Assembly: GCF_007752535.1 (NCBI RefSeq)
Contig: NZ_CP036426.1
Coordinates: forward strand, 7,812,001 to 7,876,000
Direction: 5' to 3'
DNA: 64,000 nucleotides
Origin: Tautonia plasticadhaerens
GTDB taxonomy: Bacteria; Planctomycetota; Planctomycetia; Isosphaerales; Isosphaeraceae
The notes below the pieces were generated by a model. It did no database searches. It saw nothing but the letters and a program-made list of their open reading frames with translations, and was not told the origin of the DNA. Each line of letters starts with the position of its first letter. Position 1 is the first letter of the stretch. Position numbers and translations under genes: made by a program. Below, in pieces: positions 1 through 64,000 of this stretch.

Positions 1-2
1 AC

Positions 3-4624
<4,622 letters not shown>

Positions 4625-4628
<4 letters not shown>

Positions 4629-5587
4629 AGATCCTCATCGCCGAGGACCAGGCCCCCGCCGCCCTCTACCTCCGCCGGACCCTGGAACGCATGGGACACC
4701 GGCCCGCCGTCGCCCCCGACGGCGAGGCCGCCTGGGAGATGCTCGAACGCGACGGCGCCGACGTGCTCATCTCCGACTGGATGATGCCCCGCCTCGACGG
4801 CCTCGGCCTCTGCCGCCGGATCCGGGCCGTCGAGCACGACCGCTATACCTACGTCATCCTCCTGACCGCCCGCAACAACCGGGACGACCGCCTGGAGGGC
4901 CTCCACGCCGGGGCCGACGACTTCCTCACCAAGCCCCCCGACCCCGACGAGTTGAACCTCCGGCTCCAGATCGCCGGCCGGATCCTCGCCGTCCACGCCG
5001 AGCTGGGCCGGCGCAACGCCCGGCTCGCCGAGCTGGCCACCACCGACGCCCTCACCGGCGTCCGCAACCGACGCCGTTTCCACGAGGACCTCGACCTGCT
5101 GCTCTCCCAGGCCAGGCGGCTCCGGGAGCCCCTCTCCCTGGTGATGCTCGACGTCGACAACTTCAAGTCGTTCAACGACTCCTTCGGCCACCCGGCCGGC
5201 GACGAGGTCCTCCGGCGCGTCGGGGCGATGCTCCAGAGCTCGGTGCGCGGCCACGACCTCGTCGCCCGATACGGCGGCGAGGAGTTCGCCGTGCTCCTGC
5301 CGGCCACCGGCACCGAGGAGGCGGTCCTGGTCTCCGAGCGGCTCCGATCCGCCTTCCGATCCGAAGCCTGGCCCCATCGCCCCGTGACCGCCAGCCTCGG
5401 GCTCGACACCGCCGGCCCGGTCGAGTTCCAGGGCGCCGACGACCTCATCCGACGCGCCGACGAGGCCCTCTACCGCTCCAAACGCGAGGGCCGGGACCGC
5501 GTCTCCGCCTTCACCGACCGCCTCGCCGGGCCCGCCCCCTCCCCCCCCGCCGACGCCCTCCCGTCACCCCCTTCCCTCGCCCTCTGA
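4625..5587 (+). CDS. Response regulator with GGDEF domain (diguanylate cyclase)
   Basis: A 320-aa cytoplasmic output protein that should make cyclic di-GMP from two GTP when phosphorylated. The receiver (residues 1-120) carries the acidic pocket E7/D8, phospho-acceptor D51 in S-D-W-M-M-P and the conserved K in L-T-K-P. A linker leads to the D-A-L-T-G-V-R-N-R-R-R-F start of the GGDEF domain (about 140-305). The active-site loop is GGEEF at 217-221. An RxxD inhibitory-site motif (R208-D211) sits exactly five residues before it, so product feedback inhibition is expected. The final 20 or so residues are Pro/Ala-rich and look disordered. The ATG overlaps the upstream kinase stop by 4 bp, implying translational coupling and a kinase-to-c-di-GMP circuit. 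Confidence 0.93.
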
Positions 5588-5632
5588 ACGCCGGGCGGCC
5601 CGCCCGACCAGGCCCGACGGCGAGGGCCCGGC

Positions 5633-7255
5633 TCATGCCCCCTCCTCCTCCCCCGACCCCGACCCCGACGCGGGCCCCGGCCCGGGGAGCCGGACCTCGA
5701 ACGCGGCCCCCTCCCCCTCGACCGAGCGGACACCGATCGATCCGCCCAGCGCCTCGACGAGGCTCTTGCAGATCGACAGCCCGAGCCCGCTGCCGCCCGC
5801 CGCCCGGGACCGGGCAAGGTCGACCCGATAGAAGCGGTCGAACAGCCGGGGGAGGTCGGCCTCGGGGATGCCCGGGCCGGTGTCGACCACCCGGAGCACG
5901 CCGGACCCGCCTTCCACCGCCGTCGACACGACCACCGCCCCCCCGGGCCGGTTGTAGGCGATCGCGTTGGAGATCAGGTTGGTCGCCACCTGGCCGAGCC
6001 GGGCGGGATCGGCCGGCACGACGACGCGATCCCCCCGGACCTCGACCCGGACCCCCCTCCCCTCGGCCATCGGCCCGAGTTGCGAGGCGACCTCCAGGGC
6101 GATCGACCTCAGGTCGACCGGCCCCCGCTTCAGGTCGAGCTGCCCGGCGTCGGCCCGGGCCAGGGTGAGCAGGTCCTCGACGATCCCCCTCATCCGGCCG
6201 GCCGCCCTCCGGCAGGTGCCCAGCGACTCCCGATATTCGTCGGCCGACCGGGTGCGGGCCAGCGCCAGCTCGGCGTGGGTGAGGATCACCGAGAGCGGCG
6301 TCCGCAGCTCGTGGGAGGCGTCGGCGGTGAACCTCGTCTGCTGCTCGAATGCCGATTCCAGGCGGTCGAGCATGTCGTTGAGCGTCGACCCGAGCCGCTC
6401 GAATTCCCGGTCGACGCCGGCGAGGTCGACCCGGTCGGAGAGGTTCCTCGCCGAGATCCCCTCGGCGGTCCGGCCCATCGCCTCGATCGGCCGGACCGCC
6501 CGGCCCGACAGCCACCAGCCGCCGAGCAGGCCGACGGCGAAGACCCCGCCCCCCACCGCGGCCAGCCGACGGGCCAGCCCGCCCAGCTCGGCCAGCTCCC
6601 GGCCGATCGGCCGCCCGACCAGGATCGTCGAGCCCGCCGGGCCCGCGATCACCACCTCTCGCCAGTGGCCCCGGCCCCGGGCCGCCGCCCGGCCCGGGGC
6701 CGGCTGCGGGCGAGGCGGGATCTCCCGCCCGCCCTCCATCGACGCGTCGAAGACCGACCCGTCGGCGCGCCAGACGACGAAGAACGGACCTCCCTGGCCG
6801 GGGGCGGGCGCGTCGGGGCGGCGGGGGGCCCGGGCGTCGAGCCGGTCGGCCAGCCGGCCCCCCGGCCGGCCGGGCCCGTCGCCGTCGGGGATCGGCGGCC
6901 CCCCCCTGAGGCCCGGCGGGCCCCCTCCCCGGCCGGGCGGACCGGGCGGGCCGAAGCCCGGCCCACGGGGCCCATCCGCACCCCGGGAGGGCGGCGGACC
7001 GGGCGGGCCGAAGCCCGGCCGACGGGGCCCATCCGCACCCCGGGAGGCCGGCGGGCCCCCTTGCCGGAGGAACCGACCCGGACGCTCCCGGAGGAACCCC
7101 TCCAGCATCCGGGCCGTCGCCAACAACTCGGCGTCCACCTCGCCCAGCCGGGCCCGGCGCGACTCGGCATAGAGCGCCGAGCCGAACCCGACCACCACGA
7201 GCAGCAGGATCAGGCCGTGCCAGAGCTGGAGCCGCCAGCGGAGCGACCTACGCAT
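5633..7255 (-). CDS. OmpR-type sensor histidine kinase with Pro/Gly-rich periplasmic loop
   Basis: A 540-aa classical inner-membrane sensor kinase. TM1 lies at about 12-30 and TM2 at about 232-250. Between them is a periplasmic loop made unusual by Pro/Gly-rich low-complexity sequence and two copies of a 19-residue repeat. HAMP follows (about 251-303), then HisKA with H315 in A-S-H-E-L-R-T-P, then HATPase with the N box (N-L-I-S-N-A-I) and G1 box (D-T-G-P-G-I-P). It overlaps the upstream response regulator by 8 bp, so the two form a two-component operon read on the minus strand. The organisation resembles metal- or envelope-stress sensors such as the CusS/QseC type, but the ligand cannot be told from sequence. 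Confidence 0.92.
   Translation of the reverse strand: MRRSLRWRLQLWHGLILLLVVVGFGSALYAESRRARLGEVDAELLATARMLEGFLRERPGRFLRQGGPPASRGADGPRRPGFGPPGPPPSRGADGPRGPGFGPPGPPGRGGGPPGLRGGPPIPDGDGPGRPGGRLADRLDARAPRRPDAPAPGQGGPFFVVWRADGSVFDASMEGGREIPPRPQPAPGRAAARGRGHWREVVIAGPAGSTILVGRPIGRELAELGGLARRLAAVGGGVFAVGLLGGWWLSGRAVRPIEAMGRTAEGISARNLSDRVDLAGVDREFERLGSTLNDMLDRLESAFEQQTRFTADASHELRTPLSVILTHAELALARTRSADEYRESLGTCRRAAGRMRGIVEDLLTLARADAGQLDLKRGPVDLRSIALEVASQLGPMAEGRGVRVEVRGDRVVVPADPARLGQVATNLISNAIAYNRPGGAVVVSTAVEGGSGVLRVVDTGPGIPEADLPRLFDRFYRVDLARSRAAGGSGLGLSICKSLVEALGGSIGVRSVEGEGAAFEVRLPGPGPASGSGSGEEEGA
6936..7049. repeat. 57-bp tandem duplication inside the sensor kinase gene
   Basis: Two nearly identical 57-bp units (6936-6992 and 6993-7049; I see one base difference, C/G, over the first 55 bp) encode a 19-residue Pro/Gly-rich repeat, S-R-G-A-D-G-P-R-(G/R)-P-G-F-G-P-P-G-P-P, in the periplasmic loop of the kinase. 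The unit is a multiple of three, so copy-number changes would keep the reading frame. Confidence 0.85.
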
Positions 7256-7901
7256 CGATGATGTACCCCTGGCCCCTCCTCGTGGCGATGAATTCCCTGC
7301 CCAGCTTCTTGCGGATGTGGGAGACGTGGACCTCGACCACGTTGGACATCGTGTCGTCCTCCTCGCCGAAGAGGCGGTCGTAGATCATCGACCGGGGGAT
7401 CAGCGTACCCCGATGCATCGCCAGCAGCTCGACCAGCGCGTACTCCCGGGCCGTGAGCGTGATCGGCACCCCGGCCCGGGACACGGTGCGGGTCGCCGTG
7501 TCGACCACCACCTCGTCGATCCGGATCTCCGGGTGCGGCCGGCCGGCCGACCTCCGGATCAGTGCCCGGAGCCGGGCGAGCAGCTCCCCCAGGGCGAACG
7601 GCTTGACGAGGTAGTCGTCCGCCCCCGCGTCGAGCCCCCGGACCCGGTCCCCCAGGGCGTCCCTCGCGGTCAGGATCAGCACCGGCGTCCCCTTCTCGCG
7701 CCGGAGCCGTTCGAGCACGTCCCAGCCGTCGATCCCCGGCAGCATCAGGTCGAGCACGATCGCGTCGTAGTCCCAGGTCGCCCCCTTGTACAGGCCCTCC
7801 GTCCCGTCCCCCGCCTGGTCGACGGCGTACCCCTCCTCCCGGAGCGACTGCACCAGGGCCCTTCGGAGGTCGGGCTCATCTTCGATCACCAGGACTCGCA
7901 C
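7248..7901 (-). CDS. OmpR/PhoB-family response regulator
   Basis: A 217-aa DNA-binding response regulator, first gene of a two-gene operon with the sensor kinase that overlaps its end by 8 bp. The receiver has the acidic pair E7/D8, phospho-acceptor D51 (V-L-D-L-M-L-P-G) and the conserved Lys in D-D-Y-L-V-K-P-F. A winged-helix Trans_reg_C domain follows (about 125-215), with the typical T-A-R-E-Y-A-L-V-E-L-L and V-E-V-H-V-S-H-I-R-K-K-L segments. Length and order are standard for the QseB/PmrA-like subfamily. Target genes cannot be told from the window. Confidence 0.95.
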   Translation of the reverse strand: MRVLVIEDEPDLRRALVQSLREEGYAVDQAGDGTEGLYKGATWDYDAIVLDLMLPGIDGWDVLERLRREKGTPVLILTARDALGDRVRGLDAGADDYLVKPFALGELLARLRALIRRSAGRPHPEIRIDEVVVDTATRTVSRAGVPITLTAREYALVELLAMHRGTLIPRSMIYDRLFGEEDDTMSNVVEVHVSHIRKKLGREFIATRRGQGYIIDA

Positions 7902-8155
7902 GGGGGAGCAACTCCATCAGGAAGGCCGGAATCGGCGGCGGGCCTAGGGAGGGCAGGACGTCGACTGACTGCACACGCCTCCCGAGGCCGACCGGCAACA
8001 CTCAGGTCGTTCGCCACGAGGACCGTTCCGATGGGGGACGGCCGAGGGTGGCCGTCCCGCGCGGGACGGCCGCTCCCCATCGACCACCGGACAACCCTCG
8101 CCGACGAGACTCCTTTTGGCCCATCCAAAATGCTCCCGCAAGAGAGCGGTCGTCT

Positions 8156-8211
8156 CCGACCCTCGCCCCCGTCCGCGGGGGAGAGGGTAGCCGAAGGCCG
8201 GGTGAGGGGGT
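8156..8211 (+). repeat. Dispersed intergenic repeat, copy 1
   Basis: A ~55-bp element built as tccgaccctcgc..ccgtccgcgggg..gagagggt..ggccgggtgagggg. Its near-identical reverse complement lies at about 40662-40717, 32 kb away. Both copies are outside genes. It looks like the short CCCTCACC/CTCTCCCC-rich intergenic repeats scattered in many GC-rich genomes; function unknown. Confidence 0.7.
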
Positions 8212-8242
8212 TCGGCCCCGTCTTCGGGCGCAGTGTCCAACG

Positions 8243-8293
8243 CCGGGACCCCTCACCCCGGGCCCTCTCCGCGCTCGCGGGGAGAGGGGGACG
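8243..8293 (-). repeat. Dispersed intergenic repeat, inverted partial copy
   Basis: Reads ccgggacccctcacccc..ggccctctccgcg..cgcggggagaggggg, a diverged copy of the 8156-8211 repeat in the opposite orientation. The two copies together form an imperfect inverted pair that could fold into a long stem in RNA from either strand. Confidence 0.6.
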
Positions 8294-8329
8294 GAAGCAT
8301 TCTGGCAACCAACGAGGCGGACGGACCAC

Positions 8330-9091
8330 TCATCGATCTCGGGAAGGCGACGGCCGTCGGGGCCGATCGGGGGCGCCCTCCGGCGGTCCTCCCGGCCGCC
8401 GGCCGGGCCGGACTTCCGGCGGGCCACCGGGGCCTCCCCGGCCTCCCCGACGCACCTCGTCAAGTTGCTCCGGTGTGAGGATCGATTCAAGCCGATCGCG
8501 GACCTCCGTGTCGAGCTCCGCCAGGTCCTTGCGCTGCCCCTCGGACAGTTCCAGCCGGTCGCGGACGAACGGCGGCAGGGTGCCGAAACTCATCGGACTG
8601 GGACCGGGACCGGGACCGTCCGCCCGGGGACCCCGACCCTCGGGCGGGCCTCCCGGCCCCGGGTGCGGGCCCCGGGGGCCCCCCTCCGGCCGGTCGGCGT
8701 GAGTTCCTCGATGCTCGCCCTCGGGCGGGCCGGGGCGACCCCCGGGGCCTCGGCCGCCGACACCGGGGCCGCCGCGACGGCCACCCTCCCGGCGGGAGGC
8801 GCGGAGGTCGTCTCGGGAGATCGACCCGTCGCCGTCGAGGTCGATCGCCTTGAGGGCGGCGGGAGCGCCCTCGATCTCCTCGGCCGAGAGGACCCCGTCG
8901 CCGTCGGCGTCGAGGGCACCGAGGATCGGCCCACCCGGCTGACGGTCTCCCGCCCGCTCGAGGGCCCCTCGCCGCCCCCCCGGCGGGCCATCGGGCCCGG
9001 GCCCTAGCCGCCCCTCCTGCGCCATCGCCTCGGTCCCCAGCAGCCCGGACGCCGCGAAGGCCGCCGCCAGGATCATCGATTTCGTGGTCAT
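8330..9091 (-). CDS. Secreted EF-hand protein, Gly/Pro/Arg-rich
   Basis: A 253-aa protein with an N-terminal signal peptide (M-T-T-K-S-M-I-L-A-A-A-F-A-A-S-G-L-L-G, cleavage likely after A-M-A). Two EF-hand calcium loops follow, D-A-D-G-D-G-V-L-S-A-E-E (about 60-71) and D-L-D-G-D-G-S-I-S-R-D-D (about 84-95). A long Gly/Pro/Arg-rich segment comes next, then a short helical part (L-S-E-G-Q-R-K-D-L-A-E-L) and a second Gly/Pro-rich tail. I chose the ATG at 9091 because GGAGG lies at proper spacing; the ATG at 9097 abuts the Shine-Dalgarno with no gap. Similar EF-hand proteins are common in planctomycetes and probably act outside the cytoplasm. Specific role unknown. Confidence 0.75.
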   Translation of the reverse strand: MTTKSMILAAAFAASGLLGTEAMAQEGRLGPGPDGPPGGRRGALERAGDRQPGGPILGALDADGDGVLSAEEIEGAPAALKAIDLDGDGSISRDDLRASRREGGRRGGPGVGGRGPGGRPGPPEGEHRGTHADRPEGGPRGPHPGPGGPPEGRGPRADGPGPGPSPMSFGTLPPFVRDRLELSEGQRKDLAELDTEVRDRLESILTPEQLDEVRRGGRGGPGGPPEVRPGRRPGGPPEGAPDRPRRPSPSRDR

Positions 9092-9364
9092 CGTCATCCT
9101 CCCTCGGATCGATCGGTTTGCATCGGTCGCCGCCGCGATCGGATTCGTCCCCGACCCCCTCGGCGACTCCAGGGCAATCCTACGGAGCGGCACCTTAAGC
9201 CAGGATGAAGCCCCTCGAAGAATCTCGATCCCACCGGCTTGAGGCCCCGCACAGGTCGAAACCGCATTGTGTTCCCGGCCCGATTCAACAAGAATCAAAC
9301 CCAGGGCCAACCTCGGACCAGGGCCCCTGATGGGCCGTCGACGCATCGGGAATGAGGAGCGGTG
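9092..9364. promoter_or_regulatory. Divergent promoter region
   Basis: About 270 bp between the divergently read EF-hand gene and the DUF1549/1553 gene must hold both promoters. It includes a relatively AT-rich patch at about 9260-9305 with a small inverted repeat GATTC-aacaa-GAATC. I cannot assign convincing -35/-10 boxes. Confidence 0.35.
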
Positions 9365-11971
9365 ATGAGTGTGACCCGAATCCTGGGCCTGATCCTGGCC
9401 GCCTCCCCGGCCCCGCCCGTGGCGGTGGGCGAGGAACCGACGCTGACGTTCGAGCGGGACGTCCGGCCGATCCTCAAGGCGTACTGCCTGGACTGCCACG
9501 GCGGCGAGGAGGACCTGGAGGGGGATCTCGACCTCCGCCTCCGGCGGTTCGCCGCCGACGGCGGACTGAGCGGGCCGGCGATCGAGCCCGGCCATCCCGA
9601 CGAGAGCCTGTTGATGTTTCGCCTGGAGGACGGCGAGATGCCGCCGGGCGAGAAGAAGGTCCCGCCCGATCAGGTCGAGGTGATCCGCCGATGGATCGCC
9701 GCCGGGGCCCCGACCCTCGGCGACGAACCCGAGTCGCTCCCCCCCGGCATCGGCATCACCGACGAGGAGCGGGCCTACTGGGCCTTCCAGCCGATCGACG
9801 CCCCCGAGCCCCCCGCCTTCACGGCCGAGGATCGCGTCCGGACGCCGATCGATGCCTTCGTCCTGGCCCGCCTCCGGGAGCATGGCCTCTCCTTCTCCCC
9901 CGACGCCGACCGCCTCACGCTGCTCCGACGCGCCAGCGCCGACCTCACCGGCCTGCCCCCCTCGCCGGGCGAGATCGACGCCTTCCTCTCCGACGAATCC
10001 CCCGACGCCTACGACCGGATGATCGACCGCCTGCTCGACTCCCCCCGGTACGGCGAGCGCTGGGCCCGGCACTGGCTCGACGTGGCCGGCTACGCCGATT
10101 CCGACGGCGACGGCTCGACGGACACGCCCCGGCCCTACGCGTACAAGTATCGCGACTACGTCATCCGATCCCTCAACGGTGACAAACCGCTCGACCGCTT
10201 CATCGCCGAGCAACTGGCCGGGGACGAGCTGGTCCCCCGGCCCTGGACGGACCTGGAACCGGAACGGGTGGAGACACTGGCCGCGACCGGCTTCCTCCGC
10301 AACGTCCCCGACGCCACCTCGACCGGGGGGGGCGACCTGGACCTCGCCTCCAACCAGGTGGTGGCCGACACGCTCAAGGTGGTCGGCTCGACCTTCCTCG
10401 GCCTCTCCGTCGGCTGTGCCCAGTGCCACGACCACCGCTACGACCCGATCCCCCAGGCCGACTACTTCCGCCTCCGGGCCGTCTTCGAGCCCGCCCTCGA
10501 CACCCAGCACTGGAGGCGCCCCGGCCAGCGACTCGTCTCCCTCGCCACCGCCGAGGAGAAGGCCAAAGCCGCCGCGATCGAGGCCGAGGCCCAAACGCTC
10601 CAGGAGGCCCTCGACGCGAAGACCAGGGAGCTGATCCGGGTCGAGCTGGAGAAGGTGCTGGCCGACATCCCCGAGGAGTTGCACGAGGCCCTCCGCGAAG
10701 CGAACGACACCCCCGCCCGGGGCCGGACGGACGAGCAGAAGGCGCTGCTGGTCGCCCACCCGAAGGTCAACGTGAACGCCGGGACCCTCTACCTCTACAA
10801 CCAAAAGGCCGCCGACGAGCTGAAGGCCGAGCGCGAGGCGGTCGCCGCCAAGCGGGCCGAGAAGCCGCCCGAGGACTTCGTCAGCGTGCTCGACGAGGTG
10901 CCCGACGTCCTGCCCGAGACCCGAATCTTCCACCGGGGAGACCACCGGCAGCCCACCGACCCCGTCCTCCCCGGCGGCCTGACGATCGCCTCCCCCGAGG
11001 GGGGACGCTTCGAGATCGCGCCGGATGACCCCGGGCTGCCGACCTCCGGCCGTCGCCTGGCGTTCGCGCGGTACCTCGTCAGCGGAAGGCACCCGATGGT
11101 CGGCCGGGTCCTGGCCAACCGGATCTGGCTGCACCACTTCGGCCGAGGGCTGGTGAACACGCCGGGGGACTTCGGCGTGCTGGGCGAGCGGCCGACCAAC
11201 CCCGAGCTGCTCGACTGGCTGGCCGAGGAGCTGGTCCGACGGGGCTGGAGCCTCAAGGCGATGCATCGGTTGATCATGACCTCGACCGCCTATCGTCAGT
11301 CGTCCCTGCGCAACCCCTCGCACGACGCGGTCGACGCCTCGAACGCCCTGCTCGGCCGGTATCCCGTCCTGAGGATCGACGCCGAGGCCCTGCGGGATCG
11401 CATCCTCGCCGCCAGCGGCCGGCTCGACCCGACCCCCTTCGGCCCCCCGGTCCCGGTGTCGGAAGACGCCGTCGGCCAGGCGGTTCCCGACGGCGACTCG
11501 CCGAGGAGGAGCATCTACCTCCAGACTCGCCGATCCCGACCCGTCTCCTTCCTCGTCACCTTCGACGCGCCGGTGATGGGGGTCAACTGCGACCGCCGCT
11601 CGCCGAGCACCTCCGCGCCCCAGGCGCTCATGCTCATGAACAGCGACTTCGTCGTCGGCGAGGCCGCCGCGATGGCCGACCGGCTCCTCGCCGAGACCCC
11701 GAGCGACCTCGAACTGCCGGCCGACTGCGACGCCAGCGAAGCGGTCCAGGGCAAGACCGGCGCGACGCTCCCCCGGTTGATCGCCCATGCCTGGGCCCTC
11801 GCCTACCAGCGGCCGATCGAGCCCGAGGAGCTGGAGCTTGCCCGGGCCTTCGTGGCCGAGCAGCTCGACGCGATGGACTCGGCCGACGCCCCGGAGGACC
11901 GCCCCCGGGCGGCGCTGACCCACCTTTGCCACCAACTCCTGAGTTCCAACGAGTTCCTCTATGTGGACTGA
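9365..11971 (+). CDS. Planctomycete cytochrome c / DUF1549 / DUF1553 protein
   Basis: An 868-aa exported protein of the family abundant in Planctomycetota. After a signal-like N-terminus it has a PSCyt1-type c-heme domain with C-L-D-C-H at 41-45. DUF1549 (PSCyt2) carries the F-V-L-A-R-L and R-A-S-A-D-L-T-G-L-P-P-S-P blocks and a second heme-like C-A-Q-C-H-D-H-R-Y-D-P-I. A charged helical insert and DUF1553 (PSD1) follow, ending S-S-N-E-F-L-Y-V-D. The family is thought to act with a DUF1501 partner in the planctomycete periplasm, often in polysaccharide-degradation loci, but its biochemistry is not established. The ATG at 9365 has GAGGAG upstream; the GTG at 9362 is a worse fit. Its last 11 bases are shared with the next gene. 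Confidence 0.9.
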   Translation: MSVTRILGLILAASPAPPVAVGEEPTLTFERDVRPILKAYCLDCHGGEEDLEGDLDLRLRRFAADGGLSGPAIEPGHPDESLLMFRLEDGEMPPGEKKVPPDQVEVIRRWIAAGAPTLGDEPESLPPGIGITDEERAYWAFQPIDAPEPPAFTAEDRVRTPIDAFVLARLREHGLSFSPDADRLTLLRRASADLTGLPPSPGEIDAFLSDESPDAYDRMIDRLLDSPRYGERWARHWLDVAGYADSDGDGSTDTPRPYAYKYRDYVIRSLNGDKPLDRFIAEQLAGDELVPRPWTDLEPERVETLAATGFLRNVPDATSTGGGDLDLASNQVVADTLKVVGSTFLGLSVGCAQCHDHRYDPIPQADYFRLRAVFEPALDTQHWRRPGQRLVSLATAEEKAKAAAIEAEAQTLQEALDAKTRELIRVELEKVLADIPEELHEALREANDTPARGRTDEQKALLVAHPKVNVNAGTLYLYNQKAADELKAEREAVAAKRAEKPPEDFVSVLDEVPDVLPETRIFHRGDHRQPTDPVLPGGLTIASPEGGRFEIAPDDPGLPTSGRRLAFARYLVSGRHPMVGRVLANRIWLHHFGRGLVNTPGDFGVLGERPTNPELLDWLAEELVRRGWSLKAMHRLIMTSTAYRQSSLRNPSHDAVDASNALLGRYPVLRIDAEALRDRILAASGRLDPTPFGPPVPVSEDAVGQAVPDGDSPRRSIYLQTRRSRPVSFLVTFDAPVMGVNCDRRSPSTSAPQALMLMNSDFVVGEAAAMADRLLAETPSDLELPADCDASEAVQGKTGATLPRLIAHAWALAYQRPIEPEELELARAFVAEQLDAMDSADAPEDRPRAALTHLCHQLLSSNEFLYVD

Positions 11972-13427
11972 TCCCCCGCGATGGACCCGACGGTCCCTGC
12001 TGGCGAACACCGGGTTCGGCGTCGGGGCGTTCGCCCTGGCCTCCCTGCTCCGGCAGGAGGGCGCGCTGGCCGAGATCCCGCAGAAGCCCGGCGAGAACCT
12101 GCCGCTCGACCTGAAGCCGAGGCCGCCGATGTTCGCCCCGAAGGCGGACGCGATGATCTCGCTGTTCATGCACGGCGGCCCCTCCCACGTCGACCTGCTC
12201 GACCCCAAGCCCGAGCTGACCCGACTGCACGGCGCCGACTACGGCGGCGAGGTCGACTTCAGCTTCGTCAACCGGGCCACCAAGGCCTTGCTCGGCTCTC
12301 CATTCAAATTCCGGAAGCGGGGCGAGTGCGGCACCGAGGTCTCGGACCTGCTGCCCGAGACCGCCGGCATCGTGGACGACCTCTGCGTGATCCGGTCGAT
12401 GCACACCGGTCACAACGGCCACGAGGTCTCGATCCGCTACTTCCACGGCGGCATCGCCGGCATCACCGGCCGGCCGACGATGGGGAGCTGGATCGTCTAT
12501 GCCCTGGGGAGCGAGTCGCAGGAACTGCCCGCCTACATGGTCCTCTCCGACCCCGGCGGCCACCCCGTCGACGGCACCCACAACTGGTCCAGCGGCTTCA
12601 TGCCCCCGCTCTACCAGGGGACCGTCCTCCGCCCCCAGGAGCCCCGGATCCTGAACCTCGACCCGCCCGCCTCCGCCCGGGGAGCGGTCCAGGAGCGGAA
12701 CCTCGCCCTGCTCGACCGCCTCAACCGCCGGCACCTGGAGCGTCACCCCGGCGAGGACGACCTGGAGACCCGCATCCAGAGCTTCGAGCTGGCCGCCGCC
12801 ATGCAGACCGCCGCCAAGGAGGCGTTGGACGTCTCCGGCGAGCCGGAATACATCAGGCGGATGTACGGGCTCGACGAGGACGAGACCCGGGAGTACGGCA
12901 CCCGATGCCTGATCGCCCGCCGCCTGGTCGAGCGCGGGGTCCGGTTCGTCCAGCTGTTCCTCGGCGGCCAGCCCTGGGACAACCACAACTCGATCAAGAC
13001 CACCCTGCCCGCCATCTGCCGACGCACCGACCGCCCCGCCGCCGCCTTGGTCAAAGATCTCAAGCAACGGGGCCTGCTGGACACCACCCTGGTCCACTGG
13101 GGCGGCGAGATCGGCCGGCTGCCCGTCACCGAGGGGGCCCTGGATGACTCCGCCGGCCGCGACCACAACGGCCAGGGCTTCTCCGTCTGGATGGCCGGCG
13201 GGGGCATCAAGGGGGGCATGACCTTCGGCGCCACCGACGAGGTCGGCCACAAGGCCGTCGAGGATGTCGTCACCCCGAACGACTTCCAGGCCACCGCGCT
13301 GCACCTGCTCGGCCTCGACCACGAGAAGCTCGCCTACCACGCCAGCGGCCGGGAGTATTTCCTGACCGATGGCCGACCGGCGCGAATTGTCGGGGAAATC
13401 CTCCAGTCTCCCCCTCCCGTCGCCTGA
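11961..13427 (+). CDS. DUF1501 protein (Tat-exported, sulfatase-like fold)
   Basis: A 488-aa partner of the preceding cytochrome protein. A twin-arginine-like start (R-R-S-L-L-A-N-T-G-F-G) suggests folded export. The core shows DUF1501 hallmarks: F-M-H-G-G-P-S-H-V-D-L-L-D-P-K-P, S-D-L-L-P-E-T-A, the R-S-M-H-T block, G-V-R-F-V-Q-L-F and the C-terminal G-R-D-H-N-G-Q-G-F-S-V-W-M-A-G-G-G. The family is related to the alkaline phosphatase/sulfatase superfamily; substrate unknown. The ATG lies inside the last four codons of the upstream gene (ATGTGGACTGA, 11-bp overlap), implying translational coupling. Confidence 0.9.
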   Translation: MWTDPPRWTRRSLLANTGFGVGAFALASLLRQEGALAEIPQKPGENLPLDLKPRPPMFAPKADAMISLFMHGGPSHVDLLDPKPELTRLHGADYGGEVDFSFVNRATKALLGSPFKFRKRGECGTEVSDLLPETAGIVDDLCVIRSMHTGHNGHEVSIRYFHGGIAGITGRPTMGSWIVYALGSESQELPAYMVLSDPGGHPVDGTHNWSSGFMPPLYQGTVLRPQEPRILNLDPPASARGAVQERNLALLDRLNRRHLERHPGEDDLETRIQSFELAAAMQTAAKEALDVSGEPEYIRRMYGLDEDETREYGTRCLIARRLVERGVRFVQLFLGGQPWDNHNSIKTTLPAICRRTDRPAAALVKDLKQRGLLDTTLVHWGGEIGRLPVTEGALDDSAGRDHNGQGFSVWMAGGGIKGGMTFGATDEVGHKAVEDVVTPNDFQATALHLLGLDHEKLAYHASGREYFLTDGRPARIVGEILQSPPPVA

Positions 13428-13528
13428 CATCCCCCTGCCCTCCCGGGCCATTCCCGGCACGGGGGGCACCGCCTCCCACAGTCCACTCCACGCGGACCCC
13501 GATCAACATCCCCCGATCCTCTGATCGA

Positions 13529-14419
13529 TCAGCCGCCGCCGCCGAGGTAGCGGCGGTCGACCTTCACCCCCACCGTGCCGATGCCGTAGTAGCCGACCGA
13601 GATCCGGGCGACGTGCGTCAGCAGGTCGTACGCCCGCCAGCGGTCCCAGCCGAACTCGGCCTCCATCCAGAGGATCAGCCGGGCGAACGCCTCGGCCATC
13701 GACCGCTCCGCCGGGCATCCGGTGGCCACGGCCATGATCTCCCCCGGCCCCTCGACCCGAGGGCCCGGGATCTTCGGCCCCTTGCGCAGGTCGACCGTGA
13801 TCGTCGACTCCGCCGGCATCTCCAGCCCCGTGGCCGAGAGCTCGCCGTGCCCCATCGCGGCGTGGGCGTCTCCCAGGTAGAGCAGGCCGCCGGGCACGAA
13901 GACGGGCAGGACCACCGTGTTGCCGGGGCAGACCTCGATCAGGTCCAGGTTGCCCCCGTGGTTGCCGGCCGGGGCCGTCGTGGGGGCTCCCCAGTCCGGC
14001 GCCGTGCCGATGCAGCCGAGCATCGGGGCATACGGGATCGCGATCGCGTCGCTCCAGTGGATCAGGCCGTCCTTGATGGCGCAGACGTGGGTGCCGTGGG
14101 GCACCTCGGTGCCGAGCCACTCGCAGAGCTGCCTCGGGTCGGCGGTCCGGGTGGCGCACTGGCCGATCGAGGGGCGGATCTCCCGGATCGTGACGGCCAG
14201 GGCATCCCCCGGCTCGGCCCCCTCGACGAAGATCGGGCCGTTGAGCGGGTTGCTGTAGGGGACCGCCGCCTTGTCCCGGCGGTCGGCATCGGTGCGGATC
14301 TGGCCGGAGAGGGCGTCCTCGCTGGCGACGACCAGGGTCTCCCCCGGCCCGACCCGGGCCCGGGGTTCCAGGTGTCGGCTGAACTCGTAGACCAGCGATC
14401 CGATCGGCAGGTGTCGCAT
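13529..14419 (-). CDS. Acetamidase/formamidase family protein
   Basis: A 296-aa member of the FmdA/AmdA amidohydrolase family, which hydrolyses short amides to ammonia plus the acid. Family features visible are G-P-I-F-V-E-G-A-E-P-G-D-A-L-A-V near residue 70, the P-M-L-G-C-I-G block, N-H-G-G-N-L-D and G-D-A-H-A-A-M-G-H-G-E. The frame extends upstream to 14716, but the M-R-H-L-P-I-G-S-L start at 14419 fits the family and the upstream extension is unlike it. The gene converges with the DUF1501 gene and diverges from the aldo/keto reductase. The substrate in this host is unknown. Confidence 0.85.
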   Translation of the reverse strand: MRHLPIGSLVYEFSRHLEPRARVGPGETLVVASEDALSGQIRTDADRRDKAAVPYSNPLNGPIFVEGAEPGDALAVTIREIRPSIGQCATRTADPRQLCEWLGTEVPHGTHVCAIKDGLIHWSDAIAIPYAPMLGCIGTAPDWGAPTTAPAGNHGGNLDLIEVCPGNTVVLPVFVPGGLLYLGDAHAAMGHGELSATGLEMPAESTITVDLRKGPKIPGPRVEGPGEIMAVATGCPAERSMAEAFARLILWMEAEFGWDRWRAYDLLTHVARISVGYYGIGTVGVKVDRRYLGGGG

Positions 14420-14569
14420 GGGGGCCTCGGGGTGGGCAACGTCGCCTTCGGCATGGGCTCCGGCCCGGATCGGCGTACCGGGCGGGGGGACGATGGGGTA
14501 GATTATGCCCCCGATCGGCGGGCGGTTCCGCCCCCCGCCTCCCCGAACCCCCGACGAGGCCCGAGCGCG

Positions 14570-15565
14570 ATGGACACGGTCACCCTGGGAGACTCCGGCC
14601 CGGTCGTCTCCCGGATCGGGCTCGGCCTGGCCGCCCTCGGGAGGCCGGGCTACATCAACCTCGGCCACGCGGCCGACCTCCGGGGCGGGCGCACCGTCGA
14701 GGCGATGGAGCGGCACGCCTCCGAGGTGCTCGACCTAGCCCTCGCCTCCGGCGTCCGCTACCTCGACGCCGCCCGGTCCTACGGCCGGGCCGAGGAGTTC
14801 CTGGCCCGCTGGCTGGAGTCCCGCGGCGTCGGGCCATCGGACGTGACGGTCGGGTCGAAGTGGGGCTACGTCTACACGGCCCGATGGCGAGTCGACGCCG
14901 ATCGGCACGAAGTCAAGGACCACTCGCTCGACAACCTCCGCCGCCAGTCCCGGGAGAGCCGGGACCTGCTGGGAGGCCACCTCGACCTCTACCAGATCCA
15001 CTCCGCCACCCTGGAGAGCGGCGTCCTGGACGACCCCGAGGTGCTCGGCGAGCTGGCCCGCTTGAAGGCCGAGGGCCTCCGCATCGGCCTCTCGCTCTCC
15101 GGCCCCCGCCAGGCCGAGACGCTGGACAAGGCGATGGGCGTCCGGGTCGACGGCGTCCGCCTCTTCGACGCCGTCCAGGCCACCTGGAACCTGCTGGAGC
15201 GATCCGCCGGGCCGGCGCTGGCCGAGGCCCGGTCGATTGGCCTGGGGGTGATCGTCAAGGAGGCGTTGGCAAACGGCCGGCTGACCGCCCGCAACGACGA
15301 CCCCGCGTTCGCCGACGCGAGACTCGTGCTGGAGGGGCAGGCCGACCGGCTGGGGACCTCCATCGACGCCCTCGCCCTGGCCGCCGCGCTTGCCCAGCCC
15401 TGGGCCGATGTCGTCCTCAGCGGCGCGGCCTCGGCCGAACAGCTCCGCTCGAACCTCGCCGCGACTGCCGTCTCCTGGGACGAGCAGGCCGACGGGGCAA
15501 TTGCCCCACTGGTCGAGCCCCCGGAGGCGTATTGGTCGACCCGATCCCGCCTCCCCTGGAATTGA
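14570..15565 (+). CDS. Aldo/keto reductase
   Basis: A 331-aa NAD(P)H-dependent oxidoreductase with a TIM-barrel fold. The AKR catalytic set is visible: the Asp of Y-L-D-A-A-R-S-Y-G, the Tyr in that same motif, the Lys in G-S-K-W-G-Y and the His in L-Y-Q-I-H-S. A C-terminal helix segment (G-A-A-S-A-E-Q-L-R-S-N-L) is typical of the cofactor end of the barrel. The frame runs far upstream, but ATG 14570 gives the canonical N-terminus (V-T-L-G-D-S-G-P-V-V-S-R-I-G-L-G). Probable substrates are aldehydes or sugars; not determinable here. Confidence 0.9.
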   Translation: MDTVTLGDSGPVVSRIGLGLAALGRPGYINLGHAADLRGGRTVEAMERHASEVLDLALASGVRYLDAARSYGRAEEFLARWLESRGVGPSDVTVGSKWGYVYTARWRVDADRHEVKDHSLDNLRRQSRESRDLLGGHLDLYQIHSATLESGVLDDPEVLGELARLKAEGLRIGLSLSGPRQAETLDKAMGVRVDGVRLFDAVQATWNLLERSAGPALAEARSIGLGVIVKEALANGRLTARNDDPAFADARLVLEGQADRLGTSIDALALAAALAQPWADVVLSGAASAEQLRSNLAATAVSWDEQADGAIAPLVEPPEAYWSTRSRLPWN

Positions 15566-15612
15566 CGGGAGCCGATCCCCGAGCCGAGGCGTGCGGCGAC
15601 GTCCTGGCACCG

Positions 15613-15671
15613 GACCATGTCCCGGTCCCGCCCTGAGACTGCCTCGGTTCGGGGTCGGTCGGGACATGGTC
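15613..15671. terminator. Inverted repeat between convergent genes
   Basis: A perfect 12-bp inverted repeat, gaccatgtcccg at 15613-15624 and its complement at 15660-15671, separates the 3' ends of the aldo/keto reductase and the SGNH hydrolase. The right arm runs into the hydrolase stop codon. There is no T-tract, so terminator function for either strand is inference from position. Confidence 0.45.
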
Positions 15672-16806
15672 AGGGGCCCTCGGAAAGCGCCGAGCGGAGG
15701 ACCGGCTCGAAGACGTCGGCCATCCGGAAGAAGCCGAGGTCGGTCGGGTGGGAGCCGTCGACGGTCCCCTCGGTGTCGTCGCCGAGCTGGGGGTCTCCCG
15801 GCAGGTAGGTCAGCCCCGGCACGCCGTCGGCCACCAGGCGGTCGAACTCCTGCTTCAGCGCGGCCCGGCTGGTCGCGTTGCGTTCCCGGGCGGAGGAGAC
15901 GAGCGGGGCGTTGGAGTAGGTCCGGTCCTCGGCCAGCACGATCGGGGTGTCGGGATGGGCCTCCCGGAGGGTCCGGACGAGGGGCCCGACCCGCTCCTCC
16001 ACCTCCCCGGCGTCCATGTTCGGCAGGCAGTCGATGACGTAAGCGGCCGGATCCAGCTCGGCCAGCAGCCCGGCCACCTCGGCCTCCATCCGGCCGTTGC
16101 CCGAGAAGCCGAGGTTGATGACCGGCCGGTCGAGCCTCCGGCCGAGGATCGCCGTGTGCACCATCCCCGGCCGGGAGGCGCAGCCCCCCTGGGTGATCGA
16201 GGTGCCGTAGAAGACGATCGGCCTCGAACTCGCCTCGGGCCGGGGCGTCGCCTTCGAGAGCGAGGCCCCCTCCGGGATCCCGATCTCGACCGAGGACACC
16301 CCGTTATAGAGCGGCAGGTACAGCAGGTATTCGCGAGGGCCGCCCTCGATCCCCGAGGCCAGGGTGCCCGTGTTCGTCGGCGCCTGCTCGGGGCGGCCGT
16401 AGCCGAGCCACTGCCAGCGGTCGCCGACCCTGGCGTAGAGGTCCAGCCCGCTGACCCCGGTGGCCGGCATGTGGGGCATGTCCAGGCGGTCGGAGGTCAG
16501 CGTCCATCGGGCCTTGATCGTCGGGGCGTCGGTCTCGAACCGCACGCAGAGCCCCGCCGAGTGCCGGCTGAGGCCCCAGACCGCGTCTCGCACCACCCCC
16601 TCGGCCCGGGCCGGCAGACGGTCGAAGGGCGCCTTCGTGTCGTCCCAGCCCTGGCCCTCGATCCCGAGCAGCTGGATGTCATACCAGCGGGTCGAGTCTC
16701 CCGGGTCGGTCCTCGCCAGGGACGGGTCGATGACCTCCTGGGCGTCGCTGGAAGTCGGGGCGAGGAACCCGGCAAACACGAAGGCGAGTCCGGCGATTCG
16801 AATCAT
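15670..16806 (-). CDS. Secreted SGNH/GDSL-type hydrolase
   Basis: A 378-aa exported esterase-like protein with a signal peptide (M-I-R-I-A-G-L-A-F-V-F-A-G-F-L-A). An N-terminal accessory domain contains G-L-D-L-Y, the hallmark of the GxDLY domain that precedes Lipase_GDSL_3 domains. The SGNH hydrolase domain follows with G-T-S-I-T-Q-G-G (nucleophile Ser), G-F-S-G-N-G (oxyanion Gly/Asn) and a C-terminal D-G-S-H-P-T-D (Asp/His). All four catalytic blocks are present. Likely substrates are acyl groups on carbohydrates or lipids. The ATG at 16806 directly precedes the signal peptide; the long upstream extension of the frame runs into the repeat region and is rejected. Confidence 0.88.
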   Translation of the reverse strand: MIRIAGLAFVFAGFLAPTSSDAQEVIDPSLARTDPGDSTRWYDIQLLGIEGQGWDDTKAPFDRLPARAEGVVRDAVWGLSRHSAGLCVRFETDAPTIKARWTLTSDRLDMPHMPATGVSGLDLYARVGDRWQWLGYGRPEQAPTNTGTLASGIEGGPREYLLYLPLYNGVSSVEIGIPEGASLSKATPRPEASSRPIVFYGTSITQGGCASRPGMVHTAILGRRLDRPVINLGFSGNGRMEAEVAGLLAELDPAAYVIDCLPNMDAGEVEERVGPLVRTLREAHPDTPIVLAEDRTYSNAPLVSSARERNATSRAALKQEFDRLVADGVPGLTYLPGDPQLGDDTEGTVDGSHPTDLGFFRMADVFEPVLRSALSEGP

Positions 16807-17964
16807 CGGTGCGGTCCTTGATCGTTCATCGCAGTCGCGTCGAGGCCGGCCCGGGGCTTCGGACCGGGACCTCGGATGTCCAGGAGGCTGGGGCACGTTC
16901 GGCCCGAGGGGACCTCCCCGAGTGGGCCGATGTACCCGAGGCGGCCCCGAGGCATCAATGCCCTGCCCCGGAGGCAAAGCCATCCGACCCGGGCCGCCGG
17001 CCGCTCTCGACACACCGCTCCGCCTCCGCCCTCGGAGTCGGTCGCAGTCCACCGACACCCCCGATCGGTGCGCCGGGGAGGGGCCCCGGCGGCGGTCGGT
17101 GCGCCAACAAGACGAACGCCCAATCTTCGCAACCATCGTCCAGCAATTGCGTTGCAGAAACCGAAATGGCTTCGCTCCGTTTCGGCGCATCGGGCATTCG
17201 CCCCAAGCTGGGCCGCCCGGGTGATGGGCCAGTCGGTCACGCTCCTTCCCAAGCGTCGGACTCGGGGTCCGGGGGAAGGAACGGGATCGGTGCGCCGTTG
17301 GTGCGCCGAGCCGAATCTCGCAACCCCTGACGAACGGACACGTTGCGAAAAACCAAATGGCTTCGTTCCGCGCCGGGACGCGGCGACGGGACGAGTGTCC
17401 GTCCCTGGCTCGGCCCGTCGGGGAGGTCGACGCGGGCAATCCCCCCGGATGGGGTGTCGGTTCAGGGCCGGGAGGGGGTCGGTGCGCTTCCGGACAGGGC
17501 CGGCCAAGCCACTCAAAGGATTCCGCGAGAACAGGTTGCAGAACGAAAAATGGCTTCGCTCCGCGCCGACGCGACGACGCCTGAGACGGCCCTCCCCGAT
17601 CGTCGAGCCAGCCGACAGGGGAGGGATCATCGCCCCCGACGCCGGGGACCGCCGGGCGGGGATGGGGCAGGCGCGATCGGTCCCGCCCCCGGGTGAGGCC
17701 GGGGGGCATGGTCGGTCGGGCATCGGTCGTGAGGGGCTCGGCTCGACGATCGGCACCGGAGACGCTCTGCGCAGGGCGGGACGGCGGGGCCGTACGGCCG
17801 GCCCCTCCCCATAAAGATCGTGGGACGGGCCGATTCCAGTCACATAATCCGGCGAGGTGGCGACCCCGAGGCCGGATGGGGGTTGGTCGTCGGGACGACT
17901 GGGAGGGAATCCGAGGGGGCCGCCGACTTCGAGTCGGGCCTCCAGGCCCCCCCGCTGCGGGCTG
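16807..17964. other. Gene-poor region with tandem repeats
   Basis: About 1.16 kb without a gene I can support. Both strands carry long open frames, but their translations are Arg/Pro/Gly-rich and shadow-like. The structured feature is the three-copy ~192-bp tandem repeat centred on 17096-17567. The stretch upstream of it and the stretch 17570-17960 show nothing further that I recognise. Confidence 0.65.
17096..17567. repeat. Three tandem copies of a ~192-bp intergenic unit
   Basis: Each unit opens with tcggtgcgc (17096, 17287, 17479) and, 68-69 bp later, carries a strongly conserved core: gttgc(a/g)..aa.. followed by aaatggcttcg(c/t)tccg at 17164-17179, 17355-17370 and 17548-17563. Period is 191-193 bp. 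The sequence between the conserved blocks is much more diverged. I see no coding signal; possibilities are repeated regulatory sites, a small structured RNA family or decayed mobile DNA. Confidence 0.75.
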
Positions 17965-19050
17965 CTAGTAAAGGTTCCCGCTCGACCGAGGCCTCCATCC
18001 GGGAGGGACGTTGGCCGGGGAGAATGCCGGCGTGCCCCAGAGGTTGCGGATGACGCGACTGCTGCTGGCCGCGCGGGTCTCGCTGGGGACGGACTCCCGG
18101 GCGACGGCGGCGTCCCTGTCGGCGTAGATGTACCGGGCATAGGCCTCGACCGCCCTCCGGACGATGAGATTGCCCGCCCCGCAGGCGGGAGTAATCCCGC
18201 GATAGTCGTGGACCCGGTAGGTTCCCCGGAGGTCTAACTCGTAGTCCACGGCGTGGCCCGCCTCATGGATGACGGTCCATTCGGCCCGGGCGGCGCTGGT
18301 CCCCACGTCCCGCTCCCAGCGGTCGCGGGGGATGCCGTGCAGGCCACGGGCCCCTGCCGAGAGGACGAGTCGATCGACGTCGGCGTTGCTGAGGCCCGTT
18401 GCTTCCTCGTGGCGGCGGCCGGCGAACGCACCGGCCTCCAGCTCGGCACGGAGCCAGGTCCCCCCGCCGGGCCCGTGGTTCGGCTTGTCTTCGATCACGA
18501 AGAAGGGGTAGAGGACGGCGAGGTGGGCGGGGGGCATCCGCCCGAAGAAGGTCGCGAGCAGGCGGACCTTGGTCTCGGGGTCGGGGGTGCTGATGCAGAC
18601 GAAGAAATCGATCACCTGCTCATGCACGGTGATCGGGATGTGCTGCGGCGTCAGGGTCCCTGAGATCGGGCCGGCCGCGGGGGTGGAGGTTGGGGAAGGG
18701 CTGGAGAGGGTACCCCCGAACCGGGAGGCCAGGGCCGCATGGGTCCGGCCGCCGACGTCGACGCGTCCGTCCGGGGAGCGCAACCCGAGTCCGGGATGCA
18801 GACGCTGGAGCGCCTCGATGGCCGCGATCGTCGGCGCGTCGCATCGCCCCGAGGTGTCGAGGCGAGGACTGGGGCCACCGCGGTCGGTTTGGAACCGGTT
18901 GAGTGTCCCCTGGACGACCCGGACGTCGGCCTGATCATTGGCGCCTCCCCGGCCCACCGATCGGCGGAGGGGGGCCATCTCCCAGTCGCGACAGTTGTGC
19001 TCCGGGCTCGAGTGGGTCGGGCAGCCCGCCGCCCCGCAATGCCACGCCAT
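17965..19050 (-). CDS. Putative zinc metallopeptidase-like protein with peptidoglycan-binding-like domain
   Basis: A 361-aa protein. Residues about 35-110 resemble a peptidoglycan-binding fold (D-V-R-V-V-Q-G-T-L-N-R-F, T-I-A-A-I-E-A-L-Q-R-L-H-P-G, G-R-T-H-A-A-L). A Pro/Ser/Thr-rich linker leads to a C-terminal domain with V-I-H-E-A-G-H-A-V-D, an HExxH zinc site followed by Asp, and a conserved-looking V-R-R-A-V-E-A-Y-A-R-Y-I-Y segment. No signal peptide is evident and the N-terminus is Cys/His-rich (A-W-H-C-G-A-A-G-C-P-T-H). ATG 19050 has GGGGGAGG at ideal spacing, so the longer frame to 19158 is rejected. Function unknown; a cell-wall or toxin-like peptidase is possible. Confidence 0.7.
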   Translation of the reverse strand: MAWHCGAAGCPTHSSPEHNCRDWEMAPLRRSVGRGGANDQADVRVVQGTLNRFQTDRGGPSPRLDTSGRCDAPTIAAIEALQRLHPGLGLRSPDGRVDVGGRTHAALASRFGGTLSSPSPTSTPAAGPISGTLTPQHIPITVHEQVIDFFVCISTPDPETKVRLLATFFGRMPPAHLAVLYPFFVIEDKPNHGPGGGTWLRAELEAGAFAGRRHEEATGLSNADVDRLVLSAGARGLHGIPRDRWERDVGTSAARAEWTVIHEAGHAVDYELDLRGTYRVHDYRGITPACGAGNLIVRRAVEAYARYIYADRDAAVARESVPSETRAASSSRVIRNLWGTPAFSPANVPPGWRPRSSGNLY

Positions 19051-19390
19051 CGCGACCTCCCCCGAGTCAAGTACCGGGGCCGGTCGGGGAGGATGCAGTC
19101 CGCGCCGGGCCCCGGAGGATCGATCGACCACGGGATGCCTGGCAACGACCGCACACACGTCGTCGCATCCAGTTATTCATTGGAAGCGAACCGGGGGGGG
19201 TGTACCAGGAAAAAACCCGATTGTTCGAGACGATCCCTCGGCGGCGGGCCGTCCGGGCGGCGACTGGAAATCGGGAGAGGGTGCGGCGATGATCGGGCCT
19301 CCCGGGAGGTGCCCCGGCATCGACCACCTCGAAGGAGCAGGCACCTCACTCCCGGACGTTGACGCCGACCACCAACAGGAGCCGAGCCCG
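19051..19390. promoter_or_regulatory. Divergent intergenic region
   Basis: 340 bp between the metallopeptidase-like gene (minus) and the oxidoreductase gene (plus). The most AT-rich patch is about 19165-19230 (cagttattcattgg, ggaaaaaacccgattgttcg) and is the likeliest promoter area, but I cannot assign boxes. No small gene is supported. Confidence 0.35.
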
Positions 19391-20707
19391 ATGACCACGA
19401 GACATGACCTCTCCCGACGAGGACTGTTGAAGGCCGCCGCCGCCTCGGCCGGCGCGATCGCGTTCCCGACGATCGTCCCGGCCTCGGCCCTGGGGAGGGA
19501 CGAGAAGGCGGCGCCGAGCGACCGGGTCGTGGTCGGCTGCATCGGCACCGGGGGGCGGGGACGGGGGCTGATCGGCATGTTCATGGGCCAGCCCGACGTG
19601 CAGCTCGCGGCCGTCTGCGACGTGGACGCCTCGCATCGGGCGCAGGGGAAGCAGGAGGTCGACGAGCGGGCGGGCAACGCCGACTGCGCCTCGTACCACG
19701 ACTTCCGGGAATTGCTGGCGAGGGACGACGTCGAGGCGGTGATCGTCGCCACGCCGGACCACTGGCACGGGATCGCCTCGGTGGCGGCGGCGGAGGCGGG
19801 CAAGGACATCTACTGCGAGAAGCCGCTGACGAACACGGTGGCCGAGGGGAGGGCGATCGTCGACGCCGTCGAGCGGCACGGGCGGATCCTCCAGGTCGGC
19901 AGCCACGAGCGCTCCGGCGACAACGCCCGGTATGCCTGCGAGCTGGTCCGCAACGGCCGGATCGGCCGGATCCGGTCCGTCCGGATCAACCTGCCGGACA
20001 CCGATAGCCACCACGAGGAGGCCAAGGCCCACGCCGGGGCGGCGGCCCCCGAGGCGATCCCGGAGGGGTTCGACTACGACTTCTGGCTCGGGCACACGCC
20101 GAGGGTCCCCTACCTGGAGGACCGCTGCCACTTCTGGTGGCGGTTCCAGCTCGCCTACGGCGGCGGGGAGATGACCGACCGGGGGGCGCACGTCATCGAC
20201 ATCGCCCAGCTCGGCCTGGGGGCCGACCACACCGGGCCGGTCCACGTCGAGGCGAGGGGGCGACGGGGGGAGGGGCTCTACGACGCCTTCTGGGACTACG
20301 AGTTCACCAACACGTATGCCGACGGGGTGACGCTGATCGGCTCGACCCAGGGCCCCCGAGGCTTGAAGTTCGAGGGGGAGGACGGCTGGATCTTCGTCGA
20401 GATCCACGGGGGGAGGCTGGAGGCGTCGAGCCCGAGCCTGCTGGAGGAGCCGATCGGGCCGGACGAGATCCACCTCGGCCGGAGCCCGGGGCACCAGCGG
20501 AACTTCCTCGATTGCGTCCGGTCGCGGACCCGGCCGGTGGCCCCGGCCGAGGCCGGGCACCGGACCGCCACCATCTGCCACCTGAACAACATCGCCATGC
20601 TCGTCGGCACGCCGCTGGCCTGGGATCCCGAGGCCGAGCAGGTGACCAACTGCGAGGAGGCCAACCGGCTGCTCTCCCCCGCGATGAGGAAGCCCTGGAG
20701 GCTTTGA
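19391..20707 (+). CDS. Gfo/Idh/MocA-family oxidoreductase, Tat-exported
   Basis: A 438-aa NAD(P)-dependent sugar or inositol dehydrogenase-like protein. The N-terminus has a twin-arginine signal (S-R-R-G-L-L-K-A-A-A-A-S-A-G-A), common in planctomycete members. The Rossmann motif G-C-I-G-T-G-G-R-G-R-G starts near residue 54, and the catalytic-region E-K-P-L block (I-Y-C-E-K-P-L-T) near 142. The C-terminal domain includes G-G-G-E-M-T-D-R-G-A-H-V-I-D-I-A, with the His expected at the active site. A purine-rich aggag lies about nine bases before ATG 19391. Substrate unknown; it may bind its cofactor before export. Confidence 0.92.
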   Translation: MTTRHDLSRRGLLKAAAASAGAIAFPTIVPASALGRDEKAAPSDRVVVGCIGTGGRGRGLIGMFMGQPDVQLAAVCDVDASHRAQGKQEVDERAGNADCASYHDFRELLARDDVEAVIVATPDHWHGIASVAAAEAGKDIYCEKPLTNTVAEGRAIVDAVERHGRILQVGSHERSGDNARYACELVRNGRIGRIRSVRINLPDTDSHHEEAKAHAGAAAPEAIPEGFDYDFWLGHTPRVPYLEDRCHFWWRFQLAYGGGEMTDRGAHVIDIAQLGLGADHTGPVHVEARGRRGEGLYDAFWDYEFTNTYADGVTLIGSTQGPRGLKFEGEDGWIFVEIHGGRLEASSPSLLEEPIGPDEIHLGRSPGHQRNFLDCVRSRTRPVAPAEAGHRTATICHLNNIAMLVGTPLAWDPEAEQVTNCEEANRLLSPAMRKPWRL

Positions 20708-20946
20708 GCCCAGGAGGGCGATCGCCCGGGGCGGTCGGCCGTCCGGCCGTCCTCCCCCGGTCGGGCGGGGGGTGCTGGGCGGCGGGGCCCCGGGTCGGCT
20801 AGACTGGATCCGACCCCGGCCCCGGGTCATCGCACCTCTCCGCCTCGCATCCGGGCCGGGGCCGATCGCCCCGCGATCCTCCCATCCCCGTCCCCGACCG
20901 ATCCGCCCAGTCATCGCTCGAACCGAGACGAACCGAGGCCCCGACA

Positions 20947-23172
20947 ATGCGGTCGACGCCGATCCTCGCGCTGGTACCCTTGCTGATCCTGCCCGCCCCG
21001 ATCCCGGCCGACGACGACGGCCCGGTCGGCCTGGAGCGTCGGATCCCCTGGGAGGATTCCCGGGTGGTCGGCTCTCCCGAGCCCCCGCTGCCGTACAAGA
21101 CGGCGCGGGCCTTCCCGGGGCTGGAGGGGATCGAGCAGCCCCTGGCCATGTTCCCCGAGCCGGGGACCGACCGGCTGTTCCTCCTCCAGCACCTGGGCTC
21201 CTGGGCCGGGCCGAGCCGACTGCTCGTCGTCGAGGACGACCAGGACGCCCGGGATCCCGAGCTCTTGCTGGAGGTCAACGCCCTCTCCTGCGGCCTGGCC
21301 TTCCACCCGGACTACGAGGAGAACGGCTTCATCTTCCTCGGCATGAACGGGCCCGACGGGGGAGGGCGCCGGGGTGGCCCGGAGAAGACCACCCAGGCGG
21401 TCCGATACACCGTCGACCGCGAGACGGGCACGATCGACCCGGATTCGAGGCTGTTGATCATCGAATGGGCCTCCAACGGCCACGACGGCGGCGACGTGGC
21501 CTTCGGCAACGACGGGATGCTCTACATTTCGTCCGGGGACGGGTCGAGCGGCTCGGACGCCCACCTCACCGGCCAGCGGATCGACGACCTGCTCGGCTCG
21601 ATCCTGAGGATCGACGTCGACCACCCGGATGCCGGCCGGAACTACTCCGTCCCGCCGGACAACCCCTTCGTCGACCGCCCCGGCGCCCGCCCCGAGGTGT
21701 GGGCCTACGGCCTCCGGAACCCCTGGCGCCTGAGCTTCGACGCCGAGTCGGGCCAGCTCTGGGCCGGCAACAACGGCCAGGACCTCTGGGAGCAGGTCTA
21801 CCTGGTCGAGAAGGGGGCCAACTACGGCTGGAGCATCACCGAGGGGATGCAGATCTTCCAGGCCCAGCGCGAGCAGGGGCCCGACCCCATTTCCCCCCCC
21901 GCCGCCGAACACCACCACAGCGAGGCCCGGTCGCTGACCGGGGGCCGGGTCTACCGGGGGGACCGGCTGCCGGAACTCGTCGGCACGTACCTCTACGGCG
22001 ACTGGTCGACGGGGAAGGTCTGGGGGATCGAGGTCGAGGACGACCGGGTCGCCCGGAACCGGGAGCTGGTGGACACGCCGTTCAACATCACCGGCTTCGG
22101 CACCGACCACGACGGCGAGCTCTACGTCATCGACCACGTCTCCGGCTTCCACCGCCTGGAGCCGACGACCGCCGCCGACCTGCCCCCGCATCCCTTCCCG
22201 ACCCTGTTGAGCGAGACGGGGCTGTTCGACTCCGTGGCCGAGCACACGAAGCACCCGGCCGCCCTGCCCTACGACGTGGCCGCGCCGGGCTGGAACGACG
22301 GCGCCTCGATGGAGCGCTTCGCCGCCTTCCCCGGGCTGGAGCGGATCGAGCAGAAGCCGCAGAAGAACGCCGGGGGCGCCTGGTCGCTGCCGAATGGCTC
22401 GGTGCTGGTGCAGACGCTCAGCCTCGACGTGCTCGACGAGGAGGGCAACCCGGCGAAGACGCGGATCGAGACCCGCCTGATGAACCGGCAGCAGGGGGAG
22501 TGGACGGGCTATTCCTACCGCTGGAACGCCGAGCAGACCGACGCCGAACTCGTCCCCTCGTCCGGCGACATCGCCCTGCTGGAGGTGCCCGACCCGGAGG
22601 CGTCCGGCGGCGTCCGGGAGCAGGCCTGGCGGTTCCCGGCCCGGACCGAGTGCCTCGTCTGCCACTCGCGGGCGGCCGGCTTCGTCCTGGGCTTCTCGCC
22701 GCTCCAGCTCGACCGCACGCACGATTACGAGGGCGTCGAGGCCGACCAGCTCCGCACCTTCGAGCACATCGGCCTCTTCGAGGGGGACCTCCCCGAGCGG
22801 AAGGCCGACCGCCCGAGGCTGGTCGACCCCTACGACGACTCGGCCGACCGGGAAGCCCGGGTCCGGTCGTACCTGCACGTGAACTGCTCGACCTGCCACG
22901 TCAACGAGGGCGGCGGCAACTCCCGGATGGAAATGGCCCTGACCACGCCGGCCCGGCGAATGGGCCTGATCGGCGAGGAGCCGATGCACACGAAGTTCGA
23001 GATCCCCGACGCCAAGATCGTCCTCCCCGGCGACCCCGAGCGCTCGATCCTCTATCAGCGCATCTCCCGACGGCTGACCGGCCAGATGCCGCCCCTGATG
23101 TCGACCGAGGTCGACCGCGAGGCGGTCGGCCTGATCGCCGAATGGATCCGATCCCTGCCCCCCTCGGAATGA
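20947..23172 (+). CDS. Glucose/sorbosone dehydrogenase-type beta-propeller fused to a c-type cytochrome domain
   Basis: A 741-aa exported protein. After a signal peptide (residues 1-21) comes a six-bladed PQQ-sugar-dehydrogenase-like propeller, residues about 50-430, with N-G-H-D-G-G-D-V-A-F-G, L-L-G-S-I-L-R-I-D-V-D, Y-G-L-R-N-P-W-R and G-A-N-Y-G-W-S. Cytochrome-like modules follow, with C-L-V-C-H and C-S-T-C-H sites and a closing L-P-G-D-P-E-R-S-I-L-Y-Q-R segment typical of planctomycete c-heme domains. It may oxidise sugars and pass electrons straight to its own hemes in the periplasm. It follows the Gfo/Idh/MocA gene by 239 bp and may be independently transcribed. Confidence 0.85.
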   Translation: MRSTPILALVPLLILPAPIPADDDGPVGLERRIPWEDSRVVGSPEPPLPYKTARAFPGLEGIEQPLAMFPEPGTDRLFLLQHLGSWAGPSRLLVVEDDQDARDPELLLEVNALSCGLAFHPDYEENGFIFLGMNGPDGGGRRGGPEKTTQAVRYTVDRETGTIDPDSRLLIIEWASNGHDGGDVAFGNDGMLYISSGDGSSGSDAHLTGQRIDDLLGSILRIDVDHPDAGRNYSVPPDNPFVDRPGARPEVWAYGLRNPWRLSFDAESGQLWAGNNGQDLWEQVYLVEKGANYGWSITEGMQIFQAQREQGPDPISPPAAEHHHSEARSLTGGRVYRGDRLPELVGTYLYGDWSTGKVWGIEVEDDRVARNRELVDTPFNITGFGTDHDGELYVIDHVSGFHRLEPTTAADLPPHPFPTLLSETGLFDSVAEHTKHPAALPYDVAAPGWNDGASMERFAAFPGLERIEQKPQKNAGGAWSLPNGSVLVQTLSLDVLDEEGNPAKTRIETRLMNRQQGEWTGYSYRWNAEQTDAELVPSSGDIALLEVPDPEASGGVREQAWRFPARTECLVCHSRAAGFVLGFSPLQLDRTHDYEGVEADQLRTFEHIGLFEGDLPERKADRPRLVDPYDDSADREARVRSYLHVNCSTCHVNEGGGNSRMEMALTTPARRMGLIGEEPMHTKFEIPDAKIVLPGDPERSILYQRISRRLTGQMPPLMSTEVDREAVGLIAEWIRSLPPSE

Positions 23173-23201
23173 GGGGGTCGGGCCGGAGTCCGGGGTCGCG
23201 G

Positions 23202-24581
23202 TCACTCCCGGGCTTCGATCCCCAGGGCAATGTCTTCGTCATACTCCGGGGCGTCGAGCGAGACCCCGTCGCCCCCCTCGAACTCGCCCGAGGCCAGCAC
23301 CGCTCCCGTCCTCGGGTCGATCCACTCGAACCGGTACGGGAGGGCGGGCAGGTCGAGCCCCAGCGAGAGCCGGGGGCCCTCCGGGGCGTAGAGGGCGATC
23401 GCCCGGAGGTCGGGGACGGCCATCGCCGCCAGTTCGTCCGCCATCCCGGCGGGCTCGACGGACGAGAGGAAGCCCTTCTCGGGGGACATCCGGAGGAAGT
23501 CGAAGGATTCGAGGAACCGCTTGAGGAAGGCGAGCTGCCCGCGGAAGGTCGGGCCGCCGCCGCCGGGGGTGGGGGTCTCGATGGGGGCGGATCCGTCCTC
23601 GTGGTCGGGGGTGAACGAGTAGTCCAGGTGGCCGAAGAGGGCCCCCCCCGAGAGGAGGAACCGCCAGGCCTCGGTCCGGTAGGGCCGGTCGTCGTTGCCG
23701 TCGAAGCCGGTCTCGTCGTCCCCGAGGGCCTTGTTCAGATCGAGGTTCGCCAGCGCGGCCTCGGGGGCGGCGTAGTGGAAGTTGAAGAGCGAGACGGCCG
23801 GGTTCGGGTCGGTGATCTCGGCCTTCTCGTTGGCGATGTTCCGGGCGATCAGGTGGGGGTGTTCCAGGTCCGATTCGGCCTCGACGATCTCCGCGATGAT
23901 GCGGTCCTGCCACTCCCCAGTCACCCCGCCGAAGTAGGGTTCGTTGCAGACCTCGAAATAGACGTTGTCGAACTCCCGGAGCTCCCGGACCGCCCGGCGG
24001 ACGAAGGCGAGCTGCTTCTCCAGCAGCTCGGGATGGTCGAGCGTGTAGGCCTCGGTGCGGTCGAAGTCGCCGACGCCGTTGACGTTGTTCCGGGCGTTCA
24101 TCGGGTTCACCGCCCAGAGGTCGTCGTTGTAGAAGGGGCAGAACAGGACGTACTCGACGACGATCCCCCGCTCCCCCGCCGCCGAGACGAAGGCGCGGAG
24201 CCGGTCGAAGTAGCCCGGGTCGAAGCGGTCGAGGTCGTATCGGCCGTCCTCCGCCTTCACCCAGGGGGACTGATACCGTTCGGGCTTCGGCGCGAGGGTG
24301 TTGTGCTGGATCTTGAACGAGCCGGGGACCTCGTAGTAGGTGCCGGAGAAGGTCCGGGTCTGATTGAAGCCCCGGGTTTGAAGCTCGTCCAGGTAGGGGA
24401 GGAAGTCGAAGTCGAGATTCAGGACGGCGCCGTAGTGCTCTCCCGAGGTGACGAGGATCGTCGGCTCGCCCCGGAATTCGAAGTAGTGGGGGTTCTCGGG
24501 GTGCAGGGAAATCGGCCTCGCCTGGGGGGCCGCCGGCGGAAGGAGTGCCATCAAGGCGAGGGAGAGGGGGAGCGAGGACAT
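23202..24581 (-). CDS. Secreted clan GH-A-like glycoside hydrolase (putative)
   Basis: A 459-aa protein with a short signal peptide (S-L-P-L-S-L-A-L-M-A-L-L-P-P-A-A). The body looks like a TIM-barrel glycosidase: G-F-N-Q-T-R-T-F-S-G, G-I-V-V-E-Y-V-L-F-C-P-F-Y, and V-Y-F-E-V-C-N-E-P-Y-F-G, where N-E-P is the acid/base signature of clan GH-A. A later S-L-F-N-F-H-Y and a C-terminal beta domain (G-A-V-L-A-S-G-E-F) also fit. The family cannot be named from sequence alone. GGAG lies 7 bases before ATG 24581. It converges with the sugar-dehydrogenase/cytochrome gene, fitting extracellular carbohydrate use. Confidence 0.72.
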   Translation of the reverse strand: MSSLPLSLALMALLPPAAPQARPISLHPENPHYFEFRGEPTILVTSGEHYGAVLNLDFDFLPYLDELQTRGFNQTRTFSGTYYEVPGSFKIQHNTLAPKPERYQSPWVKAEDGRYDLDRFDPGYFDRLRAFVSAAGERGIVVEYVLFCPFYNDDLWAVNPMNARNNVNGVGDFDRTEAYTLDHPELLEKQLAFVRRAVRELREFDNVYFEVCNEPYFGGVTGEWQDRIIAEIVEAESDLEHPHLIARNIANEKAEITDPNPAVSLFNFHYAAPEAALANLDLNKALGDDETGFDGNDDRPYRTEAWRFLLSGGALFGHLDYSFTPDHEDGSAPIETPTPGGGGPTFRGQLAFLKRFLESFDFLRMSPEKGFLSSVEPAGMADELAAMAVPDLRAIALYAPEGPRLSLGLDLPALPYRFEWIDPRTGAVLASGEFEGGDGVSLDAPEYDEDIALGIEARE

Positions 24582-24708
24582 GATCGGTCTCCGGGGGCTG
24601 GGCGTCGAACTCGGCCCGGGTCGCCGGGACCCGGGCGCCGGGCCCTCGTACGATAGCCCCTCCCCCGGGGCGTTGCCAGCACCGCCGACGGGCCGGGACG
24701 GGGGTCCG

Positions 24709-26643
24709 TCAGGCCCCGGGCGAGGCCTCCTCGCAGAGCCGGAGCACCCGGGAGAACGGGACGCCGGAGAGGGCCCCGAAGCGGCGGTCCCTGGTCAGTT
24801 TCGACCGGGTCGTCGCCGGAGAGGAGAGCCCGCAGAGGAACCGGGCACGTTGCCTCGGGTGCCGGAGCGCATCGTGCCCCTCCCGGAGCAGCTCGGCGGC
24901 CAGCGACCGATCCGACGGCGACGGGGACCAGGCCGGGAGGGGGGGGAGCGGCCGGGGGTGATCTCCCAGGCATCGGCCGCATCGGCCGCAGCCCTCGGGG
25001 AGGGGTTCGCCGAAATAGGAGAGCAGCCAGGAGGCGAGGCAGCCCTCCTGCGAGGCGTACGCCCGCATCAGGCCGACACGATCGACCTCCCTCGCCTCCG
25101 CCGACCGGAACCGATCGGCGAGGCTCGCCGTGATCCGGGAAAGGTCCGGGTTTTCGACCAGCCGACGGTAGCCGAGCCGGAGGTCGGAGGGCTGGAGGAT
25201 CAGGTCGCCCTGTTGTTCCAGGTATTCGAGCGCCTTGATGATCCGGTCCCTCGGCTCCCCCAGCGCCTCGGCGGCGGCGGTCGGGTCGAGCGTGTGCCAG
25301 GTGCGGCCGACCCTGGCGGCCTCGAAGACCCGGCGGAGGAAGTCGGCCCGATCGGGGTCGAAGCCGGAGGCGACCGCCCCGGGCGGCCGGTGGAACCGGA
25401 ACCGGCAGGCCGCGTAGAAGGGGCCGGTGGCGGCGATCACCCCCTCCAGCTCCAGGTAGGTGAGCAGGGTCCGGACGACCAGGATCCGGATGTCATGATC
25501 GTTCGAGAGGGTGTGGATCGAGGCGTCGAACGCCTCGCCCCGGCCGAGGACGTCGGCGGTGAGGGAGGCGATCGCCTCGCCGGTGGGAGTGTCGCCGTAG
25601 GCGAAGTTCTCCAGGGTGGTCACGTCCTCGTCGCAGGCCAGCAGCTCGCAACGGCTGGGGAGCCCATCCCGGCCGGCCCGGCCGATCTCCTGGGCGTAGT
25701 TCTCCGGCCCCTTGGGGAGGTTGTAGTGGAGGATCGACCGGATGTCGGCCTTGTCGATCCCCATGCCGAAGGCGATCGTGGCCACGATGATCTGGTCATC
25801 CGAGGCCATGAAGGCGTCCTGGATCTCGGCCCGGCGCTCGTCCCCCAGCCCGGCGTGATAGGCGACGGCGGGGAACCCCTCGGCGACGAGGGCCTCGGCC
25901 ACCTCCTCGGCCGTGCGCTGGAGGGTCACGTAGACGACCGCCGGGCCGGGGGGACGGGCTCGGATCCGGTCGACGAGCAGCCCGCGCCGCTCGTCGGGGC
26001 GGCAGGGGGTGGCGTGCAGCTCCAGGTTGGGGCGGAAGGAGGGGACCCGGACCACGTCCTCGGGGGCGATCTCGAAGGCCCGGGCGACGTCGTCGGCCAC
26101 GGCGGGCGTGGCGGTCGCCGTGAGGGCGAGCACGCGACCGACGCGGAGGTCGGCGGCGAGCCGGGCGAGGCGGAGGTACTCGGGGCGGAAGTTGTGGCCC
26201 CACTCGCTGATGCAGTGGGCCTCGTCGATGGCCATCAGCGCGATCGGCCGGCCCGAGATCAGGCGGACGAACCGCTCGCTGGCCAGCCGCTCGGGGGCGA
26301 CGTAGAGCAGCGAGAGGCGGCCGTCCCGGACGGCGTCCCGGACGGCCCGGTCCTGGTCGGCGTCGAGGGAGGAGTCGAGCCGGGCGGCGGCCACCCCGCG
26401 TCGGGCCATCGCGTCGACCTGGTCCTTCATCAGGGCGATCAGCGGGCTGACGACCAGCGTCAGGCCGTCGAGCATCAGCGCGGGCACCTGATAACAAAGG
26501 CTCTTGCCCCCGCCGGTGGGCAGGACCGCCAGCGACGAGCGGCCGCCGAGAAGGCAGTCGATGACGGCGGCCTGGCCGGGTCGGAAGTCGTCGAAGCCGA
26601 AGGTCTCCCGGAGGAGGAGTCGGGCGCGGTCGAGGTCGGCCAT
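24709..26643 (-). CDS. recQ: RecQ-family ATP-dependent DNA helicase
   Basis: A 3'-5' superfamily 2 helicase acting in recombination and fork repair. Visible motifs: motif 0 F-G-F-D-D-F-R-P-G-Q, Walker A L-P-T-G-G-G-K-S-L, DEAH (A-I-D-E-A-H-C-I-S-E-W-G-H-N-F-R-P), motif V/VI I-A-F-G-M-G-I-D-K and Q-E-I-G-R-A-G-R-D-G. The RecQ zinc-binding module is C-L-A-S-W-L-L-S-Y-F-G-E ending C-G-R-C-G-R-C. The C-terminus after the zinc module is short and I see no clear HRDC domain. ATG 26643 starts directly at M-A-D-L-D-R-A-R-L-L-L; in-frame starts up to 26703 exist but add a low-complexity leader. Length from this start is 644 aa. Confidence 0.92.
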   Translation of the reverse strand: MADLDRARLLLRETFGFDDFRPGQAAVIDCLLGGRSSLAVLPTGGGKSLCYQVPALMLDGLTLVVSPLIALMKDQVDAMARRGVAAARLDSSLDADQDRAVRDAVRDGRLSLLYVAPERLASERFVRLISGRPIALMAIDEAHCISEWGHNFRPEYLRLARLAADLRVGRVLALTATATPAVADDVARAFEIAPEDVVRVPSFRPNLELHATPCRPDERRGLLVDRIRARPPGPAVVYVTLQRTAEEVAEALVAEGFPAVAYHAGLGDERRAEIQDAFMASDDQIIVATIAFGMGIDKADIRSILHYNLPKGPENYAQEIGRAGRDGLPSRCELLACDEDVTTLENFAYGDTPTGEAIASLTADVLGRGEAFDASIHTLSNDHDIRILVVRTLLTYLELEGVIAATGPFYAACRFRFHRPPGAVASGFDPDRADFLRRVFEAARVGRTWHTLDPTAAAEALGEPRDRIIKALEYLEQQGDLILQPSDLRLGYRRLVENPDLSRITASLADRFRSAEAREVDRVGLMRAYASQEGCLASWLLSYFGEPLPEGCGRCGRCLGDHPRPLPPLPAWSPSPSDRSLAAELLREGHDALRHPRQRARFLCGLSSPATTRSKLTRDRRFGALSGVPFSRVLRLCEEASPGA

Positions 26644-26759
26644 CGGGCGGGGGGCTCCAGGGGATCCGGACGCGGGGGGCATGGGGCGTCGGGCCGGGAA
26701 CATCTCCCCGCGATGCCGAGACGGCCCCGGTCGCGAGGGGAAAACCCCGATGCCCGTCG

Positions 26760-28241
26760 TCAGGCGAGGAGATCCGCCAGGACGTGGCCGTGGACGTTCG
26801 TCAGGCGTCGCTGGATGCCGTTATGATAATAGGTGAGCCGCTCGTGGTCGATGCCGAGCAGGTGGAGGACGGTGGCGTGGAAGTCGTACCAGGAGACGGG
26901 CCGGTCGACGGCCCGGTGGCCGATGTCGTCGGTCGAGCCGAAGGAGAGGCCGGGCCTCAGGCCGGCGCCGGCCATCCAGACGGAGAAGCCGTCCTGGTTG
27001 TGGTCGCGGCCGGTGCCGAGGACGTCGGCGTCGGACTGGGTGAAGGGGGTGCGGCCGAACTCGGTGGTGAAGAGGACGAGGGTGTCGTCGAGCAGTCCCC
27101 GGCGGCGGAGGTCTCGCAGGAGGCCGGCGACGGGGAGGTCGATCCGGATCGCCTCTCGGCCGTGATTGCGGACCATGTCCTCATGGCCGTCCCAGTTGAT
27201 CCGGGGGCTGCCGAACGACCCCCCGGAGAAGAGCTGGACGAATCGGACGCCCCGCTCCAGGAGGCGGCGGGCGAGCAGGCAGCCGCGGCCGAAGTCCTCG
27301 GTCTCGGGGCGGTCGAGCCCGTAGAGCGATCGGGTTTCGGGGGTCTCGGCGGCGAGGTCGGCCACCTCGGGGACGGCGAGCTGCATCCTGGCGGCCAGCT
27401 CGTAGCTGCGGACCCGGGCGGCGAGGGCGTCCTCGCCCCCCCGGTCGCTCATGTGATGACGATTCATCTCGGAGAGGAGCGATTGGGCGGCGCGCTCCTC
27501 GGCCTCGGGGATCGGCCGGGCGGGTTCGAGGTCGTCGATCGGCGCTCCCCGCCCCCGGAAGGCGACGCCCTGGTGCCGCGCGGGGAGGAAGCCGTTCGAC
27601 CAGTTGATCGTGCCGCCGGCCGGGTACCCCCGGGAGTCGGGGATGACGACGAAGGAGGGCAGGTCGTCGGACTCGCTGCCCAGGCCGTACGACAACCACG
27701 AGCCGAGCACGGGGAACCCGTTCAGGCGGAACCCGGTGTTCTCCTGGAAGGTGGCGGGGGTGTGGTTGGAGGTCTCGGCCACCATCGAGTTGATGACGGT
27801 CAGCTCGTCCGCGACCCGGGCCAGGTTCGGGAACAGGTCCGAGACCCAGAGGCCGCTCTCCCCCCGACGCCGGAAGGCCCAGTCGCTCCGGCGGAGCAGG
27901 CCGACCTTGCCGAAGAAGACGTCGGGGCGGGAGTCGGAGGGGAGCGGCGAGCCGTGATATCGGGCGAGGGCGGGCTTGTGGTCGAAGGTGTCGACCTGGC
28001 TCATCGCGCCGCAGAGGCAGATCTGGATCGCCCGGAGTGCCCGGGGAGGATGATGGGGCGGGGGGTCCTCGGCCTCGCCGGGGCCGATTGCGGCCCGGGC
28101 GACCCCGTCCCTCAGCAGCAGCCCGGCAAGGGCCACGCTGCCGAGGCCCCGGGAGGCCCAGCCGAGGAAGCGGCGGCGATCCGATTCGAATCCGGAGGGG
28201 TCGGGCGATCGCATCGGCTCGGGATCCTCGTCAGTCGACAT
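26760..28241 (-). CDS. DUF1501 protein (Tat-exported)
   Basis: A 493-aa protein, second gene of a pair with the upstream cytochrome/DUF1553 gene. The twin-arginine region is D-R-R-R-F-L-G-W-A-S-R-G-L-G. DUF1501 blocks are I-C-L-C-G-A-M-S-Q-V-D-T-F-D-H-K-P, V-S-D-L-F-P-N-L-A-R-V, G-V-R-F-V-Q-L-F-S-G-G, T-T-E-F-G-R-T-P-F and G-R-D-H-N-Q-D-G-F-S-V-W-M-A-G. I chose ATG 28241 because it lies in the shared sequence ATGTCGACTGA at the end of the upstream gene, an 11-bp overlap identical in layout to the pair at 11961. The longer frame to 28433 is a read-through into that gene. Confidence 0.9.
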   Translation of the reverse strand: MSTDEDPEPMRSPDPSGFESDRRRFLGWASRGLGSVALAGLLLRDGVARAAIGPGEAEDPPPHHPPRALRAIQICLCGAMSQVDTFDHKPALARYHGSPLPSDSRPDVFFGKVGLLRRSDWAFRRRGESGLWVSDLFPNLARVADELTVINSMVAETSNHTPATFQENTGFRLNGFPVLGSWLSYGLGSESDDLPSFVVIPDSRGYPAGGTINWSNGFLPARHQGVAFRGRGAPIDDLEPARPIPEAEERAAQSLLSEMNRHHMSDRGGEDALAARVRSYELAARMQLAVPEVADLAAETPETRSLYGLDRPETEDFGRGCLLARRLLERGVRFVQLFSGGSFGSPRINWDGHEDMVRNHGREAIRIDLPVAGLLRDLRRRGLLDDTLVLFTTEFGRTPFTQSDADVLGTGRDHNQDGFSVWMAGAGLRPGLSFGSTDDIGHRAVDRPVSWYDFHATVLHLLGIDHERLTYYHNGIQRRLTNVHGHVLADLLA

Positions 28242-31200
28242 ACAGGAATTCGTTGCTGTTGAGGATCGCCCGGCAGAGGACGGCCGGGCCGAACTCCCGG
28301 ACTGACCGAGTCGCCCGATCGGCCTCCGCAACGTTGGGAGGCCGGCCGAAGGCGAGGCGGTAAGCACGCTCGACCTGCCCCTCGGGGTCTCCCGGGGCCT
28401 CGCGTTCGAGGCGGTCGGCGAGGCGATCGACACACTCCAGGACGAAGTCGTTGTTCAAGAGCGCGAGGGCCTGGAGCGGCGTGGTGGTGACGCGACGAGT
28501 CGGGGCGGTGGTGGAGGGGTCGGGGCAGTCGAAGGTGTCGAGCAAGGGATTGCGGCCCCCTCGGGCCCAGACCCGGTAGAGGCTGCGGCGGGGGGCCTCG
28601 GCGTCGAGGGCGGGGTCCATGTCGTAGAAGTGGGTCCCGCCCCGGATGCGGTGCCGGAAGTCGGGGTCGCCGGGCCCGCCCATCGACCGCCGCAGGGTGC
28701 CGGAGACGGCGAGCATGGCGTCCCGGAGCGACTCGGCCTCCAGGCGACGGGGGGACATCCGCCAGAGCAGGCGATTGTCGGCATCGAGGGCCGCCGCCTC
28801 CGGGCGATTCCTCGACGATTGTCGGTAGGTTTCCGAGCAGACGATCGCCCGGCGGAGCGCCTTGAGGCTCCAGCCCTGGCGGATCAGTTCGCTCGCCAGC
28901 CAGTCGAGCAACTCGGGGTGGGAGGGGCGACCGCCGTTGAAGCCGAGGTCGTTCGGGGTCTCGACGATTCCGACGCCGAAGTGGTCCTGCCAGAGCCGGT
29001 TGACGATCGTCCGGGCGAACAGGGGGTTCTCCGGGTGGGCGATCCATTCGGCCAGGGCCCGGCGGCGGGAGCCGTCGGCGGCGTCGGGCGGGAGGCCGAA
29101 GTCGGCGTCGGGGCCGGGGACGGCGGGGACGCCGCCGGGGGAGACGACTTCGCCCGGCTGGCCGGGGTTGCCCCGGATGAGGAGATGGGAGGGCTCGGGA
29201 TCCTTCGGGGCCACCGCGTAGGCCAGGCGCTCCGGCCTCGGCTCGTCGAGGATGCGGCGGGCCTCGGCCAACTCGGCCTCGATCCGATCCAGGGCGGCGC
29301 GGTCGCCGGGTCCGAGGAGGGCGAGGATCTCCTCGTGGGCGATGGGCTCACCGGCGGATCGGAACGAGGCGGCGACCTCGTCGGCGGCGAGGGCGCGGTC
29401 ATACAGGTTCGCCCGCAGGATCACGCCGGAGAGGAAGCGGTTGCCTCCCGGGGGCTCGTGTCGCAGGCCGAAGAGGACCCGAGCCTCTCCGGCCTCGAAC
29501 CGGACGGGGCCGTCGGATCGATAAGAGGCGCCGTAGGGCTGGCCGTCCCGGAAGGCGGCGATGGTGCCGTCGTCGTGATACGAGAGGGCGAGGTGGACGG
29601 GACGGTCGCTCGCCTCGGCCTCCTCGGGGCCGCCGAAGGGGCGGGTGCGGCGGAAGGAGTCGCTGCCGGCCATCCAGCGGCGGGGCTCCTGCTCGCCGAA
29701 GACGATGGCGTCGAAGACCCGGCCGTCGGGCCCCTGGACGCTGATCGCGCCCCCCCCACACTGGTCGAGGTCGTCGAGGAGGACCCAGACTTCGAGGGTC
29801 TTGCTCGTCAGGGAAACGCCCAGGGGCTCGGACACGGCGAACCCGCCCCGGCCGCCGACGTGGAGCCCATCGAGATCGAGGGACGCACCGCCCCGGAGCG
29901 AGACGGGAGGCGAGTCGGGCGACTCGCCCCTCGGCCGGGTGAAGTCCCATCGGGCGACCGGCTCGGGGGGCGTGGGGGTGCGACTGGCGTCGTCCCCTCG
30001 CTCGTCGAGGAGCCGGCGACGGACGGGATCGATCAGGGCCGCTCGCTCGGCGCGGAGCCGGTCCAGCCGAGCCCGGGCGGAGGCGAGCCGATCCTCGTAT
30101 GCCTCGATCTCGCGGGGAAGCGTGACGTCGCGCTCGCCGTGCCGGACGCCGCCGAGGGCGGAGGCGAGGCGGTAGTAGTCGAGCTGTCGGACGGGGTCGA
30201 ACTTGTGGTCGTGGCATCGGGCGCAGTGGGCGGTCAGGCCGAGGAAGGCCTGGCCGGTGGTGCCGACGATGTCCTCCAGCTCGTCCTGGCGGACGACGGC
30301 CCGCATGGCCTCGCTCTGCTGGGCCTGGCCGACGGAGTCGTAAGCCCCGGCGACGAGGAAGCCGGTGGCGACGACGGCGTCGGGGTCCCCGGGGCGGAGC
30401 ACGTCACCGGCGAGCTGGAGGCGGGCGAACGCGGTGTAGGGGAGGTCGTCGTTGAAGGCCCGGACGAGCCAGTCCCGATAGCGCCAGGCATTGGAACGAA
30501 GTTCATCATGCTCGAATCCGTTGCTCTCGCCGAACCGGACGACGTCCAGCCAGCCCCGGGCCATCCGCTCGCCGTGGTGGGGGGAGGCCAGGAGGCGGTC
30601 GACCAGACGCTCATAAGCGTCGGGGGCGGGGTCGGCGACGAAGGAGGCCACCTGGTCGGGGGTCGGCGGCAGGCCGAGCAGGTCGAAGGAAAGTCGTCGG
30701 ATCAACGTCCGCCGATCGGCAGGAGGCGAGGGGGCCAGGCCCTCGGCGGCGAGCCTTGCCCGGACGAAGCGGTCGATCGGCGAGGGCGCCGCCCCGTGCC
30801 CGTCGAGGGCGGGGGGCTCGGGCCGGGAGATCGGCCGGAAGGACCACCAGTCATAGCCGGCCCGGGTGTCGCTGGTGTGGTGGAACGGGTCGATGGGGTC
30901 GGTGCCCCAGGGGGCGCCTTGCTCGATCCAGGTGCGAAGCGCCTGCTTCTCGACGGCGGGGAGCGCCTCGTCGGGGGGCATGAGGTCGGCCTCGACATGC
31001 TCCCACAGCAGGCTGGCGGCGGGGTCGCCGGGGACGACGATCAGGCCGTCGAGGACGGTTGCCCGTCGGGAGAGGTCGAGTTCTCCCTTCAGGTCGCTCG
31101 CGTTGTGGCAGCCGAGGCAGCGTCGGGAGAGCAGCGGGGCGATTTCCTCGTCGAATCGGCCGCCGTCGCCCCGAACCTGGAGGTCGGGCGAGGGCGAGGC

Positions 31201-31254
31201 GACGGATGCGGCGAAGGCGATTGAACAGACAAAAATCGTGAACACTCGCATCAT
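28231..31254 (-). CDS. Planctomycete cytochrome c / DUF1549 / LamG-like / DUF1553 protein
   Basis: A 1007-aa exported protein. A signal peptide (M-M-R-V-F-T-I-F-V-C-S-I-A-F-A-A-S) precedes a PSCyt1 heme domain (C-L-G-C-H-N). DUF1549 follows with F-V-R-A-R-L, R-R-L-S-F-D-L-L-G-L-P-P-T-P and a second C-A-R-C-H-D-H-K-F-D-P. Between DUF1549 and DUF1553 sits a laminin-G/concanavalin-like beta-sandwich (about residues 460-640: L-E-V-W-V-L-L-D-D-L, L-A-L-S-Y-H-D-D-G-T-I, L-F-G-L-R-H-E). This is the known carbohydrate-binding type of insertion in this family. DUF1553 ends N-S-N-E-F-L-Y-V-D. No good Shine-Dalgarno is visible at 31254. It is coupled by overlap to the DUF1501 gene. Confidence 0.88.
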   Translation of the reverse strand: MMRVFTIFVCSIAFAASVASPSPDLQVRGDGGRFDEEIAPLLSRRCLGCHNASDLKGELDLSRRATVLDGLIVVPGDPAASLLWEHVEADLMPPDEALPAVEKQALRTWIEQGAPWGTDPIDPFHHTSDTRAGYDWWSFRPISRPEPPALDGHGAAPSPIDRFVRARLAAEGLAPSPPADRRTLIRRLSFDLLGLPPTPDQVASFVADPAPDAYERLVDRLLASPHHGERMARGWLDVVRFGESNGFEHDELRSNAWRYRDWLVRAFNDDLPYTAFARLQLAGDVLRPGDPDAVVATGFLVAGAYDSVGQAQQSEAMRAVVRQDELEDIVGTTGQAFLGLTAHCARCHDHKFDPVRQLDYYRLASALGGVRHGERDVTLPREIEAYEDRLASARARLDRLRAERAALIDPVRRRLLDERGDDASRTPTPPEPVARWDFTRPRGESPDSPPVSLRGGASLDLDGLHVGGRGGFAVSEPLGVSLTSKTLEVWVLLDDLDQCGGGAISVQGPDGRVFDAIVFGEQEPRRWMAGSDSFRRTRPFGGPEEAEASDRPVHLALSYHDDGTIAAFRDGQPYGASYRSDGPVRFEAGEARVLFGLRHEPPGGNRFLSGVILRANLYDRALAADEVAASFRSAGEPIAHEEILALLGPGDRAALDRIEAELAEARRILDEPRPERLAYAVAPKDPEPSHLLIRGNPGQPGEVVSPGGVPAVPGPDADFGLPPDAADGSRRRALAEWIAHPENPLFARTIVNRLWQDHFGVGIVETPNDLGFNGGRPSHPELLDWLASELIRQGWSLKALRRAIVCSETYRQSSRNRPEAAALDADNRLLWRMSPRRLEAESLRDAMLAVSGTLRRSMGGPGDPDFRHRIRGGTHFYDMDPALDAEAPRRSLYRVWARGGRNPLLDTFDCPDPSTTAPTRRVTTTPLQALALLNNDFVLECVDRLADRLEREAPGDPEGQVERAYRLAFGRPPNVAEADRATRSVREFGPAVLCRAILNSNEFLYVD

Positions 31255-31502
31255 CGGACGATCCGTTGCTGGGGTCGCCCAGGCGGGCCTCGATCGCCGA
31301 GGAATGCCGCGGCGATCCAATTCGCTCGATCGGATCGGAGAACCCGTCAACCCCACCCCTTACTCTCCCCCATCATGGGCAGGACCGCAATGGCCCGTCC
31401 CGGCGCCGGGACGGCAACCAGGACGACACACGGCGAGATGAGAACCCGAGGTTTCCACCGATTCGTCACGGCATCGCTCCTCCCTCCGGGCGGTCGTCGC
31501 GG

Positions 31503-32759
31503 TCAGGAAGGCGCCAGGCGGTTCGGGCGGGCCCATCGGACCCGGGCGAGCAGGGTGTCGCCGCTCCAGGAATCGGAGGGCAGGGTCTCGCCGACCGTCA
31601 CCCAGGACTCTCCCGGGGAGGCGGCGACCGTGTGGAAGTTGCCCATGCGGGCGACGTGGGCCGCGTCGTCGATGCCGTCGCCGATCAGGGGCAGGGCCAC
31701 GCGCTCGCTGTCCCGGATCAGCTGGAGGGAGTCCCGATCGACCTCGGCGAGGTAGAGCGGGGCCCGCCATCTCATGACGTTGACATTCTCCTCGGCCTTG
31801 CGGGTGTAGACGAGGACGAGGGCGTCGGAGTGCGTGAGCCAGTGTTGCTGCGTGGTCGACATCGTCAGGGGCTCGCCGTCGTCCCAGCACCAGGGGCGGG
31901 GAGGGTCCCAGGCCAGGCCGTCGTCGGAGGAGGAGACGTAACCCCTCCGATCCTCGGCGCGGATCGTCATGAACACCCGGCCGTCGAGCCGGGCGAGGGA
32001 GGGCTCCAGCAGGCCCCGGCCGCCGGCGTTGATCAGCTCGGTGCCGACCGCTCGGATCCGCAGCTCGGCGCCGTCGAACGAGCAGCGGGCCGAGGTGACG
32101 GAGCGGTGGGTGCGGCCTTCGGGACCGAAGGAAAGCGGGAGGAGGATGTCCCCGTCGTCGAGGACGATTCGCTGCGAGCAGCCGCAGGTGTAGATGGCCG
32201 ATCCCCTCGGGTCGTCCCATTCCAGGCGACGGGGCTCGGACCATCGGCCGTCGCCGGATCGGACGGTGGAGACGGGCCACCGGGCCTCCTGGGGGCGGGC
32301 GAGGACGCCGTCCTCGTAGTAGACGTTGTGGCCGACGGCGAGCACGGTGCCGGTGGGCGGGTGGTACTCGGGGACCACGTCGCAGACGCCCATCTCCCGG
32401 CCTTCGCCGAGGTTGACGCGGCCGAGGCCGGGGATCGGCCCCGGGACGCTCCAGGAGCGGCCGAGGTCGGCCGAGGTCGTCCAGTGGACCGGGCCGAAGA
32501 CGTCGGAGCCGCCGATCGACTGCAAGGTCATCAGGGCGGTCGGCCCCTCGGGTCCCGGGATCATGCAGGGGCGGGGGTGGAACCACGTCGTCCCTCCCCG
32601 CCGGCCTGGGAAGATGACCTCGCGATCGATCTCGGAGACGAGCCCGTCGACCCGGGGCAAGGGCGAGGCGGTTGAACGGGCCGAGGCCAGCAGGGAGGCC
32701 AGGCCGACCCCCGAGCCGAGGAACGAGCGACGAGCGATGGGTGAACTTCCGAATCCCAT
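31503..32759 (-). CDS. Sialidase-like (BNR-repeat) exported protein
   Basis: A 418-aa protein with a twin-arginine signal (I-A-R-R-S-F-L-G-S-G-V-G-L-A). The body reads as a six-bladed exo-sialidase propeller with Asp-box-like segments (S-A-D-L-G-R-S-W, S-S-D-D-G-L-A-W) and several G-R-V-F-M-T-I-R-type strands. It may cleave terminal sugars or only bind them; I did not identify the full arginine triad. ATG 32759 is preferred; ATG 32774 in frame adds five residues and neither has a strong Shine-Dalgarno. It lies upstream of, and in the same direction as, the cytochrome/DUF1501 pair, 248 bp away. Confidence 0.78.
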   Translation of the reverse strand: MGFGSSPIARRSFLGSGVGLASLLASARSTASPLPRVDGLVSEIDREVIFPGRRGGTTWFHPRPCMIPGPEGPTALMTLQSIGGSDVFGPVHWTTSADLGRSWSVPGPIPGLGRVNLGEGREMGVCDVVPEYHPPTGTVLAVGHNVYYEDGVLARPQEARWPVSTVRSGDGRWSEPRRLEWDDPRGSAIYTCGCSQRIVLDDGDILLPLSFGPEGRTHRSVTSARCSFDGAELRIRAVGTELINAGGRGLLEPSLARLDGRVFMTIRAEDRRGYVSSSDDGLAWDPPRPWCWDDGEPLTMSTTQQHWLTHSDALVLVYTRKAEENVNVMRWRAPLYLAEVDRDSLQLIRDSERVALPLIGDGIDDAAHVARMGNFHTVAASPGESWVTVGETLPSDSWSGDTLLARVRWARPNRLAPS

Positions 32760-32972
32760 GGATTGATGTCTCATCCGACCGGTCGAACGGAGGGGCCTGG
32801 GCACGACGCGAGAGGAGGGGCCGGTGCGGTTGTCGAGGCGTCTGCCCCCCGTCGTCAAACCCGGCATCATGCATCCGAGACATTCGCCGCGATCTTGCCG
32901 TGACCCCGCCACAATAGTTGTTAAACTCGGACACAGCCAGGATCGATCCCAATTCTCGAAATGGAGGTTGGC
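32760..32972. promoter_or_regulatory. Divergent promoter region
   Basis: 213 bp separate the sialidase-like gene (minus) from the DUF1501 gene (plus). The segment 32905-32935 (cacaatagttgttaaactcgg) is the AT-richest part and is the probable promoter core. Boxes cannot be assigned with confidence. Confidence 0.35.
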
Positions 32973-34376
32973 GTGCTGTCGATCACCGGACCGGCCTCTC
33001 GATATTGCGACGGGGTGTCGCGACGCGGATTCCTGCGGATGGGGGGCCTCGCCCTGGGCGGGATGTCGCTGCCGGGGATCCTGCGGGCGGAGGAGCGGGC
33101 GGGCGTCGGGTCGTCGGAGAAGGCGGTCATCATGGTGCTGCTGCCGGGGGGGCCGCCGCACCTGGACATGTTCGACCTGAAGCCCGAGGCCCCGGCCGAG
33201 ATCCGGGGCGAGTTCCACCCGATCGGGACGAGCGTGCCCGGCATCGAGATCTGCGAGTTGATGCCCCGGCTGGCGGCGTCGATGGACAAGTTCGCGGTCG
33301 TCCGGTCGCTCGTCGGCGGGGTGGACGACCACAACCTGCACCAATGCCTCACCGGCTGGGAGAGCCACCCGCAGCAGGGGGATTCCCGGAACATCCCCGG
33401 CTATCCCGTCGGCGGCTGGCCGTCGATCGGCTCGGTGCTCTCGAAGCTGAAGGGGCCGACCGAACCGGCCGTGCCGCCGTTCCTCAGCCTGGCGCCGCCG
33501 CAGACGGAGTCGACCACCCGGGCCTCGCTCAACCAGCCCGGCTACCTCGGCGCCGCCCACGCCGGGTTCGAGCCCCTGAAGAAGGCCGAGGACGACCTGA
33601 CCCTCTCCGGGATCGACCTGGCCCGTCTCTCCGACCGCCGGGCCCTGCTCGGGAGCCTCGACCGGTTCCGGTCGGAGATGGATCGCCGCCGGGCGGTCTC
33701 GGCCTTCGACGCCTACACGGATCAGGCGTTCGACCTGCTCACGTCGAGCAAGGTCGCCCACGCGCTGGACCTCTCCCGGGAGGATCCTCGCACGCTGGCC
33801 CGCTACGGCGCCCCGTCCGGGGCCGAGCCGGAACTCGGCGGGCCGAAGCTGCTGGAGAACTTCCTGATCGCCCGGAGGCTGGTCGACGCCGGGGTCCGTT
33901 GCGTGACGCTCGCCTTCAGCCCCTGGCCGCTGGAGCGGGAGAGCCGGGGCGGCTTCAACTGGGACTGGCACTTCGACAACTTCCGCAAGGCCCGGGTCGC
34001 CCTGCCGATGCTCGACCAGGGCCTGACGGCGCTGGTCGAGGACCTGGAGGCGAGCGGGCGGCTGGACGACGTCTCGATCGTCGTCTGGGGGGAGTTCGGC
34101 CGATCGCCCAAAATCAACAAGGACGCCGGCCGGGACCACTGGGCGCACGTCGGCTCCTGCCTGCTCGCCGGCGGGGGGATGAAGACCGGCCAGGTGATCG
34201 GCCGGACGGACAAACTCGGTTCTCGGGCCGTCGAGCGACCGGTGCACTACCGGGAGGTCTTCGCCACGCTCTACGACCGGCTCGGCATCAACGCCTCCGA
34301 GACCTTCCTCCGGGACCTGGGGGACCGGCCGATCGCGCTGGTGGACGATCGCCCGCCGATCGCCGAGCTGGTATGA
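32973..34376 (+). CDS. DUF1501 protein (Tat-exported)
   Basis: A 467-aa protein, first of a three-gene set (DUF1501, cytochrome/DUF1553, DUF1501). Twin-arginine signal: S-R-R-G-F-L-R-M-G-G-L-A-L-G-G. Family blocks: V-L-L-P-G-G-P-P-H-L-D-M-F-D, G-V-R-C-V-T-L-A-F, W-G-E-F-G-R-S-P-K, G-R-D-H-W-A-H-V. The GTG at 32973 is chosen because TGGAGG lies 6-7 bases before it; that Shine-Dalgarno is inside the codons that would follow the alternative ATG at 32961. The family is sulfatase-like; activity unproven. Confidence 0.88.
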   Translation: MLSITGPASRYCDGVSRRGFLRMGGLALGGMSLPGILRAEERAGVGSSEKAVIMVLLPGGPPHLDMFDLKPEAPAEIRGEFHPIGTSVPGIEICELMPRLAASMDKFAVVRSLVGGVDDHNLHQCLTGWESHPQQGDSRNIPGYPVGGWPSIGSVLSKLKGPTEPAVPPFLSLAPPQTESTTRASLNQPGYLGAAHAGFEPLKKAEDDLTLSGIDLARLSDRRALLGSLDRFRSEMDRRRAVSAFDAYTDQAFDLLTSSKVAHALDLSREDPRTLARYGAPSGAEPELGGPKLLENFLIARRLVDAGVRCVTLAFSPWPLERESRGGFNWDWHFDNFRKARVALPMLDQGLTALVEDLEASGRLDDVSIVVWGEFGRSPKINKDAGRDHWAHVGSCLLAGGGMKTGQVIGRTDKLGSRAVERPVHYREVFATLYDRLGINASETFLRDLGDRPIALVDDRPPIAELV

Positions 34377-34510
34377 TTCCCGGATCGAGCCGATCCGGTC
34401 GCGTCTCCTCTCCCCCGCGGCCTTCTTCGGCCCCGGTCGCATTCGCGACCGGGGCCCCTCCCCTGCTCCGCCCGCCTCGCCCCCAGGACCGTCGACCCAG
34501 GGCAGCCACG

Positions 34511-37465
34511 ATGATGACGACGCCCGCACTCGCCTGCATGTTGCTGGGAGCGGTTCCGGCGCTCGGCCCGGCCGTCGGGGCCGACACGGCCGATCGCGCC
34601 CCATCTCGCTTCGAGCGGGAGGTCCGGCCGATCCTGGAGGCCCGGTGCCTGAGTTGCCACGGCGTCGAGAAGACAAGCGCGGGCCTCGACCTGACGACCC
34701 TGGAGGGGATGCTCGCCGGGGGAGAGGGTGGGGAGCCGGGAATCGTCCCCGGCGACCCGGATTCCAGCCTCGTGATCGACGTGATCGCCTCGGGCCTCAT
34801 GCCGCCCGACCCCGATCAGGCACCGTCGGCGGAGGAACTGGCGACGCTCCGGGATTGGGTCGCCACCGGGGCCGAGTCCGACCTGCAAGCGACCTCCGGC
34901 GCGGTCGACGACCGGGGGCGTGACCGACTCGCCCTGGAGATCTTCCACCTGCTCGACTTCCGATGCGTCGACTGCCACGGCCGGCACGGCACCGAGGGGG
35001 GCCTGGACCTCCGGACGGCCGCCTCGGCCATCGCCGGGGGGGACTCGGGGCCGGCGGTCGTGCCGGGGGATCCGGCGGCGAGCCCAATGATCCGTCGGCT
35101 CGCCGACGACGAGATGCCCCCCCGGATCGGCCGATTCGACCTGTCGATCAAGCCGATCACCGAGCCAGAGCTGGACCTGATCCGCTCCTGGATCGAGGCG
35201 GGGGCCCCGGAATTCCCCGATCGGGAGGTCCTGGTCGACGACGAGTCGACCGTCGACGAGGATGACCGCTCCTGGTGGTCGTTCCAGCCGCCGAGGGAAC
35301 CGAAGCTGCCGGAAGTGGGTCGACCGGATCTCGTCTCCAACCCGATCGACGCCTTCCTGCTCGATCGGCTGGAACGGGCCGGGCTCGGGTATTCGCCCGA
35401 GGCCGACCGCCGGGCCCTGATCCGTCGGCTGAGCTTCGACCTCACCGGCCTGCCGCCGACCCCTGAGCAGGTCGACGCCTTCCTGACAGACGACCGGCCC
35501 GACGCCTACGAGCGCCTGGTCGACGCGATGCTCGCCTCCCCGCGATACGGCGAGCGCTGGGCCCAGCCCTGGCTGGACGCGGCCGGGTTCGTCGAGTCGG
35601 AGGGGAGTGACGGCTCCGACCCGGTCCGGGAGCAGTACCACCGGTTTCGGGACTACGTGGTCCGGTCCATCAACGACGACACGCCCTTCGATCGATTCGT
35701 CCGGGAGCAGCTCGCCGGGGACGAGCTGGCCGACTGGCTGGGCGAGCCCGAGCTTTCCCCGGAAGGAGAAGACGCAATCGTCGCGACCGGCTTCCTCCGC
35801 TCGGTGGTCGACCCGACCGATCGGCCGGTCCACAACTTCCCGCCCGACCGGCAGCAGGTCCTGGCGGACACGGTGGGCGTGGTCGGGTCGAGCCTGATGG
35901 GGCTCACGATCGGCTGCGCCCGGTGTCACAGCCACAAGTATGACCCGATCTCCCAGGCCGACTACGCCCGGCTCACCGCCGTCTTCGCCGCCGCCTTCAC
36001 GCCCCAGGATTGGCTCAAGCCTCGGGAACGGCTGGTCCCGCTCGCCTCCCGGGCGGAGCGCGAGGCCGCCGAGGCGCACAATGACGCGGTCGATGGCGAG
36101 ATCGCCCCGATCCGAACGCGAACCGAATCGCTGGAGAAGGAGGCCCGGTCGGACCTGCTCGATCGCCGGGTGGGGCCGCTCCCGGAACCGATCCGGGCCG
36201 ACGTGAAGGCCGCCCTGCTGCTCGGGGCCGACGACCGGGACGCGGTCCAGTCTTACCTGGCCGAGAAGTTCGCCGAGCTTGGAACGATCACCAGGGAGGA
36301 GCTGGACGAGGCCTTCCCCGACTTCAAGGCCGAGTCGGCCCGGTTGAAAGCCGAGATCGACGCGCTCGAATCGGAGAAGATCACGCTACCGACGGCCCGG
36401 GCCCTGGTGGACACCGGCCCCGACCCGGCGCCCTACTACCTCCAGATCCGGGGAGACGCCTATCGCCGGGGGGCCGTGGCCCCTCCCGACGTGCCCTCCG
36501 TGTTCAAGGAGGTGGCCGGTGGGCTCGACGTGGAGGAGCCCTGGCCCGACGCGCCGACGACCGGCCGCCGGCTCGCCTTCGCCCGATGGCTCACGCAGCC
36601 GGGGCACCCGCTCACGAGCCGGGTGTTCGTCAACCGGGCCTGGCAGCAGGTCTTCGGCCGGGGGATCGTGGCGACGGTCGACAATTTCGGCCTGACCGGC
36701 TCGCCGCCGTCGCATCCGGAGCTGCTCGACTGGCTGGCCGTCGAGTTCGTCCGGGGGGGCTGGAGCCAGAAGCACCTGATCCGGCTGCTCGTCACCTCCC
36801 GGGCGTACCGGCAGGGGTCGGCCGTTCGCCCCGAGGCCCGGGAGGTCGACCCCGACAACCTGCTGCTCTGGCGGATGCCCCTGAGGAGACTCCAGGCCGA
36901 GTGGGTCCGGGACGCCACCCTGCTGGCCGCCGGGACGATGAACGACCGGATGTTCGGCCCGTCCGTGCCGGTGGAGGCCGACGCGGAGGGGGTGGTGCAG
37001 GCGGCCCCGGGCGGCGAGGGGGACCGCAGGAGCATTTATCTGCTCCACCGTCGATCGCAGCCGACGACGATCCTCGAACTGTTCGACGCCCCCCAGATGA
37101 ACCCGAACTGCCTGGAGCGCCGTTCCTCGATCGTCGCCTCCCAGGCGCTGTTGCTGCTCAACGGGGACTGGCTCCGGGGCCAGGCCGAGGCGTTGGCCGG
37201 GGCGATCGAGGCCGAGGAAGGCCGGGACGAATCCCGGAGGATCGCGCGGGCCTATCTCCGGGTCCTGAACCGCACCCCCAGCCGGGCGGAATCGGCACGG
37301 GCCTCGGCATTCCTGGCCGAGCAGGCCGACGCCTACCGGGATGCCCCCCCCTGCTCCGACGGCGAGCCGGCCGCCGAGGAAGACATTCCGGATCCGTCTC
37401 ACCTCGCCCTGACGGACCTCTGCCACGTCCTGCTCAACTCCCCCGAGTTCCACTACCTCGACTGA
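34511..37465 (+). CDS. Planctomycete cytochrome c (two N-terminal heme domains) / DUF1549 / DUF1553 protein
   Basis: A 984-aa exported protein. Unlike the two other copies in the window it has two PSCyt1 domains in tandem, with C-L-S-C-H-G near residue 45 and C-V-D-C-H-G-R-H-G near residue 155. DUF1549 follows with [12 protein letters not shown], a charged helical stretch (about 520-620) and DUF1553, ending N-S-P-E-F-H-Y-L-D. Three CxxCH sites suggest several hemes. It sits 134 bp after one DUF1501 gene and 53 bp before another, so all three are probably co-expressed. Confidence 0.9.
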
Positions 37466-37518
37466 ACCGATTCGGGCCCGACCACCCCCCTCGCCCGCCC
37501 CGCCGGAGGATCGCTCGC

Positions 37519-38964
37519 ATGGCCGCCGACGCCCCCTGGAACGTGCCTAGCCGACGCGACTGGTTCCGCCAGATGGGCCGGGGGCTCAACGCCTCGGCCC
37601 TGGCCTACCTGCTCGCCGGCGACCTCGGATCTCGGGCCGCCTCCGGTCGTGCCTCCGACGGCGGCGGGCCGATCCACGACCTGTCGCCGAAGACGCCGCA
37701 CCTGGAGCCCCGGGCGAAGTCGGTCATCCAGCTGTTCATGCCGGGGGGCCCCTCGTCGATCGACCTGTTCGACCCGAAGCCCCTGGTGAAGGCCTACGAG
37801 GGGAAGCCGTACCCGGGCGTGGTCGACACGCTGGTGCCGGCCAACGCGGGCAACCTGATGCCCAGCCCGTTCAAATTCACCAGGCACGGGGAGTCGGGGA
37901 TCGAGGTCAGCGAGCTGATGCCGCTCCTGGCCGGGTGCGTCGACCTGATGACCTTCATCCGGTCGATGAAGACGGAGCACCTGAACCACGAGCCGGCGAT
38001 CTGGATGTTCAACTCGGGGATGATCATCCCCGGCCGGCCGAGCATGGGGTCCTGGGTCGTCTACGGGCTGGGGACGGAGAACCGGGACCTGCCCGCGTAT
38101 GTCGCGCTGGACGACCCGAAGGGGATGCCGCTGGACGGCATCCGCAACTGGGCGGCCGGCTGGCTGCCGCCGATCTACCAGGGGACCCGGATCCGCTCCG
38201 AAGGGGCCCCGCTGCCGAACCTCTCCCCGGCCTTCGACGGCCCCGAGGCCGCCCAGCGGGGCCGGCTCCGCCTGCTGGCCGAGATGGCGGAGGAGCATCG
38301 ACTGGGCCGCCCCGGGGAGGCCGAGCTGGACGCCCGGATCAGCAGCTACGAGCTGGCGGCCCGGATGCAGCTGTCGGCCACATCGGCATTGGACCTCGAC
38401 GGCGAGCCGGAGGAGACGAGGAGGCTCTACGGCCTCGACGACGAGCGGACCGCCTCCTTCGGCCGCCGCTGCCTGATGGCCCGGAGGCTGGTCGAGCGGG
38501 GCGTCCGGTTCGTGCAGCTGTTCACCGAGGGGGTGATCTGGGACCACCACGGCCGGATCTTCGACGGCCTCCGGGACGCCTGCGCCGGGATCGACCGCCC
38601 GATCGCCGGGCTGATGATCGACCTGCAACGCCGGGGCCTGCTGGACGACACGCTCGTGCTCTGGGGGGGCGAGTTCGGCCGCCTGCCGATCTCCGAGAAC
38701 GGCGACGGACGGGACCACAACCCGCTGGGGTTCACCCTCTGGATGGCCGGGGGCGGGCTGAAGCCCGGCCACGTCCACGGCGCGACCGACGAATTCGGCT
38801 ACAAGGCCGTCGAGGGGGAGGTCACGGTGCCCGACCTGCACGCGACGATCCTCCGCCTGCTCGGCCTCGACCATGCCCGTCTCACCTACCCCGTCCACGG
38901 CCTGGACGAGAGCCTGATCAGCACCCTGTACCAGGCGAGGGTGGTCGAGGAGATCCTCGCCTGA
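37519..38964 (+). CDS. DUF1501 protein
   Basis: A 481-aa protein. The N-terminus S-R-R-D-W-F-R-Q-M-G-R-G-L-N-A-S-A-L-A-Y-L-L-A-G is a Tat-like signal. DUF1501 blocks: L-F-M-P-G-G-P-S-S-I-D-L-F-D-P-K-P, V-S-E-L-M-P-L-L-A-G, G-V-R-F-V-Q-L-F, W-G-G-E-F-G-R-L-P and G-R-D-H-N-P-L-G-F-T-L-W-M-A-G-G-G. GGAGG lies 9 bases before ATG 37519. It follows the cytochrome/DUF1553 gene by 53 bp, without the 11-bp overlap seen in the two other pairs. Confidence 0.9.
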   Translation: MAADAPWNVPSRRDWFRQMGRGLNASALAYLLAGDLGSRAASGRASDGGGPIHDLSPKTPHLEPRAKSVIQLFMPGGPSSIDLFDPKPLVKAYEGKPYPGVVDTLVPANAGNLMPSPFKFTRHGESGIEVSELMPLLAGCVDLMTFIRSMKTEHLNHEPAIWMFNSGMIIPGRPSMGSWVVYGLGTENRDLPAYVALDDPKGMPLDGIRNWAAGWLPPIYQGTRIRSEGAPLPNLSPAFDGPEAAQRGRLRLLAEMAEEHRLGRPGEAELDARISSYELAARMQLSATSALDLDGEPEETRRLYGLDDERTASFGRRCLMARRLVERGVRFVQLFTEGVIWDHHGRIFDGLRDACAGIDRPIAGLMIDLQRRGLLDDTLVLWGGEFGRLPISENGDGRDHNPLGFTLWMAGGGLKPGHVHGATDEFGYKAVEGEVTVPDLHATILRLLGLDHARLTYPVHGLDESLISTLYQARVVEEILA

Positions 38965-39111
38965 TCCGGGGACATGCCCCCAGACAGATTGGGCCGAGGG
39001 CCGGCGATGGCGTACCGGAAGGATGAAGAAAAAGGCGGGGACGAGTCGATAGGATCAGGGAAAACCGGCAGGAATTCGGTTCGATCGATCGTCCGCAAGG
39101 AGGCGACGGCG

Positions 39112-40560
39112 ATGGGGAGATCGCGAGATTCGAGGCGGGCTCGCGGTCCGCGCCGCACGATGCTGCCGGGCGTCGAGCCGCTGGACGGCAGGGTGCTGCT
39201 GTCGGGGGCGACGGTGGCGGTGGGCAAGCTCGGCCCGTTCATCGAGCCGGGGGCGATCCGGCCGAGGCTCCGGCAGGCGCCGACGGTGGTGAACGCCTCG
39301 CCGGCCCTGAATCAGTACCTGATCGCCCTGCTCGGCCCCGAGGAGATGGAGCAGGTGAGGGCCCAGGCGGCGGCCCGGGGGGTCGGCTTCCGGCCCTCGC
39401 TGTACCAGAGGGTTCTCTCCCAGCCCCCGGTCGGCAGCATCCTCGGCTCGCTAGACACCTACACGCTGCTGAACTCCCCCGCCACCCAGGCCCTGGTCGG
39501 CTTCAACACGGTCGCCCCGGACTCCGAGGCGACGGTGCGCTACACCGTGCCGGCCGAGAACATCATCGGCATCGAGACGGGTGCGACCACGGTCCAGATC
39601 CCCCCCGACGGGAACCAGGCGGGCTTCATCGCCACGGTCCCGAACCAGGGGGTCCGCGAGTTGCCCGAGGGGAGTTTCGTGGTCGACGTGCCGATCGACC
39701 AGATCCCGGCCGACGCCCCCGCGCCGCCCCCGGACACGGTGGGCACCGGGGCGCTCTCGCCGATCTACCGGGGCACCGGGCCGCTGCTCACCCAGGCCCT
39801 GCTGACGGGCCTGCACCAGCGGGGGCCGAACGCGCCGGTCGTGGTGCGGGGGCTGCGGACCTCCCGGCTGCTGGGAGATCCCCGGGTGGTGCCACACGGG
39901 TTGCAGGCGAACTACCTGCGGCTGATGCGGGTGGCCGTCGAGCGGGACGCGTTCGACCCGACCCAGGCGCAATCCCAGCAGATCGCCGACGGCATCCAGC
40001 AGTTCTTCGCCGAGGTCGGCGACCTCGACGCGGCCGGTGCGTTCTCCCCGTCCGTCCCGCTGCCCACCTCGCCGAACCCGCTCGCAGGGGCGAGGCTGGG
40101 CGGCACGCTCCAGGTGACCAACGGGGCGACCCGGGACCTCGTCAACGTGGCGCCGGGCCAGTCCGGGCTCCAGCTCTTCGGCCTGAACTTCCCGGGCCGA
40201 ATCGACTCCGGCTACGTGATCGCCGCCAACGGCGATTACGGGCTGGTCCTCTCGGCCAGGGGCCCCTTGCAGGCCGCCCCCGCCGGGTTCGACACCGACG
40301 TGGTCGGCGGCGACGTCCGGGTGGAGCTGAGCAACGCCACCCGCCTGACCGACCTGAACGGCCTCCGGGTCGAGGAAGGGACCTACGTCGGTTCCGTCGT
40401 CTCGGGAGAGGTCACCACGTCCCGGGCGGGCGACCTCGCCACCCTCGGGGCCTCGGCCGGATTCGGCACCGGACTGGCATTCGGCACTGGGGTCTCGTAC
40501 ACGAAGGTCATCCCGCTGGGGAACCTGAATGCGTTGATCCCGCAGTTCCCGCCGTCGTGA
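39112..40560 (+). CDS. Putative surface/extracellular protein of unknown function
   Basis: A 482-aa protein I do not recognise. An Arg-rich start leads into G-V-E-P-L-D-G-R-V-L-L-S-G at about residues 22-34, close to the L-E-P/S-R-x-L-L-S motif found at the N-termini of many planctomycete extracellular proteins. The rest is rich in Gly, Pro, Val and Asn with beta-strand character and no transmembrane segment. Repeated statements such as A-G-F-I-A-T-V-P-N and G-S-F-V-V-D-V-P suggest domain-like beta units. AAGGAGG lies 8 bases before ATG 39112, which outranks the longer frame from 38974. Confidence 0.7.
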   Translation: MGRSRDSRRARGPRRTMLPGVEPLDGRVLLSGATVAVGKLGPFIEPGAIRPRLRQAPTVVNASPALNQYLIALLGPEEMEQVRAQAAARGVGFRPSLYQRVLSQPPVGSILGSLDTYTLLNSPATQALVGFNTVAPDSEATVRYTVPAENIIGIETGATTVQIPPDGNQAGFIATVPNQGVRELPEGSFVVDVPIDQIPADAPAPPPDTVGTGALSPIYRGTGPLLTQALLTGLHQRGPNAPVVVRGLRTSRLLGDPRVVPHGLQANYLRLMRVAVERDAFDPTQAQSQQIADGIQQFFAEVGDLDAAGAFSPSVPLPTSPNPLAGARLGGTLQVTNGATRDLVNVAPGQSGLQLFGLNFPGRIDSGYVIAANGDYGLVLSARGPLQAAPAGFDTDVVGGDVRVELSNATRLTDLNGLRVEEGTYVGSVVSGEVTTSRAGDLATLGASAGFGTGLAFGTGVSYTKVIPLGNLNALIPQFPPS

Positions 40561-40594
40561 TCGCCCGCTGTTGTGATCCCGTTCGCTCATCTGG

Positions 40595-40626
40595 CCCCCC
40601 TCTTCCCGCGGACGGGAAGAGGGGGG
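40595..40626. terminator. Strong hairpin between convergent genes
   Basis: A perfect 14-bp inverted repeat: CCCCCCTCTTCCCG at 40595-40608 and CGGGAAGAGGGGGG at 40613-40626, with loop CGGA. It lies 35 bp after the stop of the plus-strand gene and about 100 bp from the stop of the minus-strand gene. There is no long T-run, but the stem should be very stable in RNA from either strand. Bidirectional termination is inference. Confidence 0.6.
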
Positions 40627-40661
40627 TTGGCATTTGTCGGGGTTGTGGGACTCGCCCGATC

Positions 40662-40717
40662 CCCCTCACCCGGGCTTTGCCCACCCTCTCCCCCGCGGAC
40701 GGGTGCGAGGGTCGGAG
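40662..40717 (-). repeat. Dispersed intergenic repeat, copy 2
   Basis: The reverse complement closely matches 8156-8211: tccgaccctcgcacccgtcc, gcgggggagagggt, then gcccgggtgagggg. It lies just outside the 3' end of the beta-helix gene (stop at 40723-40725), beside the 14-bp hairpin. Confidence 0.7.
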
Positions 40718-40722
40718 GGTGT

Positions 40723-43700
40723 TCAGCCTCGGCCGGATCGGAGGCGGGCCTCCCGGAGGCGATCGGCCCACGTCGAGGAGGTCCCGAGGCCGGGGAACTC
40801 GAAGCGGGGCCTCGGGGTGAACGTCGGTCGGGGGGATCGGAGGGTGGCGGAGAAGGTGCCGCCGGGGATGCCGTCGTCGTTGCCGTCGAGCAGGATGCCG
40901 CGCTCGTCGGCCACGCCGACCCCGGCGCCGGGCACGTCGGTCACCTGGTTGACCAGGACGAGGACCGGAGTCCCCGGCCGGATGGGGCGGAGGGTGGTCA
41001 GGGTGACCGTCCGGGTGGCCGGGTCGTACTGGGGAGGGGCGAGTGGGATGAGCAGGTCTCTCCTCGTGCCGATCCGGCGATTGTGCCCGGGGACCTGGAC
41101 GCTGTAGCCGTAGTTCCTCAGGTCCTCGGCCCGAGAGGCGATCATGTCCCGGTTGAAGCCGAGGACGATCCGGAGGAACCCCCGGCGGTCGGCGGCGGCC
41201 GAGATCGAGGTGACCTGGGGGACGTCGAGGTTGGTGATCGTGAGGGTCGCCATCGAGGGCTCGCCGAGGCCCGCCCCCCCCGTCGGCTGGCCGATCGCCA
41301 GGCCGACCGACGTCGTGACCGACGAGGCGCCGTTGAAGAGGACCGGCACGGTGAAGGTCCGGACCGTCTCGCCGGGCCCGAAGGTGATCGTGCCGGAGAC
41401 GGGGACGTAGTCGACGCCCGGCACGGCCGATCCGCCGGTGGTGGCGTAGGGGACCGTGACCGTGCCGCCCCCGGCGCTCCGGGAGACGGCGATCGTCGCC
41501 TCGCCGGCCGTCTCGTCGACCACGTAGGATTCCATGCCGAAGAAGACGTTGCCCGGCTGGTCGTCGTCGACGAGTCGGAGCGTCGCATTCGAAGGGATCC
41601 CGAGCGTCGCCGCCCCGGCCGGGGAGGAGAGGAGCAGGCCGACGGTCTCCTCGGCCTCCCCCAGTTCGTCGTCGAGGAGCGGCACGGTGAAGGTCTGCTG
41701 GTCGACGCCAATGTCGAAGGTCAGGGTGCCGGACACGGGCTCGTAGTCGACGTCGGGCGTGGCGGTGCCGCCGCCGGTGGCGTAGTCGACGGAAGCCTGG
41801 CCGCCGCTGCCGCCGAGTCGGGTGACGACGACGAGCGCCGCGCCGCTCGACTCTTGGACGACGAAGACGCTCATCGAGAACTGGACCGTGCCCAGCTGCT
41901 CGGCCACGCCGACGGAGAACTCGGAGGTGTTGCCGACGGGGTCGGTCGCCGTGGCGGTGACGAATTCTCCCGGCTGGACGGCGCCGGCCACGTCGGCCGA
42001 GTAGGACACGAAGCCGGCGGCGTCGGTGGTGACGGTCGTCTCGCCGAGGTAACGCTCCCCCTCGCCCCGGCCGCTGGGGTCAGGCGTGGCGTTGGCGAAG
42101 AACTGGATGCGGAAGGTGGTCAGCGGGACGCTCATCAGGGTCCCCTGGATGTTCGTGAAGCCGACCGAGCTACGGACCAGGGTGATCGTCGGGGCCGGGC
42201 GGAGGAAGTTCGGGCCGGGGCCGGGGCCGCCGGTGGGCACGAGATGGATGCCGAGGCCGGCGTTCTCGAAGATGCTGTTAGTGAGGATCGTGTTGCCGAT
42301 GCTGTCATCCTCGATCCGGACGCCGTCTCGTCGGCTGAAGGCAATGACGTTGCCCTGCTCGGGCTGGGGACCGCCGACGAGGTTGTCCGAGGCGCCGAGG
42401 CGGATGAGGACGCCGTCGATCTCGCTGCTGAAGGGCAGGTCGCCGGTGATGTCGGTGCCGATGATGTTGTTCTGGAGGACGTTGCCCGTCGCCTCGGCCC
42501 CGGCGATCTCCACGCCCCAGTGGTTCGAGGAGATGAGGTTGCGGTTCGAGTCCCCCGGGGCGCCGAGGGTGTTTCGGGGGGAGTTGACGATCAGGACGCC
42601 CTGGAGCGAGTTGTTCAGCTCCAGCGTGCCGCTCGTGTCGGTGCCGATGAAGTTGCCGGTCGCCACGGTCCCCGAGGAGGAGGGGCCGACGATCGCCAGG
42701 CCGACGTTGTTGCCGGAGAGGATCTGGGATCCGTCGCCGTCTCCGGTCACCCTGTTGCCGGAAGACGACTCGATGAGGACGCCTTCCAGGGCGTTGCCGA
42801 GGTCTCCCACGCCGTCGGCGTCGCTGCCGATGAAGTTGTCGGAGACGACGTTGCCGCCGGAGGTCTCGCCGGTGATGATCACGCCCCGGAGGTTGCCGGA
42901 GATGACGTTGCCGCCGCCGACGGTGTTGCCGGTGGCCGACGACTCGATCCGGACCCCCTCCCGGGTGTTGCCCAGCACCGCACCGCCGTCGGAGACCAGG
43001 CCGATGAAGTTGCCCGAGACGATGTTGCCGGAGGCGTTCGGGCCGGCGATCCGGACCCCGGCCCCCTCGTTGGCGGGGATGACGTTGCGGCGATCGTCGT
43101 CCTGGGCGCCGATCCGGTTCGAGGGGGCATCATTCAGGAAGACGCCGTCGCCTCCGTTGCCGGGATCCCCGGCGCCGAAGAGGAAGCCGCCGCCGGGGGC
43201 CGCACCGATGTAATTCCCGTCGATCCGGTTGCGGGTCGCCCCCGGGCCGACGAGCCGGACGCCGTGGCTGCCGTTCGCGGAGATCACGTTGCCGGAGCCG
43301 GGGACCGGGCCGCCGATCGAGTGGCTCGACGAGAGCAAGCCGGGGGCCGATTCGATGAGCACCCCTTCGGCCCCGTTCCCGGCCTGGACGTAGACCTGCC
43401 CGATCGAGGGCCCGAGCACGCCGATCTGATTGCCGAAGATCTGGTGCCCTTCGGAATTCGGCGGCAGGTAGATCCCCCGGCCCCCGCTCAGGGTGATCGT
43501 GTTGTTTTCCTGGGGGTTGAAGCCGCCGACGGTGGTGTTCGTGCCGTTGACGACCACCCCGTCTCCCGTGTTCCCGACCCCGGCGAAGACGATGTTGTCG
43601 GGCGCCGGGAGGGGGTCTCCCGTCTGGAGGTCGACCAGATAGCGGAAGTACCCGCCGATGCTGTTGCCCTGGATGCGGTTGCCGGCGTTCTCCCGGCGGG

Positions 43701-44262
43701 GGACGACGATGCCGTCGTGGAAGCCGGTGATGACCAGGCCCCGGACGTCGCTGTCGGAGGCGTCGATTACCAGGCCGGTCGGCGTCGGGAAGGCGGAGCG
43801 GTCGATCGTGCTGCCGTCGATGATGACCCGGATCTGGGCGTTGTTGCCGTCGAGGGCGGGGATCGAATTGGGGTCCGAGGTGACGAGGGAGGGCTCGTCG
43901 ACGTCCTCGGGGTAGAAGAACGAGAGCGGCGTGTCGGCCTGGGAGAAGCCGTCGATCGTCGTCGTGTCGGTCAGGGCGGGGAGCGGGCTGGCCAGCTCGA
44001 TCCGCCAGGTCTGCGAGGACAGGTCGAACCCCGGGACCGGCACGTCGCGGCCGGGGGCGTTCGAGGTGGGGATGGCGAAGGCGACCTCGTCGGCGCCGGG
44101 GCTCTCGTTGGCCCCCAGGATCGCCTGCCGGAGCGTGCCGGGCCCCGAATCCGCCGTGTTGGTGACGACGAACGTCGCGAGGAGACGACGGTGCTCGACG
44201 CGTTCCACTCCGGGCCGGAACGCCCGTCGGCGACCCTTCCCGCCGCCGGTCTGGCCGCTCAT
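40723..44262 (-). CDS. Large extracellular protein: right-handed beta-helix plus Calx-beta repeats
   Basis: An 1179-aa surface protein. The N-terminus has V-E-R-V-E-H-R-R-L-L-A-T-F-V-V-T-N-T-A-D-S-G-P-G-T-L-R-Q-A, combining the L-E-x-R-x-L-L motif with the opening seen in planctomycete parallel beta-helix proteins. Residues about 130-700 are repeated short units of G-N-x-I-S-G-N and G-V-x-I type, coils of a right-handed beta-helix. Two Calx-beta-like domains follow (Y-A-T-G-G-G-T-A-T-P-D-V-D-Y and Y-A-T-T-G-G-S-A-V-P-G-V-D-Y), then a short C-terminal domain. GGAGG precedes ATG 44262. Likely adhesin or cell-surface role, calcium-dependent if the Calx-beta sites bind metal. Confidence 0.85.
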   Translation of the reverse strand: MSGQTGGGKGRRRAFRPGVERVEHRRLLATFVVTNTADSGPGTLRQAILGANESPGADEVAFAIPTSNAPGRDVPVPGFDLSSQTWRIELASPLPALTDTTTIDGFSQADTPLSFFYPEDVDEPSLVTSDPNSIPALDGNNAQIRVIIDGSTIDRSAFPTPTGLVIDASDSDVRGLVITGFHDGIVVPRRENAGNRIQGNSIGGYFRYLVDLQTGDPLPAPDNIVFAGVGNTGDGVVVNGTNTTVGGFNPQENNTITLSGGRGIYLPPNSEGHQIFGNQIGVLGPSIGQVYVQAGNGAEGVLIESAPGLLSSSHSIGGPVPGSGNVISANGSHGVRLVGPGATRNRIDGNYIGAAPGGGFLFGAGDPGNGGDGVFLNDAPSNRIGAQDDDRRNVIPANEGAGVRIAGPNASGNIVSGNFIGLVSDGGAVLGNTREGVRIESSATGNTVGGGNVISGNLRGVIITGETSGGNVVSDNFIGSDADGVGDLGNALEGVLIESSSGNRVTGDGDGSQILSGNNVGLAIVGPSSSGTVATGNFIGTDTSGTLELNNSLQGVLIVNSPRNTLGAPGDSNRNLISSNHWGVEIAGAEATGNVLQNNIIGTDITGDLPFSSEIDGVLIRLGASDNLVGGPQPEQGNVIAFSRRDGVRIEDDSIGNTILTNSIFENAGLGIHLVPTGGPGPGPNFLRPAPTITLVRSSVGFTNIQGTLMSVPLTTFRIQFFANATPDPSGRGEGERYLGETTVTTDAAGFVSYSADVAGAVQPGEFVTATATDPVGNTSEFSVGVAEQLGTVQFSMSVFVVQESSGAALVVVTRLGGSGGQASVDYATGGGTATPDVDYEPVSGTLTFDIGVDQQTFTVPLLDDELGEAEETVGLLLSSPAGAATLGIPSNATLRLVDDDQPGNVFFGMESYVVDETAGEATIAVSRSAGGGTVTVPYATTGGSAVPGVDYVPVSGTITFGPGETVRTFTVPVLFNGASSVTTSVGLAIGQPTGGAGLGEPSMATLTITNLDVPQVTSISAAADRRGFLRIVLGFNRDMIASRAEDLRNYGYSVQVPGHNRRIGTRRDLLIPLAPPQYDPATRTVTLTTLRPIRPGTPVLVLVNQVTDVPGAGVGVADERGILLDGNDDGIPGGTFSATLRSPRPTFTPRPRFEFPGLGTSSTWADRLREARLRSGRG

Positions 44263-44624
44263 GGTGTTCCTCCGCCTCCCTACGACACCCCGAATGCCGG
44301 GACTCGGCCGGGACCGACGCGAGATCCCGGGTCCCCTCGGGCAAGCTTATCCCGCCGATCGCGCCGACGACGGCGGAAGGCCGACGACTTGCCCGCCATG
44401 AGCCGTTTATTCAGGCGACCCCGATCCGGCGGGCCCGAGGACGCCCTCGACCGGCACGACCGGCCCCCGACGGGAGGGGCAGGACCCATCACGGGCCGGG
44501 TTCCCCGAATCCGACGGGTTTGCCGGGGATTGGGATCGGTGGGGTCGCACGACGGGCTCGGCTCGCCGACGCGAGGGCGAGGGCGAGGGCGAGCGGTCCG
44601 GGGGCCCGGTCTCCCCACGAAGGG
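44263..44624. other. Intergenic region upstream of the beta-helix gene
   Basis: 362 bp between two minus-strand genes; it must contain the promoter of the beta-helix gene. The only structure I see is a short (gagggc)n run of about four copies at 44571-44593. No small gene is supported. Confidence 0.5.
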
Positions 44625-47003
44625 TCAGCGGACGGGACGCCCGCCTTCGTCGGCGGTCGCCTCGATCTCGGCTCGCTGCCCGGCGACGATCCGGTGCAGG
44701 CGGATCGAGGAGGCCGGGTCCTCCAGGTCGATCCGGAACTCGTCGATCTCGTCGAACACCGGTACCGAGATGGTGTGGCCCTGGCCCGTCGGCGCGAAGA
44801 CGCTCCGGCTGCGCTCGTCGTACGAGTAGCCGTCTCGGCCTCGGATCCGCCAGAAGACGGTCACCGGCACCAGGCCCCTCGTCGGGTGCCCGAACGTCGA
44901 ATGCAGGGTGATCCGGCCGACGAAGGCGGGGCGATCCAGACGGAAGACAAGGTGCGGATCCTCCCCATCCCCCTCCCCCCGAGACTCGGCCGGATCCCAG
45001 CCCATCTGGTGGATCGACGCCGGCTCGACCGGCAATCCCACCTCGACGAAGTGGTGCTCGGGGGCCCGGGGCAGTTCGGCCCAGGACAGCGCGATCTCCG
45101 GCCGGAAGTCATCCCCCCCCACGAAGGTAAGCGACCGGACCGGGTCGGCCTCCCCCTCCCCGAAGAGGGAACGGACGCCGGCCTCGTCGACCGGCAGGTC
45201 GCTGGCGAGGAAGCCGCCCCCGGCGTTCTGCCAGACGAGCTGGTGGACCCGGGTCGACCCGTCGAGGTACTCCACCCGGACCCCGGGCGGCTCGACCTTG
45301 AAGAGGTAGGAGCGGAGCTTCGAGAGCGGGGCCAGCTCGAATCGGGCCCGGGCCACGACCGGGCCGTCGACCCCCGTCGGCAGCCCCCACCGCTCGCCGA
45401 AGCCGATCGTCCGGGAGCCCAGCACCCGGGCCTCCCCGGGATCCCAACGCGGCCGCCCCCTGCGTTGCATCAGGGTGAGGCCCGGACGCTGGTCGACCAC
45501 GTCATAGCAGCGGAACAGCTCGAGCCAGGTCCGGGAGTCGACGAGCGTCGGGTGTTGCACGGCGACCTCGCCCCCCCGGCCGACGCTGCCGATCCCGGCG
45601 TGCGAGTAGAGGACGAAGCGGGGGCCGTCGGCGGAGCCGTAGAGCCGGGCGCCGACGCGGTCGAGGGCCGGGGCGTAGGCATTGTACGATTGCAGCGCGT
45701 ACCTCGGCCGCCAGTTCAGGCCGTTGGCCGAGACCAGCGACAGGTCCCACGGGAAGACGTCCACCGTCTCGGCCCCGATCCGCTCCCGAATCCCCGGGGG
45801 GAGGCGGAGGGACGCTCGCAGGTCGTCGTCGATCCGGCGGATCTCCGCGCGGGTCCGCCCGAGGTCTGCGAGCGAGGCGGCATTGTGGGCCCCCTTGGTC
45901 AGCATCGCGCCGGGGTCCATCGGCAGCAGCGACCCGACGGCCAGCAGGACCGCCGCCGCCGCCGCGGATCGGAGCAGCTCGGCCCTCCTCCCCGCCTCCC
46001 GACCCCCGACCAGGGCCATCGCCACCAGGGCGGGGATGCCGCAGGCGTACTCGGCGAGGTGGCCGGAGTCGTGCCGGACGATCGACCCCTTGTACAGGCC
46101 GAAGATCGGCAGCAGGGCGATGGCCAGCGCCGGGGCGGCCCGCCATGACCGGGCCAGGCCGACCGACGCCCAGGCCGCCACCCCGATCATGATCGCCGAG
46201 AGCCGCAGGACCTCGCCCGGTGGCCCCTCCGACGCCATCTGGAGCGAGAACCCCTTGGAGATCCGGGCACTCGAGGCCAGGAACGCCGGGAACCCGCCGA
46301 GCGGACCGCCGTAGATCCGGAACAGGAGCAGCAGCGTCGCCAGGTAGGCGGCCGCCAGCGTCGCCAGCCCCCGGAGGCGGGGGGTGCTGCGGTCTCGACG
46401 AAGCTCCAGCAGGCCCCAGAGGCCGATCGCACCCGCCCCCACGAACCCGACGTTGAACTTCGCCAGCAGCGCCACCGCCGCGACGACCACACCCGGCCAC
46501 GCCCAGGCCAGACGCCGGGAGTCATACGCCAGGACCACGAACCCGACGATCGAGGCCAGCATCAGGTTCGAGAGCGACGAGTTCCAGTCGTAGCCCCCGT
46601 CGAACTGAATCCCCGCATAGGACGCCGACGCCAGGAAGAGCAGCGGCCGGACCGCCCCCCGGACCCGCATGAGCAGCCCGGCCACCGAGGCCCACCACAG
46701 GGCGGTCAGGGCAAGCCTCAGGCCGATCGCGTGCCCGAGATTCGGGCCGATGTCCAGCGGCTTCAGCGCGAAGCCGAGCGGGCCGTAGGTGAAGGCCACG
46801 TCCCGGCCGAACTGGAACCGATCCCCCGCCGCCAGCAGGTTCAGGGCGACCACCCAGGAGCCGTCCAGGCCCGCCCCCATCGGCGAGAGCACCGGGGGGA
46901 CCGTCAACGCCGCCAGGCCCCCGATCAGGGCGAACCTCCAGGCGATCCCCGCCCGGGAGACCGGGACCGCGATCGCCGTCCTGGCTGCCGAGTCATCCGG
47001 CAT
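44625..47003 (-). CDS. Polytopic membrane protein of unknown function
   Basis: A 792-aa protein with about ten hydrophobic segments in the first 380 residues, then a large hydrophilic C-terminal part rich in beta strands and presumably on the outer face of the membrane. The block F-G-R-D-V-A-F-T-Y-G-P-L-G-F-A-L early in the protein is distinctive, and the layout recalls GT-C-type glycosyltransferases or related lipid-linked enzymes, but I cannot confirm a catalytic motif. ATG 47003 has GGGGAG 8 bases upstream; the longer frame to 47051 adds an Arg/Pro-rich leader. It is read divergently from the PARP/retron operon. Confidence 0.7.
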   Translation of the reverse strand: MPDDSAARTAIAVPVSRAGIAWRFALIGGLAALTVPPVLSPMGAGLDGSWVVALNLLAAGDRFQFGRDVAFTYGPLGFALKPLDIGPNLGHAIGLRLALTALWWASVAGLLMRVRGAVRPLLFLASASYAGIQFDGGYDWNSSLSNLMLASIVGFVVLAYDSRRLAWAWPGVVVAAVALLAKFNVGFVGAGAIGLWGLLELRRDRSTPRLRGLATLAAAYLATLLLLFRIYGGPLGGFPAFLASSARISKGFSLQMASEGPPGEVLRLSAIMIGVAAWASVGLARSWRAAPALAIALLPIFGLYKGSIVRHDSGHLAEYACGIPALVAMALVGGREAGRRAELLRSAAAAAVLLAVGSLLPMDPGAMLTKGAHNAASLADLGRTRAEIRRIDDDLRASLRLPPGIRERIGAETVDVFPWDLSLVSANGLNWRPRYALQSYNAYAPALDRVGARLYGSADGPRFVLYSHAGIGSVGRGGEVAVQHPTLVDSRTWLELFRCYDVVDQRPGLTLMQRRGRPRWDPGEARVLGSRTIGFGERWGLPTGVDGPVVARARFELAPLSKLRSYLFKVEPPGVRVEYLDGSTRVHQLVWQNAGGGFLASDLPVDEAGVRSLFGEGEADPVRSLTFVGGDDFRPEIALSWAELPRAPEHHFVEVGLPVEPASIHQMGWDPAESRGEGDGEDPHLVFRLDRPAFVGRITLHSTFGHPTRGLVPVTVFWRIRGRDGYSYDERSRSVFAPTGQGHTISVPVFDEIDEFRIDLEDPASSIRLHRIVAGQRAEIEATADEGGRPVR

Positions 47004-47336
47004 CGATCGATCTCCCCTTGCCGGGGCTGCCCGGCCCCGGCCGGCCGGCACGCGACGCCCGCCGCCCCGACCACGGACGCTCCCGGCCCCGGCGCCGCGG
47101 CTCCATCATTCGAGGAGACGCAGCACCTACCCCATAACCCCCCGCTCGTCAATCGCAACCCCGTCCCGCTCCGCACCGCACCGCCGACCCCCCGAGCACC
47201 CCGGGGCCGTCCCAACTCATTCGCAAGGGTCCGATCGGTGAGCTAGGGTCGAGCGTCCGGCCCCCCGATCGACCCCGCTCCGGCACCACATGGCCGCCGG
47301 GGCCGTCTCGGGCGATCATGCGACCCGGACGGGCGT

Positions 47337-47352
47337 GTTGCCTCGGGGCAAC
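47337..47352. promoter_or_regulatory. Small inverted repeat upstream of the operon promoter
   Basis: GTTGCC-tcgg-GGCAAC, a 6-bp perfect stem with a TCGG loop, extendable by two G-U pairs. It ends 17 bp before the candidate -35 box. It could be an operator or an RNA hairpin; position is the only support. Confidence 0.35.
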
Positions 47353-47369
47353 GTCGGCCTGAATCTTCC

Positions 47370-47398
47370 TTGAACTATACAAAAGTCCACACTAGGCT
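47370..47398 (+). promoter_or_regulatory. Candidate sigma70-type promoter of the PARP/retron operon
   Basis: TTGAAC (47370-47375), a 17-bp spacer and TAGGCT (47393-47398), inside an AT-rich island (cttgaactatacaaaagtcc) that stands out in this GC-rich DNA. A transcript starting near 47405 would leave an ~80-nt leader before the GTG at 47485. Confidence 0.5.
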
Positions 47399-47484
47399 TC
47401 ACTGGCGACGCGAGCGGAGGCGTCACGCCGCGAGACGGGCGGGGCGGTCGGGCCGCGGGATCGCATCAGTCGGGGGGCACCACC

Positions 47485-48936
47485 GTGACGAAGGTGAAGG
47501 CCTGGACCAGCGGCGAGTCGGGAGAGCCGGGGTTCGCCGAGGCGTTCGAGGTCGCCAGGAAGGCGGTGCTGCAAGTCACGGACATCAAGACGAACCGGAA
47601 CAAGTACTACGCCATCGAGTTGCACTCGGCCGAGGGGTGCGAGTACCGCTTCCGGGTCTTCACCCACTACGGCCGGACCGACGACCTGGAGACCAATCCG
47701 GACGCCGGCCAGAAGGAGTGCCGCTACTTCTCGTCGCTCGCCGAGGCCGAGTCCTGCTTCCAGCAGATCTACCGGCAGAAGACCTCGGCGTCGAAGGGCT
47801 ATCGGGAGGTGGCGCTGGCCTCGACCAGGATCGGCTCCCACCAGGCCCGGGGCACCGGCGCCGGCGAGATCGACGCGAAGACCCTGGAGCGGCTCGCCCG
47901 GGCGAAGGCCGCCGAGAAGAACGGCCGGCCGGCCGAGCCGCCGGCCAGCCGGCTCTCGCCCGGCGTCTCGGATCTCGTCCGCTACATCTACGACGAGGCC
48001 AAGGGCGCCCTGACCGACACCGTCGCCGCCCGGATCACGGCCAACGGCATCGAGACGCCGCTGGGGATCCTCACCCTCGGCCAGATCGAGAAGGGGGAGG
48101 CGATCCTCCAGGCCGCCTACGACCTGTTCAACAAGAAGCGCGCGAAGGACCGGGACGAGCAGTTGACCCGCCTCTCGGGCGAGTTCTATTCCGCCATCCC
48201 CCACCGGATCGGCCGCTCCCGGGCCGCCGTCGACGCCGCCGTGATCAGCTCGCTGGAGGCGTTCGCCCAGAAGCAGCAGACGCTCCAGCTGATGAAGGAC
48301 ATGCTCCAGGTCAACGGCGAGGGGGGGGACGTCCTCTTCTCCTCCCGCGTCGACCGCGAGTACGAGGCCCTCGGCACCCGGATCGAGTGGGTCGACCCCG
48401 CCGACCGGGAATTCAAGGAGCTGTCGAAGGCCGTCATCAAGAGCCAGGTCAAATCCAAGACGATCGCCGTCAAGAACCTCTTCCGGGTGCGACGAGACGC
48501 CGAGTGGGGGCAGTTCGCCGATGGAGTCGGCAATGATCGCCTGCTGTACCACGGGTCCCGGATCTCGAACTGGGTGGGCATCCTCTCCCGGGGGATCCTG
48601 CTGCCGAAGATCGTGGTGAGCATGGGCGTCCACCGCACCGACGCCGGCTGGCTCGGGCACGGCATCTACTTCGGGGACGCCGCCTGCACGAGCCTCTTCT
48701 ACACCACCCCCGGGCGCAGGAAGACCCGGCTGATGGCCATCGCCCGGGTGGCGCTGGGCAAGATGAAGGACTACACCAAGATCACCTACGGCCTGACCGA
48801 GCCCCCCAAGGGCTTCGACAGTTGCCACGGCGTCCGGCGCAAATTCGGCCGCCCGTCGGAGTTCGCCGACGACGAGTACGTCATCTACCGGCCCGAGCAG
48901 CAACGGCTCGAATACCTCGTCGAGTTCACCGGTTGA
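47485..48936 (+). CDS. PARP1-like ADP-ribosyltransferase (WGR, helical regulatory domain, catalytic domain)
   Basis: A 483-aa enzyme expected to move ADP-ribose from NAD+ to proteins or nucleic acid. Residues 25-115 form a WGR domain (N-K-Y-Y-A-I-E-L, F-T-H-Y-G-R-T-D, A-E-S-C-F-Q-Q-I-Y-R-Q-K-T). Residues about 155-275 match the PARP regulatory domain (S-D-L-V-R-Y-I-Y-D, T-P-L-G-I-L-T-L-G-Q-I, F-Y-S-A-I-P-H). The catalytic domain has the complete triad: H356 in L-Y-H-G-S-R, Y395 in G-H-G-I-Y-F-G-D and E464 in D-D-E-Y-V-I-Y. H-Y-E is the combination linked to chain-forming PARPs. There are no zinc fingers or BRCT domain, so DNA sensing would rest on the WGR domain, as in PARP2/3. GTG 47485 is the best start. 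First gene of the retron operon; 15 bp precede the macrodomain gene. Confidence 0.9.
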   Translation: MTKVKAWTSGESGEPGFAEAFEVARKAVLQVTDIKTNRNKYYAIELHSAEGCEYRFRVFTHYGRTDDLETNPDAGQKECRYFSSLAEAESCFQQIYRQKTSASKGYREVALASTRIGSHQARGTGAGEIDAKTLERLARAKAAEKNGRPAEPPASRLSPGVSDLVRYIYDEAKGALTDTVAARITANGIETPLGILTLGQIEKGEAILQAAYDLFNKKRAKDRDEQLTRLSGEFYSAIPHRIGRSRAAVDAAVISSLEAFAQKQQTLQLMKDMLQVNGEGGDVLFSSRVDREYEALGTRIEWVDPADREFKELSKAVIKSQVKSKTIAVKNLFRVRRDAEWGQFADGVGNDRLLYHGSRISNWVGILSRGILLPKIVVSMGVHRTDAGWLGHGIYFGDAACTSLFYTTPGRRKTRLMAIARVALGKMKDYTKITYGLTEPPKGFDSCHGVRRKFGRPSEFADDEYVIYRPEQQRLEYLVEFTG

Positions 48937-48951
48937 GGGGAGGAGGGACGA

Positions 48952-49692
48952 ATGGACATCCGGGTCGTCCTCGTGGACGTGAATTCGAAGGTCGTGGCCG
49001 CCTGGCGGTCAACCTTCGAGGAGAACCCCGAGGTGGAGGTCGTCAGCGGCTCGATGCTCGACCAGCGGGTCGACGCCTGGGTCACCCCCACGAATGCCCG
49101 GGCCAGCATGGACGGCGGCCTCGATGCCGTCATCAAGAACCACCTCGGCAAGGGGATCGAGAAACGGGTCCAGGCCGAGGTCCGGCGGCTGCACGGCGGG
49201 TTGCTCCCCGTCGGCAAGGCGGTCTGCGTGCCGACCGGCTCGGGGCGCCCCTCGTTCCTGATCTCGACGCCGACGATGATGGGCTCATCGGAGGACATCA
49301 GCGACTCGCTCAACGTGGCCGCCGCCTGCGCCGCCGCCTTCCAGGCGGTGCACATGCAGAACGACCGGGAGCCCGGCAGCATCGGCTCGGTCGCCCTACC
49401 GGGGCTCGGCGCCCAGACCGGTCGCGTCCCGGTCGAGATCTGCGCCGACCTGATGTGGACCGGGTACACCCTCTTCCGCCGCCGCGTCCTCTTCGCCGAC
49501 TTCGCCGAGATGCGGGCCGCCCTGGAGGCGGAGCTCGGGCCGCTCGGCACCTCGGCCACCTTCCCGGGCTCGCCGAAGTCCAAGGCGAAGTCCGAGGGCG
49601 GGCCATCGCCGACCACTTCGGCCCCGGCCTCGGCAGCCTCGAATGGCCATCCGGCGGGCCCGCCCGCCGACGAAGACTTCGACGATTTCTGA
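48952..49692 (+). CDS. Macrodomain protein (ADP-ribose binding or hydrolysing)
   Basis: A 246-aa protein. Residues about 5-185 form a macrodomain: D-A-W-V-T-P-T-N-A-R (N49 at the ribose-binding position), M-D-G-G-L-D-A-V-I in place of the usual G-G-G-V-D loop, L-P-V-G-K-A-V-C-V-P-T-G, and the phosphate-binding loop G-L-G-A-Q-T-G-R-V-P near 151-160. A Ser/Pro/Ala-rich tail ends in acidic D-E-D-F-D-D-F. GGAGG lies 7 bases before the ATG. Placed 15 bp after the PARP gene, it is the natural reader or eraser of that enzyme's product, possibly an antidote. Whether it hydrolyses or only binds ADP-ribose cannot be read from sequence. Confidence 0.85.
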   Translation: MDIRVVLVDVNSKVVAAWRSTFEENPEVEVVSGSMLDQRVDAWVTPTNARASMDGGLDAVIKNHLGKGIEKRVQAEVRRLHGGLLPVGKAVCVPTGSGRPSFLISTPTMMGSSEDISDSLNVAAACAAAFQAVHMQNDREPGSIGSVALPGLGAQTGRVPVEICADLMWTGYTLFRRRVLFADFAEMRAALEAELGPLGTSATFPGSPKSKAKSEGGPSPTTSAPASAASNGHPAGPPADEDFDDF

Positions 49693-49743
49693 ACCGCTCC
49701 ATTCGACCCGATCCCGGACCCGACACCCCGGAGCTTCGCCGAG

Positions 49744-52278
49744 ATGATCCCGGAACCGGTGCGGCTGCACAACCCGACCGGGCCCGACCGCGTGGCCGTC
49801 GTCTCCGCCGCCGAGGCCTGGGGGACGCCCGGCTCCTTCCACGTCCTCGTCGCCCGGGGACCCCGGGCCGGCAAGCTCGGCATGGGCACCACCTACGGCC
49901 CCTTCACGGTCGAAGAACTGGCCGACCGCTTCGCCGAGGTCGTCGCCGCACTGGGGCTCGAACTGTTCGCCGAGGCCGGACGATCGCTCCTCATCGACGC
50001 CCTGCTCGACGCCCGCCCCCAGGTCCGGGCCCGGGCCGCCGCCCGCCTCGGCTGGAGGCGCGACCGGGGCGCCGTCGGGCCGCTCATCGCCGCGCTGGCC
50101 TCGGCCGAGGGGGAGACCTGTGCCCTCCTCGATGCCCTCGGCGCCATCGGCGACCCCGTCGCGATCCCCGCGGTCCGCCCCTTCGCCGGCCGCAAGCTCC
50201 TCTCCCGACGCCGGTCGGCCGTGGAGGCCTTGCGGCTCCTCGGCGACCTCGAAGGGCTCGCCGAACACGCCGATCGCATCCGGGCCACCTTGCCCGAGCC
50301 GCTCCTGACCGCCCTCGACGCAATCGACCCGGACGACCCGCGGCCGGGGGCCGAGGACGCCATCGTCTCGGTCTTCCCCTCCGTCGAGGATCAATACCGG
50401 GGGCTCGCCCTGGACACGCTTTACGAGCTGGGGACGCCGGTCGCCGTCGCCGCGATCCGAGCGGTCCTGCCCGGCCTCCGATTCGATCGCGTCTATCACT
50501 GGCGATACCTCAAGAGCATCTACAAGCGGTCGATGCTCCGGCACGACGCCGTCACTTTCGGCCTGCTCAGCCACGCCATCGAGGCCAGGGGGAGACAGAC
50601 AAAGGGGGTCGCGGCCTCGGTCAAGTCGGGACTCGACGGCGGCGTCCATCACACCCGGATCTTCGCCCGACCGACCCAGCGCTATCTCCGTCGACTCGCC
50701 TGGCGATACCTCCGCAACCTCGCCCGACACCGCCCCGACCGGTACGCCGCCGCCGCCGCCGAGGCCCTCGTCCCGTACGGGCCCGAGGACGCCCGGGAGC
50801 CGTCCGGGCTCTACGGCGCATTTGCCGACTGCTACCTCCTGAACCGCATCCTCCACAACCAGGGCGACCGCCTCGTCCTCGACCATTCCCGCCTCTCGTT
50901 CCGATGGCGAGACGCCGATTCGTTCCGGGCCCCGGCCGATCGCCGGGAGGAGGCATTCCCCGATCGGTGGGACGCCCATCCCCGTGCCTACCTCCGCCTG
51001 CTCGGTTCTTCGCGACTGCCCTCGGTCCACGCGTTCGCCCTCCGGGCCGTCGAGGAGCGACATCGAGACATCCTCGGCGACGCGTCCGTCGAGGAGTTGT
51101 TGCCGATGCTCCGGGCCCCCCACGAGCCGACCGTCCGGCTCGGCCTCGACGAGCTGCGGCGTCGGTTCGACCCCGAGCACCCCGACCTCCTGCTCGTCGA
51201 CCGGCTGATCGCCGACCAAATCCCCGAGGCCCGAGAGCTCGCCCGGTCCTGGCTCCGGGAGTCGAGCCCCCTCTGGACCCGGGACGCCGAGTGGGTCGTC
51301 CTCTTCACCACCTCCGGCGACCCGGACCTCTCGATGCTTGCCGCCGGGCTGGCCGCCGACCGCCTCAAGAGCGACCCCGGGCTGCGCCGGATCCTCTCGG
51401 CCCGCCTGCTCGACCTGTTCCGACAGCCCGAGGCCCAACCGGGCTCGCTCGACGCCTACCTCCTGATCGCCCGGGATGCCCTGCTCGACGACCTCGACGA
51501 GCAACTCGACCTGGATACCCTGATCCACCTCATCCTCACCGGGCCTCCCCAGGCGCAGGCCCTCGGCGGGGATCTGCTGGCGAGGCGGCCCGAGGCGGTC
51601 GAGAAACTCGGTCTGGAGGGTCTCTCCCAGCTCGCCAATCACGAGATCGCCGCCGTCCGGGCCGCCACCCATGCCCTGCTCCGTCTCGCCGTCGACCGCT
51701 TCCGAGACGACCCGGGCCCGCTGCTGATGCTCGTCGAGAGTGACTGGCCCGACACCCGAGTCGTCGCGTTCGGCTTGCTCCGGGATGGGCTCGGACCCGA
51801 CGTCCTCGGCCCCCCCGGCCTGATGGGCCTGCTCGACTCGAATCGGGTCGACGTCCAGGACGTGGCCCGGGTGCTCGTCCTCCGGCACGTCGACCGCTTC
51901 GACCCCGTCGAACTGGTCCCCCGGCTGGTCGAGCACCCTCATCCGAATATGAGGCGGTTCGCGCTCGACCTCGTGATCGACCACCTCCCCGACGGGGCCG
52001 AGGCCCTCGACCGCCTCTCCTGGTTCTTCCGAGCCGCCCTCTTCGACCTCCGGCCCGAGCGGCCGGTCAAGCGACGCATCATCAACTTTCTCCGCGACCG
52101 GGGCCTCCGGGACCCGTTCCAGGCCCGTGTCGCCGCCGAGCTGCTCGGCGACTTCGCCCGATCGGCGACCCGGTCCGACGCCGACCGGGCGTTGCACGCG
52201 GTCGTCTCGATCCTGATCGCGCACCCCGACACGCCCTCCGACGTCTCGATCGGCCACTCGGCGGGAGGCGTCGCATGA
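49744..52278 (+). CDS. HEAT/ARM-repeat protein, probable retron accessory component
   Basis: An 844-aa protein. The first ~75 residues are a separate beta-rich module (F-H-V-L-V-A-R-G-P-R-A-G-K, T-T-Y-G-P-F-T-V-E-E-L-A) resembling no catalytic domain I know. From about residue 80 to the end it is a string of paired helices of HEAT/ARM type (V-R-A-R-A-A-A-R-L-G-W-R-R-D-R-G-A-V-G-P-L-I; H-E-I-A-A-V-R-A-A-T-H-A-L-L; H-P-H-P-N-M-R-R-F-A-L-D). It has no transmembrane segment or signal. It is a large alpha-solenoid scaffold, consistent with the ARM component I recall from type XIII retrons. It lies 51 bp after the macrodomain gene and overlaps the next gene by 4 bp. Confidence 0.8.
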   Translation: MIPEPVRLHNPTGPDRVAVVSAAEAWGTPGSFHVLVARGPRAGKLGMGTTYGPFTVEELADRFAEVVAALGLELFAEAGRSLLIDALLDARPQVRARAAARLGWRRDRGAVGPLIAALASAEGETCALLDALGAIGDPVAIPAVRPFAGRKLLSRRRSAVEALRLLGDLEGLAEHADRIRATLPEPLLTALDAIDPDDPRPGAEDAIVSVFPSVEDQYRGLALDTLYELGTPVAVAAIRAVLPGLRFDRVYHWRYLKSIYKRSMLRHDAVTFGLLSHAIEARGRQTKGVAASVKSGLDGGVHHTRIFARPTQRYLRRLAWRYLRNLARHRPDRYAAAAAEALVPYGPEDAREPSGLYGAFADCYLLNRILHNQGDRLVLDHSRLSFRWRDADSFRAPADRREEAFPDRWDAHPRAYLRLLGSSRLPSVHAFALRAVEERHRDILGDASVEELLPMLRAPHEPTVRLGLDELRRRFDPEHPDLLLVDRLIADQIPEARELARSWLRESSPLWTRDAEWVVLFTTSGDPDLSMLAAGLAADRLKSDPGLRRILSARLLDLFRQPEAQPGSLDAYLLIARDALLDDLDEQLDLDTLIHLILTGPPQAQALGGDLLARRPEAVEKLGLEGLSQLANHEIAAVRAATHALLRLAVDRFRDDPGPLLMLVESDWPDTRVVAFGLLRDGLGPDVLGPPGLMGLLDSNRVDVQDVARVLVLRHVDRFDPVELVPRLVEHPHPNMRRFALDLVIDHLPDGAEALDRLSWFFRAALFDLRPERPVKRRIINFLRDRGLRDPFQARVAAELLGDFARSATRSDADRALHAVVSILIAHPDTPSDVSIGHSAGGVA

Positions 52279-53969
52279 TCGCCTCGCACCGCTACGCCGG
52301 TCGGAGCGGCATCGTCAACGGGCCCTCCTCCGCCCGGGTCTCCTTCGCCACCGACACGTTCCGGGAGCCGACCTTCTTCCGGGGCACGATCGGCCGCCCC
52401 GTGGTCTTCCGGGAGGCCCTCGCCGCCCTGTACGAGGTGGTCGTCAGCGACTTCGCGTACCGCCCGAAAGACCGCCTCGAATACAGGGCCTGGCTCGAGG
52501 AGCAGGACCGAAAGTTCCTCGCCGGGCTCGGCCTGAATCGCATGCGAGACCTCGGACGAGCCGAGCAACTCCAGGCCCGCCTCGCCGAGCTTGACCGCGC
52601 CCGGCTCGAGCGCCTCAAGCCGTTCCACCGGGCCCGGATCGACTATTTCCAGTATGCGTATACCAACTGGTTCGAACGTTCCCTGATCCTCGACCCCGTG
52701 GTGACGGTCCACCCCGACGAGGTCTCCTTCGAGGCCTTCTCCCGGGACGAGAGCACCTATGCCCGCCTCGCCGCCGCCCACGAGGCATTCGACCGGGTCG
52801 ACGAGTTCGAATGCGGCACCACGAACATCGACTTCAGCCCCCGATTGCACGGCGAGCTGGAGCGAATCCGCTCCTACCGCCGCACCCGGCTCGACGTCGG
52901 CCCTACCGGCCTGGCCGTCGCCACCGAGGGCGATGAGGGCCACGTCGAGAAGAAGATCGAGCTGCCGGATTCCTGGGTCTCCGGATTCCTCCAGGTCCAC
53001 AGCGCCATGTCGCTCGGCCTGACCCGGCTCCGCCTCGCCCCGGTCGACCTGTTCAACATCTGCCGGGCGTTGCGTCGCCGGCGGGCGAGGACCTCCCCGA
53101 GGGCCCTCCGCTACGAGCTGGAGCCGGGGCGACCCGCCAGGGTCGTCCTGGAGCCCTGGGAGCAGGTCATCCAGCTCTCTCCCGCGTCGACCTTCGAGGG
53201 CTCGAAGCCCGTCGTGGTCCGCACCTGGGGCCGAGACCGGCTTTGGACCCTGGCCCGCCTGATCCCCGCCTGCCGGTCGGTCGACGTCCACCTCGCCGGG
53301 CTCGGCCTGCCGAGCATCTATGTGCTCGACCTCGGGCCGATCCGTTTCACCCTCGCCCTCTCCGGCTGGACCGACAACGATTGGACCTCCGGCGGCTCGA
53401 AGTTCGACCTCCTGGCCCGCCGCCTCGACGTCTCCTCGGGCGAACTCTCGCGTTCGTATGAAACCTTGAGGTCGCTCCGCCTCGCCACCGACGCCGATCT
53501 CGCGGAGCGTGCCGGCCTCGGGGTCGAGAAGGCCCGAAGCGCCCTGTCGTTCCTCTGCCAGGTCGGGAGGGCCATGTACGACCTCGGCGGCGGTGTTTAC
53601 CGGCACCGGGACCTGTTCCTGGAGCCGTTCTCCGCCGATCAGGCCGCGACGCAGGTGAAACAGGCCCCCGCCCCGGCCGGCTCCAGCGAGGCCAAGGCCC
53701 ATGCGATCGTCGATCACTCCGGCATCCGGATCATCGCCCGGCGTCCGGTTTCCACCGGCTACAAGGTCAGCGGCAGCGCCACCGATTCCGGCGGCCGACG
53801 CGTCCGCCCGTTGCTCCATGTCGACCTCGACGGCCGGATCGTCGAGGGCTCGTGCACCTGCCGGTCGTTCGCCAGGCACGGGATGACCAGGGGGCCCTGC
53901 GAGCACCTCCTGGCGCTCCGACTGGCCCACATGGAACGCCTCGAACAGGAGGACCGACCCGACGCGTGA
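52275..53969 (+). CDS. Winged-helix / SWIM zinc-finger protein, probable retron accessory component
   Basis: A 564-aa protein. A classical SWIM zinc finger sits at the C-terminus: C527-x-C529-x12-C542-x-H544. Residues about 395-470 form a winged-helix-like segment (S-S-G-E-L-S-R-S-Y-E-T-L-R-S-L, D-L-A-E-R-A-G-L-G-V-E-K-A-R-S-A-L-S-F-L). The N-terminal two thirds are long and mixed alpha/beta, unrecognised. SWIM fingers bind nucleic acid or protein. The combination matches the winged-helix-SWIM partner I recall from type XIII retrons. ATG overlaps the HEAT gene stop (ATGA). A 416-bp gap containing the retron RNA follows. Confidence 0.82.
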   Translation: MIASHRYAGRSGIVNGPSSARVSFATDTFREPTFFRGTIGRPVVFREALAALYEVVVSDFAYRPKDRLEYRAWLEEQDRKFLAGLGLNRMRDLGRAEQLQARLAELDRARLERLKPFHRARIDYFQYAYTNWFERSLILDPVVTVHPDEVSFEAFSRDESTYARLAAAHEAFDRVDEFECGTTNIDFSPRLHGELERIRSYRRTRLDVGPTGLAVATEGDEGHVEKKIELPDSWVSGFLQVHSAMSLGLTRLRLAPVDLFNICRALRRRRARTSPRALRYELEPGRPARVVLEPWEQVIQLSPASTFEGSKPVVVRTWGRDRLWTLARLIPACRSVDVHLAGLGLPSIYVLDLGPIRFTLALSGWTDNDWTSGGSKFDLLARRLDVSSGELSRSYETLRSLRLATDADLAERAGLGVEKARSALSFLCQVGRAMYDLGGGVYRHRDLFLEPFSADQAATQVKQAPAPAGSSEAKAHAIVDHSGIRIIARRPVSTGYKVSGSATDSGGRRVRPLLHVDLDGRIVEGSCTCRSFARHGMTRGPCEHLLALRLAHMERLEQEDRPDA

Positions 53970-54101
53970 ATCCGTCCTCGGATGTCGTATGGTGGTTGCC
54001 GGATGCCGGTTGCTCGGGACCTGGCCCACGAGCGCCTATCCGCCATCCGCGCCCGATCACCCGAATTCCATCGGTTCCTGGCAGGAGGAGGTTTGTCGTC
54101 C

Positions 54102-54327
54102 GGAGGGAGGCAGCGGTCCCATTAGCCGATCGTGCGGCGATACGCCGCGCAGGTCCCCGTGCCCGACACTCGTCACGCGCCCGACCGCCATCTGCGGCCG
54201 GGGCACCGACCAGGCCCTCGCCTGGTTCGGTTGCTCCGCAACCCGAGGGCCCCGGTCGGTGCCCCGGCCGCTCCAGTTGGCCGGTCGCGTCCGAAGGATG
54301 TTCGTAGCGGGACCGCTGCCTCCCCCC
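54102..54327 (+). ncRNA. Retron msr-msd noncoding RNA (predicted)
   Basis: The gap between the SWIM and reverse transcriptase genes has the layout of a retron ncRNA. A 16-bp perfect inverted repeat, GGGAGGCAGCGGTCCC at 54105-54120 and GGGACCGCTGCCTCCC at 54309-54324, gives the a1/a2 stem; two further pairs extend it past one mismatch. Directly inside a1 is ATTAGC (54121-54126), the usual setting of the branching guanosine (G54125). An msr-type hairpin follows at 54132-54150 (GCGGCG-ata-CGCCGC core). The msd is a long hairpin: 18 perfect pairs 54194-54211 with 54254-54271, 8 pairs 54213-54220 with 54244-54251, and a terminal GGTTGC-tcc-GCAACC at 54229-54243. An outer extension pairs 54182-54190 with 54278-54287. 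The msDNA would be roughly 100-125 nt. Prediction from sequence only. Confidence 0.85.
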
Positions 54328-54385
54328 CGACGCCGACTCCGACCCCATCGCCAGACCATTGCCCGAGGCCGCGGCGACCGATCCC

Positions 54386-55780
54386 ATGAATGAAGACGAG
54401 AAGGCCCGCCTCTACCGAGAGGTCACCCGGTCCGCCTCCGAGTCGGCGGTGCTCCGCCGGATGCACGCCCTCGGCTTCTGGCCGCACGGCGAGGGCCTGC
54501 CGCCGGATCCCCCGGAGGAACACGCCGAGCGTGCCCGGATCGAGGCCGAACTGGCCGACCTCCGCCGGACGCACGCCCGGGTCGAGGATCCGGAGGCCGC
54601 TCTCGTCGAGGAGCGTCGCCGGCGCTGGGAGGAGAGCAAGGCCCGCCGGGCCGAGGCCAGGGCCCGGCGCCTCCAGGAACAGCAGGTACGTCGGGAGGAA
54701 TGGGACCGCCACCGCTCCTCGACCATGGTCCATGCCGGGATCGGCGTCAGCGCCGGACTCCAGGACGCTCGATCGGACGAGGAGGCCCTCTCCCGCCGCG
54801 GCCTGCCGGTCCTGCACCGGGCCGAGGATCTCGCCGGGCAGATCGGTATCGAGCTGGGAGCCCTCCGCTGGCTGACCTACCACCGACGATCCGCCTCCGT
54901 CGTCCACTATCACCGCTACGAGATCGCCAAGAAGACCGGCGGCGTCCGCTGCATCTCCGCCCCGAAGCCGGCCCTGGCCTTCGCCCAGCGCTGGGTCTTC
55001 GACCAGATCCTCCGGCGGCTCGACCCCGAGCCCCAGGCCCACGGCTTCGTCCCCGGGCGGTCGATCGTCACGAACGCCTCGACCCACGCGGGGCGGGCGG
55101 TGGTGGTGAATCTCGACATGAAGGACTTCTTCCCCTCGGTCACTTTCCGCCGCGTGAAGGGGCTGTTCCGCGCGATCGGCTACTCCGAACACCTCGCCAC
55201 CGTGCTCGCCCTGCTCTGCACCGAGCCCCCCCGAGTGCCGGCCACCCTCGACGGCAAGACCACCCACATCGCCCTGGGGGACCGCGTCCTCCCCCAGGGC
55301 GCCTGCACCAGCCCGAGCATCACCAACGCCCTCTGCCGTCGCCTCGACCGAAGGCTGGACGGCCTCGCGCGTCGCCATGGATTCACCTACACCCGGTACG
55401 CCGACGACCTCACGTTCTCCGGCGACCGCCCCGCCGTCGTCGGCCGCCTGCTCCGCTCCGTCCGCTCAATCCTCGCGGCCGAGGGGTTCGTCGAGCACCC
55501 GTCCAAGACCCGGATCATGCGTCGGGGGGGCCGCCAGGAGGTCACCGGCGTGACGGTCAATGACCGGCCGAACGTCTCCCGACGCGAGTTGCGCACCCTC
55601 CGAGCAATCCTGCACAACGCGGCCCGCCTCGGCCTTGAGAGCCAGAACCGGGAGGACCATCCCGACTTCGCCTCGCACCTTCGCGGCCGGGTCGAATTCG
55701 CGTGCATGGTCGATCCGTCCCGGGCCGGGACCTACCGCGACGCGCTGTCGCGGGCCCTCCAAGGGCCCGGCGCCCCTTGA
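54386..55780 (+). CDS. Retron reverse transcriptase
   Basis: A 464-aa RNA-directed DNA polymerase that should copy the msd of the RNA just upstream into branched msDNA. Retron-specific marks are present: N230-A-S-T-H234 (the NAxxH motif) and V386-T-G388 (the VTG triplet). Polymerase motifs: N-L-D244-M-K-D-F-F, L-P-Q-G-A-C-T-S-P (302-310) and catalytic Y338-A-D-D341. The first ~140 residues are an extension with a highly charged coiled coil (about 60-110), longer than in small retron RTs. ATG 54386 is chosen; a TTG at 54359 is possible. A CGGGCCCT-cca-AGGGCCCG hairpin at 55751-55769 overlaps the last codons and may aid termination. No separate promoter is evident. Confidence 0.93.
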   Translation: MNEDEKARLYREVTRSASESAVLRRMHALGFWPHGEGLPPDPPEEHAERARIEAELADLRRTHARVEDPEAALVEERRRRWEESKARRAEARARRLQEQQVRREEWDRHRSSTMVHAGIGVSAGLQDARSDEEALSRRGLPVLHRAEDLAGQIGIELGALRWLTYHRRSASVVHYHRYEIAKKTGGVRCISAPKPALAFAQRWVFDQILRRLDPEPQAHGFVPGRSIVTNASTHAGRAVVVNLDMKDFFPSVTFRRVKGLFRAIGYSEHLATVLALLCTEPPRVPATLDGKTTHIALGDRVLPQGACTSPSITNALCRRLDRRLDGLARRHGFTYTRYADDLTFSGDRPAVVGRLLRSVRSILAAEGFVEHPSKTRIMRRGGRQEVTGVTVNDRPNVSRRELRTLRAILHNAARLGLESQNREDHPDFASHLRGRVEFACMVDPSRAGTYRDALSRALQGPGAP

Positions 55781-55898
55781 CCGGTCCCCCTACGATCGTC
55801 CCGGACGCGATCGACTCGCCGTCCGGGGCGTCGTGTCGCCGGAGCGGCCGGGCACGGCCGGCCCTCGATCGTCGGGCCGCACGTGAGCCGAGACGGAC

Positions 55899-56324
55899 AT
55901 GAACCCCCATCGCGGATCGCGGATCGCCGGCCTGGTGCTCCACCTGCTCATCGGCGGGCTGATGATCTTCGCCGGGTCGATGAAGGCCCTCGGACTGGTG
56001 CCGGAGGAGGCGAAGCAGGAGATGGCCGGCTCGGCGATCGCCGACAACCTCGTCCTGATCGGGACCGGGGAACTGGCCTCGGCCATCCTGCTGATCGTGC
56101 CCCGGACCCTCTCCCTCGGCGTCCTGCTGACCAGCGGCTTCTGGGGAGGGGCGATCTGCATGCACCTGTCACAGGGTGACTCCTACGTCATGCAGTCGGC
56201 GTTGCTGGCGCTGACGTGGGTCGGCGCCTGGTTGCGCTGCCCGGCGCTGCTGTCCAGCTTCCGGTCAGGCGCGTCGTCGGGCACGGCGAATTCCCCCGCC
56301 TCGGTGGTCGGCGACCCGAGTTGA
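55899..56324 (+). CDS. DoxX-like small membrane protein
   Basis: A 141-aa protein with four hydrophobic segments (G-L-V-L-H-L-L-I-G-G-L-M-I-F-A-G-S-M-K near the N-terminus; A-S-A-I-L-L-I-V-P; G-V-L-L-T-S-G-F-W-G-G-A; Q-S-A-L-L-A-L-T-W-V-G). The G-S-x-K-A-L-G and G-F-W-G-G-A pattern fits the DoxX-like family, often linked to membrane redox tasks. It lies 118 bp after the reverse transcriptase in the same direction; whether it belongs to the retron operon is doubtful. Confidence 0.7.
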   Translation: MNPHRGSRIAGLVLHLLIGGLMIFAGSMKALGLVPEEAKQEMAGSAIADNLVLIGTGELASAILLIVPRTLSLGVLLTSGFWGGAICMHLSQGDSYVMQSALLALTWVGAWLRCPALLSSFRSGASSGTANSPASVVGDPS

Positions 56325-56521
56325 CAGCCCCGATGATCCCGGCTACAGTCCCCGTCGCACGTCGAGGCCGAGGGCGGCCGGGCGGGCGCAATTGCTGAGG
56401 CACCACTGAGTTCGGCTTCGAGGCGTCCGCTCGTCCGGTCGAGGTCCCGGCTCGGGCTCGGGCGGTCCCAGGGACGGGGCGGCATTCCGGCCCGCGCCGA
56501 AGTGACGGGCGAGGGCAAGTC

Positions 56522-57700
56522 ATGGAAGATCACCCCGCCGGTCCGGCATGCCCGGGGCCCCGGGGGCAGTGGTCCCTGTCGGTGGTCGTCCCCGTCCGAG
56601 ACGGGGGGGACGCCTTCAGGCGCTGCCTCCGGGCGCTCCGAGAGACATCCGGGGCGGACTTCGAACTGATCGTCGTCGACGACGGCTCCCGGGACGACTC
56701 GGCCGCCCTGGCCGAGGAGGCCGGGGCCGTCGTCGTGCGGCACGACCGGCCGCTCGGCCCCGCCGCCGCCCGGAATGACGGCGCCCGGGCCGCCTCCGCG
56801 CCGGTGATCTTCTTCCTCGACGCCGACGTCGCCGTCCGCCCCGATGCACCGGCCCGGGTCCTCTCCCGGTTCGCGGGCGACCCCGGCCTTGGCGCGGTGT
56901 TCGGCTCCTACGACGCGGAGCCGACGGCCCCCGGGCTCGTCAGCCGGTTCCGCAACCTACTGCACCATTACACGCATCAGGCCGGCTCGTTCCGAGACGA
57001 GGCCCGGCCGGCACACACCTTCTGGACCGGCTGCGGGGCGATCCGCCGCGAGCTGTTCCTGGCGATGGGAGGCTTCGACCCCCAGCTCTACCGCCGCCCG
57101 GCGATCGAGGACATCGAGCTCGGCTACCGCCTGACCCGGGCAGGCCATCGGATCGAGCTCATCCGCGACCTCCAGGTCACGCACCTGAAGCGCTGGACGT
57201 TCCGCGAGGTGATCCGCACGGATGTCCTCCGCAGGGGCGTCCCCTGGACGCTGTTGATGCTCCGATCCGGCGTGGCCGAGACGGACCTGAACGTGAGCGG
57301 GACGCAGCGGGCGAGCGTCGCGGCCACGGGACTGACGGGGCTCGGCGTGCTGCTGTCGCCGATCGAGCCCTCGGCGCTGGCCTTGCTCGTCCTCGGGCCG
57401 GCGGCGGTCGTCACCCTGAACGCCCGGTTCTACCGGTTCCTGGCCCGCCGGCTCGGGTTGCCCAGGGCGACCTTGAGCGTCCCGCTCCACCTGCTGTATT
57501 TCTGCTGTTGCGGCGTGTCGGTGGCGATCGCGGTGACGATCTGGCTGGCCCAGCGGAGGGCCCGGCAGCCGATCGCCGACCGCCAGCCCTTGCGCCCCCG
57601 GCCCGACGGCCCGGCGTCGACGGCCGCCGGGCCCCACGCCGGATCGACCCCAGACTCCCGGAGTCGCCACCCATGGTCCCGGACCGAGATGCACCCCTGA
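56522..57700 (+). CDS. Family 2 glycosyltransferase
   Basis: A 392-aa inverting glycosyltransferase with a GT-A fold. Visible: L-S-V-V-V-P-V-R-D-G-G, the nucleotide-binding I-V-V-D-D-G-S-R-D-D-S, and the metal-binding F-F-L-D-A-D-V near residue 98. A C-terminal region (about 290-350) has hydrophobic segments (L-G-V-L-L-S-P-I-E and L-L-Y-F-C-C-C-G-V-S-V-A-I-A-V-T-I-W), so the enzyme is membrane-associated. First of four closely packed genes (56522-60339), its end overlapping the next by 28 bp. Donor and acceptor unknown. Confidence 0.9.
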   Translation: MEDHPAGPACPGPRGQWSLSVVVPVRDGGDAFRRCLRALRETSGADFELIVVDDGSRDDSAALAEEAGAVVVRHDRPLGPAAARNDGARAASAPVIFFLDADVAVRPDAPARVLSRFAGDPGLGAVFGSYDAEPTAPGLVSRFRNLLHHYTHQAGSFRDEARPAHTFWTGCGAIRRELFLAMGGFDPQLYRRPAIEDIELGYRLTRAGHRIELIRDLQVTHLKRWTFREVIRTDVLRRGVPWTLLMLRSGVAETDLNVSGTQRASVAATGLTGLGVLLSPIEPSALALLVLGPAAVVTLNARFYRFLARRLGLPRATLSVPLHLLYFCCCGVSVAIAVTIWLAQRRARQPIADRQPLRPRPDGPASTAAGPHAGSTPDSRSRHPWSRTEMHP

Positions 57701-58509
57701 GCGCCGCCCCCCGAGTCGCCCCCCCGGAGGCCCCGGCCGCGACGGTGGCCGTGGTCCGGTCCGACAACCGCCGGGGGGCCGTCGCCGAGGCCCTGGCCCT
57801 GCTCGACGCCGAGGTCCGGCCGATCCTGGCCGGGCCGGTCGCCATCCTCACCCACCTCGGGCCGACCGGGGCCGGGTCGACGAGCCCCTCCGCCCTCTCG
57901 AGCGTGCTCGACGTGGTCCTCTCGGCCGACCCGGGCGCGGTGACGATCGCCTCGGGAAGCCGTCGCGCCCGAGAACGGTTCGCGTCACGAGGGTTCCTCG
58001 ACGAATGCTGGGGCCGCCCGGTCCGGTTCCTCGACCTGGCCCGCGACGAGGACGGCTGGGAGGTCGTCGATCGCCCCTCGGGCGGCCCGCTTCGGCTTTC
58101 CGGCACGATCGCGGAGGCGGGGTGCCGGATCGCCCTGTCGCCCCTCTCCGCCCTGCGACGAGGCCCGGCTTGCCTGCTCGCCGTCCGTCAGGCGATCCGC
58201 CCGGCCGACCTCCCCGGCTTCGACGGCGAGCCGATCCCGCGCGCCTGGCCCGACCTGAGCATCATCGAGGGAAAGCTCGGGTGGCGGGGCCGTTCGGCCC
58301 TGGCCGTCGCCGGGCTCGACCCGATGGCCGTCGACGCCGTCGCGGCCAAGCTCCTGGGCATCGACCGACGCCGGGCCGAACGGCTCGGCGCGCCGGGCCG
58401 GATCGCGGTCGTCGGCGACGCCGAAGGCACCGCCCGGCCGATCCGCGCGGCGTCGACTCCGGGCCTGCGGCGGGATTCCGGCCACCCGGATCGGGGGGGG
58501 ACCTCCTGA
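57673..58509 (+). CDS. DUF362-like protein (putative)
   Basis: A 278-aa protein. The sequence V-A-V-V-R-S-D-N-R-R-G-A-V-A-E-A-L-A-L-L, a central P-V-A-I-L-T-H-L-G-P-T-G-A-G-S-T-S-P block and D-P-M-A-V-D-A-V-A-A-K-L-L-G-I near the C-terminus follow the DUF362 layout. No ferredoxin cysteines are seen. Function of the family is unsettled. It overlaps the family 2 glycosyltransferase by 28 bp and touches the next gene by TGATG, so it belongs to the glycosyltransferase operon. Confidence 0.6.
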   Translation: MVPDRDAPLSAAPRVAPPEAPAATVAVVRSDNRRGAVAEALALLDAEVRPILAGPVAILTHLGPTGAGSTSPSALSSVLDVVLSADPGAVTIASGSRRARERFASRGFLDECWGRPVRFLDLARDEDGWEVVDRPSGGPLRLSGTIAEAGCRIALSPLSALRRGPACLLAVRQAIRPADLPGFDGEPIPRAWPDLSIIEGKLGWRGRSALAVAGLDPMAVDAVAAKLLGIDRRRAERLGAPGRIAVVGDAEGTARPIRAASTPGLRRDSGHPDRGGTS

Positions 58510-59699
58510 TGCGGGTCGGCTTCGATGGGGGCTGTCTCTCCAACCGTCGCGGATTCGGCCGATTCGCCCGGTCGCTGCTCACGGCGCTGGGGACCGTCGA
58601 GACGGAGCACGACCTGGTCGTCCTGATCGACGAGCCATCCCTGGAGACGGTCCGGATCCCCGAGCGGTTCGAGACGGTCGCCGTGCCCGTCCGGGAGGCG
58701 CCCAGTCGGGCCGCCTCGGCCGAAGGCCGTCGACGGGTGCCCGACCTGCTCGCCTTCGGCCGGGCGGCGGCCGGGGCGGGCCTCGACGCGATGGTCTTCC
58801 CGTCGTCGTACAGCTTCTTCCCCGTCTGGAACGTGGGCCGGGTCGTGGTGACGATCTTCGATGCGTTGCCGCTGGTGTACCCCGAGCTGGTCTTCCCGAG
58901 CTGGCGGGGAAGGCTCTTCTGGACGCTCAAGGAGCGGCTGGCGGCCCGGTCGGCCGACCAGATCCTGACCACCTCCGACGCCTCGCGCCGCGACCTGGTC
59001 GCGCACTACCGGCTCCCCGCCGACCGCATCGGCCTGATCGGCGCCGCCCCGGATCCGATCTTCCGGCCGACCGCATCGGGCCCGGAGTCCGAAGCCGCCC
59101 TCGCCCGGTACGGCCTGGGGCCGGGGGAGCGGTTCCTGCTCTACGTCGGCGGCCTGAGCCCGCACAAGAACCTGCCTCGACTGATCTCGGCCTTCGCCCG
59201 GTCGGCGCCCAGCGATGTCCGCCTGGCAATCGTCGGCGACTTCGGCGACGTCTTCCACACGCACGTCCCCGAACTCCGGTCGGAAGCCGATCGGCTCGGC
59301 GTCACGGATCGGATCGTCTTCACGGGATTCGTCCCGGACCCCGATCTCGTGTTCCTTTACGGCCGGTCGGTGGCGCTGGTGCAGCCGTCGCTGCTGGAGG
59401 GGTTCGGGCTGCCTCCGGTCGAGGCGATGGCGTGCGGGACGCCCGTGCTCGCCAGCTCGGCCGGGTCGCTGCCGGAGGTGGTCGGCGACGCCGGCCTGTT
59501 CTTCGACCCGACGGATCCGGAGGCGATGGCCGGGGCCGTCGCCACCGTCCTCGGCGACCCCGACGCTCGCCGTCGGATCGCCGACCGGGCCCTCGAACGG
59601 TCGGCCGCCTTCACCTGGGACGCGGTCGCCCGGCAATTGCTCGGCCACCTGGACGTCCTCCTCCCCGTCGAGTCCCCGAACCGCCCGGAGGCCGCCTGA
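58509..59699 (+). CDS. Family 4-type glycosyltransferase (GT-B fold)
   Basis: A 396-aa retaining glycosyltransferase. The N-terminal acceptor domain contains the [11 protein letters not shown] region. The C-terminal donor domain starts at [13 protein letters not shown] and carries the [17 protein letters not shown] block with the EX7E glutamates. The stop of the DUF362-like gene and this ATG share TGATG, implying translational coupling. Probably builds a capsule, lipid-linked glycan or glycoprotein sugar; not determinable. Confidence 0.92.
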
Positions 59700-59700
59700 G

Positions 59701-60339
59701 ATGTCGATGACGCTCTGCCTCGTCGCCCGCACGATCCCCGACTCCTGTCCGATCACGACGGTCTTCCGAGCGCTCGCCGACTCCGGCCACGAGGCCCACG
59801 TCATCCTCGTCCCGACCGGCGTCGATGAGCCTTCGGGGGTGGTCGCCGGGGGCCGCTTGATCCTCCACCACCTGCCGGCCGGACGCTCAGGGTGGTACAG
59901 GATCGGTACCGATCGGGCCCGGCGGGCTTCGATCGCCCGTCTGTTGCTCCGGCTATCTCCCCAGGTCGTCCATGTTTCGGACGAGTCGGGCCGAGGGATC
60001 GCCCGGCCCCCCGGTGCGATCGTGCTCCAGAGCGTGACCGGTCGCCCGACATCCCTCCCGTCCGACGCGGAAGTCCTGCCCGACGGTCGATTCCTCGACC
60101 GAACCGGCCGCCCCATCGCCACCCACGGCGTCCCGCCGATGCCGGCCGGCTCGCCGGTCGACGACGGGCTCGCCCCCGATGCGTCCGAAACCCAGTGGCG
60201 GGTGCTGACCTATCTCGCCAGCATCGACCAGCTCCGTCGGGAACGCCGGGTGCGGATCGACCCGGGGCATCGCGACGTCCCCAGGTCGAGGCTCGCCTCG
60301 GCCCTCCCCGCGGCGCCCAGCTATTCGGCGGTCTCGTGA
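59701..60339 (+). CDS. Hypothetical protein, possible glycosyltransferase half-domain
   Basis: A 212-aa protein with a Rossmann-like start ([32 protein letters not shown]) resembling the acceptor half of GT-B enzymes. No donor domain follows and the C-terminal third is unstructured-looking. Either a small accessory protein or a remnant. The ATG lies one base after the preceding stop. Its own stop (60337-60339) falls five bases before the target duplication of the MITE, so the insertion did not create the truncation. Confidence 0.6.
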
Positions 60340-60351
60340 TGGGGTCCAAGG

Positions 60352-60583
60352 CCCAGGGCTTTGAAGGTGGACTGATGCGTTCGCGGAGGCCCTGTTTTTC
60401 GGGGCTTCGCCGGGCTCGGGTGGGACGCCAGCCGGCCCGGAGGGCTCGAATCGCGAGCCCCACACCCCCGGCGGGCGGCACCGACGGCTCGACCTCGGAC
60501 AACGGAACTGCCGCCACCTCAAGGATTAATGATTCACGAACACCGACTCTACTTGGCCATCAGTCCACCTTCAAAGCCCTGGG
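60352..60583. mobile_element. MITE-like element with 26-bp perfect TIRs and 7-bp target duplications
   Basis: Terminal inverted repeats are perfect over 26 bp: 60352-60377 begins CCCAGGGCTTTGAAGGTGG, and 60558-60583 is its exact reverse complement. They are flanked by the direct repeat TCCAAGG at 60345-60351 and 60584-60590, a 7-bp target duplication. The 232-bp element has no gene large enough for a transposase, so it must move, if at all, with an enzyme encoded elsewhere. The perfect repeats suggest recent insertion. It lies between the glycosyltransferase operon and thyA. Confidence 0.85.
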
Positions 60584-60599
60584 TCCAAGGCCCTATGAT
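60570..60599 (+). promoter_or_regulatory. Possible hybrid promoter at the MITE right end
   Basis: TTCAAA (60570-60575) lies inside the right terminal repeat and TATGAT (60594-60599) just outside the target duplication, 18 bp apart. They would make an outward promoter with a start near 60606, giving a short leader to the thyA ATG at 60640. Box identity is inference. Confidence 0.4.
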
Positions 60600-60639
60600 T
60601 CGGATGGACTGGTCCGCCCCCCAACCGACGGGATCCGCG

Positions 60640-61476
60640 ATGGAATCGGCCTATCTCGATCTCCTTCGAGACGTCCGGCGAAGTGGCGTCCTCAAACCGA
60701 CGCGGGCGGTCCTCCCCTCGACGGGGAAGAAGGTCGACGCGCTGAGCGTCTTCGGCCGCCAGGCCCGCTACGACCTCTCGCTCGGCTTCCCCGCGGTGAC
60801 GACCAAGCGGCTCGCCTTCGGCCCGGTGGTTCACGAGCTGATCTGGTTCCTCCTCGGCTCGACGAACATCGCGTATCTGAAGGAACACAAGGTCACCATC
60901 TGGGACGAGTGGGCCGACGAGGAGGGGAACCTCGGACCGGTCTACGGCAAGCAGTGGAGGTCGTGGGAGGCCCCCGACGGCCGGACCGTCGACCAGATCG
61001 ATCAGGTGGTGCGTGGGATCGAACGGCTGAAAATCGATCCGACCGACGCGATGGGCCGACGACTGATCGTCTCGGCCTGGAACCCGAGCGACATCGAGGC
61101 GATGGCGCTGCCGCCCTGCCACACGATGTTCCAGTTCTCGCTGACCGAGGGGCGGCTCTCCTGCCAGCTCTACCAGCGGTCGGCCGACCTGTTCCTGGGC
61201 GTGCCGTTCAACATGGCCAGCTATGCGCTGCTGACGCACCTGGTGGCACACGTGACCGGGGTCGAGGTGGGGGAGTTCATCCACACGATCGGCGACGCGC
61301 ACATCTACACCAACCACCTCGAACAGGTGGACGAGCAACTCTCCCGGGAGCCGTATCCGCCGCCGACCCTGAGGATCGACCCGACGGTATCGAGCCTGGA
61401 CGGGATCCGGCGTGAGCAGGTCGAGCTGGTCGGCTACCGCCACCACCCCGCCTTGCGGGGCGAGGTGGCGGTTTGA
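60640..61476 (+). CDS. thyA: Thymidylate synthase
   Basis: A 278-aa enzyme converting dUMP to dTMP with methylene-tetrahydrofolate. Nearly all landmarks are present: [41 protein letters not shown], the catalytic Cys in [26 protein letters not shown] and H-I-Y-T-N-H. The usual N-terminal R-T-G-T-G phosphate-binding loop is replaced by [15 protein letters not shown] 60640 matches the family start; upstream ATGs (60595, 60604) lie at the MITE edge. The stop overlaps the DHFR start. Confidence 0.95.
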
Positions 61477-61979
61477 GGCTCTCGATGGTCGTCGCCACCA
61501 GCCCCGACGGGGTCATCGGCAAGGTCGGGTTGATCCCCTGGCACCTGCCGAGGGACCTGAAGCGGTTCCGATCGATCACGATGGGCCACCCGATCCTGAT
61601 GGGTCGGCGCACGCACGAGTCGATCGGTCGGCCGCTCCCGGGCCGCGTGAACGTCGTCGTGTCGACGCGGCACGGCTACCAGCCCGAGGGCTGCACCGTG
61701 GCCCGTTCGCCCGAGGAGGCACTGCGGATCGCTGCCGACAGCGGGGCCGAGGAGGCGATGGTTGTCGGCGGGGAACGGCTGTATCGCCACTTCCTGCCGA
61801 CCTGCGACGCGGTCCACCTGACGGTGGTCGAGGGGCAATTCGACGGCGACGCGAGGTTCCCGATCGAGCAGCTTCTCGCGTCCGCCTGGACCGTCGAGCA
61901 ACGGGAAGAATGGCCGGCCGACGACCGAAATCCCTTCCCCCACCGATACGAACTGCTCAGGAGGCCTCCCGGCCACTGA
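61473..61979 (+). CDS. folA: Dihydrofolate reductase
   Basis: A 168-aa enzyme that regenerates tetrahydrofolate after thymidylate synthase. Motifs: [47 protein letters not shown]. The family-consistent N-terminus (x-R-L-S-M-V-V-A) requires the TTG at 61473, which overlaps the thyA stop by 4 bp; the ATG at 61485 would cut into the first strand. Coupled expression with thyA matches their metabolic cycle. Confidence 0.93.
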
Positions 61980-62148
61980 CTGGCTCGCGATCGAGTTGCC
62001 CGCCCCCCACGCTCCCCGGGAGAAGGACGGGCTGGCCCGACGGTCGAGGGGCGATCAGAATGGGCTGGTGACACCGCCGGCCCCGGTCGCACTTGCGTGC
62101 CGGGTCGGCCCTCGAGTCGCCCGAACCGCACCGCCCGAGCCAGCCGCC

Positions 62149-64000
62149 ATGTCCCGAAAGATCCGCCTCCAGAAACCCGGCAGCGACCGGCTCCGAGAGC
62201 GCTTCGAGCGCGAGTTGAACGAGGCGCAACGCCTCGCGGCCACGGCCCCCGACGGCTTCAACCTGATCCTGGCCGGGCCGGGGTCGGGGAAAACCCGGGT
62301 GATCACGTACCGGGTCGCCTACCTGATCGCCCGGGGGGTGGCACCCGAGTCGATCCTGCTGGTCACCTTCACCCGTCGGGCCGCCCGGGAGATGATCTCC
62401 CGGCTGGAGGGCATCATCGGCCCGAAGGCGATGAAGGTGTGGGCCGGGACGTTCCACCACGTCGGCAACCGGATCCTCCGGAAGTCGGCCAGGGCAGTCG
62501 GCTACGACCCCAATTTCACCATACTCGACGGCGAGGACCAGCGTGACCTGGTCAAGCTCGCTTTGGAGGACGCCGGGCTCGTCGGCACCGGCCGATACGC
62601 GCCGAAGCCGGCGACGGTGCAGCACCTCATCAGCTTCGCCTTCAACGTCAAGCGGCCCCTGGCCGAGCTGATCGCCGAGCGGCATCCCGACTGGATCGGC
62701 TGGGCCGAGCAGGTCGAGGCCGCCGCCGCCGCGTACGAGCGTCGCAAGCGGGCGAGCAACTGCATGGATTACGACGACCTGCTCGGCCTCTGGTCGAGAC
62801 TCATCACCGAGAACGAGGAGCAGCGCTCCGCCTTGGGCCGGATGTTTCGGCACCTGCTGGTCGACGAGATGCAGGACACGAACCTCGTCCAGGTCGAGCT
62901 GGTCGAGGCGATCGCCCGGGCCGGCGAGGGGAACCTGACGGCCGTCGGCGACGACGCGCAGTCGATCTACAAGTTCCGGGGGGCCCACTACGACAACATC
63001 CTGAAATTCCCCGAGCGCAACCCCGGCTCCCAGGTCTTCCGGCTGGAGACGAATTACCGGTCGACGCCGGAGATCGTGGCGTTCACCAATGCGTCGATCT
63101 CCAAGAACGCCTCCGGGTTCCCCAAGACGCTCGTCTCCGCCCGGGAGGGGGGGCCGAGGCCGGTGGTCGTCGCCACGGCCGACGCCTACGAGGAGGCCGA
63201 CCTGATCTGTCAGCAGGTCCTGGACTGGCGAGAGGAGGGGATCGGCCTGTCCCGGGTGGCGGTTCTGTACCGGAATCATCACGATTCGATCCTGCTCCAG
63301 GGGGAGCTGGCCCAGCGGGGGATCCCCTACACGGTCCGCAGCGGCATGCGCTTCTTCGAGCAGGCCCACATCAAGGACGTGATGGCGTACCTCCGCGTGC
63401 AGGCCAATCCGAAGGACGAGCCGGCCTGGGCCAGGTTGCTGCCGCTGCTGCCCGGGATCGGGCCGGCGAAGTCGTCGGCGATCCGGGCGAACATCATGGC
63501 CTCGGAGAACCCGATCGTGGCCCTGGAGTCGCCCGAGGCGATGAAGCTGGTTCCGGTCAAGAGCAAGGGGGAGTTCGCCGCGTTCGTGGCCGACCTGCGG
63601 TCGATCCGCAAGGCCGAGCCGGAGTCGAACCCCTCGGCGGCCATCCTCGCCGTGCTCAAGGGGGGATACCCGGGCGTGGCGAAGGCGAGGTACGAGCACC
63701 CGGACCAGCGCCTGGCCGACGTGGAGCAGCTCTCGGTGCTGGCGGCGCGTTACGACAGCCTCGACAAGTTCGTGGCCGACATGCTGCTGGCGGGGGACGT
63801 CTACGGCATGGATTCCCTCGGGGAGGGCGCCGAGCCCGACGGCGAGCAGCTCGTGCTGAGCACGATCCACCAGGCGAAGGGCCTGGAGTGGTTTCGGGTG
63901 ATCGTCCCCCGCCTGGTCGAGCACGGCTTCCCCGGCGACCGGGCGCTGGCCGAGTCCGGGGGAGAGGACGAGGAACGCAGGGTCTTCTACGTCGCCGTCA
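62149..64000 (+). CDS. UvrD/PcrA-type superfamily 1 DNA helicase (3' partial)
   Basis: The first 617 residues of a 3'-5' helicase of repair and recombination. Visible: Q motif region L-N-E-A-Q-R-L-A-A, Walker A L-A-G-P-G-S-G-K-T, motif Ia V-T-F-T-R-R-A-A-R-E-M, Walker B V-D-E-M-Q-D-T-N, motif III G-D-D-A-Q-S-I-Y-K-F-R-G-A, motif IV L-E-T-N-Y-R-S, and motif V region L-S-T-I-H-Q-A-K-G-L-E-W. The canonical D-E-x-Q-D-T-N carries Met where Tyr/Phe is usual. The right edge cuts the gene within the motif VI approach (R-V-F-Y-V-A-V). ATG 62149 starts M-S-R-K-I-R-L-Q-K. UvrD, PcrA and Rep cannot be told apart here. Confidence 0.93.
   Translation, partial: MSRKIRLQKPGSDRLRERFERELNEAQRLAATAPDGFNLILAGPGSGKTRVITYRVAYLIARGVAPESILLVTFTRRAAREMISRLEGIIGPKAMKVWAGTFHHVGNRILRKSARAVGYDPNFTILDGEDQRDLVKLALEDAGLVGTGRYAPKPATVQHLISFAFNVKRPLAELIAERHPDWIGWAEQVEAAAAAYERRKRASNCMDYDDLLGLWSRLITENEEQRSALGRMFRHLLVDEMQDTNLVQVELVEAIARAGEGNLTAVGDDAQSIYKFRGAHYDNILKFPERNPGSQVFRLETNYRSTPEIVAFTNASISKNASGFPKTLVSAREGGPRPVVVATADAYEEADLICQQVLDWREEGIGLSRVAVLYRNHHDSILLQGELAQRGIPYTVRSGMRFFEQAHIKDVMAYLRVQANPKDEPAWARLLPLLPGIGPAKSSAIRANIMASENPIVALESPEAMKLVPVKSKGEFAAFVADLRSIRKAEPESNPSAAILAVLKGGYPGVAKARYEHPDQRLADVEQLSVLAARYDSLDKFVADMLLAGDVYGMDSLGEGAEPDGEQLVLSTIHQAKGLEWFRVIVPRLVEHGFPGDRALAESGGEDEERRVFYVAV

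What the first reader, a model, noticed from the sequence alone, without database searches (positions are those of the whole stretch)
54102..54327. Complete msr-msd architecture in the gap before the RT
A 16-bp perfect a1/a2 repeat, ATTAGC directly inside a1, a compact msr hairpin and a 78-nt msd hairpin with 18 + 8 + 6 pairs all fall in the only large gap of the operon. Such an arrangement is very unlikely by chance and defines the RT as a retron enzyme with its own template.
Basis: partly seen in the sequence, partly recalled or inferred. Interest (0 to 1): 0.85.

Follow-up and report, generated by a model that had tools for sequence, protein, structure and literature searches.

The report
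Retron RNA beside a bacterial PARP
The gap really holds a retron template RNA, conserved by matching base-pair changes across distant bacteria, and it belongs to an unusual retron operon whose likely weapon is a PARP-type enzyme like those that answer DNA damage in human cells.

Summary
In detail: perfect 16-bp a1/a2 (54105-54120/54309-54324), ATTAGC after a1, a 78-nt msd hairpin (54194-54271), fold z = -9.7. Relatives settle it: 15 RNAs from 14 loci in three phyla share one structure, with double-sided compensatory changes in 29 of 47 pairs; a1/a2 differ between most loci yet pair within each. The RT is PADLOC RT_XIII with retron motifs. A covariance model finds the RNA beside 16 of 16 further type XIII RTs in one set, but in only 10 of 32 in another.

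The surroundings matter more. This is a five-gene type XIII variant: WGR-PARP, macro, HEAT, SWIM protein, ncRNA, RT; complete on one contig in 14 of 24 PARP loci, split in 3 genomes. In 377 Myxococcota genomes all 6 with the same RT subtype carry the PARP. The SWIM protein is predicted to hold a PCNA-like clamp fold (Z 18). No held paper found links retrons to PARP. Best reading: an anti-phage retron whose effector is a PARP-type ADP-ribosyltransferase; msDNA, enzyme activity and defence are untested.

The parts
47485..48936 (+). WGR - PARP_reg (helical domain) - PARP catalytic domain protein, 483 aa; proposed effector
   Evidence: Pfam PARP 4e-29, PARP_reg 9e-17, WGR 1e-10; H356, Y395, E464 invariant in 15 aligned proteins; closest solved: PARP4 7e-67, PARP2 2e-43 including WGR
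48952..49692 (+). macro-domain protein, 246 aa; proposed ADP-ribose binder or hydrolase
   Evidence: Pfam Macro 2e-10; NCBIfam ADP-ribose-binding 4e-16, below its cut-off; structure model matches yeast YMX7, macroH2A, DarG and YmdB macrodomains
49744..52278 (+). HEAT/ARM-repeat protein, 844 aa, without a detected WGR domain
   Evidence: PADLOC WGR_XIII 2e-109 (best stretch at profile positions 113-535) and HEAT-ARM_XIII 3e-70; no Pfam WGR at E 0.01
52275..53969 (+). SWIM_XIII protein, 564 aa: predicted PCNA-like sliding-clamp fold (model residues 34-367) plus C-terminal SWIM zinc finger
   Evidence: PADLOC SWIM_XIII 7e-181; Pfam SWIM; C527, C529, C542, H544 invariant in 13; AlphaFold2 model pLDDT 72; VIA-align Z 18.1 to human PCNA over 223 residues
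54105..54120 (+). a1 arm of the ncRNA
   Evidence: perfect 16-bp complement to a2
54121..54126 (+). ATTAGC; G54125 is the predicted 2'-5' branch guanosine
   Evidence: G and C invariant in 15 of 15 RNAs
54132..54150 (+). msr hairpin
   Evidence: 8 pairs, 100% of cells paired in 15 sequences, 2 pairs with double-sided changes
54175..54290 (+). basal helix enclosing the msd hairpin (54175-54186 with 54279-54290)
   Evidence: 9 consensus pairs, 95.6% of cells paired; 5 never vary, 3 have double-sided changes
54194..54271 (+). msd hairpin, 78 nt
   Evidence: 16 of 18 stem pairs have double-sided compensatory changes
54300..54306 (+). GTTCGTA motif just before a2 (exact 3' end of the msd unknown)
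   Evidence: its C, G and last A (positions 189, 190, 192 of the aligned core) are invariant in 15
54309..54324 (+). a2 arm of the ncRNA
   Evidence: own a1/a2 pairing in relatives
54386..55780 (+). retron reverse transcriptase, type XIII, 464 aa
   Evidence: PADLOC RT_XIII 2e-163; YADD 338-341, NASTH 230-234, VTG 386-388; profile matches Ec86 RT 1e-60

Best explanation
54105-54324 is the msr-msd (ncRNA) of a type XIII retron that belongs to a distinct subtype carrying a PARP and a macro-domain protein. Shown here: the RNA structure and its conservation, the identity of the RT, the five-gene operon and its conservation across phyla, the intact catalytic residues, and a predicted PCNA-like fold in the SWIM protein. 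Inferred: a1 and a2 pair, the RT primes from G54125, and it copies the msd hairpin into a branched msDNA. The RT-msDNA particle, with the HEAT and clamp-like SWIM proteins, holds the WGR-PARP inactive. Phage interference with the msDNA, or DNA ends bound by the WGR domain, then releases its helical-domain autoinhibition. The PARP consumes NAD+ to ADP-ribosylate targets and stops growth (abortive infection). The macro protein reverses or limits this, as an antidote. In the sister WGR-HEAT subtype the WGR domain sits on the HEAT protein; here it sits on the PARP. The WGR is therefore the likely docking module.
For: Structure and covariation. a1/a2 pairing within loci. Covariance model hits 16 of 16 type XIII loci outside its training set, including 11 of 11 WGR-HEAT loci at 45-97 bits; one place only in the 9.4-Mb own genome (150 of 16,800 first-look candidates were scored). 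RT. Operon: the five genes with ncRNA on one contig in 14 of 24 PARP loci examined. Three further genomes hold the PARP apart from HEAT-SWIM-ncRNA-RT (L082/L110, L088/L111, L157/L168). Co-occurrence: 6 of 6 genomes with an RT of at least 55% identity are PARP-positive, against 7 of 377 overall in one phylum sample (Fisher 2e-12, relatedness not corrected). RT tree: the PARP subtype is one group of 16 rows, support 100/98. PARP triad. Clamp fold. NAD-consuming retron effector precedent: Ec86 (passages of PMC12948488).
Against: No msDNA, defence or enzyme data exist here. PARP-macro pairs also occur without a close RT partner in 3 of 24 loci (L085, L089, L091; the best RT in their genomes is 43-45% identical), so the pair may have a life of its own. 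Most rows of the PARP subtype were collected through the PARP, so only the phylum sample tests the association fairly. In L157 no macro gene was detected beside the PARP. The macro domain's activity is unknown. The clamp model has mean pLDDT 72. HEAT and clamp roles are guesses. The model found the RNA in only 10 of 32 other held type XIII loci, mostly from the window's family, and the weakest of those lack clear a1/a2. The second msr hairpin lacks covariation.
Confidence: 0.72

Rival explanations
1. A genuine type XIII retron, but PARP-macro is an independent ADP-ribosylation module that is only often neighbour to it (a defence island or toxin-antitoxin-like pair); the retron effector is the HEAT/SWIM pair, as in other type XIII retrons.
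For: Other type XIII retrons have HEAT + SWIM + RT without PARP. PARP-macro pairs stand without a close RT partner in L085, L089 and L091, and the PARP is unlinked in three genomes.
Against: The PARP-subtype RTs form one group of 16 rows, all from PARP-positive genomes; most were found through the PARP, but in the unbiased sample of 377 genomes the RT search found 6 and all 6 carry the PARP, 2 of them unlinked. Gene order PARP-macro-HEAT-SWIM-ncRNA-RT is the same across three phyla. No WGR was detected on the window's HEAT protein, while the PARP carries one; in the sister subtype it was found on 2 of 3 HEAT proteins scanned, one of them weakly.
Confidence: 0.2
2. The PARP is not a toxin but a sensor or repair signal: DNA ends of msDNA or phage DNA activate it, and ADP-ribosylation (read by the macro protein) recruits the clamp and HEAT proteins to block phage replication without cell suicide.
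For: The domain set resembles the eukaryotic DNA-damage response: PARP2-like WGR-HD-ART, macro reader, PCNA-like clamp.
Against: Retrons typically act through a toxic effector (abstract and passages of PMC12548924). Nothing found here separates the two.
Confidence: 0.2
3. The inverted repeats are a transcription terminator, mobile-element remnant or chance palindromes of G+C-rich DNA.
For: The RNA core is 73% G+C, and another perfect inverted repeat exists at 60352-60583.
Against: Compensatory changes in 29 of 47 pairs, slid controls at 32-43% paired against 93.5%, position in the SWIM-RT gap in the loci, single match in the genome.
Confidence: 0.01

Closest known systems
Retron type XIII (PADLOC RT_XIII, SWIM_XIII, WGR_XIII, HEAT-ARM_XIII; classification recalled as Mestre et al. 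2020, not held)
   Same: RT, SWIM protein and HEAT protein score strongly against the type XIII models; the same ncRNA family lies beside sister type XIII RTs
   Different: WGR is on a PARP and was not detected on the HEAT protein; PARP and macro genes are added; the PARP and macro proteins match no PADLOC model at E 0.01
Retron Ec86 (type II-A, recalled)
   Same: RT homology (profile match 1e-60); a1/a2, branch G and msd layout (recalled); an NAD-consuming effector is reported for Ec86 (passages of PMC12948488)
   Different: The Ec86 effector is a ribosyltransferase-type protein (nucleoside deoxyribosyltransferase-like, recalled), not a PARP; no HEAT, clamp or macro protein (recalled)
Bacterial PARPs with WGR-PARP_reg-PARP_cat (Herpetosiphonales, Clostridioides difficile CD160)
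   Same: Domain order and H-Y-E triad (passages of PMC5966428 and PMC4245714)
   Different: The terms 'reverse transcriptase' and 'genomic context' do not occur in PMC5966428, and in PMC4245714 'reverse transcriptase' appears only as a substitution-model name
DarT/DarG toxin-antitoxin (recalled)
   Same: An ADP-ribosyltransferase paired with a macrodomain
   Different: DarT is not a WGR-PARP (recalled); the macro model matches DarG only as one macrodomain among several; no retron
PCNA / 9-1-1 sliding clamps
   Same: Predicted fold of SWIM protein residues 34-367 (Z 17-18)
   Different: 8-14% identity; long helical insertion (secondary structure); fused to a SWIM zinc finger; ring formation untested

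Membership tests
Retron | Retron-type RT with YADD, NAxxH and VTG motifs (motif names recalled) | tested here: met
   Invariant in 13 aligned RTs; residues 338-341, 230-234 (N, A, H), 386-388
Retron | Adjacent ncRNA with complementary a1/a2, conserved branch G near a1, msr and msd hairpins | tested here: met
Retron | Covariation of the ncRNA structure in homologues | tested here: met
   29 of 47 pairs with both sides changed; 0 of 500 shuffles reach the covariation score
Retron | Production of msDNA with a 2'-5' branch | not testable with these tools
   Needs expression and msDNA isolation
Retron | Phage defence | not testable with these tools
   Needs plaque assays
Retron type XIII | RT of the type XIII family | tested here: met
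   RT_XIII 2e-163, next best model RT_other 3e-114
Retron type XIII | SWIM protein | tested here: met
   SWIM_XIII 7e-181
Retron type XIII | HEAT/ARM protein with WGR | tested here: inconclusive
   HEAT protein matches WGR_XIII best at profile positions 113-535; a WGR is found on the PARP instead
PARP (ARTD, H-Y-E class) | Catalytic H-Y-E triad with regulatory and WGR domains | tested here: met
   H356, Y395, E464 invariant in 15; three Pfam domains over cut-off
PARP (ARTD, H-Y-E class) | ADP-ribosyl transfer activity | not testable with these tools
   Needs enzyme assay
Sliding clamp (PCNA fold) | Two-domain clamp fold | tested here: met
   In an AlphaFold2 model only (pLDDT 72); Z 18.1, rmsd 3.0 over 223 residues
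Sliding clamp (PCNA fold) | Ring oligomer around DNA | not tested
   No complex prediction was run

The most novel reading that the evidence does not exclude
A retron subtype in which the reverse-transcribed DNA controls a PARP1/2-like poly- or mono-ADP-ribosyltransferase, with a macrodomain antidote and a PCNA-like clamp. It would be a bacterial antiviral complex built from the same parts as the eukaryotic DNA-damage response (DNA-end sensing by WGR, PAR signalling, PAR reversal, sliding clamp), and would suggest that parts of PARP signalling have roots in, or were exchanged with, anti-phage immunity.
Probability: 0.5. Interest if true: 0.9.

Novelty: new variant of a known kind. Interest (0 to 1): 0.74.

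Why it matters
Type XIII looks little studied: in the held library one paper has both 'retron' and 'type XIII', once each; none has 'retron' with 'WGR'; and the 2 with 'retron' and 'PARP' are about prime editing and homology-directed repair by title. The ncRNA alignment and covariance model give a concrete msr-msd for at least two type XIII subtypes, so msDNA can be sought directly. The conserved PARP-macro-HEAT-clamp-RT operon proposes a retron effector chemistry, PARP-type ADP-ribosylation, that I did not find described. It brings a PARP, a macrodomain and a clamp-like protein, familiar from eukaryotic DNA-damage signalling, together in one bacterial locus, which makes a link between PARP signalling and anti-phage immunity testable. 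A retron with a 78-nt, sequence-tolerant msd stem could also serve as an RT-DNA production tool.

Tried and rejected
Rejected: terminator, mobile element or chance palindrome (covariation; single genome match). Rfam: no family at gathering threshold in the window, and only weak matches far below gathering score in the region, to miRNA, antisense and other families. A named ncRNA family could therefore not be assigned, and PADLOC's own msr-msd models were not available here. The second msr hairpin (CGTG/CACG) was tested and not supported. The second type XIII locus of the same genome (L045) gave no R1 match. R1 matches 10 of 32 other held type XIII loci; those far upstream of the RT without clear a1/a2 (L043, L040, L039), and L117, are not claimed. 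Plasmids: 6 records hold a PARP, at 24-36% identity. A scan of viral contigs with the RT alignment found 206 relatives, of which the 80 best were listed, none above 41% identity; these 80 were fetched but not examined further. Papers in searches were seen as search listings with the start of each abstract. Beyond that, passages were read of PMC7159879, PMC12548924, PMC8867640, PMC12948488, PMC5966428 and PMC4245714; PMC8934634 gave no hit for the terms. The type XIII classification paper (gkaa1149) is not held, so whether a type XIII msr-msd has been published cannot be told here.

Rows dropped: from the RT tree L156, L158 and L052 as near-copies or the same locus, L041 as the same locus as L074, and RT hits under 250 aa. 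From the co-occurrence count nothing was dropped; G693 (partial PARP at a contig end, RT 47% identical) is counted as PARP-positive without the subtype RT. No HEAT alignment was made (one search failed).

Full report
1. The observation. a1 54105-54120 and a2 54309-54324 are exact 16-bp complements. ATTAGC is at 54121-54126. A msr hairpin is at 54132-54150. A 78-nt msd hairpin is at 54194-54271 with 18 + 8 pairs and a short apical stem. RNAfold gives -160.5 kcal/mol, z = -9.73, and 0 of 200 shuffles fold as well. In the whole 64 kb only two other places have a perfect 16-bp inverted repeat with a span of 50-400 nt: the msd stem itself and an unrelated element at 60352-60583. The gap of 416 nt between the SWIM gene and the RT gene is the only large one in the operon (ORF coordinates).

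2. The neighbourhood. Upstream on the same strand lie a WGR-PARP_reg-PARP protein, a macro-domain protein, a HEAT-repeat protein and a SWIM zinc-finger protein; the RT follows the RNA. The RT, SWIM and HEAT proteins score against PADLOC type XIII retron models at 2e-163, 7e-181 and 3e-70 (HEAT-ARM_XIII; WGR_XIII 2e-109, best stretch at profile positions 113-535). PARP and macro match no PADLOC model at E 0.01. The window lies at 7.81-7.88 Mb of the first contig of a 9.4-Mb genome. Its closest named relative here is Tautonia sociabilis (RT 78% identical).

3. Relatives. A scan of genome contigs with the PARP, a kind of scan that finds close relatives only, gave 18 loci. With the window and five further loci found by genome searches, 24 PARP loci were examined. 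In 14 the order PARP-macro-HEAT-SWIM-ncRNA-RT is complete on one contig: window, L074, L077, L078, L079, L080, L081, L083, L086, L087, L090, L112, L155, L156. In 3 genomes the PARP and HEAT-SWIM-ncRNA-RT lie apart: L082/L110, L088/L111 (whose contig begins inside the HEAT gene) and L157/L168 (where no macro gene was detected beside the PARP). In 4 the contig ends (L075, L076, L084, L159). In 3 no close partner was found (L085, L089, L091). By their record titles the 18 loci come from Planctomycetota, Myxococcota or 'Deltaproteobacteria', and one Lysobacterales MAG.

4. The RNA in relatives. The gap of each complete locus holds the same architecture. Fifteen RNAs from 14 loci (L080 has two in tandem; L110 and L111 are split loci) were aligned without most of their a1/a2 arms (A2). 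RNAalifold predicts 47 pairs, 29 of them with both sides changed in at least one sequence. Counted on that structure, 93.5% of cells pair. 133 cells have both sides changed against 42.1 expected from shuffles, and 0 of 500 shuffles reach it. Sliding the partners by 1-3 columns drops pairing to 32-43%. The structure was derived from the same alignment, so the percentage paired leans towards it; the double changes are the stronger evidence. G54125 is invariant. The a1/a2 arms differ between most loci (the two Tautonia share theirs, as do L079 and L081) but pair within each: for the 27 matches from the window to L171 the arm is 10-30 bp (G-U allowed). In 19 of the 27 no other locus's a2 gives as long an arm; in L112, L165 and L166 five to seven of 38 do, in the other five one or two. 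A covariance model (R1) then matched all 16 type XIII loci that had not been used to build it, each in the SWIM-RT gap: 136-159 bits in L155, L156 and L168, 45-97 bits in 11 of 11 WGR-HEAT loci, and 24-38 bits in L172 and L173. In another set, mainly from the window's family, it matched 10 of 32 other type XIII loci, some far upstream of the RT, and none of 12 loci with the more distant RT group. In the own genome it found one place.

5. The RT. Thirteen aligned RTs keep YADD, NAxxH and VTG (motif meaning recalled). The profile matches Ec86 RT best among solved structures (1e-60). In a tree of 71 RTs the PARP subtype (13 operon rows and 3 split rows) is one group with support 100/98. The WGR-HEAT subtype is another (11 rows, 100/100).

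6. Association with PARP. Most PARP-subtype rows were collected through the PARP, so they cannot by themselves prove association. The fair test is the phylum of G437 (L079, titled Myxococcaceae). In 377 genomes the PARP occurs in 7. An RT of the same subtype (55% identity or more, E at most 1e-158; the next is 5e-129) occurs in 6, all PARP-positive (Fisher 2e-12, relatedness not corrected). Two of these six have PARP and retron unlinked (G438, G654). In 392 genomes of the window's phylum the PARP occurs in 2, the window's own included. In the sister WGR-HEAT loci Pfam finds WGR on the HEAT protein at 3e-6 in L167, weakly at 0.002 in L160, and not in L165. In the window it is on the PARP and was not detected on the HEAT protein. 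This domain exchange is the best hint that the PARP plugs into the retron through WGR.

7. The proteins. PARP: H356, Y395 and E464 are invariant in 15 aligned proteins. The profile matches PARP4 (7e-67) and PARP2 including its WGR (2e-43). Macro: the predicted fold matches macrodomains, but the subclass and activity are open. SWIM protein: the 50 Foldseek rows shown for the AlphaFold2 model (mean pLDDT 72, 13 sequences) are all PCNA-type clamps. VIA-align gives Z 18.1, rmsd 3.0 over 223 residues of a 245-residue PCNA at 13% identity. That is far above the 7-8 the tool states as typical for models without a clear match. This is a prediction, and it says nothing about ring formation.

8. Mechanism. 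Shown: RNA structure, RT identity, operon conservation, intact catalytic residues, predicted folds. Inferred from retron biology: msDNA primed at G54125 and copied from the msd. Inferred from the domain set: the RT-msDNA particle with the HEAT and clamp-like proteins restrains, or presents DNA to, the WGR-PARP; phage attack releases it; NAD+ is spent on ADP-ribosylation; the macro protein limits it. Ec86 offers a precedent of an NAD-consuming retron effector (passages of PMC12948488). The main rival is that PARP-macro is an independent module; its presence without a close retron in 3 loci speaks for that, and the co-occurrence in the phylum sample against.

9. Novelty. The kind (retron, type XIII) is known. 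The PARP-macro subtype, its ncRNA and the clamp-like fold did not appear in searches of the held library: 'retron' with 'PARP', 'type XIII', 'WGR', ADP-ribosylation, macro domain and defence terms (20 of 37 listed), 'PCNA' (3 papers, unrelated by title). The key classification paper is not held, so prior description of the type XIII ncRNA cannot be excluded.

Noticed in passing
window 52275-53969: The type XIII SWIM protein is predicted to contain a PCNA-like sliding-clamp fold (model residues 34-367, Z 18), which its PADLOC name (SWIM_XIII) does not show.
   Followed up: partly
L080:16670-16898 and L080:16915-17148: Two tandem copies of the retron ncRNA with different msd stems and a1/a2 arms precede one RT in a Planctomycetota MAG.
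   Followed up: partly
L074 (Tautonia sociabilis, low-coverage contig) 10001-14797: The close relative's PARP gene appears frameshifted near its end and its HEAT gene has an in-frame stop at codon 328; either decay of the operon or assembly error.
   Followed up: partly
own genome C1:3323461-3340732 (L045): A second type XIII RT with a giant upstream ORF (2226 aa) and a SWIM protein; a gene that looks by eye like the methyltransferase rsmH lies between SWIM and RT; no R1 match.
   Followed up: partly
window 60352-60583: A 26-bp perfect terminal inverted repeat around about 180 nt, with similar ends on contig C6 (74700-75110): probably a small non-autonomous insertion element.
   Followed up: partly
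L085, L089, L091: PARP-macro gene pairs without HEAT-SWIM-RT next to them; the best RT in their genomes is 43-45% identical and sits beside a SWIM gene elsewhere.
   Followed up: partly
L160:5520-6956: A WGR plus beta-propeller protein precedes the WGR-HEAT gene of a myxobacterial type XIII retron: another possible accessory.
   Followed up: no
family-level survey: RT_XIII matches (E at most 1e-60) occur in 25 of 45 genomes of the window's family, two or more in 13 of the 25; a separate RT group (about 1e-90; L061-L068, L070-L073) showed no SWIM partner by tblastn.
   Followed up: no
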